Positions 1 to 44,415 of a DNA stretch of 44,415 bases are shown in pieces. The notes under the pieces were generated by a model. It did no database searches and was not told the DNA's origin. It saw only the letters and a list, made by a program, of their open reading frames with translations. Every line of letters starts with the position of its first letter. The first letter of the stretch is position 1. Both the position numbers and the translations under genes were made by a program. The stretch is from a virus. The stretch is taken from positions 1 through 44,415 of IMG/VR virus record IMGVR_UViG_3300021513_000006, one strand, 5' to 3'.

Positions 1-83
1 AACTTATGTAATTCTTCATCTGGTAAAGGCTTTATGTTTAGCTTCTTTAAGTCTTTTGAAAGTAGTCTTTGGACTTTATTCAT
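1..83 (-). CDS. Partial unknown ORF running off the left edge
   Basis: An open minus-strand frame starts with ATG at 83 and runs 27 codons to the window edge without a stop. It begins MNKVQRLLSKDLKKLN and is Lys/Leu-rich and probably helical. There is no clear Shine-Dalgarno sequence. A minus-strand copy of the recurrent GATAAGAATTTC motif lies about 57 bases upstream, as expected for a gene divergent from the structural operon. No function can be assigned from so short a fragment, and the start is inferred. Confidence 0.4.
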   Translation of the reverse strand, partial: MNKVQRLLSKDLKKLNIKPLPDEELHK

Positions 84-139
84 TTATTTATAAATTAATA
101 TACAAATAAGAAATTGCAAGTTTTTCTCTTTCTCTTTTT

Positions 140-151
140 GAAATTCTTATC
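140..151 (-). promoter_or_regulatory. GATAAGAATTTC motif, minus-strand copy
   Basis: The reverse complement reads GATAAGAATTTCAAAAAGAG, nearly the same as the copy before the protease gene. It lies between two divergent genes and faces the left-end gene. Its role (promoter, operator or RNA signal) is inferred only from recurrence in intergenic gaps. Confidence 0.45.
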
Positions 152-181
152 TTCTAAAAAGTATTCAAAAGCTACAAAAAA

Positions 182-193
182 GATAAGTATTTT
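182..193 (+). promoter_or_regulatory. Variant motif GATAAGTATTTT ahead of the structural operon
   Basis: This differs from the recurrent motif at one base in the GATAAGAATTT core. It lies about 30 bases upstream of the first plus-strand gene and faces away from the minus-strand copy at 140-151, so each divergent gene has one copy. The function is inferred. Confidence 0.35.
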
Positions 194-223
194 ATAAAAA
201 CTAAATATAAAAGGAGAATAAAA

Positions 224-460
224 ATGCAAGAAAAAATCCAAGTCCATCTTGTCATAAACAAACATTTAAACAGTATTTTAGAGAATTTATCAAATACATT
301 AGGAAGAACTAAAAGTGATTTAATAAAAGAAGCAATCATTTTACTTGCAGACAGATATAACTTCTTTTCAAAAAATGAAACCCCAGAATCTAAAATTATG
401 AAAGCAATCAGAAACTTAGCAAAATCTCAAGATAGGAGTTTAGATTATGAGCATAACTAA
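224..460 (+). CDS. Ribbon-helix-helix (CopG-like) DNA-binding protein
   Basis: This 78-residue protein has the pattern of a ribbon-helix-helix domain. A short N-terminal beta strand (QVHLVINKHLNSILENLSN, about residues 6-24) leads into a helix, followed by LGRTKSDLIKEAIILLADRY (about 26-45), the usual second helix. Such proteins bind operators as dimers; the target is unknown. The start has a good AAGGAG ribosome site. The last codons overlap the start of the small terminase gene by 14 bases, which suggests translational coupling. It could regulate the structural operon or assist packaging, and the sequence does not decide which. Confidence 0.7.
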   Translation: MQEKIQVHLVINKHLNSILENLSNTLGRTKSDLIKEAIILLADRYNFFSKNETPESKIMKAIRNLAKSQDRSLDYEHN

Positions 461-1127
461 AAGAATAAACTATGAAATCATAAAAAGAGAGCAAGCATTT
501 CAATTATACAAAAAACTAAAAAATCTCAAAGCAGTTTCAGAAGTTCCTGGAATGCCTTCATATTCGGTTTTATTAAAATGGAAAGAAGAAGATAATTGGG
601 ATGAAAGAATAGAAAAAACTCAAGAAAAACTTGAAAAATGGGAATTAATTTTGTCAAGACTTGAAAATGATAGCTTACTGAAAGATGATGTCTTTCATTT
701 AATGTTACTAAATAATTTATTAGAAAGAACATTAAGAGCAATCATTGAAAAGGATTTAGAGCCTTCAAGCTGGAAAGAAGCAATGGAAACTCTAAAGATG
801 ATATTTGAACAAAAGAGATTATTGCTTGGTAGAGCAACAAGCAAATCTGAAGTTGATATTGATTTTACAGGAATGGATGAATATGAAATAAGAGAAACAT
901 TAAGAAAAATAAATGCATTATTACAAGCAGCAGGTTCTCCGCATACTCCAGAAGAAAAGGTTAGGAAGTTGGTAAAAGAAAAAATTGAATTAGAAAAAGT
1001 ATTAGAAGATAAAACTGAAGGTAAAGAAGATATAGAAAAACAAGCTGAAGAATCTTTAGAAAAAGAAATGCAGGAAGCTAAAGCTAAGAAGAAAGAATTT
1101 CTGAAAGATTTATTGGAAGAAGAGTAG
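447..1127 (+). CDS. Terminase small subunit (probable)
   Basis: This 226-residue protein sits directly upstream of the large terminase with only 3 bases between them. Residues about 12-55 resemble the helix-turn-helix DNA-recognition region of small terminases: a run ending EVPGMPSYSVLLKWKEEDNW followed by DERIEK, like the W..R ending typical of the family. The middle is helical and may form the oligomerisation core. The C-terminal 60 residues are a charged Lys/Glu coiled coil. Small terminases recognise phage DNA and load the motor. The call rests on position and N-terminal pattern. Sequence conservation in this family is low, so another packaging-associated DNA-binding role is possible. Confidence 0.65.
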   Translation: MSITKRINYEIIKREQAFQLYKKLKNLKAVSEVPGMPSYSVLLKWKEEDNWDERIEKTQEKLEKWELILSRLENDSLLKDDVFHLMLLNNLLERTLRAIIEKDLEPSSWKEAMETLKMIFEQKRLLLGRATSKSEVDIDFTGMDEYEIRETLRKINALLQAAGSPHTPEEKVRKLVKEKIELEKVLEDKTEGKEDIEKQAEESLEKEMQEAKAKKKEFLKDLLEEE

Positions 1128-1130
1128 TTA

Positions 1131-3008
1131 ATGCAAGATAAAAATATAAAAGATTTAATTATAATCAAAAGAAATCTTGAGAAAAGTCTTTTAGTCAAGC
1201 AAGCAAGAAAATCTTTCAAAACTTTCTGTGAATATGTTTTTGGTTTGAAACCAGGAAAGATCCATCTTGAATGGCATAATTTAGCTACAAAAGCTATGAT
1301 GGAAGGAGAACCTTGTATAATCTTTGCTCCGAGGGGACATAGTAAAACCACAACAATGGCTGTTATGAGACCTATCTTTCTTTTAGGACATAATCCAAAT
1401 TTAAGAATCAAGATTGTTTCTCATTCAGACAAAAAGGCAGCAGACATTTTGAGACAAATAAAGGAAGCAATTGAATCAAATGAGAAATTAAAAGAAGTTT
1501 TCCCACATTTGGAAGCTGGGGATGTTTGGGCATCAAATAAGATTTTGATTAAAAGAAGTTTATGGAGCAAAGATGTTACAATAGAAGCTTTAGGAATTCT
1601 TTCTGGAGCTACTGGAGGTAGATGTATTGGTAAAGGGACTTTGGTTATAACTTCAGATGGAATGAAACCAATAGAAAAAATTACAGAAAAAGATAAAGTC
1701 TTAACAAAAGAAGGAAGATTCAGAAAAGTGATAAAAGTTTGGAAAAGATCTTATAAAGGAAAAGTTATCATAATGAAAACAGGAAAATACAATAGAAACA
1801 AGATTGTTTTGACTCCAGAACATAAAGTTTATGTCTTTGATAAAAAAACTTTTAGTGAAAGATGGGTTCAATGTAAAGATATTTTACAAAATAAAGAGAG
1901 ATATAAAGCAATTATGCCTGATGTGGAAACTGAAATGTTCTTTACTTTAGATATAACTAAAGTTTATGAAGAAGAATATAATGATTATGTATATGATTTA
2001 AGTGTGAGTGTTGAACATTCTTTTTGTTCTGTTTGGGCTATTCTTCATAATAGTGATTATATCGTATTTGATGATATAGTTGAATTCAATAATACAATAA
2101 AACATCCTGCTTTGATAAAGATGGTAAAAGAAGCTTTTTATAACAATTGGTTGAATTTATTAGAACCAGATGGATATGGTTGGTGTTTGATTGGAACGAT
2201 ATGGACACAAATGGATTTGCACTGGGAATTTCATCAAAAACCTATGAAATATAAAAAGATATATAGAATAAATCTTGAAACATTAGAACCAATTTGGGAA
2301 GAACATTGGTCTAAAGAAAAATTAATAGAAAGATATAATTCTATGCCTTTAAGAGCTTTTGCAAGAGCTTTTGCTAACTTACCTATCTCAAGAGAAGATG
2401 CAGTTTTCAATAGAGAAAATATAGAAGCTTGTATTGTTTTTAATGATCCAAAGTATTACAGAGAGAAATGTGATTATGTAATTATTGGAGTTGATTTGGC
2501 AATTTCTCAAAAGAAAACTGCTGCTAACACTGCTATTTTTGTAATGGGAGTAATAAAGGAAAAGAATAAATTAGTAGCACTACATGCTGAATATGGTAAA
2601 TGGACATCTCCAGAAACAGTCAATGCAATCACAAAAAATTTTGAAGATTGGAAAGCAGATATTATTGTAGTAGAAAATAATCAATATCAAGAAGCTTTAA
2701 TTCAATGGTTAAATGAGTTCAATAGAGAATTACCAGTTCAGGCTCATTTTACTACAAGTGCAAAACATGATCCAGAAATAGGATTACCTTCTATGGCACT
2801 TGAATTTGAAAGAAAGAAATGGATTATTCCAATGGGAAAGCTTCCACATGATGTTGATTGCAAGTGTGGAAAATGCAAATGGATAGAAGAATTAACAATG
2901 TATCCATTTGGAGAAACTTCAGATATTGTTATGGCATCATATTTTGCAAGAGAATATTGGAGAAAACATATAGTCTCAAAGGAAGATGTCAAAGTAGATA
3001 CTCTTTAG
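1131..3008 (+). CDS. terL: Terminase large subunit containing a mini-intein
   Basis: This is the ATP-driven DNA packaging motor and headful/end nuclease. The Walker A-like loop APRGHSKT is at residues 66-73. The Walker B strand YIVFDD (310-315) appears only after an intein of residues 165-307 is removed. The RNase H-like nuclease has Asp455 in IIGVDLA, Glu515 in IIVVENN and Asp598 in TSDIVMA. A Cys-rich loop (Cys577, 579, 582) lies near the end and may bind a metal. The spliced protein would be about 482 residues, normal for the family. The gene follows the small terminase at once and precedes the portal gene, the standard packaging order. It has no strong ribosome site, so coupling to the upstream gene is likely. 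Confidence 0.93.
   Translation: MQDKNIKDLIIIKRNLEKSLLVKQARKSFKTFCEYVFGLKPGKIHLEWHNLATKAMMEGEPCIIFAPRGHSKTTTMAVMRPIFLLGHNPNLRIKIVSHSDKKAADILRQIKEAIESNEKLKEVFPHLEAGDVWASNKILIKRSLWSKDVTIEALGILSGATGGRCIGKGTLVITSDGMKPIEKITEKDKVLTKEGRFRKVIKVWKRSYKGKVIIMKTGKYNRNKIVLTPEHKVYVFDKKTFSERWVQCKDILQNKERYKAIMPDVETEMFFTLDITKVYEEEYNDYVYDLSVSVEHSFCSVWAILHNSDYIVFDDIVEFNNTIKHPALIKMVKEAFYNNWLNLLEPDGYGWCLIGTIWTQMDLHWEFHQKPMKYKKIYRINLETLEPIWEEHWSKEKLIERYNSMPLRAFARAFANLPISREDAVFNRENIEACIVFNDPKYYREKCDYVIIGVDLAISQKKTAANTAIFVMGVIKEKNKLVALHAEYGKWTSPETVNAITKNFEDWKADIIVVENNQYQEALIQWLNEFNRELPVQAHFTTSAKHDPEIGLPSMALEFERKKWIIPMGKLPHDVDCKCGKCKWIEELTMYPFGETSDIVMASYFAREYWRKHIVSKEDVKVDTL
1623..2051 (+). other. Mini-intein in the large terminase (143 residues)
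   Basis: The insertion starts at Cys (CIGKGTLV) and ends at His-Asn, with Ser as the first residue after it. Splicing block A is the N-terminal Cys segment. Block B is LTPEHKVYVF with the conserved Thr and His. Block F is YVYDLSV. Block G is AILHN followed by S. No LAGLIDADG or HNH endonuclease region is present, so it is a splicing-only element that cannot home by itself. Removing it joins GATGGR to SDYIVFDD, restoring the usual terminase spacing just before Walker B. Confidence 0.92.
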
Positions 3009-3028
3009 ATTTTCTCTTTTCATACTTT

Positions 3029-3046
3029 GATAAGAATTTCTAAAAT
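3029..3046 (+). promoter_or_regulatory. GATAAGAATTTC motif upstream of the portal gene
   Basis: GATAAGAATTTCTAAAAT lies in the 64-base gap after terL and ends 26 bases before the portal ATG. The same 18 bases recur before the Com-like gene (10011-10028). It is probably a phage-specific regulatory element, but its function is inferred. Confidence 0.5.
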
Positions 3047-3072
3047 TATGCTTTCTTTTGAAAGGATATCAA

Positions 3073-4377
3073 ATGAAACAATTTCCAGATAATAAGGCAG
3101 ATCAAAATAACAATAATCAAAATAGTGAAATTCAAGTTCCTGAAGTTCCAAAAGTTGATAATAAAGTTAGAGTTGAAGGAATAGATACAAGATTTATAAC
3201 TCAATTTCAAACTTTTACTCCATATAGAAGATATTCAAGAGTTAGTGATCAATTATTAAGATACCTTTATTTAAGAACTTCAAGATTAAGAGAATGTGTT
3301 GATGGAATTGCAGGAGAAGTCTCTTCAAGACTTCCAGTTTTAGTTCCAATTCCAAAGAAACTTTCTCAAGAAATCTACATTGCTTTAGAGAAATTTGCTG
3401 AAAAATTTTTTGGAAAACTAAATAGAAAGAAAGATACAATTCAAACTCTTATTTCTAAAGTTGTCAGAGATTTATTGGTTCATGATAGATTCTTCATTGA
3501 GAAAGTAAGAAATAAGAAAGGAGAACTGGTTGAACTCTATGTTAGAGATCCAATGTATATGATAATTGATAAAGATGATTCAGGAATTATAGAAAGATTT
3601 AGACAAGTTATACAGGATAAAACAGTAGAATTTTCTCCAGATGATATTATTTATGGAGTTTTACATCCTTGCTCTTATGATGATTATGGTTTGCCAATTA
3701 TTGAAGGAATTCTTGATGAAGTTGCTTCATTAATTCTTTCAACAAGAACAATAGCGAACTATATTTTTGATGACAGCATTCCACCAGGAATTTTAGTCTT
3801 AGGAGAAATTGGTGAAGCTGCTTTTCAAAGACTAAAAGAAGAATTTAAAAATCCAGAATTAAGGAATCGTATAAAAGTAATCAGAAATATAGATCCCAAA
3901 AATGTAGATTGGATTAGGCTTGATAGGTCAATTTCTTCAGAAAATAAACTTGATTTCTTACTTGAAAGGATAGATACAATTATTCTAAAGGCATTCCAAA
4001 TTCCAACAGAAAGAGAAATTTCTTCTCGTGGTGGTTCTGAGATGGCTTACAAAATTTCTCAATCAAAGCTAATAGAACCTATTGTTAAGTTAATAGAAAA
4101 GTTATTTACGGAAGAAATCTTCTGGAAAGAATTCAATCTTCCAGTTGAATTCAGACTTTTAAAGAGAACTGATGTTAGTGGAGATGAATTCTATGATAAA
4201 AGTAGAAGTTTATCTTTACTTGTTAATAGTGGAATTTTGACTGCAAATGAAGCAAGAATGATATTAGGAAGCAAACCTATTGCTGGTGGAGATATTAGAA
4301 TTGGTAAGCTTGGTAATGAGTATATCTATTATGATGATACTGGAATGCCAAGAAGAATTCCTGACTTTCTTTCTTAA
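3073..4377 (+). CDS. Portal protein
   Basis: This protein forms the dodecameric ring at the capsid vertex through which DNA enters and leaves. The 434-residue product has the features of HK97/SPP1-type portals. There is an N-terminal clip/wing region (YRRYSRVSDQLLRYLYLRTSR), a central domain with VRDPMYMIIDKDD and GIIERFRQV, and the stem/crown region KAFQIPTEREISSRGGSEMAYK leading into long helices. The chosen ATG has AAAGGA six bases upstream; an in-frame TTG five codons earlier lacks a ribosome site. It lies between the large terminase and the protease, the expected place. The C-terminus ends in a Gly/Tyr-rich tail. Confidence 0.88.
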   Translation: MKQFPDNKADQNNNNQNSEIQVPEVPKVDNKVRVEGIDTRFITQFQTFTPYRRYSRVSDQLLRYLYLRTSRLRECVDGIAGEVSSRLPVLVPIPKKLSQEIYIALEKFAEKFFGKLNRKKDTIQTLISKVVRDLLVHDRFFIEKVRNKKGELVELYVRDPMYMIIDKDDSGIIERFRQVIQDKTVEFSPDDIIYGVLHPCSYDDYGLPIIEGILDEVASLILSTRTIANYIFDDSIPPGILVLGEIGEAAFQRLKEEFKNPELRNRIKVIRNIDPKNVDWIRLDRSISSENKLDFLLERIDTIILKAFQIPTEREISSRGGSEMAYKISQSKLIEPIVKLIEKLFTEEIFWKEFNLPVEFRLLKRTDVSGDEFYDKSRSLSLLVNSGILTANEARMILGSKPIAGGDIRIGKLGNEYIYYDDTGMPRRIPDFLS

Positions 4378-4398
4378 GATTTAAATAATAGTAGAAAA

Positions 4399-4418
4399 GA
4401 TAAGAATTTCAAAAATAG
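4399..4418 (+). promoter_or_regulatory. GATAAGAATTTC motif upstream of the protease/scaffold gene
   Basis: GATAAGAATTTCAAAAATAG sits in the gap after the portal gene and runs directly into the AAAGGAG ribosome site of the protease gene. The same 20 bases occur once inside the protease coding region (5641-5660). A regulatory role is inferred. Confidence 0.5.
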
Positions 4419-4431
4419 AAAGGAGATAATT

Positions 4432-6198
4432 ATGGAAAAGAATGAAAGTAAAATGCAAGATAAACTTTATTTTGAGCTTGCTACCAAATCCTTTTATGAA
4501 AGTAAAGAAGCTAAAGGAGATACTGAAGAAAAGAATTGGTATGTTGAAGCTCTTGTTGCAACAACTGATAGAGATGTTGTTGATGATATAATTACTCCAG
4601 AAGCATTAAAGAATGCTGCTAAAGTCTTAAAAGAACAATATCGAACAGTTCTCTATAACCATCAAGCAAACAGACCAATTGGAAAAGTTATAGATGCAAA
4701 GGTAAAAGATTTAGGAAATGGAAGAAAAGGTTTATGGGTAAAGATAATGATTTCTAAGACTGAAGAAGAAATCTGGCAAAAGATAAAAGAAGGAGTTCTT
4801 TCAAAATTCTCTTTCTGGGCAAAGGTAGAAAGAAAACCAGTTTATAGAGAAACTGAAGATGGCAAAGAAGTTATAGATCATTACTTGATAACTGATATGT
4901 ATCCATTTGAGTGTTCTCTTGTTTCAGTTCCAGCAAATCCAAATGCAGTAGCATTAGATTATTACATTGCTAAACATTTAAAGGAAGGAGGTATAGATAT
5001 GCGAGAACAAAAAGAAATTCAAGTAACTCCAGAAAAAATAGAAGAAAAAGTAGAGCAAAATACAGAGAAAGTAGAAGAAACAAAGGATGAAGTTAAGAAA
5101 GAAGAAACTTTAGAAACTGGGCAATTTACAGATGAAGATTTAACCGAAGAAGAGCAAGTAGATGAAACAGTAGAGAAACAAGATAAGAAACCTAAAATCA
5201 GAATTAATAAAACAGATGTTGATTATACACCTTGGTCAAAGGTAAACAAAATTAGAATTAGAAATATTCTTTATCAATCTGGAAATAAGACTGCTATTAA
5301 TGAAATGTATGGAGTTGTTAGAAGTTATGAAAGAATGACTGATTGGGGCTATCCTCATCATATTTTGAAACAAGTTGCTGAAAACACTTATGAAATGATT
5401 TTATCATATACAGGACTTATGGCAGCCTATAAAGCAATGAGAGGAGCAAGAGGTGGTGGAAGAAATCTTACAGATGAAGAAAGAAGAAAATTAAAATCTC
5501 ATTTAAGAAAACATTTTAGGTATCTCATTCAAATTGGAGAATATGAAGAAATGCCAGAAGGCTTGAAAGCTTTGGCTTACTTAGTCAATTTAAGCTTTGC
5601 TTTAGAAGATGGAGAAATAGAAATTGTAAATAAAGAAGTTGATAAGAATTTCAAAAATAGCATTGATTGTTTGATTGAGGAGCAAATGAAAGACCTTGAG
5701 AAAGAATTGGGATTAGAAGAAACTTTAGAGAAAGAGCCTGAAGCTATTGAAGTTGATGAGAATTCTTTCTTTGAGCAATTGAGAAAGGTTATTAGAGAAG
5801 AATTAGAAAACTTTATGAAAAAAGAATCTAAACTTGAAGAAAATAAAGAAGAAGAAACAACAGAAACTAAGGAATTAGAAAAGGAGAAAGAAGAAATGAA
5901 AGAAAATAAAGTTGAAGAAAAACTTCTGAAAATAATTGAAGATTTAAGTAAAGAAATAAATCTCTTGAAGAAAGAGATAGAGTTATTGAAATCTCAACCT
6001 GAAGTAAGAGGAATTGATTCTCAAAGAGAGCAAGAAGAAGATATTGATGTTTCTGAATTCATTAAATCCGAAGAGTTTGAGAAATTGCCTTTAGATAAAC
6101 AATTAGAAATATTGAAGATTTTAATGAGCAATGCTCCTGTTGAAGTAAAAGAGAAAGAATTAAAGAAACTATTAAAAGAAATAAAGAAGAAAAATTAA
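4432..6198 (+). CDS. HK97-type prohead protease fused to scaffold
   Basis: The 588-residue product matures the procapsid. Residues about 1-180 are a Peptidase S78 domain with His77 in LYNHQAN, the probable nucleophile Ser124 in VLSKFSFW, Glu160 in PFECSLVSVPANP, and family-typical spacing. An acidic linker follows (about 200-255). A helical domain comes next (about 258-390), with WGYPHHILK, MRGARGGGR and HLRKHFRYL. A long Glu/Lys coiled coil (about 440-588) should act as the scaffold core. A perfect AAGGAGGT just before in-frame Met190 suggests that scaffold is also made alone. A second in-frame ATG at 5896 with AAGGAG could give a coiled-coil-only product. The gene lies between portal and major capsid genes. 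Confidence 0.87.
   Translation: MEKNESKMQDKLYFELATKSFYESKEAKGDTEEKNWYVEALVATTDRDVVDDIITPEALKNAAKVLKEQYRTVLYNHQANRPIGKVIDAKVKDLGNGRKGLWVKIMISKTEEEIWQKIKEGVLSKFSFWAKVERKPVYRETEDGKEVIDHYLITDMYPFECSLVSVPANPNAVALDYYIAKHLKEGGIDMREQKEIQVTPEKIEEKVEQNTEKVEETKDEVKKEETLETGQFTDEDLTEEEQVDETVEKQDKKPKIRINKTDVDYTPWSKVNKIRIRNILYQSGNKTAINEMYGVVRSYERMTDWGYPHHILKQVAENTYEMILSYTGLMAAYKAMRGARGGGRNLTDEERRKLKSHLRKHFRYLIQIGEYEEMPEGLKALAYLVNLSFALEDGEIEIVNKEVDKNFKNSIDCLIEEQMKDLEKELGLEETLEKEPEAIEVDENSFFEQLRKVIREELENFMKKESKLEENKEEETTETKELEKEKEEMKENKVEEKLLKIIEDLSKEINLLKKEIELLKSQPEVRGIDSQREQEEDIDVSEFIKSEEFEKLPLDKQLEILKILMSNAPVEVKEKELKKLLKEIKKKN
4985..5001 (+). promoter_or_regulatory. Internal ribosome site for a nested scaffold protein
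   Basis: AAGGAGGT at 4985-4992, spaced six bases from an in-frame ATG at 4999-5001, lies exactly at the protease/scaffold boundary. Initiation here would give a 399-residue scaffold without the protease domain, like lambda Nu3 inside gene C. Confidence 0.7.
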
Positions 6199-6225
6199 AA
6201 ATATTTTGTAAGGAGGTAGAAAGAA

Positions 6226-7212
6226 ATGGATGCACAAACAAAAGAACTATTAGAAAAAGCTTTAAGTGGTTCTGATATTACAGGAAAATTAGTTCAAGAA
6301 GTTGTTGATAAAGTTATAGCTCATATTTTCTTTTCTGAAAATCCATTAAGACAAAACATTCCTGTAAAGAAAGGTTATGGTACTTCTTATGAGTTCAATA
6401 GGAGAACTTCTTCAAGCACTGCTGGAGAAGCTATTGCTGATACTGGCAGTTTTACTCCAGCAGAAGGAAGCTATACCAGAGTATCTTTACCTTATAAGAT
6501 TTACGGAACATCTGTAGAAGTAACAAGATTTGCTCAAGTTGCTGGAAGAAATTATATTGATATTTTACAAACTGAATTAGAAGCCAAAATTAATGAGTTT
6601 AAAGAGTGGGAACAAAGAGCTATTATTTGGGGTAATTATACAGGTGGTGGAGCAGATGAATATTCAGGAAGTAATTTTGCTAATGGATTAATTAAGCAAA
6701 TTGTTGATGGTGGCGGAAATGTAGTATTACTTGGCTCTGATGATACAGGTGGAGATTTAACTCTTGCAAAGCTTGATGAAGCTATTGATAAATGTTATGC
6801 AAATCCTAATATGATTATTTGTTCAAGAACTGGAAGAAGAATTATTCAAGGCTTATTACAAGCTCAACAAAGATTTGTAAATACTGTTGAGATTAGAGGT
6901 GGATTTAGAGTAATGGAATATGCTGGAATTCCTGTATTAACTTCTACAGCTATTTTTGACACTCTTGTTTATGATTATGATGGAGGTGGAGCAAGTAAAT
7001 ATGTAAGTGCTTTAACAGGCGGTTCTACTACTTGTATTTTAATCTTAAATCTTGGAGATGCTTTTATTGCTGAACTTGAAAGCTTGACTTCTAAAGAAGT
7101 GCCTGTTTCTTCTTCTCAATATACAAGATATGAAGTTTGGGAATATATTACTCCAGTAGTAAGAAATCCAAAGAACCATTGTGTAATATTTGGAATTAAA
7201 GTTTCTTCATAA
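6226..7212 (+). CDS. Major capsid protein (HK97 fold)
   Basis: This 328-residue shell protein follows the protease/scaffold gene. It has the profile of short HK97-fold capsid proteins. A helical N-terminus is followed by an E-loop-like stretch with paired Gly and Thr (FNRRTSSSTAGEAIADTGSF), a spine helix with acidic and aromatic residues (LEAKINEFKEWEQRAIIWGN), and an A-domain/P-loop region with MIICSRTGRRIIQGLL and AGIPVLTSTAIFD. A strong AAGGAGGT precedes the ATG, fitting high expression. A terminator follows at once, so this gene ends a head-gene transcription unit. There is no obvious N-terminal delta domain; scaffolding is provided by the upstream gene. Confidence 0.88.
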   Translation: MDAQTKELLEKALSGSDITGKLVQEVVDKVIAHIFFSENPLRQNIPVKKGYGTSYEFNRRTSSSTAGEAIADTGSFTPAEGSYTRVSLPYKIYGTSVEVTRFAQVAGRNYIDILQTELEAKINEFKEWEQRAIIWGNYTGGGADEYSGSNFANGLIKQIVDGGGNVVLLGSDDTGGDLTLAKLDEAIDKCYANPNMIICSRTGRRIIQGLLQAQQRFVNTVEIRGGFRVMEYAGIPVLTSTAIFDTLVYDYDGGGASKYVSALTGGSTTCILILNLGDAFIAELESLTSKEVPVSSSQYTRYEVWEYITPVVRNPKNHCVIFGIKVSS

Positions 7213-7226
7213 TAGATTAATTGAGT

Positions 7227-7269
7227 AAGGGAGCAGCTCATACCCTTTTGCCTGCTCCCTTTTTATTTT
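7227..7269 (+). terminator. Rho-independent terminator after the major capsid gene
   Basis: A perfect 10-bp stem, AAGGGAGCAG (7227-7236) with CTGCTCCCTT (7252-7261), and a 15-base loop are followed by a T-rich run. This is the clearest intrinsic terminator on the plus strand. It separates the capsid gene from the neck and tail genes, perhaps only partially. Confidence 0.85.
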
Positions 7270-7301
7270 ATTAGAATGAAATGAAGTAGGAGGAAATAAA
7301 G

Positions 7302-7580
7302 ATGGCAAATAGACCAAATTATCCTGATTTAATTGCTTTGGAAAAAGTAACGGGTTCTTATACAGTTTCTAATGTTGGTGCTGGAAGCTCAGAAGATGCT
7401 ACTATAACTTTAGATAGTAAATACTTTATTGTAGGAGTTCCAAAAGTTTCTACTTCTACTACTGATTGTAGTGTAATTCTCATTAATGGTGGAAAGAATA
7501 GTTTTACTGTAAGAGCTTCCAATAATGGGTCTTCTGCAACTGATATTGTAGTAGATTATGAAGTTTATGCAATAAAATAA
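7302..7580 (+). CDS. Small beta-rich virion protein (unknown; possible head decoration)
   Basis: This 92-residue protein has a good ribosome site (GTAGGAGG) and no recognised family. It is rich in Ser, Thr, Val and Gly, with alternating hydrophobic residues (TGSYTVSNVGAGSS, DCSVILINGG, SFTVRASNNG), consistent with a compact beta sandwich. It is the first gene after the capsid terminator. In this position phages often carry decoration or head-fibre proteins, but that role is inferred from place and composition only. Confidence 0.6.
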   Translation: MANRPNYPDLIALEKVTGSYTVSNVGAGSSEDATITLDSKYFIVGVPKVSTSTTDCSVILINGGKNSFTVRASNNGSSATDIVVDYEVYAIK

Positions 7581-7603
7581 TATAAAAGTTAGAGAGGTAT
7601 GAG

Positions 7604-7843
7604 ATGCCCTACAAGCTCAGATATGTAGGAAGTGATAAATATCCTGACTATTTTGTCATTCCAACTTATTATGAAAATGTTAAAGTAATCAATGGAATTG
7701 CTGAAGTTGAAAGAGAAGTAACAAAAGATAGATTACTCAAAGAAGGTTTTGTTTTGATAGAAGAAAAGAAAGAGGTTATTAATTTAGAAGAAGATAATCC
7801 AGAAATTAAAAAGACAAGAAAAACAAGAAAAAAACAAACTTAA
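7604..7843 (+). CDS. Small hypothetical protein of the head-neck region
   Basis: This 79-residue protein begins PYKLRYVGSDKYPDYFVIPTYYENV and ends with a basic tail KKTRKTRKKQT, preceded by an acidic patch. The GAGAGG just upstream supports the start. Short proteins of this layout (one beta domain plus charged tail) are common between capsid and connector genes, but no specific family was recognised. The basic tail could contact DNA or the capsid interior. Confidence 0.55.
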   Translation: MPYKLRYVGSDKYPDYFVIPTYYENVKVINGIAEVEREVTKDRLLKEGFVLIEEKKEVINLEEDNPEIKKTRKTRKKQT

Positions 7844-7855
7844 TGATTGTGAATA

Positions 7856-8689
7856 GTGGCTATCAAATTAACAGCAGGCTATCCATCAAAGATAATTTTT
7901 AAATTTTATGATGAAAATGGTAATCTTTTAACTGATTTATCTAATACTTCTGCTACTCTTTACTCAAGTCTAACTGGAGAAGCTATAGAAGAAAATCTTT
8001 CATTAAATTATGATTCTGATAATCAATATTATTATCTAATTTATACTCCATCTTCAGATTTATCTGGAACTTATTACTTTATTGCAACTGGGGATGATAG
8101 TGAAGGAATAAGAAGAACTTCTACAGTATTTATTGATATTTTACCAGAAACTTCAAATCTCTTATTGGTTGATTTTGATAAAGTAACTAAATTTATTAAT
8201 GATATAAATATAGATTATAGTGTATTACCTTCACTCATTTTAGTAGCAACTGAATGGGTTCAGGATAAAATAGGAAAAATAGTTCTTCCTAAAACTTTTG
8301 AAGAAGAAGTCAAAGTTTTTAACAAAAAAGTTTATTTAAGCAAGTTTCCAATTTTGCAAGTGAATTCTATAACTGATAAGAATGGAAATGAAATTACAAA
8401 CTATTCTATTTACAATAGTGAATTAGGAATATTAAAAGTTGATATAAGAAGTGCAGCAGAAATCAGAGTTAAAACTGAAACTTTATTGATTGTCAACTAT
8501 ACTGCTGGATATAATCCTATTCCTGAAACCATTTATACTGCAATTGCTATGATTGTTGGTTATTTATATGATAGAGCCAAGTATATGAACTTTGATAGAA
8601 TTAGAATGCTTGGAATTGATGGAATTCTGTCAAAAGATGTATTGGATAGGGTAAAAGAAATATTAATGCCTTACATTAAAGTTGTCTAA
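7856..8689 (+). CDS. Head-tail connector (gp6-like) with N-terminal Ig-like domain
   Basis: The start is GTG, with no strong ribosome site and 12 bases after the previous stop. Residues about 1-95 form an Ig/BppU-like beta domain (KIIFKFYDENGNLLTDLSN to STVFIDIL). Residues about 105-277 match head-tail adaptor proteins of the HK97 gp6/SPP1 gp15 type. These include VTKFINDINIDYSVLPSLI, a helix ATEWVQDKIGK, and C-terminal helices IYTAIAMIVGYLYDRAKY and VLDRVKEILMPY. The connector ring sits under the portal. The fused Ig-like domain is an uncommon addition that may decorate the neck. Confidence 0.72.
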   Translation: MAIKLTAGYPSKIIFKFYDENGNLLTDLSNTSATLYSSLTGEAIEENLSLNYDSDNQYYYLIYTPSSDLSGTYYFIATGDDSEGIRRTSTVFIDILPETSNLLLVDFDKVTKFINDINIDYSVLPSLILVATEWVQDKIGKIVLPKTFEEEVKVFNKKVYLSKFPILQVNSITDKNGNEITNYSIYNSELGILKVDIRSAAEIRVKTETLLIVNYTAGYNPIPETIYTAIAMIVGYLYDRAKYMNFDRIRMLGIDGILSKDVLDRVKEILMPYIKVV

Positions 8690-8691
8690 AA

Positions 8692-9015
8692 ATGTTTCAA
8701 AAACTCTTAAAGCAAAACATTACCATAAAGAAGATTGAGCAATATACAAATGAATATGGAGAAGAAGAGAATATTGAAAGAGATATTGAAACAGTTGCTT
8801 TTATTAATGCGAGAAGGAGCAGAATTGTTTCAGAAAAATACGGAATAATTGAAACAATAGTTTATGAAGCAATGATTTTGCCAGATGTAGATATTTCTAA
8901 AGAAGATAAAGTTGTATGGAATAATGAGTATTATGAAATAAGAGAAATATTACCAGTTTATGATATTTATGGAAGAAAAATATTTACTCAACTTCGTCTT
9001 CTGAAAAAGGAATAG
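8692..9015 (+). CDS. Head-closure protein (SPP1 gp16-like)
   Basis: This 107-residue protein has the layout of the head-tail joining/stopper family. An N-terminal ITIKKIEQYTNEYGEE strand is followed by an extended VAFINARRSRIVSEKYG and a C-terminal DKVVWNNEYYEIREILPVYD then a strand FTQLRLLKK. That VxWNxxxYxIxxI pattern is typical of the family. It plugs the portal channel after packaging. It starts two bases after the connector gene and lies four bases before the next, so it belongs to a tight neck operon. There is no clear ribosome site, and coupling is likely. Confidence 0.72.
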   Translation: MFQKLLKQNITIKKIEQYTNEYGEEENIERDIETVAFINARRSRIVSEKYGIIETIVYEAMILPDVDISKEDKVVWNNEYYEIREILPVYDIYGRKIFTQLRLLKKE

Positions 9016-9019
9016 AAAA

Positions 9020-9583
9020 ATGCAAATGAAAATTAAAACTACAATTACTTATAGTGATATAGAAAAAGCTCTATTAACTTCTTTCAGAGAAGCATTAGAA
9101 AAAACTGCTGAATTTTTAGAACAATGTTTCAGAGAAAGATTACAAGTGAGATATTATTCTTTGAAAGAATTGAAAAAAATGGGACATCCCTATGCAAGAA
9201 GACATTATAGCTTTGAAGGAATTGGTTCTGCTAATTTAGAAAGATATGCTCTTTCTTTAAAATTTAGGAAAGGATTTAGAAATGTTCGTTTGGATATTAT
9301 CAATAGACAATCTGGAGAATTGGAAGATAGTTTAAAGAGTGAAGTTCATTTTTCTCCTACTGGAATGTCCAGAGCAAGAGTTTATATAGATACTACTAAA
9401 GTTCCTTATGCCCCTTTTGTATTTTGGGGAACTTCAAAGATGATCCCAAGACCAATTCATTTGCTTGTTAAAGCTGAAAGTGAAAAAGATGCTATTGCAA
9501 CCTTCAGAAGAGTTTTTGCTTACAAATTTTACTTAAGAGCAAGAAGATTAAGAAGGAAAATAGTTCAACAATCAAGAAGATAA
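9020..9583 (+). CDS. Neck/tail completion protein (HK97 gp10-like, probable)
   Basis: This 187-residue basic protein lies between head closure and tail terminator, where gp10-family or virion-morphogenesis proteins sit. An N-terminal helix (IEKALLTSFREALEKTAEFLEQCF) is followed by a long Arg/Lys segment, then SGELEDSLKSEVHFSPTGMSRARVYIDTTKVPYAPFVFWGT and RPIHLLVKAE. The YAPFVxxGT...RPI...L pattern is what gp10-like proteins show. The C-terminus is strongly basic (YLRARRLRRKIVQQSRR). The assignment relies on this pattern and on order. Confidence 0.65.
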   Translation: MQMKIKTTITYSDIEKALLTSFREALEKTAEFLEQCFRERLQVRYYSLKELKKMGHPYARRHYSFEGIGSANLERYALSLKFRKGFRNVRLDIINRQSGELEDSLKSEVHFSPTGMSRARVYIDTTKVPYAPFVFWGTSKMIPRPIHLLVKAESEKDAIATFRRVFAYKFYLRARRLRRKIVQQSRR

Positions 9584-9586
9584 AAA

Positions 9587-9982
9587 ATGCCAAATTTAGC
9601 AGATGTAACAGCAGCAATAATATCTGATCTGAATTCTATTCCTGATATTAGCTCTTCTTTTGTAGAGATTTTTAGTCCACCAAGAAGGGAATTTGAATAT
9701 CCTTCTCTGATGATTGATTTAGTGAGAATGGAAGGAACTGAATATTATGGTTTTTATGATATGTCTTTTCTTTTTACTATCTTTGTGAGAAACAAGAGAA
9801 GTGATGGCTTAAGACTATTAGACATTTTGATAAAGAATTTCAATAGATATGGGAGTAAAAGCGAACTTTATAATCTTTCTTATGTAGCAGAATACAATGG
9901 TGGATATAATGATTTTTTTGATTTGGATAGTGGAATAATAGGAATAACTACTTTGTGGAGAGTGAGAGTAATCTTTCTGTAA
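9587..9982 (+). CDS. Tail terminator protein
   Basis: This 131-residue protein caps the tail tube and joins it to the head. The pattern fits tail terminators (lambda gpU/SPP1 gp17 type). An N-terminal helix VTAAIISDLNSI leads to a PPRREFEYPSLMIDLVRMEG segment, a strand YDMSFLFTIFVRN, then a helix LRLLDILIKNFNRYG and a C-terminal strand LWRVRVIFL. It lies in the correct place, before the tail tube gene. Three bases separate it from the preceding gene. Confidence 0.68.
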   Translation: MPNLADVTAAIISDLNSIPDISSSFVEIFSPPRREFEYPSLMIDLVRMEGTEYYGFYDMSFLFTIFVRNKRSDGLRLLDILIKNFNRYGSKSELYNLSYVAEYNGGYNDFFDLDSGIIGITTLWRVRVIFL

Positions 9983-10010
9983 TGTTTGAGAATTAAGAAT
10001 AAGAAATAAA

Positions 10011-10028
10011 GATAAGAATTTCTAAAAT
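10011..10028 (+). promoter_or_regulatory. GATAAGAATTTC motif touching the Com-like start codon
   Basis: GATAAGAATTTCTAAAAT overlaps the first base of the Com-like ATG. It is identical over 18 bases to the copy before the portal gene. Here no Shine-Dalgarno sequence fits between motif and start. If the motif is a promoter, the transcript would be nearly leaderless for this gene. Confidence 0.5.
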
Positions 10029-10224
10029 GCAAAATAGACCAATTTCTTTGAAAGAAGTTAGATGTATGGATTGCAATAACTTATTAGCTTACATTTCTGA
10101 AGAAGAAAGTTGCATAAGAATAAAGTATAAAGATTTATTTGTTAAGTGCTTTGGTAAAGTTGAAATAATTTGCAGAAGATGTGGAAAACTAAATACTATA
10201 AGTTTGAATAAAATTAGATTTTAA
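10027..10224 (+). CDS. Com-like zinc-finger protein
   Basis: This 65-residue protein has two Cys pairs, Cys13/Cys16 in EVRCMDCNNLL and Cys49/Cys52 in VEIICRRCGKLN. They match the layout of the Mu Com family (IRCxxCNKLL ... IxCPRCK). In Mu, Com is a zinc-binding RNA-binding protein that opens a hairpin hiding the mom ribosome site. Com-like genes are frequent near tail genes of other phages, where their role is not settled. The gene sits between the tail terminator and tail tube genes. No Shine-Dalgarno sequence is visible. A hairpin that hides a ribosome site occurs about 0.9 kb downstream, at 11103-11133. Confidence 0.75.
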   Translation: MQNRPISLKEVRCMDCNNLLAYISEEESCIRIKYKDLFVKCFGKVEIICRRCGKLNTISLNKIRF

Positions 10225-10250
10225 AATATGAAGTAAGGAGGTAGAAGAAA

Positions 10251-11072
10251 ATGGCTAATGTTCCACAATATGATACCAAAAACTTTAGCTTTGGACCTGG
10301 AATTCTTTATATGTCTGCTTATGATACTACAAACGATAAACCTACTTATCCTGATACTGACATAGGAGCAGTAAGAGCAGGAGCAACTTTAAGAATTGCA
10401 AGAGAAATTCTGGATGTTGTTCAAGGTTCTCCAGATTTGATTGTTAAATCATTTGTAAGAAGTGAAACAGTAGAATTTACTGTTACTTCTATTGAATGGA
10501 AGTTAGATAATCTTTATAAAGCATTAGGTGGTGGAGAGTTATTAACTTCAGAGAATAAGTTAAGATTTGGTGGAGATATGGATTTGGATTTATATACTTT
10601 GAGATTTGTTCATACTACTCCAACTGGAGACACTTGGGTAATTAAAATTTGGAAAGCTAATCCAACTGGAGAATTAGAGATCAATTTTGCAAATGATGAT
10701 GTCCATCAATTTGCATTGAACTTTAGAGGATTGAAATCTTTCTATGGATTTACTGATGTAGATGCTCCTGAAAGTATTGGAACTGGAGATGGAACTCAAA
10801 CAACTTTTAGTGGAACATTGAGCAATGGTCCTATTGTCCCTAAAACAGTGGTTATTACTGCTGGAGATGTAACAGGAACAGATGATGGTGAAGGAAATAT
10901 AACAGGAGATGGAATTACTTCTGGAACAATTGATTATAGCACAAGAGAAGTTTCAGTGACTTTTGAAACAGCTCCTGCAAGTGGAGTTTCTATTGATGTA
11001 GATTATGATTACTATGTGCAATTATCTCAAACTGCTTCTATAGTTGAAATTGAAAAGATACCTGCTTCTTAA
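10251..11072 (+). CDS. Major tail (tube) protein with C-terminal Ig-like module
   Basis: This 273-residue protein has a strong AAGGAGGT start. Residues about 1-170 carry a tail-tube pattern. FSFGPGILYMSAYD is near the start, then TDIGAVRAGATLRIAREILDV and a long region ending VHQFALNFRGLKSFYGF, as in gpV-like tube proteins of Mu-like siphophages. Residues about 175-260 form an added beta module: GDGTQTTFSGTL, GTIDYSTREVSVTF and a YDYY ending. Such modules decorate the tail surface. The gene precedes the tail chaperones, which confirms the call. Confidence 0.8.
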   Translation: MANVPQYDTKNFSFGPGILYMSAYDTTNDKPTYPDTDIGAVRAGATLRIAREILDVVQGSPDLIVKSFVRSETVEFTVTSIEWKLDNLYKALGGGELLTSENKLRFGGDMDLDLYTLRFVHTTPTGDTWVIKIWKANPTGELEINFANDDVHQFALNFRGLKSFYGFTDVDAPESIGTGDGTQTTFSGTLSNGPIVPKTVVITAGDVTGTDDGEGNITGDGITSGTIDYSTREVSVTFETAPASGVSIDVDYDYYVQLSQTASIVEIEKIPAS

Positions 11073-11102
11073 TAATAAATAGTTAAATATATAAATAGAT
11101 AA

Positions 11103-11133
11103 GAAGTAAACTCCTATAGAGGAGGTAAACTTC
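11103..11133 (+). promoter_or_regulatory. Hairpin masking the ribosome site of the tail chaperone gene
   Basis: CTCCT (11111-11115) pairs with AGGAG (11120-11124) across a 4-base loop. GAAGT (11103-11107) pairs with ACTTC (11129-11133). The inner stem contains the only Shine-Dalgarno sequence for the chaperone ATG at 11135. Translational control is inferred. Confidence 0.55.
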
Positions 11134-11134
11134 A

Positions 11135-11575
11135 ATGCAAGAACAGGATAAAACTAAAGAAATTCAAAAAGAAATTTCTGCTTTTATTAAAGAACCAATC
11201 AAGATTAATCTTTCTAATGGTAAAACTTTAGAAATCAAACCTTCATCTTGGAAGAAAGAATTACAGCTTATCAAGCTTCTTGGTAAATTTGTTGAAGAAG
11301 GAATTGGAACTGGATTAATTCCTACTGAAAGTATGTCTTTTCTTGATACAGGAAAGTTAATTGGAAATATTTTGCAGAAAAGCCCAGATGTTATTACTGA
11401 AATGGTAATGATAATTACCGATAAAGATAGAAACTTTGTGGAAAATGAATTAGTTCTTGAAGATATAGTGGAGATAGTTAGCCCTTTTTTAGAAAGTATG
11501 TTGATAAGATTAAAGAAAGTAGTTTCAGAGAAGATAATGCCAGTCATTCAACAAGTAAAGAAAGAAATGAAATAG
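11135..11575 (+). CDS. Tail assembly chaperone, short form (gpG analogue)
   Basis: This 146-residue protein lies between tail tube and tape measure genes, the invariant place of tail assembly chaperones. It has the helical profile of the family: a short beta start (IKINLSNGKTLEIKPSSWKKELQLIKLLGKF), then helices and an acidic segment (LVLEDIVEIVSPFLESML). It binds the tape measure protein during tail assembly. At codons 118-119 the reading frame contains T TTT TTA, which permits a -1 shift into the overlapping frame and so a long gpGT-like form. Its ribosome site is in a hairpin. Confidence 0.8.
   Translation: MQEQDKTKEIQKEISAFIKEPIKINLSNGKTLEIKPSSWKKELQLIKLLGKFVEEGIGTGLIPTESMSFLDTGKLIGNILQKSPDVITEMVMIITDKDRNFVENELVLEDIVEIVSPFLESMLIRLKKVVSEKIMPVIQQVKKEMK
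11485..11491 (+). other. -1 ribosomal frameshift site T TTT TTA
   Basis: The heptamer is in the correct phase of the chaperone frame (codons CCT TTT TTA). The -1 frame opens immediately after a stop at 11479-11481 and stays open to 11847. GGAG at 11470-11473, 11 bases upstream, is placed where internal Shine-Dalgarno stimulators lie. No strong downstream stem was seen. Confidence 0.82.
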
Positions 11576-11847
11576 AAGTAAAAAGACCTATTGCAGAAGT
11601 AATTGATATTTTGGCAATGGAGTATGGTTGGACAGTAGATTATATTTTAGAACTTCCTTCAGAGGTAATAAATTATTTGTTAGAAGCAATACTTATAAGA
11701 AGGAAAAGAGAAGCAGAAGCAATAAGCGGAAAAGAATTTAAGAAAAAAGAAAAAGTTTATGAAGTTGGAAAAGATCCAACTGCTGAATTTATGTTATTAG
11801 GAATGAAAATTCTAAAACCTAAAAAGAAAGTAAAGAAAGGAAAGTAA
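11491..11847 (+). CDS. Tail assembly chaperone extension (T part of a gpGT-like fusion)
   Basis: This frame has no ribosome site or convincing start of its own. It is best read as the C-terminal 118 residues added to the first 119 of the short chaperone by the -1 shift, giving a 237-residue fusion. It begins RKYVDKIKES, contains a hydrophobic helical patch (EYGWTVDYILELPSEVINYLL) and ends in a very basic tail (KPKKKVKKGK). In lambda the T part recruits the tube protein. The tape measure gene starts three bases after its stop. Alternative: a separate small protein starting at TTG 11611 or ATG 11617, which lacks support. Confidence 0.8.
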   Translation, partial: RKYVDKIKESSFREDNASHSTSKERNEIEVKRPIAEVIDILAMEYGWTVDYILELPSEVINYLLEAILIRRKREAEAISGKEFKKKEKVYEVGKDPTAEFMLLGMKILKPKKKVKKGK

Positions 11848-11850
11848 AAA

Positions 11851-14800
11851 ATGCCTAATGGAGCTTTTGGATTAGGTAGTGGTGCTGGACAAATAGATAT
11901 TCAATTTGTTGTAAGAAATGTTCAAGAAGCAGTCCGTTCACTTCAATCAGTAGAAAGAGAATTAAGAGAATTAGGTAGAGTTACTGGGCTTACTGGAGAA
12001 AGCTTTCTTGGATTAGAAAAAGGGTTTAAAAGATTTAGGGTTGAAGCTGAAAACTTTGCAAAACTATTAAGAGCAGAATTTAGATGGATTTTAGGATTTG
12101 AAATCATTAGAGGTCTTGAAAATATAGTTAGAACAAGCATAGGAGCATTACTTGATTATGACCAAGCATTAGCTAAAGTAAGAGCTGCAACTTTAGCTTC
12201 AGAAGAAGAAATGAAAGTTCTTGGTGAAGCAATATTGGATGTTGCCAAATCAAGTGTTTTTTCTTTCTATAGTATAGGAGAAGCAGCAGCAGTTATTGCA
12301 AGAGCAGGATTGACTGCGAGAGAAACTGCTTATCTATTGAAGGCTGCAAGTGATTTAGCAATGGCAAGTGGAGAAGATTTAGCTAAAACTGCTTCTTTCT
12401 TAGTTTCTGTAATGAAAGGATATGGAATAGAAGCAAAGAAAATGTATGAAGTTGCTGACTTAATGGCAGTAGGGTTAAATAAGTCTAAATTAGCTTTGAA
12501 AGATATGATTATTGCTTGGCAATATGTAGCTCCAGTTGCAAGACAAACTGGAGAGAGAATAAGAGATTTAATTGCTTATATGATGGTTTTATCAGATAAA
12601 GGGTTAGAAGCAAGCAAAATTGGAACTTCTTTAAGACAAGTTTACACTTACTTACTTGCTCCAACTGGTAAAATGAGAAGAATGTTTGAAGCATTAGGTA
12701 TTACTTTTGATGATTTGAATTTAAAACAGAAAGCTTTAGTGGATGTTTTAGAAGATTTAAGAAAGAAAGGATTTGGAGCAATTGAAGCCTATCAGGCATT
12801 AGGGATTCGTGGAGCAACTGCATTTGCTTATCTATTACAAAGTATAGAAGATGTAAGGAGAGCTCAAAAAGAATTAACAGATGTTGGTGCATTACAAAAG
12901 ATGTCAAGAGCAATTAAAGAATCTGTAATTAATCAATTTGCAATATTGAGAAATGAAATTAAAGCAACTGTAGCTGAAGCAAGAGATGTATTAGCCCCTA
13001 CTTTAATTGCTGTTGCAAGAAGTTTGACCTATTCTTTTAGAGGATTAGTAGAAGTAATGCAAAGTTCTTTTGGAGCTCCAGCTTTAACTACAGCAGGAAT
13101 AATGTCTGCTGCTATTGCTTTAAAAGGTTTCAATAGGGATATACTGATAATAATTGGAACGATAGGAACAGCCGCAAGTGCTCTACAGTGGCTTGCAGAT
13201 CGTTTTGGATTCTTAAAAATAAATATTATATCATCTACAGATGCTGTCTATGCTTTTATGGCAGCTTTAAGTCTTCTTGCTAAACATCCTTTACTTAGAT
13301 GGATAGGGGTTGCTTTAACTGTTTTTGGCTGGGCAACAAATAAAGTAATGGAATATAAAAGAAGTATGGAAGAACTTTTTTCCAAAGAAGAAGAAAGGAG
13401 AATTATAAGATTTGGAGAAACTCTTTCAAGGATATTGGCAATTAAAACTACAAAAGATGTCAAATTTGCTGAAGATGCTTTAATAGATTTTAAGAATAAT
13501 GTAGGAAAAGTTTTTGATTTAACTCTTTATCCTCATTTAAAAGAATTTAAGAGATTAATTAACATATACTTAACAGCTCCTACTGAAAAATCTGCTGAAG
13601 ATTTATTGAAATTTATACAAGAAAATGGAAAAGGGATGCTTGAATCTTATAGGAGAATTCTGTTACAAATGAAGAAAGAAAGAGAAAAATATTTAGAGGA
13701 ATGGTGGAGAGAGTATGAAACTATGCCTATTAAACCTTCAGAAAAACTTAGAAGAAAAGCTGAAGCAGAATTACAAGCAATCAATAATATTTTAGATGCT
13801 TTAGACAAATACTTGCAATTGAGAAAAGAAGCTATGGAAGTTCCTGAAGAAGTAATTGGATATGAAACACAAAGAATTAAGACTGTAGGAGAATTATTAA
13901 AAGCATTAAGAGAAAGTGCTGCTGAAACTTTAGCTTTAAGCGAAAGAACTTTACCTGCTATTTCTCAAAATATCAGAAGAACAGAAGAAGATATATTTAC
14001 TACTATAGTTTCTTTCTTAGAAGCTCATTCTTCAGCTTATGAAAAAGTTGGTAAGGATATTGATGAAATCTTAAAGAGAATTAAAACTTTGAAAGATTTA
14101 TCAAAGATTTCTATTTTACCTCTTGAAGAGACTGAAAAATTAAGGTTAATAGAACAGTTAGAACCATTAATTGAACAGAGACAAAGATTATTAAGATTAT
14201 ATGAAGAAACTAAAAAAAGATTAGATGAATTGAAACTGAGTTATCAGGAGATGATAAGAGTTCCTATTACTAATGTTGAACAGTTAAGAAGAATTTGGCA
14301 AACAATTACTCAAATGGAAGAAATTTCTGGAGAAATTTTGATAGAAAATAGAACAAAATTTCAACAATTAGTAAGAGAATTTATTCAAGATAATAATCTT
14401 ACTTTAAGCCAAATTCAGAGATTAATTACATTTTTAGCAAGAATTGGGATGGATACTTCCAGATATTATGATGCAATAAGAGAAAGTTTTGTTAGATATA
14501 TAAGAGAAGGAATTACAACTATTGGAGATATTTTACTTTTGTTAGAAGATATGCAAAGAAGTAAACCATTAATAGACATTCTATTTCCAGATAAAGGAAG
14601 ATTATTTGATTTTATTATAACAAGGTTTAGAGAATTTTGGGCTGAAGGTAGAGTTGGAACAAGACAATTGCAAGATTTAATGGAAAGATTGAAAAGAGCT
14701 TTCCCAACTGAAGAAAGCGAAAAGTTCATAAATATATTGAAAGAAACTCCTGCAATTAATTTTGATGTCGCTATAAGAAACACTCAAATATTAGAAAGAG

Positions 14801-15981
14801 CATTGAAAGATACTTCTATTTCTGGAGAGTATCTTGCTAATAGTTTTGAAAAAGCAGTAGAAACTTCTAAAGGTTTCAGAGATATGAGTAATTTAATAAG
14901 ACTTGTTAACGAAAATCTTACAGAATTGAATGAAAGAGGTCTTTCCACTATTGATATATTCACAAAATTACTTGAGAGAATAAGAGAATTAAGAGAAGAA
15001 GGTAGAATTACTGCAAGAGAACATGTAAGATTGTTAGAACAAGCTTTACTAATGTTGCCAACTGAAGAAAGTTATGAATATTACTTAAGATTCTTGCAAG
15101 AAAGAGGAAGAGCATTAATCCAAGCAAGACAATATCTTCTGAGACAAGCCGTTTTTGGAATAAAAAAAGAAGAAAGAGAACAAGCTGCAAGAGATTTTGA
15201 AGAAATAAAAAGAACTTCAGATGAAATGATACAATCTCTTGTAAGAGCAGCAGAAGAAGGAAAGATTTATTGGAAAGATTTATTTGAAGTATTAAGAAGA
15301 TTAGGTCCTGAAGGAAATAGAATAATTGAGCAAATTACTCAACAAACTCCTAAAATTCAAATGTTGGCAATGGTATTAAGAGATGCTTTTGATGAAGCAA
15401 TAGAAGATACTATTTCTCATCTTGAATTAATGCATAATGCATTTGTCAATATGATAGACAGAATGAAGAATTATTTTGCTGATACATTTGTAGCAATAAT
15501 GAAAGGAGAAATTGAAGATTTGGATGATTTATGGAGAAGTTTTATAACTGATGTTGTTACTATGTGGCAAGAAGCTTTAGCTAAAATGTTAGTATATAAA
15601 ATAGCAACTTGGTTAGCTCCACAAGGATTTGGGGCTTTTGTTGGACAACTATTTGGAATTGCGGCAGCTAAAGGTGGAATATTACCAGGAAACTTTATTC
15701 CTTTAAAACAATTTGCTTATGGTGGAATTGTAGAAAAACCAACATTAGGATTAATAGGAGAAGGAAAACCAGAAGCAGTAGTTCCACTACCAAATGGAAA
15801 AGCAATTCCAGTTGAAATAATAGGACAAGAAAAGATGACTTCTCAACCAATACAAATAGTAAATGTTCTTGATCCAAAATTAGTAGGAGAATATTTAGCA
15901 ACTCCAGTGGGACAAAAAATGGTATTGAATGTAATATCAAATCAAGCAAGTAAAGTTAGAAAGATTTTGTTAAGTAGATAA
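11851..15981 (+). CDS. Tape measure protein
   Basis: This 1376-residue protein sets tail length. At about 0.15 nm per residue it predicts a tail near 200 nm. Residues about 90-350 carry the TP901-type tape-measure core: YDQALAKVRAATLASEEEM, ARAGLTARETAYLLKAASDLAMASGEDLAK, MIIAWQYVAPVARQTGE and IGTSLRQVYTYLLAPTGKM. Hydrophobic segments lie at about 410-490. Most of the middle is long Glu/Lys/Arg helices. The C-terminus has the common Gly-rich ending GGILPGNFIP, FAYGGIVEKPTLGLIGEGKPEAVVPLP. The gene is the longest in the window and follows the chaperones, as expected. Confidence 0.93.
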   Translation: MPNGAFGLGSGAGQIDIQFVVRNVQEAVRSLQSVERELRELGRVTGLTGESFLGLEKGFKRFRVEAENFAKLLRAEFRWILGFEIIRGLENIVRTSIGALLDYDQALAKVRAATLASEEEMKVLGEAILDVAKSSVFSFYSIGEAAAVIARAGLTARETAYLLKAASDLAMASGEDLAKTASFLVSVMKGYGIEAKKMYEVADLMAVGLNKSKLALKDMIIAWQYVAPVARQTGERIRDLIAYMMVLSDKGLEASKIGTSLRQVYTYLLAPTGKMRRMFEALGITFDDLNLKQKALVDVLEDLRKKGFGAIEAYQALGIRGATAFAYLLQSIEDVRRAQKELTDVGALQKMSRAIKESVINQFAILRNEIKATVAEARDVLAPTLIAVARSLTYSFRGLVEVMQSSFGAPALTTAGIMSAAIALKGFNRDILIIIGTIGTAASALQWLADRFGFLKINIISSTDAVYAFMAALSLLAKHPLLRWIGVALTVFGWATNKVMEYKRSMEELFSKEEERRIIRFGETLSRILAIKTTKDVKFAEDALIDFKNNVGKVFDLTLYPHLKEFKRLINIYLTAPTEKSAEDLLKFIQENGKGMLESYRRILLQMKKEREKYLEEWWREYETMPIKPSEKLRRKAEAELQAINNILDALDKYLQLRKEAMEVPEEVIGYETQRIKTVGELLKALRESAAETLALSERTLPAISQNIRRTEEDIFTTIVSFLEAHSSAYEKVGKDIDEILKRIKTLKDLSKISILPLEETEKLRLIEQLEPLIEQRQRLLRLYEETKKRLDELKLSYQEMIRVPITNVEQLRRIWQTITQMEEISGEILIENRTKFQQLVREFIQDNNLTLSQIQRLITFLARIGMDTSRYYDAIRESFVRYIREGITTIGDILLLLEDMQRSKPLIDILFPDKGRLFDFIITRFREFWAEGRVGTRQLQDLMERLKRAFPTEESEKFINILKETPAINFDVAIRNTQILERALKDTSISGEYLANSFEKAVETSKGFRDMSNLIRLVNENLTELNERGLSTIDIFTKLLERIRELREEGRITAREHVRLLEQALLMLPTEESYEYYLRFLQERGRALIQARQYLLRQAVFGIKKEEREQAARDFEEIKRTSDEMIQSLVRAAEEGKIYWKDLFEVLRRLGPEGNRIIEQITQQTPKIQMLAMVLRDAFDEAIEDTISHLELMHNAFVNMIDRMKNYFADTFVAIMKGEIEDLDDLWRSFITDVVTMWQEALAKMLVYKIATWLAPQGFGAFVGQLFGIAAAKGGILPGNFIPLKQFAYGGIVEKPTLGLIGEGKPEAVVPLPNGKAIPVEIIGQEKMTSQPIQIVNVLDPKLVGEYLATPVGQKMVLNVISNQASKVRKILLSR

Positions 15982-15992
15982 AGGAGTAAGAG

Positions 15993-17087
15993 ATGGCTTA
16001 CCTATCAAAAACAGCTTGCAATGATATTTATGAAACTTGGACAAAAATAATTAGGTATATTTGTGGAGATAGTGCTACTGCAGGAAAAGACTGGCAAATA
16101 AAAAGATATACTATTAATGAAGATGATCCACATAATGTTCAATATAAAAACTATAGTGGAACTTTAACAAATGTTACTTTGGATACTCCAATTGAACTAC
16201 CAACTATTAGTGTAGAAGAAGAAACTTTCACTTATGCTGGAAGTGATTTGGCAGAAGGAACAGATTATACGATAGATAGACCTTTAGGTAAAGTAACATT
16301 TTTATCAGGTGGGAGTGTTCCAGATGGAGCAGATGTAGATTATTCTTATAAGTTTAAGAGAGCTGAATATGTCTTGTATAATACTGACGGTTCGGAAGAA
16401 GTAGTAATAAAAATGAAATTTCAAATTTGGGAACAAGAAACAGAAGCTCATATAAGGTTAGGAGCTGCTTATTCTATTGATGATAGTGGAAATTTAACCT
16501 TAGAAAATGATACTAACTTTGCTATTTCATTCTGGAATAATCCTAATAATTTATGGATATTTTCTAACCAAAGAAGAGTTATTATTGTAGTTGAAAGTGA
16601 AGGATTTTATAGTATTGGATATGCAGGATTGACTTTAAGATTATGCTTGCCAGATGAATATAAGTATCCTTTAGTTTTGACAGGTTCTCATAGATGTAAA
16701 TATGATTATAGTGAAGCTTGGTGGCATGATGAACAAGATAAAGCATATTTTCCATTGCATAGAGGTTATGCTTATTTTGATGATACTGCTACTTGGCATG
16801 TAATAGATGAATATGCTTGTTATTATGTTCAACCTTATGTTCAATTGAAAATAGATAATTCAATTCAGATTAATTATCCTTCTGGATTTCCTAAATTTTT
16901 CTATCCAATTATTATTGCTCCATCTTGGGATTATTTGGTAGGAGCTTATCAGGGAATTTATTATGTTCCTGCAAGTGATTTTACAAGTGAAACAACTATT
17001 ACTGATACTGAAGGACATAGTTATATAGTATTTCCAAGTGTTTATAGAAATGACCACAGATTTTGGCATGCAATTTTGGAAGAATAA
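15993..17087 (+). CDS. Tail protein with virion-surface beta domains
   Basis: This 364-residue protein is the first gene after the tape measure. Residues about 55-120 form a beta module like that on the tail tube protein (FTYAGSDLAEGTDYTIDRPLGKVTFL...DVDYSY). Residues about 175-235 match a motif recurring in tail-tip-region proteins of Mu-like siphophages: IWIFSNQRRVIIVVESEGFYSIGYAGL followed by YKYPLVLTGS. Many aromatic residues and Asn suggest an exposed, possibly ligand-binding surface. A close functional name is not possible. It may be a distal tail or tail-decoration protein. Confidence 0.6.
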   Translation: MAYLSKTACNDIYETWTKIIRYICGDSATAGKDWQIKRYTINEDDPHNVQYKNYSGTLTNVTLDTPIELPTISVEEETFTYAGSDLAEGTDYTIDRPLGKVTFLSGGSVPDGADVDYSYKFKRAEYVLYNTDGSEEVVIKMKFQIWEQETEAHIRLGAAYSIDDSGNLTLENDTNFAISFWNNPNNLWIFSNQRRVIIVVESEGFYSIGYAGLTLRLCLPDEYKYPLVLTGSHRCKYDYSEAWWHDEQDKAYFPLHRGYAYFDDTATWHVIDEYACYYVQPYVQLKIDNSIQINYPSGFPKFFYPIIIAPSWDYLVGAYQGIYYVPASDFTSETTITDTEGHSYIVFPSVYRNDHRFWHAILEE

Positions 17088-17104
17088 AGAGAAGGAGTTG
17101 AGTT

Positions 17105-18106
17105 ATGAGTATGGTTTTTAATTATTACGCTTTTGGAACAAGTGATATGGATGATATTTTATATAATTTAAAAGATAAGTTATCTGAAAATGGATGGACA
17201 ATAGATTATGATAAAATCTCTACTGAAGGAAAGTTAGCTTTTCATGTAACTGATACCCAATGCTATTATACAATAAGAAAGAATCCAAATTATCAAAATT
17301 TGGATAATTATGATAGTCATTATCACCCTTATGAAATAGATGGTAATACTGGAGTTGATACTGGAAATTGGTATTCTCCTACTTATTGCAAAGTATCAGG
17401 CAGTAGTGCTTCTTATTTTGTTATTACTAATAGTTATTGCTTGGTTAATAGTAAGTTTTGTATTTTGATTTTAGAAGGTTATACTTATACTCAATCAGAT
17501 TATCCTTATCTTATGTATTATATGTTTGGACAATTGGAAATTCCGAATGAGAGTCAACAAGGAAACTTTCTGTGGATAACTCCAGCTTATGCTTATAAAG
17601 ACTTTAGTGATTACTTTGGATGTAATCCAGCTAATCAAATAGGAGTATATTACAAAGATACTTTTTGTAAACCCCATACTATTGAAACTTATAGTAAAGG
17701 CTTTCTTTTCTATGGGTTATGTTATGATTGTGTAAGTCGTTATGAAAAAGATTTCCCTGCTTCAATTCAAAGGTCTTATTACGGCTACTTGTTTAACAAT
17801 AGTAACAATTGGATAGACCCTCCTTCAGGTTGCAACTATCTACCTTTTTTAGGAATTCAACCTTATCAATTTGGTAGGTTATATTTAAGAACTTTAATTG
17901 TTTACCATAAATACGAACAAGATAGTGTTACTTATATTCATCCAATTGCAGAAACCCCTTTTTATCTTTGCAAGTATAAAGGAATTGAATGGTATAATAA
18001 AACTATAACTTATAATACAAGAAAGTTTAAAGTTTATCCTTTAGCTGGAAAAGGAATTAACTATGCAAGCGAATTTGGCATAGCATTTGAAGTAGGAAAC
18101 TTGTAA
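17105..18106 (+). CDS. Tail protein, likely distant relative of the preceding gene
   Basis: This 333-residue protein, very rich in Tyr, Asn and Ser, starts with a good GAAGGAG site. A central stretch (SYFVITNSYCLVNSKFCILILEGYTYTQSDYPYLMYYMFGQLE) has the same order as the YxIxSNxxxV...Y.YPL region of the gene before it, which suggests shared ancestry after divergence. It is followed by segments rich in Cys and aromatic residues. It probably sits on the distal tail. No enzyme motif is visible and the name is by position. Confidence 0.55.
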   Translation: MSMVFNYYAFGTSDMDDILYNLKDKLSENGWTIDYDKISTEGKLAFHVTDTQCYYTIRKNPNYQNLDNYDSHYHPYEIDGNTGVDTGNWYSPTYCKVSGSSASYFVITNSYCLVNSKFCILILEGYTYTQSDYPYLMYYMFGQLEIPNESQQGNFLWITPAYAYKDFSDYFGCNPANQIGVYYKDTFCKPHTIETYSKGFLFYGLCYDCVSRYEKDFPASIQRSYYGYLFNNSNNWIDPPSGCNYLPFLGIQPYQFGRLYLRTLIVYHKYEQDSVTYIHPIAETPFYLCKYKGIEWYNKTITYNTRKFKVYPLAGKGINYASEFGIAFEVGNL

Positions 18107-18108
18107 AA

Positions 18109-19158
18109 ATGTTAGCATATTCTTACTTATTTACAGATACAGTTTGGACTGGACAAACTGCTACTACTTATAGTGATTATAATGAGTTTAATGAATATAC
18201 AACTGTTAATTATGATTTTGCTCCATTAACTAAAAGTTTGAGCGGAATTTACTATGCTTTTAATTCTTTAGATTTAAATCTTTTCTATAATCAAATCTGG
18301 ATTCATCCAAATTATATTGATTGTAAAATGATTACAAGAGACTTAACTTATAGTGTAATGTTCTGGAATACTTATTTCTTTAGAACTGTTACAGTTAAAG
18401 ATATTACAAATGTTAGCTTGAATAATGTTAACATTGAAGATATAACCAATAAAAGTTATAAACCATTGCATTATGAAAACTTTCTTGTAGAAGTTAAAAG
18501 AGAAGGAAGTGCAACTGTTGATGGTTATTTTGATATTGAAACAGATGATACTGGAGATTATTCTCAACTAAAACTTGCAATAAGAGGTTTAAGAATAGTC
18601 TTATTACCTCTATACGAATACATTTCTGGGGAGTTATCAATAAGATATGAAATTCCAGTTATTATAGGCAGTAATATGTTTAATGAAGAACAGAGAAAAG
18701 TATTAGTAGATAAAGAAAAGAAAAGTTTTACTGGAAGATTTTTTGTTGATAATTTAGGTAAAACTTCATTAATGAATTTATTTGAATTAACTGGTGGAAT
18801 GGTTGTAGGAATTCCTTACTACATAGAACCTTTAACTCCTGTTGAAGATGATTTGCAATATTTATCTGAATTTCATGTCAATGAAGATTTTACTAACTAT
18901 AGAGAAATTTTCAAATGCAGATATTTATTCATTTATGATAAAGAACAGCAGAATATTACTGCTGAAGAAATTGTTTCTGTTAATGCTTCAGAAAAGAAAA
19001 TAACCTTGAATGAACCTATTTCTTTTTCATTTAAGAAAAAATCTACTCTTGTATTTCCTTTAATTTTATGTAAAATAATTTCAATAAATCCAAAGTTTAT
19101 AAAAGGAAAATATGGAGAAGTAAGTTTAGAACTACAAGAAATTTATGCTAAACTATGA
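18109..19158 (+). CDS. Tail protein, probable distal tail component
   Basis: This 349-residue beta-rich protein has its stop overlapping the next start by four bases (ATGA type), implying coupling. It shows no catalytic motif. The second half (EEQRKVLVDKEKKSFTGRFFVDNLGKTSLMNLFELTGGM... to a C-terminal VSLELQEIYAKL) resembles the tail-tip proteins found upstream of the lambda-L-like hub in Mu-like siphophages. Its place between tape measure and hub genes supports a role in the distal tail ring. The exact counterpart is uncertain. Confidence 0.55.
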   Translation: MLAYSYLFTDTVWTGQTATTYSDYNEFNEYTTVNYDFAPLTKSLSGIYYAFNSLDLNLFYNQIWIHPNYIDCKMITRDLTYSVMFWNTYFFRTVTVKDITNVSLNNVNIEDITNKSYKPLHYENFLVEVKREGSATVDGYFDIETDDTGDYSQLKLAIRGLRIVLLPLYEYISGELSIRYEIPVIIGSNMFNEEQRKVLVDKEKKSFTGRFFVDNLGKTSLMNLFELTGGMVVGIPYYIEPLTPVEDDLQYLSEFHVNEDFTNYREIFKCRYLFIYDKEQQNITAEEIVSVNASEKKITLNEPISFSFKKKSTLVFPLILCKIISINPKFIKGKYGEVSLELQEIYAKL

Positions 19159-19817
19159 TTACTGATATTACAGGATTAGGAACTGAAAACACTATATTAA
19201 CTCTTATTCCTAATTTTGATGATTATACTGTAGAAATATTGCCACAAGGATTAGTTCTTTCATTTGTAGGAACTCTTGATATTGGTTATCCATTTGAAGA
19301 TAAAGGAAGAAGAAGAATTTCTTGTAGCTTTACTTTTACTAATAGAAAAGAGTTAAATGACTTTATAGATTTTTGGTATGATAGAAAAGGAGCATTAAAA
19401 AGATTTTGGATACCTTGCTGGTTTAATGAATTCAAATTAGTAGAACCAATAGAAAAAAGTTCATCTGAAGCTAAAGTGTATTTAACAAATTTAGCATTAA
19501 GAAATGATGAGCATTTAAGAGTATTCTTATTCATTTATAAAGGAGATTTATCTGAAAGTGAATTAATTGTCAGAAAAATAACAGGTATTGTAGTTGATAC
19601 AGAAAACAAGATTGAAACTTTATATTTTGATAATGTTGTTAATAGAAAGATATATCCACAAGAAGTTACTATATTTGGAAGAGTTTTGCTTGTAAGATTT
19701 GGTAAAACTGGAATAGAATTGCAATGTTTCTTTGCAAGAACTAACGAATTACATATAAAAGTTTCCTGTAACTTTTTAGAATTACCTTCAGAATATGAAG
19801 AAATAGAAGGAACTTAA
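19155..19817 (+). CDS. Distal tail protein (DUF2460-like, probable)
   Basis: This 220-residue protein shows a recognisable element, NRKELNDFIDFWYDRKGALKRFWIPCW, at about residues 70-96. That is the 'F..FW..RKG....FW.P' pattern of distal-tail/DUF2460-type and related GTA tail proteins, which position the hub under the tape measure. The rest is beta-rich. The gene overlaps the preceding stop and is followed two bases later by the hub gene. The functional name comes from motif plus context. Confidence 0.6.
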   Translation: MITDITGLGTENTILTLIPNFDDYTVEILPQGLVLSFVGTLDIGYPFEDKGRRRISCSFTFTNRKELNDFIDFWYDRKGALKRFWIPCWFNEFKLVEPIEKSSSEAKVYLTNLALRNDEHLRVFLFIYKGDLSESELIVRKITGIVVDTENKIETLYFDNVVNRKIYPQEVTIFGRVLLVRFGKTGIELQCFFARTNELHIKVSCNFLELPSEYEEIEGT

Positions 19818-19819
19818 TT

Positions 19820-20614
19820 ATGGCTTATCAAGATGAAGTAAAACAAACACAACTTTCAGTTTTTGCAGAACTATATGATATTATATTTCCTGATTTTACT
19901 CTGTATTTAACCCCATATCCGCAAGAAATTACTTATGCTACAAATACTTATACTCCTTGTGTAATGGAAAGAACTGAAATAACAAAAGAGAAAGGAGAGG
20001 AAAAAGTTGTTACTATTTCATTTGCAACAAAGGAAAATGTTACATTTCAATTTCTGAACTATAACATTCCAAGAATAAAAGTTAAGATTACAAGATATTT
20101 TATAGAAAAAGATGTTGGAAAGGTAATATTTGTTGGGGAAGGAGAAATTGTTGGAATTAGCAACAGAACTCTAACCTTCAGAGCAGTTGACATATTAAGC
20201 TTAAATAAAGCAATAGTTCCACCTTTAGTTTATTCTTCTTATTGCAATAACACTTTATTTGATAGCAGATGTGGATTGAATAGAGGAGAATATAAAGTAG
20301 AAACTACTGTAGCTGTTGTAAATAATGGTTCTGCATTACAATCTTCTACTTTTGGAGATTATGAAGAAGATTACTTTACTTATGGTTATGTTGAATATAA
20401 TAAAGAATATAGAATGATAACAAAACATGATAAAACTAATAATCTGGTATATTTACATGCTCCATTTGACCAAGATGTTGATGGAAAAGTTGTAACAGTT
20501 TATCCTGGCTGCGATAAAACTCCTCAAACTTGCAAAAATAGATTTAACAATTTGAAAAACTTTTTAGGTTTTCCATATATACCAAGTAAGAATCCAACCA
20601 TTTGGGGCATTTAA
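19820..20614 (+). CDS. Tail hub protein (BR0599/DUF2163-like, likely Fe-S binding)
   Basis: This 264-residue protein has the C-terminal signature of the phage BR0599/GTA hub family: PGCDKTPQTCKNRFNNLKNFLGFPYIP. Two further Cys lie in the NTLFDSRCGLNRG region (with SSYCNN just before), giving four conserved-type Cys. In lambda gpL and in the gene transfer agent hub, such Cys bind a 4Fe-4S cluster. The protein would form the trimeric hub between tube and tip. The next genes, an NlpC/P60 peptidase and a J-like tip protein, complete the L-K-J module. Cluster binding here is inferred from the family. Confidence 0.78.
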   Translation: MAYQDEVKQTQLSVFAELYDIIFPDFTLYLTPYPQEITYATNTYTPCVMERTEITKEKGEEKVVTISFATKENVTFQFLNYNIPRIKVKITRYFIEKDVGKVIFVGEGEIVGISNRTLTFRAVDILSLNKAIVPPLVYSSYCNNTLFDSRCGLNRGEYKVETTVAVVNNGSALQSSTFGDYEEDYFTYGYVEYNKEYRMITKHDKTNNLVYLHAPFDQDVDGKVVTVYPGCDKTPQTCKNRFNNLKNFLGFPYIPSKNPTIWGI

Positions 20615-20617
20615 AGA

Positions 20618-21109
20618 ATGGTTTATTATTTTGAGAGTAAAGAAAATTGGAAAAAGGCGAAAGAAGAACTTCTATCATGGATACGAACTCCTTACAAACA
20701 TATGGGAACTGTCAAAGGGAGAGGAGTTGATTGTAATATGCTTATAGGCAAAACTTTAGTGAATTTAGGAATATTGAAAGATTTGAATTATGATTATTAT
20801 CCTAAAGACTGGTGGCTTCATACAGATAAACAGATTATTTTGGATTATGTAGAGAAACATAGAAAGTTATTAAAGAATGGATTTGATTTTCAAGAAATAG
20901 ATTTCAATAAAGAAAATTTGTTAGAGGGAGACTATTTAGGATTTTCTCTACTAAACAAAAAAGGAATCATAAATCACTCTGGAATTTATTTAGGAAATGA
21001 TGAATTTATACATTCTACTCCTAAAAGAGGAGTTTGCATAGAAAAGCTAACTAATTATTGGAAAAGGCATTTAAGGTTGGTTATTAGATTGATCAAGAAA
21101 GGAAAGTAA
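20618..21109 (+). CDS. NlpC/P60-type tail peptidase
   Basis: This 163-residue cysteine peptidase is of the lambda gpK/GTA type, cleaving peptidoglycan stem peptides during DNA entry. Catalytic residues are visible: Cys39 in GRGVDCNMLI, His120 in IINHSGIYLG, and His132 in FIHSTPKRGV as third polar residue. The length is normal for a stand-alone domain; the N-terminal Mpr1/Pad1 domain of lambda gpK is absent. It lies between hub and tip genes and probably rides in the tail tip. The start is three bases after the hub stop. Confidence 0.85.
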   Translation: MVYYFESKENWKKAKEELLSWIRTPYKHMGTVKGRGVDCNMLIGKTLVNLGILKDLNYDYYPKDWWLHTDKQIILDYVEKHRKLLKNGFDFQEIDFNKENLLEGDYLGFSLLNKKGIINHSGIYLGNDEFIHSTPKRGVCIEKLTNYWKRHLRLVIRLIKKGK

Positions 21110-21111
21110 AA

Positions 21112-23484
21112 ATGGCTGGCTGGCTTTTAGGAGTATTAATGACTGGAGCTTTAACTTGGTATTTTACTGGTTCTATTCTTGCTGCTATTGTAATGGCAGG
21201 ATTATCTTATTTAGCTTACCTATACAGACCTAAACCTAAAGGAATGGAGATGAAACCTGCTTCTTTATCTGATTTTTCTATTTCTCAAGCGAATGAAGGA
21301 CAGCCTATTCCAATTGTTTATGGTAGAGTAAAAATTCCAGGAAATATTATCTATTATGGCGGTTTAGTAACTGAAGAAGAAACAGAAAAAGTAGAAGGTG
21401 GAAAGGGTGGGAGCAGTGAAGAAGTTACTGTTGGTTATCACTACTATTTAGATATTTGGCAAGCAATCTGTATGGGAAAGATTGCTTTAGAAAAGATTTT
21501 TATTGATAATGATGAAAGCAAAACTATTGGTGAAGAAGAATATCCTTTTACTATTGCAGCAGGAGTTGTTACTGATATTCCAAACAATAAAGTATATGTC
21601 TCTTATTTAATATTTAATGATGGAACAACTGAAGACTATCCAACTACTTCAGATAATTCTGATTTACAATATGCAAGCAGACTTCCTGGAGTTGCTCATA
21701 TCTTTTTCAAGAAAATGCATATAGGATTAAATAGAACTTATGTTCCTACTATATATTTCTGGGTTAGAAGGATATTAGAAACAGGATTACCTTATGAAGA
21801 TATAGAAGTTGATGGAGTTTATTATGGAAACAATCCAGCAGCAGTAATATATGATTTATTAGTTAATTGGGGAAAATTAGATGTAACCTATATTAATTCT
21901 ACTTCATTTTCAGAAGCAGCAGAATATTTCTACAATCAAAAAATAGGAATTAATTATGTTATTTCTTCTACAAGAGAGTTAAGAGAAGTTGTTCAGGAAA
22001 TTTGTGATATGGTAGATGCTCAACTGGAATATGATAATAATGGAAAAATTACAATAAGAGTCTTAAAGAAAGAGGATACTTCAGTTGGAACAATAAAAGA
22101 TGATTTTATTTCTTTTCAATTTAGTAAACCAAGCTGGAATACTGTTCCTAATGAATTTCAAGCAAACTTTGTTGAAAATGGAGTAATAAGAACTTTAGTA
22201 GTAGAAAATCCTGCTGCAAAACTTCTTGCTGGTAAAGATATTCAAAAAACTTATGATTTAACAGCATTTTCTCAAAGAAGTGTTGCTTTGAAGAGACTTT
22301 TTGATGTAATGAAAAGAGAAAGTTATCCAAGAATTGCATTAAACATAACTGTTCCATTGAAATATTCCTTTTACAATATTGGGGATGTTATAACAATAGA
22401 AAATACTGAAATTGGAATAAAAGGAGATTTTAGAATTGTCAGTATTAGCGAACCAAAGATTGATAGCAATGAAGTTGAAATGACATTATTGCAGCATACA
22501 GATGTAATATTTGATGAACATTATCTTGATACTGGCGGAACTCATTGGATTACTCCAACTTATGATTTAACTCCTTTTACAAAAATAAAAATAGTAGAGT
22601 TAGAATATACAGAAACTTATAAAACTAATCCAGCTTATTTGATTTGTGTTAGTAAAGAAAAAGGATATGAAACAGGATTTGCTGTTTATGTAAGCACTAA
22701 TGGAACAGATTATAAATATCAAGGAACTTTTAAGACATTTGCAACAGCAGGAACTATTGTTAATGATTATCCAGATACAACTTATGATATAGACGATGAA
22801 GTAGGAGTAATATTTAGACCATATAAAGAATTTAAGACTTACGATAACATTTCAAGAGATAGATTGTTTGTTGAACCAAGAGTTTTGATAATAGATGATG
22901 AAATAATGGCATTTCAAAATTATGATCCTTATGGTGATACTGATTACCATATAACTGGAATTGTAAGAGGAATACATTGGTCTGAAAAAGCATATCATAA
23001 TACTGGAGCTGAAGCTTTCATTGTAGAAATTGCAAATAATGTAATACAATTGGGATATACTTCTACTTTTTATATGAAAATAGTTCCAGTTTTTGCCGAT
23101 AGGATTGGAAGTTTAGAAGATGCTACTGCAATTGAAATTAATCCTACATTAAAAGCAAGGAAACCTTTAAAACCAGAAAGAATTAAAGCAGTAAGAAATG
23201 GAAACACAGTAAAAATAGATGTATTTCCAATAACAAAAGTTTACTTAACTGGAGCAGGAAAAATGAGTGCTGATAGTTATACTGATACATATCCTTTTGA
23301 ATATGAAGGACAAATTGCAGTAAGTATCGATAGTGGAGATGAAACTTTATATGATACTTGCCATTTTACTATTGATAATCCAAATAGCTTTACTTTATCT
23401 GTAAGAACTAAATGGAATGGATATTATTCTGATAGTTTGAGTTTAACTATAGGAACTGCTGATGGAGAATATATTGCAAATTAG
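21112..23484 (+). CDS. Tail tip / host-specificity protein (J-like)
   Basis: This 790-residue protein begins with a hydrophobic segment (WLLGVLMTGALTWYFTGSILAAIVMAGLSYLAYLY), as in the GTA and J-like family. The hallmark follows: ISQANEGQPIPIVYGRVKIPGNIIYYGG. A baseplate-hub region comes next, with ETGLPYEDIEVDGVYYGNNPAAVIYDLL, and then beta domains; VLIIDDEIMAFQNYDP and ITGIVRGI resemble the fibronectin-linked region of such proteins. It closes the tail channel and opens on host contact. The gene ends the tightly packed tip cluster; a 44-base gap with a regulatory motif follows. Confidence 0.85.
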   Translation: MAGWLLGVLMTGALTWYFTGSILAAIVMAGLSYLAYLYRPKPKGMEMKPASLSDFSISQANEGQPIPIVYGRVKIPGNIIYYGGLVTEEETEKVEGGKGGSSEEVTVGYHYYLDIWQAICMGKIALEKIFIDNDESKTIGEEEYPFTIAAGVVTDIPNNKVYVSYLIFNDGTTEDYPTTSDNSDLQYASRLPGVAHIFFKKMHIGLNRTYVPTIYFWVRRILETGLPYEDIEVDGVYYGNNPAAVIYDLLVNWGKLDVTYINSTSFSEAAEYFYNQKIGINYVISSTRELREVVQEICDMVDAQLEYDNNGKITIRVLKKEDTSVGTIKDDFISFQFSKPSWNTVPNEFQANFVENGVIRTLVVENPAAKLLAGKDIQKTYDLTAFSQRSVALKRLFDVMKRESYPRIALNITVPLKYSFYNIGDVITIENTEIGIKGDFRIVSISEPKIDSNEVEMTLLQHTDVIFDEHYLDTGGTHWITPTYDLTPFTKIKIVELEYTETYKTNPAYLICVSKEKGYETGFAVYVSTNGTDYKYQGTFKTFATAGTIVNDYPDTTYDIDDEVGVIFRPYKEFKTYDNISRDRLFVEPRVLIIDDEIMAFQNYDPYGDTDYHITGIVRGIHWSEKAYHNTGAEAFIVEIANNVIQLGYTSTFYMKIVPVFADRIGSLEDATAIEINPTLKARKPLKPERIKAVRNGNTVKIDVFPITKVYLTGAGKMSADSYTDTYPFEYEGQIAVSIDSGDETLYDTCHFTIDNPNSFTLSVRTKWNGYYSDSLSLTIGTADGEYIAN

Positions 23485-23498
23485 AAATAAGAAATTAA

Positions 23499-23510
23499 AA
23501 TAAGAATTTA
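23499..23510 (+). promoter_or_regulatory. Variant AATAAGAATTTA motif before a fibre gene
   Basis: This lies in the gap after the tip gene, directly upstream of the GAAAGGAGGT ribosome site of the first fibre gene. It keeps the ATAAGAATTT core but lacks the leading G. The function is inferred from recurrence. Confidence 0.35.
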
Positions 23511-23528
23511 GAAAGGAGGTAATAACAA

Positions 23529-24053
23529 ATGGGCGAAATACTTAGCCCCAGTGGGCTTGAGACCTACGATTATGGAACACCAGGTTGGTCAGATATAGAA
23601 AGTTCTAACTTTCAAAAATTAAATAATTATTTAGCAAAATTTGAAGATTTATGGAATTCAACTCCAGATAATTGGAACATTTTAAGATATGATAGTTCTA
23701 CTTCTAAATGGATAAAAGATACAATAGCAAATTTATCTTCTCAACTTGAAGATTATCTTGCTAAAAAAGACTTAAGTAATGCAAGAATAGCTAAAAAAAC
23801 AATTACTTCCGATTATACTACTACAGAAAGCGATTGCTATATATTTGCTGATGCTTCTTCTGGAAATATTAGTATAACACTGACTACAATTGAAGGGCAG
23901 GAATTAATGATTAAGAAAACTGATAGTTCTTCAAATACTGTTACCATAATTCCTTCTTCTGGAAATATTGAAGGAAATTCTTCTTTAACTTTAAGTTCTC
24001 AATATGAATACTATAGGCTTTATTGTGATGGAACTAATTGGTGGAAAGTTTAG
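23529..24053 (+). CDS. Tail fibre-like protein
   Basis: This 174-residue protein has a strong GAAAGGAGGT site. The N-terminal half is helical and polar (FQKLNNYLAKFEDLWN). The C-terminal half (about 85-174) is a beta repeat typical of fibre or appendage domains: ITSDYTTTESDCYIFADASS, NISITLTTIEGQELMIKKTDSSSNTVTIIPSSGNIEG and YYRLYCDGTNWWKV. That 'DYTVTxxDxxIxVDxSxGxITITLP...G..y.iKK.d.s.n.VtI' pattern is widespread in phage fibres and structural proteins. It probably attaches to the tip and takes part in adsorption. The receptor is unknown. Confidence 0.68.
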   Translation: MGEILSPSGLETYDYGTPGWSDIESSNFQKLNNYLAKFEDLWNSTPDNWNILRYDSSTSKWIKDTIANLSSQLEDYLAKKDLSNARIAKKTITSDYTTTESDCYIFADASSGNISITLTTIEGQELMIKKTDSSSNTVTIIPSSGNIEGNSSLTLSSQYEYYRLYCDGTNWWKV

Positions 24054-24102
24054 AGTATAATAGAAAGATTTTGAAACTTTAAAGAGAGCTTCAGTTATAT
24101 TT

Positions 24103-24113
24103 GATAAGAATTT
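24103..24113 (+). promoter_or_regulatory. GATAAGAATTT motif before the second fibre gene
   Basis: GATAAGAATTTAATAAAG lies in the 87-base gap between two fibre genes, 28 bases before the next ATG. The core is exact. The role is inferred. Confidence 0.45.
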
Positions 24114-24140
24114 AATAAAGAATGAAAAGGAAAAATAGAA

Positions 24141-24551
24141 ATGCCTTTAACTTTTTATGTAAATCCAAATAAGACTGTAGATATTCTGGCAAAACAAGGA
24201 GAAAGTTGGGAATTTGTAATTACTATAACTGATAGTAATGGAAATCCTTTTGACTTAACAGGATATTCTGTGAAAGCATACATAAAATCTACTTATCAAG
24301 ATGAAAGTCCAGTTGCCACTTTTAACTATCAAATAGAAGATGCTCTAAATGGAAAGATAAAGTTAACATTATCTCCAACTGTAACTTCTCAAATAGAAGC
24401 TTATCCTACTTCTGCTGATGGAGTAAGAATATCAAATCTTAAAGCAGGAACTCAAGGAGTTTATGTTTATGATGTAAAAATTTATAATGATACAAAAGCA
24501 ATTAGAGTATTAGAAGGAAAATTAGTAGTTGATCCACAAGTAAGTGATTAA
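24141..24551 (+). CDS. BppU-like Ig-domain baseplate/fibre protein
   Basis: This 136-residue protein consists of a single Ig-like beta domain. It has ILAKQGESWEFVITITDSNGNPFDLTGYSVKAYIKS and, near the end, GVYVYDVKIYNDTKAIRVLEGKLVVDP. This is the pattern of BppU N-terminal domains that anchor receptor-binding proteins to baseplates. A related domain occurs fused to the neck connector in this same phage. It is followed three bases later by another fibre-region gene. Confidence 0.65.
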   Translation: MPLTFYVNPNKTVDILAKQGESWEFVITITDSNGNPFDLTGYSVKAYIKSTYQDESPVATFNYQIEDALNGKIKLTLSPTVTSQIEAYPTSADGVRISNLKAGTQGVYVYDVKIYNDTKAIRVLEGKLVVDPQVSD

Positions 24552-24554
24552 GAT

Positions 24555-25046
24555 ATGAATGTAACAGTAGTTAGTGAAAATGAATTGAATATTGCTTTGT
24601 CTGATGAACAACAATTAGATGTTTCTTTAAGTCAAATTGAACCATCTTTATCTGTAGAAGTATGTGGATTAATAACTTCTCTATTTATAGATGGAAGAGT
24701 AATTATTCAAAAAGTAGCAGGAGAAACTATAGGTTCACATAAAATAGTAAAATTAGAAGATGATGGTAAAGTTTATTATGCAGACTGTAGAAATTTATCT
24801 GATGTTGAAAGAATATTAGGAATGACTTTAAATTCAGCCAATACAAATGGAAGCGTTAATATACTACTTTTTGGGAAATTACAAGATAGTTCTTTCAATT
24901 TTGATACTTCTAAGCCTATTTATTTAGGTAAAAATGGAACTATAGTTCAAGATATTGATAGTGAAAGTGTCTTCATTCAAAGATTAGGAAGAGTTCTGAA
25001 AAATAATGAAATTTTAATAGATTTGGATGAACCAATAATTTTGTAG
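24555..25046 (+). CDS. Fibre-region structural protein
   Basis: This 163-residue protein has a variable N-terminus. Its conserved-type module ETIGSHKIVKLEDDGKVYYADCRNLSDVERILGMTLNSANTNGSVNILLFGKLQDSSFNFDTSKPIYLGKNGTIVQD is a beta structure often found in phage tail and head appendages. The next gene carries the same kind of module. No catalytic residues are visible. It starts three bases after the preceding gene without a clear ribosome site and may be coupled. Confidence 0.58.
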   Translation: MNVTVVSENELNIALSDEQQLDVSLSQIEPSLSVEVCGLITSLFIDGRVIIQKVAGETIGSHKIVKLEDDGKVYYADCRNLSDVERILGMTLNSANTNGSVNILLFGKLQDSSFNFDTSKPIYLGKNGTIVQDIDSESVFIQRLGRVLKNNEILIDLDEPIIL

Positions 25047-25059
25047 GAGGTGAAAAGAA

Positions 25060-25575
25060 ATGGCAGATAAGTATTTACATTTTGATAGAACTACTGGAAG
25101 AATTAAAGAAAAAGAAGCAACTGTAACAAGTAGTGGAGCTTCAGATGCAGGTAAAATTGTTGCATTAGGTTCTGATGGAAAACTTGATAGTTCTGTTATG
25201 CCAGCTGGATATGGAGAAGCTACAATTAGTTTACCTGCTTATGAAGATTTATCTGCTGGAGATTTTGTGAATATTTTTGATGATGGTGGGACTACAAAGG
25301 TTAGAAAAGCGGATGCTTCAGGTAACAAACCTGCTCATGGTTATGTCTTAGATAGTGTAACATCAGGAAATAATGTTACTGTTCATTTTGATGGACATAA
25401 TACACAGTTGACTGGACTAACTCCAGGGAAATATTATTTCTTGTCTGCAACTACTCCTGGAGGAGTTTCTGATACTCCTCCGAATACTGCTGGGTATATA
25501 GCTCAAAGATTAGGAGTTGCTATTTCTGATACTACAATTGATGTGGAAATTGATGACCCAATTGAGTTAGCTTAA
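25060..25575 (+). CDS. Fibre-region structural protein with appendage module
   Basis: This 171-residue protein has a strong GTAGGAGGTG site. The first half has the fibre-like SSGASDAGKIVALGSDGKLDSSVMP pattern. The second half repeats the appendage module of the preceding gene (LSAGDFVNIFDDGGTTKVRKADASGNKPAHGYVLDSVTSGNNVTVHFDG, then LTPGKYYFLSATTPGGVSDTPPNTAGYIAQRLGVAIS). Such modules are common in fibre bases and receptor-binding proteins. It probably assembles with its neighbours as a tail appendage. Confidence 0.6.
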   Translation: MADKYLHFDRTTGRIKEKEATVTSSGASDAGKIVALGSDGKLDSSVMPAGYGEATISLPAYEDLSAGDFVNIFDDGGTTKVRKADASGNKPAHGYVLDSVTSGNNVTVHFDGHNTQLTGLTPGKYYFLSATTPGGVSDTPPNTAGYIAQRLGVAISDTTIDVEIDDPIELA

Positions 25576-25587
25576 TAGGGGATTTTG

Positions 25588-26205
25588 ATGGGAAAAAAGA
25601 AGTTTAAATTATATGATATAGAGACAGGAAATACACAAGTTGTAGACCCTTTAGTTTCAAGTATTCCTGCTGATATAGCAGGTTATTATTTTGCTATTGC
25701 AACTGATGAACCTACAAAAAAGTATGGATTAGTTCCTGATATTGGTATTTTAAAGAGAAGTTCGGAGACAGTTCTTGATACTGGAAATCAAACTACTACT
25801 GGGATAAAGGTTACAAGAACTTACAAGATGCCAATTCCTGCTAATATGATGCTTGCTGGAAGAGTATGGTTATTTGGAAGGTCTGTTGCTTATAATCAGA
25901 CTGCCAATACAGGAGATAAAGCAAGAGTAAATTTAGATTTAAAGAAAAATGGGAATATAATAGATGGAGTTACAAAAGCTACTGGAACTGAAAGAGTTCC
26001 CAATGATACGGGCGGAGTAACTTATCCTGAAATTTTAGCTATTGATTTACCTGCAACTGAGTTTGATGCTGGAGATACTTTGGATATTGTTGTGGAATTA
26101 GAAATAACTGCTGTTGATGCTACTAATCCTGGAATAACTTTTAAGCTATATTGCGACCCATCAACTCAAGATAATGAATTAGTATTCTATTTGCAGTTGA
26201 CTTAA
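25588..26205 (+). CDS. Putative tail appendage protein
   Basis: This 205-residue protein starts at ATG with GGGGA upstream; an in-frame TTG one codon earlier is unlikely. The N-terminus (KKFKLYDIETGNTQVVDPLVSSIPADIAGYYFAIATDEP) could bind the preceding fibre. The rest is a beta sandwich like that of trimeric phage appendages: TTGIKVTRTYKMPIPANMMLAGRVWLFGRSVAYN, then DLPATEFDAGDTLDIVVELEITAVDA. No enzyme motif is seen. The role in adsorption is inferred from its neighbours. Confidence 0.52.
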   Translation: MGKKKFKLYDIETGNTQVVDPLVSSIPADIAGYYFAIATDEPTKKYGLVPDIGILKRSSETVLDTGNQTTTGIKVTRTYKMPIPANMMLAGRVWLFGRSVAYNQTANTGDKARVNLDLKKNGNIIDGVTKATGTERVPNDTGGVTYPEILAIDLPATEFDAGDTLDIVVELEITAVDATNPGITFKLYCDPSTQDNELVFYLQLT

Positions 26206-26206
26206 G

Positions 26207-27205
26207 ATGAAAGGGTTTGCAGGAAGATTAATAGATTGTAAGGATTACTATTGCAGCATAAGCTCAGAGGCGAAGTGGTTAAATTCTAAAAAGTGGGCTG
26301 CTGGGGATTTACTTTTTGACTACAGAAGACAAATTACGGTTACAGAGCAGTCTGGAAGCGGTTTAACTGATTACCAGATTTTGATTGAGCTTGACTCAAC
26401 TAATTTTGACTTTAGTCATGCAAATGAAGATGGTTCAGATATTAGGTTTCATGATGGAAACAATCTTTTGAATTATTGGATTGAAAAGTGGGATAGTGCA
26501 AATCAAGAAGCAAAAATCTGGGTTAAAGTTCCTTCTATTCCTGCCAATTCTTCTACAAGTTTTTATATGTGTTATGGAAATCCTAATGTTGCAAGTGCAA
26601 GCAATGGCGAAGATACTTTTGAATTTTTTGATGATTTTGAAGCAGGTATAATAAGAGATGAATGGACTGAACATATGGGGGATTGGGATATTACAACTGA
26701 ACCAAATGGAAATCATCATCCTTATGTCGTAAATAATTCAAATACTGCTCCAGGTAATCAAATGTATATTAATACAATACAACATAATGGAGGCTATGCA
26801 ATAGAAGGAATCGTTGAAGCAGTTTCAGTTAAAGATAGTAGGTTAATGTGTTTGTATGCACCAGACTCTAAAAAAATGATAATGGGAAGAATATCTCCAA
26901 CTCTTGATGAGATTCAAATATATTATTACAGCGGTTCAGATTGGGAAAAATTAGCATCAACTCCTCATACTTATGAAGGAGGAGAAAGAATTAAATTATT
27001 TGTTGGTATCGATACTAATGGGAATATTAAAGTAAAAGACTTGATAAATAATATTGTTGCAACTGCTACACTTTCTCCCTTTTCAGGCTATCCTGGTTTA
27101 AGTTATCCAGGACTTTACACAGGAGGATTTTGGGATGATATTTTTATAAGAAAATATACCGATCCAGAACCAAGTGTAAGTATAGGAGAAGAAGAAACTC
27201 CATAA
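26207..27205 (+). CDS. DUF2341-containing adhesin (probable receptor-binding protein)
   Basis: This 332-residue protein carries an unmistakable DUF2341-type region at about residues 40-140: FDYRRQITVTEQSGSGLTDYQILIELDS, GSDIRFHDGNNLLNYWIEKW, KIWVKVPSIPANSSTSFYMCYGNP. The family is common in surface proteins of archaea and bacteria. Residues about 140-330 form a lectin/LamG-like beta domain starting FEFFDDFEAGIIRDEWTE and ending WDDIFIRKYTDPEPSVSIGEEE. The first 100 bases contain more G/C than their neighbours, hinting at a recently acquired module. It is the last of the fibre cluster, where the host-binding protein is often placed; carbohydrate binding is inferred. Confidence 0.72.
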   Translation: MKGFAGRLIDCKDYYCSISSEAKWLNSKKWAAGDLLFDYRRQITVTEQSGSGLTDYQILIELDSTNFDFSHANEDGSDIRFHDGNNLLNYWIEKWDSANQEAKIWVKVPSIPANSSTSFYMCYGNPNVASASNGEDTFEFFDDFEAGIIRDEWTEHMGDWDITTEPNGNHHPYVVNNSNTAPGNQMYINTIQHNGGYAIEGIVEAVSVKDSRLMCLYAPDSKKMIMGRISPTLDEIQIYYYSGSDWEKLASTPHTYEGGERIKLFVGIDTNGNIKVKDLINNIVATATLSPFSGYPGLSYPGLYTGGFWDDIFIRKYTDPEPSVSIGEEETP

Positions 27206-27218
27206 GGAGGGATAACAA

Positions 27219-27692
27219 ATGACTTTGAAGGAGCTAATTAACAGTTTTAAAGAGAAGAATAAAGATGTTCTAATAGACATTCAAGAAATTCAAGGGATAC
27301 CACAACCAAGAATTTCTGATTTTGTTAAGAAAGGATATGCAATAATCTATAAAACTCCGAGTGGAGGTATAAATGTAAGAAATGCTTTTGTGTTTGTTAA
27401 GAATTTGAATACTACTAATGAAGAAGCTTATTGGGAAAATAATGAACCTGTTATTTCTTACAAGTCTTCTGAATCCATAGAAACTTTTAGAAATAAAGTA
27501 GAAAAATTTATAAAAAGTACGATAGAAAAAGAAATAATCTATACTGCAATTATTGAAGATTTAGATGAAAATTTAAAATCTGCTATTATAAAGGCAATCA
27601 AAAAAGATAATACAGGAAATTATGTTGAAAAAAGATTGGCTATAAGGTATAATCCTAAAATAGAGAAGATAGAATATGTTGAAATTAGTTAA
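27219..27692 (+). CDS. Hypothetical protein between fibre and lysis genes
   Basis: This 157-residue soluble protein has a good AAGGAGGG site. It is mixed alpha/beta: FVKKGYAIIYKTPSGGINVRNAFVFVKN, ESIETFRNKVEKFIKSTIEKEIIYTAIIEDL and a C-terminal KRLAIRYNPKIEKIEYVEIS strand pair. There are no Cys, no membrane segment and no recognised family. In this position phages sometimes carry tail-fibre chaperones; that role is a guess. Confidence 0.5.
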   Translation: MTLKELINSFKEKNKDVLIDIQEIQGIPQPRISDFVKKGYAIIYKTPSGGINVRNAFVFVKNLNTTNEEAYWENNEPVISYKSSESIETFRNKVEKFIKSTIEKEIIYTAIIEDLDENLKSAIIKAIKKDNTGNYVEKRLAIRYNPKIEKIEYVEIS

Positions 27693-27712
27693 TTTTAAGA
27701 AGGAGTAATGAA

Positions 27713-27979
27713 ATGTTAATAACTATTAGAAGGAGTTATTTAGAAATTATTCTTGCAACTGTAGGTATTATAATAGGCTACATATTTGTTTTTGACCAGA
27801 AAGAGTTTATTGCAATGCTTGGAAGAAAAGTAGGTTTATGTGGTTTGCTTACTTTTGTCTGGTATGCAATAAGAAGAACAAGAATTGGAATGATTAATTG
27901 GAATGAAAAGGAAGAATGGAGAAAGATATATGCTCTTGTTTTGTTAATTGCTTATGCAATTGTGATAGCTTTAGGTTAA
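27713..27979 (+). CDS. Small membrane protein, holin candidate
   Basis: This 88-residue protein has two or three hydrophobic helices: YLEIILATVGIIIGYIFVF, a shorter VGLCGLLTFVWYAIR and a final IYALVLLIAYAIVIALG. Charged loops lie between them (RRTRIGMINWNEKEEWRK). It has a good GAAGGAG site and lies three bases before a lytic transglycosylase gene. Size, topology and neighbour are typical for a holin that releases the lysis enzyme, but holins have no diagnostic motif and a different small membrane role is possible. Confidence 0.55.
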   Translation: MLITIRRSYLEIILATVGIIIGYIFVFDQKEFIAMLGRKVGLCGLLTFVWYAIRRTRIGMINWNEKEEWRKIYALVLLIAYAIVIALG

Positions 27980-27982
27980 AAA

Positions 27983-28663
27983 ATGAAAAATGAGTTATTT
28001 ATCAAGACTCTTGTTGATATTATATTAATTTTAATTGGACTTGCATTAGCTATCTTTAGTATTCTCACCATAGCTTCAGCAAAAGCAAAAAAAGATAGAT
28101 GCAGCTTTCTTGTTAAACCTGTAAGAGAGGCTTCAGAAAGATATATCAGTAAAAAGTTTCCTTTCTGGTATAACATAGCAGTAGCAAAGGTTGAAACAAA
28201 TTGTAAATGGAGAATGTCTGTAGATGGACATGGATCTATAGGTTATTTTCAATTAACTCCTAAATTTTTAGACAAATATTTAAGACCTTTATTTCCTGAT
28301 TATGATAAGCCTTATAGTAAGCAACATATTGAAGCAGCAGTTTATTACATTGGAATGTTATGGAGAAGTAATCCAGAATGGTTAAAAAAGCTTTGGATTA
28401 CTTATCAAAGATATAATGGGGGAAATTGGGTAATTATAGAATGTAAAAGAGCAAAAAGTGATAAATGGGAAGATTGTTACAATTGTTGCAGAAGAAAGAA
28501 AGTTTGTGTTTGGAAAAAGCATGGGAAATGCATTCAATGGAAAAGTGCTTGCGAAATAAATTATACCTATAGCCAGAAAGTCTATAAATATGGGCAGAAA
28601 TGGTCTAATCTTTTACGCTCTGAGCAAAGAGTTGAAAGAGAATTAGCCTTTCCTTTTTGGTAA
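27983..28663 (+). CDS. Membrane-anchored lytic transglycosylase (endolysin)
   Basis: This 226-residue protein has one N-terminal membrane segment (LVDIILILIGLALAIFSILTIAS, about 10-32), acting as a signal anchor or SAR-like sequence. An SLT-type lysozyme fold follows: catalytic Glu71 in VAKVETNCKW, GSIGYFQLTP (84-93), then a helix with EAAVYYIGMLW and the YQRYNGGNWV element. The enzyme would cleave glycan strands. A loop with seven Cys (CKRAKSDKWEDCYNCCRRKK and following CVWKKHGKC) is unusual and may be disulfide-bonded or metal-binding. It sits between the holin candidate and a spanin-like pair. Confidence 0.78.
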   Translation: MKNELFIKTLVDIILILIGLALAIFSILTIASAKAKKDRCSFLVKPVREASERYISKKFPFWYNIAVAKVETNCKWRMSVDGHGSIGYFQLTPKFLDKYLRPLFPDYDKPYSKQHIEAAVYYIGMLWRSNPEWLKKLWITYQRYNGGNWVIIECKRAKSDKWEDCYNCCRRKKVCVWKKHGKCIQWKSACEINYTYSQKVYKYGQKWSNLLRSEQRVERELAFPFW

Positions 28664-28669
28664 ATAAAA

Positions 28670-29041
28670 ATGAATATGAAGATTAAGAATCTAACAGAGT
28701 ATTCAAGTCTTTTTTGGTATTTTTTGTTTTTAGTTTTCTTTTTTATTTTAGTTGTTAGTTTAATTGATTCTGTTAAAATGAGACTAAAAATTAGGAACAT
28801 AGAAAGAGAAGTTAATAAAAAAGTTGAAAAAGAGATCAGGTGGTATGAGGAAAATTTGGAAAACTATAAAAAAGAAATGGAAAGATATAAGAGACTTTAT
28901 CAAAATGCTCAAGAGAAAGTTTTGTATTATGAAAGAGTTTACAAAAGATTACAATTAACCAAAGAAAAAATAGAATTACCTAAAACTTCTAAAGAATTGA
29001 GGGAAAGATTTGAAAAATTGGGTTATAAACCTATTAATTAG
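28670..29041 (+). CDS. Inner-membrane spanin-like protein (Rz-type, probable)
   Basis: This 123-residue protein has one N-terminal membrane helix (FWYFLFLVFFFILVVSLI) and a long coiled coil (about 40-115, Glu/Lys/Arg-rich), the topology of i-spanins. The following gene starts inside its last 32 bases in another frame, an overlap like that of Rz/Rz1. It lies after the transglycosylase gene. Spanins disrupt the outer membrane, so a diderm host is suggested. Start: ATG close behind the previous stop, with no strong ribosome site. Confidence 0.58.
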   Translation: MNMKIKNLTEYSSLFWYFLFLVFFFILVVSLIDSVKMRLKIRNIEREVNKKVEKEIRWYEENLENYKKEMERYKRLYQNAQEKVLYYERVYKRLQLTKEKIELPKTSKELRERFEKLGYKPIN

Positions 29042-29417
29042 TATTTTTATTTTATTATTACCTTCTTTAGCTTTCTCTCAAAAACAGAATGAACCTATAA
29101 TCTGTTTTTCTGAAGAAACTGCAAAAAAAATGGTAGTAGAAATAGAGCAATGCAGAATTACGAATAAACAAGTTGAAGTTCTTATAAAAGAAAACCAAGA
29201 ATTAAAGAAACAAATTGAATATTTAAAAACTATTGTAGAACTTCAGAAAAAGCAATTACAAATTTCAAAAGAAACTATTGAAAATTTACAAGAAATTATT
29301 AACTATCAAAATGAAGCTTATAAGAGACTTTACAAAAAGAGTTTTTATGATAAAATAAAAGAAAATAACTTATTTTTAACTTTAGGAATTTTGATAGGAA
29401 TAGCAATAACTTTATAA
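29010..29417 (+). CDS. Exported coiled-coil protein overlapping the spanin-like gene
   Basis: The start is TTG, preceded by GAGGGAAAG. The product is 135 residues. The N-terminus is a signal peptide (WVINLLISIFILLLPSLAFS, then Q), followed by a long coiled coil (EVLIKENQELKKQIEYL and onward) and a C-terminal hydrophobic helix (LFLTLGILIGIAITL). There is no lipobox Cys, unlike a classical Rz1 o-spanin. With both ends hydrophobic it might bridge membranes as a variant spanin. The overlap with the preceding gene supports a lysis role, but the function is inferred. Confidence 0.55.
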   Translation: MKNWVINLLISIFILLLPSLAFSQKQNEPIICFSEETAKKMVVEIEQCRITNKQVEVLIKENQELKKQIEYLKTIVELQKKQLQISKETIENLQEIINYQNEAYKRLYKKSFYDKIKENNLFLTLGILIGIAITL

Positions 29418-29441
29418 CAACAAAAGAAGGAGGTGTTAACT

Positions 29442-29696
29442 ATGACAAATTATGCAGCTCTCATCGTAATTGCTTTACTAATTGTAATAGGTTGTCTTAT
29501 TTATTTTAAGAATAAAGAAATGAGAGAAAAGGTAGAAGAAACACATGAAAAAATGAAAGAAGAAGTTCAAAAAGTAAAAAAAGAATTAGAAACAAAAACA
29601 GAAGAAAAGTTAGAAGAAATAAAAGAAGATGTTAAAAAAGAAACAAAAGATTTAGTAGAAAAAGCTAAAAAAGAAATTAAAGAATTGAAAAAATAA
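29442..29696 (+). CDS. Small membrane-anchored coiled-coil protein
   Basis: The ATG at 29442 has a perfect AAGGAGGT seven bases upstream; an earlier in-frame GTG lies inside that site and is not used. The 84-residue product has one N-terminal membrane helix (YAALIVIALLIVIGCLIYF), then a continuous Glu/Lys coiled coil to the end. It resembles bacterial one-helix apolipoprotein-like proteins. The role is unknown; it belongs to the lysis-region membrane protein group. Confidence 0.55.
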   Translation: MTNYAALIVIALLIVIGCLIYFKNKEMREKVEETHEKMKEEVQKVKKELETKTEEKLEEIKEDVKKETKDLVEKAKKEIKELKK

Positions 29697-29731
29697 GAAT
29701 TCAATTACTTTGAAAAATACTTTAAGTTAAA

Positions 29732-29878
29732 ATGTCTTACCTTATTGTAGGTTTAGTTTGTCTAATCATAGGTTACTATTTAGGTCAGTATAAAGCTGAA
29801 ATTCTTAAAAGAGAAACTTATAAAGCTTGGCTAATTATCAACGACAAAATTGAAAAACTTCAACAAAAATTAGATTAA
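29732..29878 (+). CDS. 48-residue single-pass membrane protein
   Basis: A short ORF runs from ATG at 29732 to TAA at 29878. It encodes SYLIVGLVCLIIGYYLGQY, a membrane helix, followed by a short amphipathic helix ending KLQQKLD. No Shine-Dalgarno sequence is visible; a variant ATAAGAATTC motif lies upstream at 29693-29702. It lies four bases before the next gene. Its clean helix-plus-tail architecture and fit between neighbours support it as real. Confidence 0.45.
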   Translation: MSYLIVGLVCLIIGYYLGQYKAEILKRETYKAWLIINDKIEKLQQKLD

Positions 29879-29881
29879 ATA

Positions 29882-30250
29882 GTGTGGAAACATTTCAAGT
29901 ATGAAGATTTTGCTTGTCCTTGCTGTGGAAGAAATAATACTCATCCTGAACTAATAAATAGGTTAGACAAAGCTCAAGAATTACTTAAGTTTCCACTTGT
30001 TATAAAATTAGGATACATTTGCAAAAGTTATGCTAAGAGATTAAATAGTTTTATTGATCTAAGATTAAAAGGACACTTAGAAGGAAGGGCTTGCAAAATT
30101 GTTTGTATTGATAACTTTTCAAGATTTTTAATAATTTCAGCTTTATTAGAAGTAGGATTTGAGCATATAGGAGTCTCAGAAAAATTTATCCATTGTGAAA
30201 TTTCTAATGAAAGAATTCCTAAATCTTTTTGGATTTTAGATAGATTTTGA
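29882..30250 (+). CDS. M15-like peptidase fold with lost active-site residues
   Basis: This 122-residue protein starts at GTG. It matches the phage M15 (D-Ala-D-Ala carboxypeptidase-like) family along its length: YEDFACPCCGRNNTHPELINRLDKAQELL, then LGYICKS where SGYRC is usual, GHLEGRACKI where SAHLEGxAxDI is usual, and a final FIHCEI. His65 and His104 remain. The zinc-ligand Asp is Lys72, and the Ser-Gly-Tyr-Arg loop has lost Ser and Arg. It is therefore probably not an active peptidase, and may be a binding domain or a decaying gene. It ends the plus-strand arm. Confidence 0.7.
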   Translation: MWKHFKYEDFACPCCGRNNTHPELINRLDKAQELLKFPLVIKLGYICKSYAKRLNSFIDLRLKGHLEGRACKIVCIDNFSRFLIISALLEVGFEHIGVSEKFIHCEISNERIPKSFWILDRF

Positions 30251-30325
30251 AAGTTTCCAAATCAATCTATAAAAATTAATCTTGCAAAATTTCTGAAGTT
30301 TTAGTATAGAGAGTAGATAAAAAGA

Positions 30326-31180
30326 TCATCCAATTTGATACTTCTTAAACAAACAAGCTAAATAATAAACTAAAGTAAGAGCTGTTCCTCCCATCTTATC
30401 TACATGAAAGTAAGGATTAACTTCACAAACATCTGCTACAGTTACTTTTTTGCTTTGAAAGACATATTTTAAAGCTTGCTTTAACACTTTCATTGAAATT
30501 CCACCAGAAGGAATTTCATGCTCTCCTATATCTGTTAAACAATCAATATCAATAGTAACATAAACAGGTTCTTTAACAAATCTAACATAATCTTTGAATT
30601 CATCTAAATCAAATTCATCTGTAAAAATTTTGACTTTTAAATCCCTTGCTTCATAAAAAGGTTCTCTTTCAAAACTCCTAATTCCCACCATAACAATATC
30701 AATACCTAATTCAGTTCTGATATAATAATTTTGTGAAGTATGTGTATATTTGACCCCTTCCCAATTCTTATGAAAATCTAAATGAGCATCAAAAGAAATA
30801 ACTGTTTTAGGTCTTAATGCTTTTGCTACTGGATAAGGTATAGAATGATCTCCTCCAATAATCAAAAATTTAGCTTTAGAATTCTTTTTCTTCAATCTAA
30901 GCAAAGCTTTTTCTATTAATTTCATATTTCTTTTACTGTCTCCATAACAAACTCTTAAATTTCCTACATCACATACTTTCAAATCACTCAAAGCACAACA
31001 ATCTAAATCAGGAAAGTAAGGTTCAATATTATACCAAGCTAATCTTGTAATATCAGGACCATATTTTGCACCAGGTCTACAAGTTGGAGTATTTTCTAAA
31101 GGAATTCCTAAAAAGATAATTTCAGCTTCTTTTAATTTACAATTCCAATCTGGAATTGTGGTTAATTTAAAGAAAGACAT
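30326..31180 (-). CDS. Arginase/agmatinase-family (ureohydrolase) enzyme
   Basis: This 284-residue full-length ureohydrolase has all six manganese ligands of the family: His112 in IIGGDHS, Asp131, His133 and Asp135 in SFDAHLDFH, and Asp211/Asp213 in VTIDIDCLTD. The C-terminal DVCEVNP and TALTLVYYLACLF are also typical. The family hydrolyses guanidino compounds such as agmatine or arginine to urea and an amine; an agmatinase role would feed putrescine synthesis. The substrate cannot be fixed, since the loop after the second Asp pair (EHEIPSGGIS) differs from the usual PEPGG. It has its own near-consensus promoter and converges with the structural arm, like a cargo (moron) gene. Confidence 0.85.
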   Translation of the reverse strand: MSFFKLTTIPDWNCKLKEAEIIFLGIPLENTPTCRPGAKYGPDITRLAWYNIEPYFPDLDCCALSDLKVCDVGNLRVCYGDSKRNMKLIEKALLRLKKKNSKAKFLIIGGDHSIPYPVAKALRPKTVISFDAHLDFHKNWEGVKYTHTSQNYYIRTELGIDIVMVGIRSFEREPFYEARDLKVKIFTDEFDLDEFKDYVRFVKEPVYVTIDIDCLTDIGEHEIPSGGISMKVLKQALKYVFQSKKVTVADVCEVNPYFHVDKMGGTALTLVYYLACLFKKYQIG

Positions 31181-31209
31181 ATTTTTGCTTCCTTTTAATT
31201 TTTCTTATT

Positions 31210-31237
31210 ATCATATCATAGAATTGAAACTTGTCAA
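31210..31237 (-). promoter_or_regulatory. Sigma70-type promoter for the agmatinase-like gene
   Basis: On the minus strand TTGACA (31232-31237), 16 bases, then TATGAT (31210-31215), preceded by TG. It shares ATGATATGATAATAAGAA with the other early promoters. An AAAAGGAAG ribosome site and the ATG at 31180 follow. Confidence 0.78.
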
Positions 31238-31239
31238 GA

Positions 31240-31380
31240 TTATTCTATTTCATTCAGTTCTTTTTTGATTTGTTCTTTTGCTAAAAATCTTTCTCTTTTA
31301 CTTGTTTTTCTTTTTATTCTTTTTCTTACTGAGCTATACTTTGCATCATATTTCCAACTTTTCCATTTATTTCTTTTCAT
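31240..31380 (-). CDS. 46-residue basic protein
   Basis: A short ORF has ATG at 31380 and GGAGAAAAAGGA directly upstream (GGAG eight bases before the start). It encodes a strongly basic peptide (KRNKWKSWKYDAKYSSVRKR, then RIKRKTSKRERFLAKEQ) that ends acidic. It could bind nucleic acid. Its start overlaps the displaced tail of the gene invaded by the homing endonuclease, so it was probably the next gene in that operon before the insertion. Confidence 0.55.
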   Translation of the reverse strand: MKRNKWKSWKYDAKYSSVRKRIKRKTSKRERFLAKEQIKKELNEIE

Positions 31381-31435
31381 TCCTTTTTCTCCTTATCCTA
31401 AAAGAAATTCCAAATATTTGACTACCATCATCTTT
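31367..31435 (-). pseudogene. Displaced original 3' end of the invaded gene
   Basis: A 22-codon open remnant, DDGSQIFGISFRIRRKRN plus KK, follows the homing endonuclease stop in another frame. It parallels the present end of the upstream 116-residue protein, GDGSQIWGFCFRRSKKSA, residue by residue with one insertion. It has no start of its own (a stop lies just before) and is best read as the orphaned native C-terminus left by insertion. Confidence 0.7.
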
Positions 31436-32132
31436 TTAGCCTATTAGCAAACCAATTGGAATGCTCATAATAACAAATAGCTTTATCAAAAATTTGTTTT
31501 TTTCGTTCTAAAAAGATTGATGCTTTATTATATAATATTTTAGCAAGTAAAAAAGCTTTCTTATTAGATGTATGTGCTTCTTTAAAATTTGGGGGATAAT
31601 TTCGATCATTTCGATAATAAATCTGAATTTTAATATCAGGAATATAACTCATTGCAAAAGTTTTAAACATTTGCAAAATCGGTTCGTATCCATATATTAT
31701 TATTTGAAATATTCCTGCTTTATATATTTTACCATTTTTCTTTCTCTTATTTAAAGAAAAACAAAAAGTTCCATCACCATCTATAAATCCTCTCCAAAAA
31801 TGAGGACTATACAATAGTATATCAGGCAAAGTAAAATTATATTTATCATATCCTTTAGCATAAAGAGAATTTATTAGCTGGACAGAATTAATTTTAACCC
31901 AACATGCTCTTTTTTGTGAAAATCTATTTTTAGGTTTTTCAAATCTTATCATATCATTTAATTCTGCAAAATTTATAAACTTTTTTAAATGTTCACTATC
32001 CTGTTCACTTAAATATAGACGAATAAAATACTTAGAAATATATCCATCAGCATAAATAAATCCTAACCAATATTGTGTCTCAGCATTTGTAAAATCTAAA
32101 AATTTTTCAATATTAAAATAATGTTTACGCAC
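31428..32132 (-). CDS. LAGLIDADG-type homing endonuclease inserted in a small gene
   Basis: The start is chosen at GTG 32132, which has GAAGGAG eight bases upstream and overlaps the preceding stop by eight bases; this gives 234 residues. An earlier in-frame ATG at 32198 lacks a usable ribosome site. Two LAGLIDADG-like helices are visible: QYWLGFIYADGYI and FWRGFIDGDGTF, each ending in the acidic metal-binding residue. The core is closely related to the second endonuclease 400 bases upstream but lacks its N-terminal helix-turn-helix. Such enzymes cut an allele lacking the insertion and copy themselves in. Duplicated gene-tail sequence at both ends marks the insertion. Confidence 0.83.
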   Translation of the reverse strand: MRKHYFNIEKFLDFTNAETQYWLGFIYADGYISKYFIRLYLSEQDSEHLKKFINFAELNDMIRFEKPKNRFSQKRACWVKINSVQLINSLYAKGYDKYNFTLPDILLYSPHFWRGFIDGDGTFCFSLNKRKKNGKIYKAGIFQIIIYGYEPILQMFKTFAMSYIPDIKIQIYYRNDRNYPPNFKEAHTSNKKAFLLAKILYNKASIFLERKKQIFDKAICYYEHSNWFANRLKR

Positions 32133-32475
32133 TTTTTTTACTCCTTCGAAAACAAAATCCCCAAATTTGGCTACCATCTCCTTTTGGTCTTGCCCCAATA
32201 TAAAATTCGAACCACTTACATCTAAATGAAAAGAAAGGTAATATCAAGTTCCATTTTCTTTTACTATGCCAAACTTTCCATTCAGAAGGATAATTTCCAG
32301 TCCCTATCCAATAATAACAAAAGTTATGCAAAGGATTTCTTATAAAATAATGATAAGGATAAGCAAGCCAACCATATTTCTTAAGATACTTTTCTGAAGG
32401 AATTGGATCATCATAGTTACCGAAAGGGTTCTTTTTTGACTTAAAAATCTTATATAACCGTTCTTTCCAATTCAT
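32125..32475 (-). CDS. Small phage protein with its 3' end replaced by homing element
   Basis: This 116-residue protein has a good AAAGGAG site. It is rich in Trp, Tyr and Phe with no recognised family: a basic N-terminus, then YGWLAYPYHYFIRNPLHNFCYYWIG, SEWKVWHSKRKW and FEFYIGARPKGDGSQIWGFCF. Repeated aromatic motifs suggest a compact globular protein. Its last 18 codons appear to be a recoded substitute carried by the downstream homing endonuclease, which starts inside the final codons; the older version of the tail lies beyond that gene. The function is unknown. Confidence 0.62.
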   Translation of the reverse strand: MNWKERLYKIFKSKKNPFGNYDDPIPSEKYLKKYGWLAYPYHYFIRNPLHNFCYYWIGTGNYPSEWKVWHSKRKWNLILPFFSFRCKWFEFYIGARPKGDGSQIWGFCFRRSKKSA

Positions 32476-32506
32476 TTTTTATTCTCCTTTCAAAATTTTT
32501 AATTTT

Positions 32507-33358
32507 TCATTCTTTTCTTTCATAATAAGCTTTTGCCAAATTAAAAATTTCCTTTTTTCTTTCTAAATAAACTTTAGCATTTTGATAAATTTTCTTTCCT
32601 ATTTCATAAGCTTTTTTACCAGAAATAATTCCTTCTAAATAAACACTTCCATTTTTACTTTGTTTTTTATTTCTTATTATCAATTCTTTACCTACCAAAG
32701 TTTTAACAAAATTATTAAATGCTAAAATTGTATAATCATCTCCACATAACCCTAAATCTAATCTATACATTTCATAAATTTTGTTCCATTTTGGTCTATA
32801 GCGTTTTTCTTTTATGAACATAAACCAACCATCTCCATCTATAACTCCTCTCCAAAAATGAGGACTAACTAATAATTCCTTTGGAATTGTTTTTTTAGAA
32901 AACCCTTTTAATTGTAATATTTCTACTAATTTTTTTGAATATAATGATAATCTACATAATTTCCATTCCTTACCAAATGAATACACTTTGTGAATTATTA
33001 TTCTACCATCATATCCAATAAATTTTTTAAATTTTTCCAAATGTTTTTTATCTTTTATACTTAATGTCAAGCTAATACCATACCAATATCCACCACTTCC
33101 TTTATTTTCTAAATGACCATCTGCATAGATAAATCCCAACCAGTATTGAGTTTCTGGAATATTAAAATCCGTTAATTTTTGAATACTTAAATTATGCTGT
33201 CTATAACTCCCTTTATTTCTTCTTTCAATCCCATTCTTTTGTAAATAACGATAAACTGTTTGATCAGAAATATTTAATGTTTTACTTATACTGCAAGCAC
33301 TTTCCCCTCTCATATACCTTTCCAAAATTTGTCTTTCTATATCAGTAGTTACTTTCAT
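32507..33358 (-). CDS. Free-standing LAGLIDADG-type homing endonuclease with HTH
   Basis: This 283-residue protein begins with a helix-turn-helix (about 8-45: ILERYMRGESACSISKTLNISDQTVYRYLQKNGIERR), as found in resolvase-like domains fused to homing enzymes. LAGLIDADG-like helices are QYWLGFIYADGHL and FWRGVIDGDGWF. It is closely similar to the endonuclease downstream over the whole core, so the two are paralogues. It lies between nrdD and the 116-residue gene with a GAGAAGG ribosome site. Its likely target is a neighbouring gene, possibly nrdD itself, which carries an intein; this is inferred. Confidence 0.83.
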   Translation of the reverse strand: MKVTTDIERQILERYMRGESACSISKTLNISDQTVYRYLQKNGIERRNKGSYRQHNLSIQKLTDFNIPETQYWLGFIYADGHLENKGSGGYWYGISLTLSIKDKKHLEKFKKFIGYDGRIIIHKVYSFGKEWKLCRLSLYSKKLVEILQLKGFSKKTIPKELLVSPHFWRGVIDGDGWFMFIKEKRYRPKWNKIYEMYRLDLGLCGDDYTILAFNNFVKTLVGKELIIRNKKQSKNGSVYLEGIISGKKAYEIGKKIYQNAKVYLERKKEIFNLAKAYYERKE

Positions 33359-33402
33359 TTTATTTTTACCTTCTCTTTTTACTATTCCATATTTTAAGAA
33401 AT

Positions 33403-36321
33403 TTATTCACTTCTCATACTCCCTTCCAAAGTATTCCAAACTCTTCTTGAAAATTCCCATTTTCGTCTCCGCTCACCCCAAGCACTAACTGGAGTAAAGA
33501 AACCTACTACTCTTGTCAAATGATCTTTTATTTTTGCTCCACAAATATAACATTCATCATATTTTCCTAATAAGTAATGTCCATTTTCACAAATTGAATA
33601 AACTGGATTCAATGCAAAATGCTCTATTCCTTTCTCTACACATAATTCAATCAAAAACTTAACTTCTTCTGGCTTCATTTCATGTAATATATTTATATGA
33701 CTTATTCCGCCCCCAGATAGATACTTAAAATATTTTCCTTCTATTTCTATCTTATCAAGTATTGAGTGTCTTTCATATAAAGGAACAAATTGATTGGAAT
33801 ATAAAACATAAGGAACTTTTTCTTCCCCATAAAAATATTTATCAAGACTTGGAAGTAATCCTGCTGCACTTTCTCCAGGAACTTGCTCTAAATTATATTT
33901 TATTTTCCCATTTTTATTAAACTCTGTAATCATATCATCCATTGTTTCTAAAATATCTATTGCAAAGCTACTTCTTAAATCTTCATCTAAAGTTCTTAGT
34001 GCTTCATATAATCCAATGAAACCGATTGTAGAATAGAAATGTTTATCCAAATCAAACCAGCCAAGATTGAAAAATCTATAACAACCTTGTTTAATAAAAT
34101 CTCTTATACACTCTCTAAAACTGTCTAAAATTTTCTTTGCAATATTCATTCTTTCTTTAAGCTTTTGCAAGTAGATGGTTTTATAGTCAATATCAAAATC
34201 ATTTCCAATTTGCTCTAACACTTCTAAAGCTATTCTATTGAGATTTATAGTAAGAACTCTTGCTGAGCCAACATTAATTCCACCATTGCCGAAACTATCA
34301 AATTTTACTGAAGAATAGTCGCTGATTACTCTGCAACACATACTATATTTCCTCGCATCATCAGAAACATAAATGTTCATTTGTCCTTTTGTATTATTTT
34401 TAGCAACCAAATCTAAAAATTCTCTATCCAATATTTTTCCAGTCTTTTTATCTTTAATAAAACAACTTGTTAAAACAGGAAATCTATAAGGAGCTTTTGT
34501 AATAGGATCACCTTTACATAAAAATTCCATTACAATTTCTTGAATTTCTAAAATTCTCTTAAGAAATAATTCCTTATCTCCTATTTCATTTGTAAAATAG
34601 GAATAAACATAAGTCAACAATTCATCTAAGATGTATCTGTCAAAGAAAGATAGATTGGAAAAAGGGCTATTTCCTGAGATAAATATTTTACCCCCCTTTC
34701 TATACACTACAATACCTGCATTAGTAGTTGGACACCAAACTTTACCTTTGTAATGAATTTTATATTTTCGGGTAGCTGATTTATTTTTTTGATTATAAAC
34801 AATTAAATATATAGTTTCTTTCTTATTGTTATTTATTCTCCTAATGGTAATTCTACTTGCCCATCCTGCTCTAACTGCTATATGTTGCAATTTATCTGCT
34901 ATAATAAAATTATCACATTGTAATCTCATTCTAAAAGTTTTTTCTTTTTTATTTTCTTCTATAGTAGTATATCCATCTAATTTAGCCCAAGTTTTTAAAA
35001 ATAATCTGCTTTGTTCCTTATTCATCTTTAAAAAAATATCAGGAATATCTCTTTTTGTATTATTTAAAATGGCTAAATATTTAGAAATTTGCCCTTTCGA
35101 TATTTGATAAATAAAAACTTCATATTTGCCATAATGCTTTTGACAACCAAAAGATTCTTTTCTTTTGTAGATACGATATTTAATACCTAACTTTTCTAAT
35201 ATCTCTTTTAATCTGTCATTACCCCAACGATTAGGAGATTTAGATATAACCAATTTATCTTTATCTATAGAGCCTTCAGTCAAAATAAAAACTAAAAATT
35301 CAATTTCTTCATTAGTTAAGTTGATACCTTCATTATTTTCTAAGTCTTCAAAGGCTACTGGAAAGTAAATAGGAGAATTAAAATCAATTATTTCTTCTGA
35401 AGGTTGCAAAATATAACCTTCCTCATTATATTTTCTGCGTAAAACTAAATGATTAGGAGTAACTTGTTGAATGTAATTCCTACCTTCATAAATATGCATA
35501 GTACCTTCATAATCATAAACATTAACTTTTAAAACTTTCTCTATAGCTAATTTACCATTTTTCCAAACATAAATACCATCTCCCACTTTTAAATCTTTCC
35601 AACTCTTAAATCCTTCTGGAGTTAAAACTTCAGTCTCTTCATCTACACATTCAGTTCCATTCCTCATTTCTTTATTAATTGTGTGGACTAAATTCTGGAA
35701 ATCATCTTCTACTTCTTTTTTGTTTATCTTATGATCTTTTCCATAGTATTTAAGATAAATATAAGTATATAAAACAATCAAGCTTGGAAATGCTATAGCT
35801 CCAGCAAATTCACTTGATAATTCAATTATTGCTTCCTTTACTTGATTAATAAAAGTTCTTGGCTTTTTAGGCGGTAGCGAATGTAATTGACCATAAGGCA
35901 TTCCTTCTAATAACAATTTACTAAAATCAACTCCAAGACAATAAGGCATTATATAAGCTGCTGTATCATGTAAATAAAAAGTTCCATCCAATAACATTTT
36001 TGAATATTCTGTAGCTTCATTTATTCCATACATTTCTACCATTTTCTCAAATAAAGTTGAAAATGTTAAATACTTTATAAATGGAGTTATCATTTCAACT
36101 TTAAATCTTGCAATACTCTTATTTGTTACATTGCTTGAAGGATTTGCAGAAATATCTTGAATATAATCAACTGTAAAATATTTCTTCTGAAATTTATTGA
36201 AATCAAAATTCTTAGGATGTATTTTCCAATATTCTAATACTTTTGGGTGTTCTTTTAAGAAATAAGAATAAACTTTTTTACCAAACAAAGTATTTGAGAA
36301 AAACAATTCAATTCCATGCAT
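33403..36321 (-). CDS. nrdD: Anaerobic (class III) ribonucleotide reductase with intein
   Basis: The start is ATG 36321, with AAGGAGG five bases upstream; an in-frame TTG nine codons earlier has none. The 972-residue precursor loses a 327-residue intein to give about 645 residues. NrdD features include YLHDTAAYIMPYCLGVD, the RNGTE/SPFSNLSFF joint, MCCRVISDYSSVKFDSFGNGGINVG, a zinc site (CENGHYL with CYICG), and the C-terminal glycyl-radical segment TRVVGFFTPVSAWG ending EFSRRVW. There is no N-terminal ATP-cone. It makes dNTPs without oxygen, so the host must grow anaerobically at infection. It is paired with nrdG immediately upstream. Confidence 0.92.
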   Translation of the reverse strand: MHGIELFFSNTLFGKKVYSYFLKEHPKVLEYWKIHPKNFDFNKFQKKYFTVDYIQDISANPSSNVTNKSIARFKVEMITPFIKYLTFSTLFEKMVEMYGINEATEYSKMLLDGTFYLHDTAAYIMPYCLGVDFSKLLLEGMPYGQLHSLPPKKPRTFINQVKEAIIELSSEFAGAIAFPSLIVLYTYIYLKYYGKDHKINKKEVEDDFQNLVHTINKEMRNGTECVDEETEVLTPEGFKSWKDLKVGDGIYVWKNGKLAIEKVLKVNVYDYEGTMHIYEGRNYIQQVTPNHLVLRRKYNEEGYILQPSEEIIDFNSPIYFPVAFEDLENNEGINLTNEEIEFLVFILTEGSIDKDKLVISKSPNRWGNDRLKEILEKLGIKYRIYKRKESFGCQKHYGKYEVFIYQISKGQISKYLAILNNTKRDIPDIFLKMNKEQSRLFLKTWAKLDGYTTIEENKKEKTFRMRLQCDNFIIADKLQHIAVRAGWASRITIRRINNNKKETIYLIVYNQKNKSATRKYKIHYKGKVWCPTTNAGIVVYRKGGKIFISGNSPFSNLSFFDRYILDELLTYVYSYFTNEIGDKELFLKRILEIQEIVMEFLCKGDPITKAPYRFPVLTSCFIKDKKTGKILDREFLDLVAKNNTKGQMNIYVSDDARKYSMCCRVISDYSSVKFDSFGNGGINVGSARVLTINLNRIALEVLEQIGNDFDIDYKTIYLQKLKERMNIAKKILDSFRECIRDFIKQGCYRFFNLGWFDLDKHFYSTIGFIGLYEALRTLDEDLRSSFAIDILETMDDMITEFNKNGKIKYNLEQVPGESAAGLLPSLDKYFYGEEKVPYVLYSNQFVPLYERHSILDKIEIEGKYFKYLSGGGISHINILHEMKPEEVKFLIELCVEKGIEHFALNPVYSICENGHYLLGKYDECYICGAKIKDHLTRVVGFFTPVSAWGERRRKWEFSRRVWNTLEGSMRSE
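34669..35649 (-). other. Intein in nrdD (327 residues, degenerate DOD endonuclease)
   Basis: It begins CVDEETEVLTPEGFK and ends KIFISGN before Ser. Block B is IQQVTPNHLVLRR; block F is VWCPTTNAGIVVYR. The penultimate residue is Gly, not His. The middle has the size and helices of a dodecapeptide endonuclease (IEFLVFILTEGSID and FLKTWAKLDGYTT), but both are weak matches to LAGLIDADG, so DNA cleavage may be lost. It interrupts the conserved NrdD motif RNGTE/SPFSNL. Confidence 0.9.
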
Positions 36322-36352
36322 AACAGCCTCCTTTCTGCAAAATTTCAAAGCT

Positions 36353-36868
36353 TTATCCTAAAAATAGATATGTTTTATCTTTCCATTCTGAATTCTCTTT
36401 AACAAAAACTCTCTGATTTGATGATGCAGGAAACTTTCCAGTTTTTAAATCCTCTCTATATTTTCCATCAATTATTATGTCAACTAAATCTTTCAGTTCC
36501 TCTTTCAATTCTTCAAATAAATATCCAGTATAAAGAACTACTTCAATATTCTTAACTTCTTTCTTCAATTCTGAAAAGAGCTTGATGAGAAAATCTGTAT
36601 AAACAACTGGATCTCCACCTAAAAGAACTATACTGTTTATCTTTCCATTATAACTGTCAAAATAATATTTCAAGACTTCCTTTAATTTAGAAACAGTTAT
36701 AGTCTCGCATAAGTCTGAATAAGGATTTTGCAATTCTTGAGAATGACATCCTTTGCATTTATGTGGACAACCACAAAAGTATAATACAAATGAAGGTTTT
36801 CTAAATGGATGATCATTAAAAGAAAAATGAACTTCTGGAACTATTCTTGCTTCATCTTTTTTCATCAT
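36353..36868 (-). CDS. nrdG: Anaerobic ribonucleotide reductase activase
   Basis: This 171-residue radical-SAM enzyme installs the glycyl radical on NrdD. It has the NrdG-type Cys-x3-Cys-x2-Cys at Cys34, Cys38 and Cys41 (FCGCPHKCKGCHS) for the 4Fe-4S cluster, followed by INSIVLLGGDPV (SAM-binding Gly motif) and the strand VVLYTGYLFEEL, then VDIIIDGKYRED. Length is normal. TAGGAG supports the start; either of two adjacent ATGs is possible. It lies 31 bases upstream of the nrdD start, and a long hairpin precedes it. Confidence 0.92.
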   Translation of the reverse strand: MMKKDEARIVPEVHFSFNDHPFRKPSFVLYFCGCPHKCKGCHSQELQNPYSDLCETITVSKLKEVLKYYFDSYNGKINSIVLLGGDPVVYTDFLIKLFSELKKEVKNIEVVLYTGYLFEELKEELKDLVDIIIDGKYREDLKTGKFPASSNQRVFVKENSEWKDKTYLFLG

Positions 36869-36898
36869 AAACTCCTATCTAATAGATTTTCAAATAAC

Positions 36899-36948
36899 TA
36901 AAAAGAGTCTCCAGAGCAAGGGTTGTTAAAAATAATGCTCTGGAGACT
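36899..36948 (-). terminator. Strong hairpin with U-tract between polymerase and nrdG
   Basis: A 13-bp perfect stem with a 17-base loop (36906-36918 with 36936-36948; core GTCTCCAGAGCA / TGCTCTGGAGAC) is followed on the minus strand by TCTTTTTAG. It looks like an intrinsic terminator for the polymerase transcript or an attenuator ahead of nrdG. A GATAAGAATTTTT motif lies about 50 bases upstream. Confidence 0.75.
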
Positions 36949-36996
36949 TGGGTTGTCTTATTTAATAAAAAGAAAATGTTTGATTGCATTTGGGCT

Positions 36997-37009
36997 AAAA
37001 ATTCTTATC
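36997..37009 (-). promoter_or_regulatory. GATAAGAATTTTT motif, minus strand, ahead of the nrd genes
   Basis: This lies in the 187-base gap after the polymerase gene, on the coding strand of nrdG. The core is exact. It stands upstream of the hairpin, so if it starts transcription the first product would be a short RNA of roughly 90-100 bases unless the hairpin is read through. Confidence 0.45.
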
Positions 37010-37055
37010 TTAACTTTCAATAAACAAAATTTCTCTTTATTATATAGTTTCAATC

Positions 37056-39710
37056 TTATTCCTTCTTCCACATTTTGTCAATAGTAAAATCAACTGGAAT
37101 TACTATCTGACAATTAGCAAAAGGAATAGGAAATTCCATTGCCCACCTGACTATTTCACATATTTCATCTACTTTCTCTTTTTTTGCTTCTAATAACAGT
37201 TCATCATGTCTTGTTAAAAGAAATTTACAAAAAGGTTTTAATTCTTTTTCTATAAGTTTCCTTTTTAATCTGATAAGGCTTACCATTAGTGCATCTGCTA
37301 CTGTTGATTGAGGATAAAAATTAACTATTTCCCTAATTTTATGAGAATATTCAGGATTTAATTTTCTTTTTCCTGTAAATTTATCTTCATAAAATTTCCT
37401 TACTTTTTGGACTCTTCTCATTCTTCCAAAAACATTTATGAATTTAGCTTCTTTCCCTTCTTCTACTTTATCATATTGAGATATTAAGACATTGATGAAA
37501 TATCTTACTTCTGGCTTATCCTGAAACCATCTATCTATAAAGTCTTGAGCTTCTTTTACTGAAATATTCAATCTTTGGGCTAATCCATAAGCTGAAGTCA
37601 AGTATGCAATAGAGAAATTTATCGATTTTGCTATTGATCTTTCTTCTGTAGTTATATCTTCAAAATCCTTATTGAATATTAGTGATGCTGTTAAAGTATG
37701 AAAATCAATTCCACTATTAAATGCTTCTATCATACTTTTGCAATTACTATAACCAGCAAGCATTCTTAAGTCTGCCATAGAATAATCTGCACTTACTATT
37801 AACCAACCTTCTTCTGCTTGAACCATATTTCTATATAAGTTATCTCTTGGAATTCCATGAAAAGCTGGATTAGATGTTGATAACCTTCCTGTTTCAGTTC
37901 CAGCAATATTAATATTGCAAGATAGTCTGACAATATTTTCAGTTTCTGTTTGTTTTAATCTATAGTTATAATTTTCAAGAAATAAAACATAAGTTGTATA
38001 ATTTTTTAACAATTTTCTATATTCAAGCAACTTTTGAGCTATTTCTATCCCATTCTCTGCTAATATTTTTAGAGCTTCTTCATCATAAGAAGGATTTCCT
38101 TTAGGAGTTTTCTTTGGAGAATCTATTCCTAATTCTTTAAATAACTTAGAAATCTGCTGAGGAGAGTTCCAATTTACCATTTTTCCAGCTAATTTACTTA
38201 ATTCATTCTGCTTCTCTTTCATTTTATATTGAACTTCTTCTTTTAAGTTCTCTACATAGCTTCTTGAAAAAGGTAACCCATTCTTTTCCATTTCAAAAAG
38301 AATTCTATAATGTTCCATTTCTAATTCTTTAAGCTTTTCTACCTGAAAGTAAGTATAGTAAGGAGTTATGTAATGTTTATTTAGCTTTTTGTGTTCTTCT
38401 ATTAATTTATTGACCTTATTGGATAAACTTTTTTGCCACAAATCTAATTGCTTTATTCTTCTATCTAATTCTTTCCAAAGATAATAATTGGAGCAACAAT
38501 CATAAGCACAATACTGATACAATTCATTAAAATCAACATAAACATACCACTTTTCTTTTTTTGACATAAAAATCTCTTTCATTTCCTTATAATAATTTGA
38601 AAAAGGTGTATAAAGAGTAATTAATGTTTTCAAATCATGTGGTGGAGTTTCCTTTAATAAATGATGATAAACTAATGTATCAGCATAAACTTTATCCATT
38701 ACATCTATTCCTAAATCTCTTAGCAGAACCAATGCATCAAACTTGAAATTGTGTCCTATTATCTTTAATTTCTCGTAAGAAAATAGTCTTCTTAATTCTT
38801 CCATTACTTTTTCCTGAATTCCTTCTATAAAGAAATTAATAATCTGCCTTTTTAATGCTTCATAATGTCTTAAAGGAATAATAAATGCTTTCTTTTCTGA
38901 TAGAGCTATTCCAATGCAGAATATTTTGTTATTAGGATCATGAACATCTTTACTGAAAGTTTCCAAATCTACTACTGCATAAACTTCTTCTTTACTATTT
39001 ACTACACTATCAACAAAATTTTTCACTTTCTCATAAGTATCTAAAATTTCATACTCTATTGTTACATCTCCTTCTTTCAGAAAAGTGCTTAAATCTTTCT
39101 TAAATTCTGGCTCATAATTTGGATTTCTTAAAATGTAAGAAGGATGGTATGTCATGCATACTTTCACTTTTTTCTTCTCTCCTAAAATAGGACTTTCAAT
39201 TTCTATAATTTTTCCTCTTTCAAATTCTTCTTTTATCTTTCCCAATAATGCATACTGAACTCCTAAAAATGCAATTCTTCCCAAACAGATTATCATATTT
39301 GGCTTAATTAAGTTTATTTCTCTCCTTAAAATAGAAATAGAACATATCTTTATCATACTTTGAGTTATCTCATCTGTTTCTCCATAACACTTGACTGCAT
39401 TTGTTATATAAAAATCTTCTCTTTTATACCCTAAATCTTTCAAAACTTCTTCTAATTTCTTTCCTGAAGGACCTATAAAAGGTCTGTCTGCTTCATCTTC
39501 CTGAATGCCTGGATTTTGGGCTGTAATCATTATGCTTTTATCTTTATTTCCTTCACTTCTTACACATGGAGTTTTTGCTTTTGAATATAATTTCATACAA
39601 GGTAAATTTTCAAAATCTCCATTTCCATACTTTTCTATTATCTTATAGCAAAAGTTATCAAAAGGATTTAATACTGGACACCATTCCTTTACATTTATAT
39701 AATCTGCCAT
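37056..39710 (-). CDS. Uracil-DNA glycosylase-like domain fused to DNA polymerase I
   Basis: The 884-residue protein has three parts. Residues about 30-212 are a family-4-like UDG domain: ITAQNPGIQEDEADRPFIGPSG, FYITNAVKCYG and MTYHPSYILRNP, with Cys38, 49, 108 and 123 as possible Fe-S ligands. Residues about 240-410 are a 3'-5' exonuclease (Asp248 and Glu250 in VVDLET, Asp325 in HNFKFD, Asp404 in YCAYDCC). Residues about 460-884 are a family A polymerase: motif A SADYSMADLRML (Asp642), motif B with Lys695 and Phe699, motif C RHDELLLEA (Asp836, Glu837). SPO1-like polymerases also carry an N-terminal UDG domain. AAGGAG supports the start. This is the phage replicase. Confidence 0.92.
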   Translation of the reverse strand: MADYINVKEWCPVLNPFDNFCYKIIEKYGNGDFENLPCMKLYSKAKTPCVRSEGNKDKSIMITAQNPGIQEDEADRPFIGPSGKKLEEVLKDLGYKREDFYITNAVKCYGETDEITQSMIKICSISILRREINLIKPNMIICLGRIAFLGVQYALLGKIKEEFERGKIIEIESPILGEKKKVKVCMTYHPSYILRNPNYEPEFKKDLSTFLKEGDVTIEYEILDTYEKVKNFVDSVVNSKEEVYAVVDLETFSKDVHDPNNKIFCIGIALSEKKAFIIPLRHYEALKRQIINFFIEGIQEKVMEELRRLFSYEKLKIIGHNFKFDALVLLRDLGIDVMDKVYADTLVYHHLLKETPPHDLKTLITLYTPFSNYYKEMKEIFMSKKEKWYVYVDFNELYQYCAYDCCSNYYLWKELDRRIKQLDLWQKSLSNKVNKLIEEHKKLNKHYITPYYTYFQVEKLKELEMEHYRILFEMEKNGLPFSRSYVENLKEEVQYKMKEKQNELSKLAGKMVNWNSPQQISKLFKELGIDSPKKTPKGNPSYDEEALKILAENGIEIAQKLLEYRKLLKNYTTYVLFLENYNYRLKQTETENIVRLSCNINIAGTETGRLSTSNPAFHGIPRDNLYRNMVQAEEGWLIVSADYSMADLRMLAGYSNCKSMIEAFNSGIDFHTLTASLIFNKDFEDITTEERSIAKSINFSIAYLTSAYGLAQRLNISVKEAQDFIDRWFQDKPEVRYFINVLISQYDKVEEGKEAKFINVFGRMRRVQKVRKFYEDKFTGKRKLNPEYSHKIREIVNFYPQSTVADALMVSLIRLKRKLIEKELKPFCKFLLTRHDELLLEAKKEKVDEICEIVRWAMEFPIPFANCQIVIPVDFTIDKMWKKE

Positions 39711-39732
39711 TACAAACTCCTTTACTTATCTT

Positions 39733-39996
39733 TTACTTATTTATTTCTTTCAAAAAACTTAAAAGCTTTTGAGTTTCTTCTATATTGAGAATAACCAAAA
39801 TATCTTCAATCTTTTCTTTTTCCTCTTTCTTTGTTGAAGGGACAATTTGAAAATTAAAACCTCTTATTGTTAAATGTCCCCAAGAATTATAAGCAATCTG
39901 AAATTGTTTAAATTCTAAATGTGTTTCATTTACAATTGCTTTTTTACTACCTTCTGAAACTGTATTTACTTCTCCTTTCCTCAAAATTATATGCAT
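39733..39996 (-). CDS. Hypothetical protein upstream of the polymerase
   Basis: This 87-residue protein has a strong AAAGGAGGT site. It is alpha/beta: MHIILRKGEVNTVSEGSKKAIVNETHLEF, a strand pair HLTIRGFNFQIVPS, then a charged linker and a C-terminal helix EETQKLLSFLKEINK. No family was recognised. It ends 22 bases before the polymerase start and is co-oriented, so a role linked to replication is possible. It is the first gene after the long G-depleted tract. Confidence 0.55.
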   Translation of the reverse strand: MHIILRKGEVNTVSEGSKKAIVNETHLEFKQFQIAYNSWGHLTIRGFNFQIVPSTKKEEKEKIEDILVILNIEETQKLLSFLKEINK

Positions 39997-40020
39997 TTTT
40001 ATACCTCCTTTATCTATTTT

Positions 40021-40593
40021 TTACCTTTACTCTACCCTACTAATCTGAACATAACCTTGACCCTTCGTTACAAAACATAACTTTAACTTTACTCTCAGAA
40101 CAAGAGAAAACATTGCTTTAATTAACATTACACAACCTTTACTGCACAAAACAATACTTATCCTCTACACTACAAAACATCTTCTAACTTTACCATTACT
40201 AATCTTTACTTAACAGTTCCAAAACATTAATATGCAAAACAGCTCCAAAACAAGACCCAACTACACGAAACAAAACCATTACTAAAAAACATGTTACTTA
40301 ATATAACCATGACGATACAAGACAATACTTTTCTTTTACAAAACTCTTCGTTTCATTGCTTAACAAAACCATTACACAACCACACATCTCATGATCTTTC
40401 TTTCACTTGAAAATCAAAACTCTACGACACATCTCTCCACTTCTCCATAACAGTACTTATTCAACTCATAACATTTCTAAACCAACACCTAACACTCCTG
40501 CACACAACCTTTACCTTACCAAAACTTCATCCCTCTAATCAAAACTTTACCTTTGCTTCACTAAGCAATAGTTCCCAAAACAAAACCCTTCCA
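40021..40593. repeat. Gene-free, G-depleted tract with 14 CAAAAC copies
   Basis: No gene is visible in any frame across about 0.6 kb. My hand count over 40021-40600 finds about 27 G in 580 bases on the plus strand, while C is about a quarter to 30 percent. CAAAAC starts at 40071, 40147, 40173, 40220, 40235, 40246, 40271, 40339, 40364, 40415, 40520, 40540, 40576 and 40581. Longer echoes such as CAAAACCATTAC and ACAACCTTTAC also recur. The tract lies between two minus-strand genes of the replication arm. A replication origin, protein-loading region or unstructured RNA leader are candidates. Confidence 0.7.
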
Positions 40594-41397
40594 TTACTTC
40601 TCATTTGCCTTTTTTACCTTTATCTTCTTTTTCTTTACTTCATTATTATTTTCATTCTTTCCATTTTCACTCTTACTCTCAACTTTTTCCTTTTCTTCTT
40701 CTACTTCTTCAGTCTGGGAGATAAGTTCCCACTTAAATCTTCCAAATCCAGCACTTCTCCACTGACTTATCCCAGAATAAAGCCCATACTCCAACATCTT
40801 TTTCAATTTCTTCAAATTTATTTCCTTATTCTTAATTAAAACAATTCTAATCTTATCTGTTGTAACAGGATTATCTTCTGATGCTTCAATTCTTTCAGAT
40901 GATACTAAAGAAGTTCTTTCTCCTTTTGGAGTCATTGCTCTTATTGGACGAATATACTCATCTTTATGTTTCTTAAGAACATTTCCATTTCTATATAAAT
41001 AAATCTTATTAGGAAATATAAAAACATATCTGTCAATCTTTGCCCTTGGATTTGGCAAATTAATCTGCTCCTTCAAAGCCTGAGCAGCAGCCTTAAGAAA
41101 TCCTTTGACCATAAAATTTGGTAAATAAATTCCTTTATTATCTTTTCTGAAATAAGTTATTTGAGTTATTTCATTATTCTTTTCTTCTCCAGAAGATTTT
41201 GATACCTTATAATCTTCTTTAGTATAAGCTTCAGTTGATAATCCTTCTGTTTCTTCTTCCAATTTCTTTGCATCTTTTAAAGCTTTCTTTCCAATCATTT
41301 TGAAAAAATCTAATTTCAATAATTCTGGACTTGGAGCTGTCCCAAGTATGTCAGAAATGAAGCTTAATCTTACTACTAATTCTAATGTTTCTATCAT
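40594..41397 (-). CDS. Conserved phage protein of unknown function (RAMP-like pattern)
   Basis: The start is ATG 41397 with AAGGAGGT seven bases upstream; an in-frame GTG three codons earlier lies within that site. The product is 267 residues. It resembles a protein family I associate with early regions of bacterial phages and prophages: VVRLSFISDILGTAPSPELL, YLPNFMVKGFLKAAAQAL, YIRPIRAMTPKGERTSLVSSERI, and LEYGLYSGISQWRSAGFGRFKW. The last Gly-rich loop is reminiscent of RAMP folds. The final 45 residues are a low-complexity Glu/Lys/Asn tail. Function is not known to me. It has its own sigma70-type promoter and is the first gene of the minus-strand arm. Confidence 0.65.
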   Translation of the reverse strand: MIETLELVVRLSFISDILGTAPSPELLKLDFFKMIGKKALKDAKKLEEETEGLSTEAYTKEDYKVSKSSGEEKNNEITQITYFRKDNKGIYLPNFMVKGFLKAAAQALKEQINLPNPRAKIDRYVFIFPNKIYLYRNGNVLKKHKDEYIRPIRAMTPKGERTSLVSSERIEASEDNPVTTDKIRIVLIKNKEINLKKLKKMLEYGLYSGISQWRSAGFGRFKWELISQTEEVEEEKEKVESKSENGKNENNNEVKKKKIKVKKANEK

Positions 41398-41425
41398 TTG
41401 CTTCACCTCCTTACTTTTTCTTATT

Positions 41426-41453
41426 ATTATACCATACTTTTCATTTCTTTCAA
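41426..41453 (-). promoter_or_regulatory. Sigma70-type promoter of the minus-strand replication arm
   Basis: On the minus strand TTGAAA (41448-41453), 16 bases, then TATAAT (41426-41431) with an extended TG. It shares GTATGGTATAATAATAAG with the promoter at 42550. The AAGGAGGT site of the next gene follows within 20 bases. Confidence 0.8.
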
Positions 41454-41524
41454 TATCTTTTCATGTAAAATCATCATAAATCTTTCTTCTTATTATCATT
41501 TTTTGAAATTTGGTAATTTATATT

Positions 41525-41559
41525 ATATTTCATATTTTGCGGAATAAAATATGAAATAT
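41525..41559. repeat. 14-bp perfect palindrome (hairpin or operator)
   Basis: ATATTTCATATTTT (41525-41538) is the exact reverse complement of AAAATATGAAATAT (41546-41559), with a 7-base spacer GCGGAAT. It lies upstream of the minus-strand arm promoter. Low GC makes a terminator weak; a dimeric regulator site is as likely. Confidence 0.7.
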
Positions 41560-41751
41560 TAAAAAGAATTTAGAGTAGTTATTGAAAGAAAAAAGAAAGA
41601 GATTAGTAATTTCTGAATATTGTTTTCTGGAATATTTAAGATTTAAAGTAGTTATTAAAGGGCAAAAGATAATACTATAAGAAGTATTGATATAGACTAT
41701 TTTATGTATATGTATGGGATATTGAAAAAGTTTTAGGGTAATTATTAAAGC
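41553..41751. repeat. Three imperfect direct repeats of about 35 bases
   Basis: Copies share an AATATT-AAAAG lead and a core: TTTAGAGTAGTTATTGAAAG (41569-41588), TTTAAAGTAGTTATTAAAGG (41642-41661) and TTTAGGGTAATTATTAAAGC (41732-41751). Unit starts are 76 and 88 bases apart. They fill most of the gap between the minus-strand promoter and the next gene. Iterons or an operator cluster are possible. Confidence 0.6.
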
Positions 41752-41996
41752 AAAAGTTAAAGTAAGTTTTTCTAATTTATTTAGTAGGATTTCTTTTCTT
41801 TCTTATTTTGATTTTTCATTTTATTTTTTATTCTACTTGTTTTTTGCTTTTTGTTTAAGTTTAAGAGATTTTTCTTTTTTAATTCATTTGAAATTTTAAA
41901 GATAAAATTTCTCATTAATTTATTTTCTGATTTTTTGATTGAGATGATACTATTGGAGTAGAAGTTTTTGGAATTTTTGCTATCGTAATGATAGGA
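41752..41996. other. T-rich gene-free stretch
   Basis: This is the remaining part of the gap between the early arm promoter and the 121-residue gene. On the plus strand it is long T-runs. I see no gene, clear hairpin or further repeat copy; T-tracts could serve terminators in the minus-to-plus direction, but no stem was found. Confidence 0.4.
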
Positions 41997-42362
41997 TTAT
42001 AAGGAAGATAGCAAGTTAGTGATTTTATTTGCAAGGTAGTTGTAGTCTTTGTTATGGTATGCAATGAGAGTAATGATTTTGTTATAGAGCTTTTTGGTTT
42101 CATTCGTATGATAGTATTTATGTAATATTTCAAGTAATTTATTAATACTAAAGCATTTCTTTTTTGTATCTCCCCAGACTTGGTAGATTCGGTCATATAC
42201 TAACCAATTGAAAAGTTCATATCCTTTATATTGAGCATAGTATATAAAAGTATCTACATTTAGGATATTTACATTCTCTTTATCATCCGTGTTGCATTCA
42301 AAGAATTCTTCCAGTAGCTTTTTGATTTGCTCTTTGCATTCCTTGCTGATTTTCATTTTCAT
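41997..42362 (-). CDS. Hypothetical helical protein
   Basis: The chosen ATG at 42362 lies two bases after the stop of the small membrane protein gene. The frame is open upstream, but that part overlaps the membrane gene and divergent promoter and is not credible coding. The product is 121 residues: a charged helix KISKECKEQIKKLLEEFFE, an aromatic middle (TFIYYAQYKGYELFNWLVYDRIYQVWG) and Lys/Tyr-rich helices to the end. No family was recognised. Translation is likely coupled to the upstream gene. Confidence 0.5.
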   Translation of the reverse strand: MKMKISKECKEQIKKLLEEFFECNTDDKENVNILNVDTFIYYAQYKGYELFNWLVYDRIYQVWGDTKKKCFSINKLLEILHKYYHTNETKKLYNKIITLIAYHNKDYNYLANKITNLLSSL

Positions 42363-42364
42363 TA

Positions 42365-42502
42365 TTAATCTTTTGCTATTAATGCTGATAATATTCCTAT
42401 GAATACTGCAATGAGCATTGCAAGGGTGGGTTTGCTTTTTAGTATTGCAATTGTTAGCAGAGAGATGGAATATGCATAAAGGATTAATAAGAATGTTTTC
42501 AT
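42365..42502 (-). CDS. 45-residue membrane protein, possibly leaderless
   Basis: A short ORF encodes two membrane helices (TFLLILYAYSISLLTIAIL, then a KSKPT turn, then LAMLIAVFIGILSALIA) and ends AKD. No Shine-Dalgarno sequence precedes its ATG. A TTGAAA-16-TAAAAT promoter ends only eight bases before the start, so the mRNA would have almost no leader. Hydrophobic hairpin proteins of this size are common among early phage genes. The function is unknown. Confidence 0.6.
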   Translation of the reverse strand: MKTFLLILYAYSISLLTIAILKSKPTLAMLIAVFIGILSALIAKD

Positions 42503-42510
42503 TTATTTTT

Positions 42511-42538
42511 ATTTTATCATGGAAATTTAAAATTTCAA
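42511..42538 (-). promoter_or_regulatory. Divergent minus-strand promoter
   Basis: On the minus strand TTGAAA (42533-42538), 16 bases, then TAAAAT (42511-42516) preceded by TG. The sequence CATGATAAAATAAAAATAA resembles the other early promoters. It is back to back with the plus-strand promoter at 42550. Confidence 0.6.
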
Positions 42539-42549
42539 CTTTTTTGATA

Positions 42550-42578
42550 TTGACAAAATAATAAAAGTATGATATAAT
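42550..42578 (+). promoter_or_regulatory. Perfect consensus sigma70 promoter
   Basis: TTGACA (42550-42555), exactly 17 bases, then TATAAT (42573-42578), with an extended TG. This is the best promoter in the window and drives the plus-strand operon at the right end. AAAGGAG and the ATG follow about 20-30 bases later. Confidence 0.92.
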
Positions 42579-42607
42579 AATAAAAGTTTGAATAAAGGAG
42601 CAATAAA

Positions 42608-42907
42608 ATGGCAATACAAAGCATTCTCATAGGAGAAAATGATAGATGGAAAATTCGCAAATCCTTACAAGACGAATCCTATGCCCTTACCTATGCTCTG
42701 GGAAGAATTACAATCTATCTCATGAATGAAGCTGAAAAGGAATACTTTGTCCAACAATTAAAACAAGCAAAGGAAAGCTGGGATAAGTATAAGCAAATGG
42801 ATTGCTGGATCTCAAATCAATATGTCCAAGTTCTTCTTTTAAGAGAGGATTTGGATTTTCTTATTAATGTTTTAACTCAAAAAGCAGAAGAAACAATAAT
42901 TCAATAG
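42608..42907 (+). CDS. Hypothetical early protein
   Basis: This 99-residue protein is the first gene behind the perfect promoter and has an AAAGGAG site, so it should be strongly and early expressed. It is largely helical: RWKIRKSLQDESYALTYALGRITIYLM, EKEYFVQQLKQAKESWDKYKQMDCW and VQVLLLREDLDFLINVLTQK. It has no membrane segment and no recognised family. Its position suits a host-takeover or replication-accessory protein, which is inference only. Confidence 0.6.
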   Translation: MAIQSILIGENDRWKIRKSLQDESYALTYALGRITIYLMNEAEKEYFVQQLKQAKESWDKYKQMDCWISNQYVQVLLLREDLDFLINVLTQKAEETIIQ

Positions 42908-42933
42908 TTTAATAAGTTGAAAGGAGAAAATGA

Positions 42934-43245
42934 ATGGAAATACTACCTTATCTGCAAAGCATTATTACAATCTTATCAATCATAACAGGAAGCTTTGCAA
43001 TAGCTCAAATAAGATTACTTCTTAAAAGAAAAACAGCAAAGGATATAAGCCTTATCTATCAAAGTGCAGTTTGGTTAAATGCAACATTTTGCTTTATCGT
43101 ATTTACTTTGATTGGAATGAAAATTGGTTTTGATAAAATATATGGAAACATTTTCTGTTCTCTGGAATGCTTTGTTTTGGTAGGAACTATAGTATTTTTG
43201 ATTTGTTATTATAGATGGAAAGAAAAAAGGGAAAGGAGGTTTTAA
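42934..43245 (+). CDS. PQ-loop / SemiSWEET-like membrane protein
   Basis: This 103-residue protein has three membrane helices: about 5-28, 45-63 and 70-92. The pattern IITGSFAIAQIRLLLKRKTAKDISLIY at the first helix and loop resembles PQ-loop/SemiSWEET proteins (G..A..PQ....K.Ks..iS), with Ala in place of the Pro; GNIFCSLECF at the third helix has the family-type Asn. SemiSWEETs are dimeric sugar transporters. The GAAAGGAG site and its place in a strong operon support expression. The transport role is tentative. Confidence 0.5.
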   Translation: MEILPYLQSIITILSIITGSFAIAQIRLLLKRKTAKDISLIYQSAVWLNATFCFIVFTLIGMKIGFDKIYGNIFCSLECFVLVGTIVFLICYYRWKEKRERRF

Positions 43246-43247
43246 AA

Positions 43248-43685
43248 ATGATGCAACAGCAACAAATAGCTCAAATCAAGACTTTACCATTTGATCATAA
43301 TGCTAACAATTTCTGGCAAGCAATAGGAATTACAAATAAGGAACTTTCTGAAGCAATACTTAAACCTGAAGAATTTTATTCTTTAAATGAAATAGATAGA
43401 AAGTTGAGAATTCTTTCTACTCTTATTTTTACAGTAATAAAAGGAATAATAAAATTGTTGAGTGGGAATGTTTTATCAGTTCTTTTTGTATTGATTTGCG
43501 ATTTTGATAAGAAAAGTTCTGAAGTAATAGAAATTATTGAAAGAAATTTGATTATATATGCAAAAAATGAAAATAAATCTTTGGAAGATTTTGATAAGTT
43601 TCTGAATGTTCTTTTTGAAAAAATGAATTCAATTTGTTTATCTCAATATTGTTACTATAAGAATATTGAAAAGTTTTATAACTAA
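43248..43685 (+). CDS. Hypothetical protein of the right-end operon
   Basis: The start is ATG 43248 with AAAGGAGG seven to ten bases upstream; an in-frame ATG 11 codons earlier lies within the preceding gene. The 145-residue product begins MMQQQQIAQIKTLPFDHNANNF and is mostly helical, with one moderately hydrophobic segment (TVIKGIIKLLSGNVLSVLFVLICDF). No family was recognised. It might be a phage tail-assembly-chaperone-like or regulatory protein, but nothing in the sequence decides this. Confidence 0.55.
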   Translation: MMQQQQIAQIKTLPFDHNANNFWQAIGITNKELSEAILKPEEFYSLNEIDRKLRILSTLIFTVIKGIIKLLSGNVLSVLFVLICDFDKKSSEVIEIIERNLIIYAKNENKSLEDFDKFLNVLFEKMNSICLSQYCYYKNIEKFYN

Positions 43686-43711
43686 TAAGAAGGAGGTGAT
43701 TTATTTCTTCT

Positions 43712-43915
43712 ATGTCTTTAGTTACAAAAGCAACTGCTCTTACAAAGTTGCTTGGAAGAAAATGCTCAGTAAAACTGCAAAACGGATATACTTTTATAGA
43801 TAAACTGATAGCAATAGAAACAGAAAAAGGAGGAGCTTTCCTTATCTTTGAAAAAGCTCCAGTAAGATATAATTTCAAAGAAATTTCAAGCATTGAAGAA
43901 TATATAGAAAAATAG
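43712..43915 (+). CDS. Small beta-barrel-like protein
   Basis: This 67-residue protein begins with a helix (LVTKATALTKLLGRK) and continues as alternating strands: CSVKLQNGYTFIDKLIAIETEKGGAFLIFE, then VRYNFKEISSIEEYIEK. This is compatible with a small Sm- or SH3-like barrel. A strong AAGGAGGT lies 14 bases before the ATG, which is long; an in-frame ATT nine bases earlier would fit better. It is followed 12 bases later by the Rep-like gene. The function is unknown. Confidence 0.5.
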   Translation: MSLVTKATALTKLLGRKCSVKLQNGYTFIDKLIAIETEKGGAFLIFEKAPVRYNFKEISSIEEYIEK

Positions 43916-43927
43916 GAAAGAGATAAG

Positions 43928-44415
43928 TTGAATATTTCAGAAAGAAAAGAAAATTTAATAGAGTTAAGCTATGCTGAGTTATGTAGAAAAAGAGTTATTG
44001 ATAATATTGCTATCAGTGCCAGATTGTTTAAATACTTAAAAAGAAAAGGTTGGAAAGTAAAATTAATTACTCTTAGTTTTAATGACTGGGATAGCTATGC
44101 AGATTTTATAAAAGAGATTGGTGGAATTTCAGGTTTTATTAAACATTTAAGAGATTATCTTGATTATCATTACAGAAATGTTCAATATGAATATTTCACT
44201 TATGCAGAATTTCAACAAAGACAGGTAATTCATTGGCATATCTATATTGCAAGCAATAAATATATACATTTTGAAAATTTAGGAATGAGAAGTTTCTTTA
44301 CTAAAGAATTCAAATATGGATATATTCACATAAAGAATTTGGAAGGTATCAATATCGGCTATATGATAAAGAAATCTCAGAAAAGCTTTGAAGCAATTTC
44401 CTTTTTCAAAGAGTG
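43928..44415 (+). CDS. HUH-type rolling-circle replication initiator (partial)
   Basis: The frame is open from TTG 43928 to the window edge, at least 162 residues without a stop. AGGAAAG lies seven bases upstream of the TTG. HUH Rep motifs appear in order: LITLSFNDWDSYADF (motif 1-like), RQVIHWHIYIASN (motif 2, His-hydrophobic-His), and a strand GYIHIKNLEGINIGYMIKK with Tyr followed by Lys (motif 3-like). These enzymes nick an origin and stay bound through Tyr. It lies in the strong right-end operon. The C-terminus is missing here. Tyr in YMIKK is the candidate nucleophile. Confidence 0.72.
   Translation, partial: MNISERKENLIELSYAELCRKRVIDNIAISARLFKYLKRKGWKVKLITLSFNDWDSYADFIKEIGGISGFIKHLRDYLDYHYRNVQYEYFTYAEFQQRQVIHWHIYIASNKYIHFENLGMRSFFTKEFKYGYIHIKNLEGINIGYMIKKSQKSFEAISFFKE

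Follow-up and report, generated by a model that had tools for sequence, protein, structure and literature searches.

Two related, free-standing LAGLIDADG endonuclease genes very probably lie within a single phage gene, here called X, where each has displaced one native end of the gene and left a working copy that carries diverged replacements. Direct support for this reading comes from the anatomy of the locus, from the homology of both displaced scraps to X, from the lack of these endonuclease genes at other loci with X, and from the intact predicted fold of one of the two enzymes, HEG1. Throughout, "the window" means the whole 44,415-nt stretch of viral DNA that was analysed, and coordinates count along it unless another contig is named.

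Organization of the locus

All of the genes concerned lie on the minus strand, in the order nrdD, native head of X, HEG2, a complete copy of X (designated X'), HEG1, native tail of X, and a gene of 46 codons (Table 1), with an arginase-family gene next in reading order. The upstream neighbour of the block is nrdD, whose stop codon overlaps the GTG of the displaced head. The HEG2-X'-HEG1 block itself forms a compact operon and has ribosome-binding sites of its own, and the GTG of HEG1 (at 32132) overlaps the end of X' (at 32125) by 8 bases, just as a preliminary description of this DNA had stated.

Table 1. Coordinates of the features discussed (window positions, except for the last line)
Feature	Position	Strand	Remarks
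nrdD (anaerobic ribonucleotide reductase), with intein	33403..36348	-	Pfam NRDD, E 2e-79
Displaced native head of X	33378..33410	-	GTG start, MNKFLKIWNSK, then KRR and stop
HEG2, 283 aa	32507..33358	-	N-terminal helix-turn-helix and two LAGLIDADG motifs
Gene X' (116 aa), complete, own ribosome-binding site, diverged head and tail	32125..32475	-	
Replacement tail of X' (copy 1 of the 54-nt repeat)	32132..32185	-	40/54 identical to the displaced tail
HEG1, 234 aa from GTG	31428..32132	-	predicted monomeric LAGLIDADG homing endonuclease
Displaced native tail of X, KDDGSQIFGISFRIRRKRNEKK	31370..31435	-	stop TAA 31369-31367
46-aa gene	31240..31380	-	ATG inside the displaced tail of X
Helicase-head case in contig L033	head copy 742-862; endonuclease gene 870-1652; gene 1649-2731		

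Two other proteins of the window deserve mention in their own right. A 625-aa protein (1131-3008) contains a Hint/intein splicing domain near residues 165-307, and the rest of it looks like a terminase large subunit. The region 37056-39710 encodes a single phage protein that combines a uracil-DNA glycosylase domain, a 3'-5' exonuclease and a family A DNA polymerase.

Probable native ends of X outside the endonuclease genes

The C-terminal sequence of X' is GDGSQIWGFCFRRSKKSA. The preliminary description had claimed that a second, displaced end of the gene lies past the HEG1 stop, and had pointed to a DNA match between GATGGTAGCCAAAT and GATGGTAGTCAAAT. This match is present and forms part of a longer, ungapped repeat of 54 nt in which 40 positions (74%) are identical (32185-32132 versus 31436-31383). 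The last codons of HEG1, including its TGA at 31430-31428, fall inside the displaced tail, whose reading frame (31435-31370) has a TAA directly upstream and lacks a start codon. The displaced end itself was borne out by two analyses. None of 2000 dinucleotide shuffles reached the score of the repeat (observed 23.2, shuffle maximum 15.4), and the displaced tail ranked second of 2064 six-frame window peptides, after X' itself, in a search with a profile built from endonuclease-free homologues of other phages, the window being left out (E 0.005; next peptide 0.44). The alignment covers positions 94-110 of the 111 in the profile, that is, its C-terminal end.

The check proposed in the preliminary description, an alignment of X homologues from loci that lack the endonucleases, was also carried out. 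These homologues share the closing motif DGSQIFGIAFR..., and in 6 of the 7 compared the tail DNA is nearer to the displaced than to the in-gene copy. The exception is a close relative of the window, the sister phage described below, which is about equally distant from the two (33/48 nt to the displaced and 35/48 to the in-gene copy); the family tails closest to the displaced one are those of L007 (38/48 nt) and L006 (36/48 nt). The homologue tails thus support the original proposal that an endonuclease gene entered the tail of X together with a diverged substitute and displaced the native tail. Judged by these alignments, the displaced tail is the genuine, family-typical end of X and the in-gene tail is a diverged substitute. 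The proposal had also offered an insertion site and a likely recognition sequence; the insertion point could be located to about one codon, while the recognition sequence was not established.

The earlier reading was incomplete in that it missed a displaced head of X beyond the second endonuclease gene. The word KFLKIWNSK from this head scores 38.0, higher than any other of the window's 49,577 nine-residue words (the runner-up has 21.0), and among 702,340 words from other loci the best non-X word reaches 25.3, with only a true X head coming close. Heads such as KFLKIFNSK, DLLKIWNSK and RLLKIWNSK are found in the homologues, and the head in place in X' is MNWKERLYKIFKSK. At the DNA level the heads of 12 of 13 homologues are nearer to the displaced head than to the one in place, and the displaced head is the third-best match in the six-frame window when the family profile is built without the window. 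By itself in the full profile search the displaced head gives a weak match (E 0.71), so that its support comes from its position and from the word test.

Since the head scrap extends to codon 11 and the tail scrap from codon 98 onwards, head, body and tail together make up one complete native gene. When the native head, the body and the native tail are rejoined, the product scores 193.0 bits against the family profile, compared to 187.4 for X', and both scraps resemble the X family more than the in-place ends do. Old and new ends share no exact match longer than 7-8 nt, and this speaks against a fault in the assembly. It is hardly credible that the scraps are chance resemblances in AT-rich DNA and the endonuclease genes merely intergenic: even though the head scrap is only 33 nt long and scores poorly in the full profile search, each scrap ranks first or second among the non-trivial matches in the window, and the two sit at the exact edges of the block in the right order and on the right strand. 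With a scrap of X outside each of them, the two endonuclease genes are, by homology and position, placed inside the X coding region.

The two endonucleases

HEG1 and HEG2 are 37% identical to each other and have stretches of as many as 22 identical nt in common. Both match the phrog_4645 endonucleases (HEG2, E 6e-28; HEG1, E 1e-21), and HEG2 also matches helix-turn-helix families and, weakly, LAGLIDADG_1/3. The two motifs of HEG1 are intact, namely GFIYADG (with D29 invariant) and GFIDGDG (with D118 invariant and D120 nearly so) among 16 aligned relatives. The AlphaFold model of HEG1 from its GTG has a pLDDT of 92.7 and a pTM of 0.89, and its top Foldseek matches are the LAGLIDADG enzymes I-Tsp061I, I-SmaMI and I-AniI. 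By its motifs and predicted fold HEG1 is therefore a LAGLIDADG homing endonuclease, with putative cleavage and homing activities. A single-sequence scan of viral contigs found no relatives of HEG1; relatives were retrieved only with an alignment of HEG1 and HEG2. In most of 77 relatives about 69 residues, including a helix-turn-helix, precede the core. HEG1 has only 17, and its 5' end therefore appears to have been cut back to the tail of X'.

A group I intron or an intein was rejected as an account of the insertion. The region 30200-33600 contains no match to an Rfam intron, even at E values up to 1, and stop codons and separate starts are found at both ends of HEG1.

The similarity between the two endonuclease genes might also suggest a tandem array, that is, a row of X copies with endonuclease genes between them, from which deletions left a head, a whole copy and a tail. 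Endonuclease-driven local amplification involving SegB has been reported for phage T6 (PMC13096335), and the shared stretches of identical DNA would fit such an origin. Nonetheless, an array is improbable, since the endonuclease genes occupy different positions in X (codons 11 and 98) and their 37% identity means that they are not repeats of one unit, while the old and new ends of X, at no more than 74% identity, are too diverged for a recent duplication.

The X gene and its family

Homologues of X were found in 26 IMG/VR loci, and in most of those read in detail the gene lies beside lysis or tail genes. Within about 4 kb, no relative of either endonuclease occurs in any of the 26 loci. Four of nine members of the X family match DUF7338 (PF24027) weakly, with a best E of 4e-4; the window copy gives no match. 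No match to X was found in GenBank phages. Genomes from the class (41) and the phylum (395) to which the host bin of the sister phage belongs were searched as well; apart from that bin itself, they gave a single weak match, in a member of the class (E 2.9e-6). Searches by way of nrdD, the 46-aa gene and X revealed no further phage that has X at the nrdD locus.

The predicted structure of X is of low confidence (pLDDT 55.7) and places codon 98 between the last two predicted strands. Removal of the tail costs X 20 bits in the family profile. A truncated X would probably fail, because in this low-confidence model the tail encodes the last predicted strand, and the replacement end would thereby keep the gene alive.

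The body of X' bears on how the block arose. A central stretch of 28 codons (codons 46-74) is 94% identical to the X of the sister phage (79/84 nt), and outside this centre the identity is only about 62-75%. A mosaic test comparing a native centre with foreign ends of X' was not significant (permutation 91/500). One alternative is that HEG2-X'-HEG1 arrived in one step, as a single block from another phage that replaced the middle of a resident X, which would make X' wholly foreign and the scraps the sole remains of the resident gene. This is a variant of end displacement rather than a departure from it, so that the confidence given to the two overlaps, and taken alone it is somewhat doubtful though far from negligible. 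The compact operon structure of the block and the low identity outside the centre of X' would both fit, as would the weak grouping (0.749) of X' with the X genes of L114 and L118 rather than with that of the sister. Such a replacement would, however, require the loss of exactly the codons between the two scraps, and the close match of the central stretch to the sister is what would be expected of native DNA.

The sister phage

The nearest relative of the window, here called the sister phage, is IMGVR 3300014886_000004, which is also present in a Thermodesulfobacteriota bin from the Guaymas Basin (QNAZ01000001.1). Across most of the right-hand two thirds of the window the identity of its DNA is mostly 87-94%, and around the block it is 88-93%; within nrdD the identity is 93% down to position 33422. 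In the sister, nrdD runs straight into the 46-aa gene and the whole 2-kb block is absent; its X lies elsewhere, adjoining lysis genes, rather than at the nrdD locus. The 46-aa frame of the sister (L001:7883-8020, minus strand) encodes a protein that is 91% conserved and yet lacks a start codon, which suggests a recent deletion between nrdD and the 46-aa gene. The comparison therefore suggests, with the direction of change inferred from the two sequences, a deletion of X at the nrdD locus of the sister and not a gain of the gene by the window at a previously unoccupied site.

The two phages differ in other respects near this locus. Both have inteins in nrdD, at two different positions (34669-35656 in the window and L004 9876-10900 in the sister), and each lacks the intein of the other. 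The arginase-family gene of the window (30312-31240) has its own promoter-like start (31200-31241) and is absent from this place in the sister, where the promoter-like stretch is found elsewhere with 93% identity.

Related arrangements around other endonucleases

A survey for flank-to-flank repeats among 57 non-redundant endonuclease relatives gave HEG1 as the strongest case and a clear outlier (empirical p 0.0007). A weak second was L053, in which a 36-nt imperfect direct repeat (2169-2204 and 2979-3014) surrounds the endonuclease gene (empirical p 0.003); this repeat may be a further end or target duplication.

A different case was found on inspection, outside the ranking of the survey, in which its cluster representative scored low. 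In L033, L034, L037 and L039 a relative of HEG1 and HEG2 directly precedes a helicase-like gene, the head of which recurs in degenerate form upstream of the endonuclease gene; L019 and L020 have the same arrangement in a different context. The degenerate head reads ATGACAATAAGAGATAAAAG..., as does the head in the endonuclease-free L177, with 23 of the first 24 nt matching. It is nearer to endonuclease-free homologues than is the working head in only 1 of 51 comparisons, as expected of a decayed scrap, and since it is not closer overall the argument for displacement rests on the first codons. Read in this way, the helicase-like gene is a case of head displacement independent of the window, in which the working gene carries a new head.

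A model for the displacement of gene ends

Under the preferred reading of end displacement, a native X would once have lain between nrdD and the 46-aa gene. HEG2 would have broken X after about codon 11, with the native head remaining behind nrdD and X' beginning with another head. HEG1 would have broken X around codon 98, in the loop that leads into the last predicted strand, with the native tail remaining before the 46-aa gene and X' ending, after this entry, with another tail. The mechanism pictured for each event is that the endonuclease cut an endonuclease-free allele of X, and that a donor carrying the endonuclease gene fused to a diverged end of X then served to repair the break. One repair junction would have passed through homologous X sequence, and the other would have joined to the old end. 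The diverged end would keep X intact, and, being different from the native site, it may also protect the occupied allele against a further cut. The order of these events is one that we infer, and the body of X' may be native, which would imply two end swaps, or may have been brought in with the endonucleases as one cassette.

Whether the same account extends beyond this locus is close to an even proposition, and the extension is offered tentatively: phage LAGLIDADG endonucleases related to phrog_4645 might form an end-swapping class, which colonises the heads and tails of coding genes by supplying a diverged replacement end, and in which a gene flanked by two endonucleases can become a mobile cassette that protects itself.

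The free-standing endonuclease genes of phages are usually thought to be tolerated through landing between genes. The two in the window appear to sit inside a coding gene that survives through replaced ends on both sides, and they illustrate how such elements can target conserved, needed coding sequence by bringing replacement ends with them. End swapping of this kind would offer a way in which mosaic phage genes arise and in which horizontal transfer comes to be called wrongly. Mapped insertion points are now provided for cutting tests, and a pattern of fungal mitochondria is linked to the much larger world of viruses, where it is open to survey.

Relation to known systems

The closest parallel comes from fungal mitochondria. 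In the atp6, atp9, cox2 and nad3 genes of Glomus, an endonuclease ORF has brought a foreign C-terminus, the native C-terminus lies downstream, and the hybrid gene is expressed (Beaudet and others, PMC3630166); the atp6 gene of Allomyces macrogynus is cited there as the first case of such a mobile ORF (mORF). The window resembles these mORFs in that an endonuclease gene lies in the 3' part of a gene, with an in-frame diverged C-terminus before it and the native one downstream, and the identity between old and new C-termini (74%) is within the range of the fungal cases (64-81%). It differs in being from a phage, in that the head of the gene appears to have been displaced as well, by a second endonuclease, and in being known from sequence alone. 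Furthermore, the decisive test in the fungal work was a comparison with a close relative, whose gene end was nearly identical to the displaced one (PMC3630166), whereas the displaced tail in the window is family-typical, with a closest match of 38/48 nt, and the close relative lacks X at this locus.

The free-standing seg and mob endonucleases of T4-like phages are of the GIY-YIG or HNH types, and in the accessible sections of a review (PMC2988022) they are described as intergenic or as splitting genes into cooperating pieces, as in nrdA of Aeh1 and gene 60 of T4. They are like HEG1 and HEG2 in being free-standing phage genes beside a reductase and other conserved genes, and on the T4 side those sections describe co-conversion of flanking DNA by break repair; replacement of gene ends is absent from their account. 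The LAGLIDADG enzymes of fungal mitochondria of the I-OnuI and I-SmaMI type have the same fold as that predicted for HEG1 (Foldseek E about 1e-8 to 1e-7) at 10-15% sequence identity; most of the phage relatives differ from them in an extra N-terminal helix-turn-helix, which HEG1 lacks. A search of the open-access literature found no phage precedent for the replacement of gene ends by endonucleases. The anatomy is thus one known from fungal mitochondria, and what is new here is its phage setting and the apparent swap at both ends of one gene.
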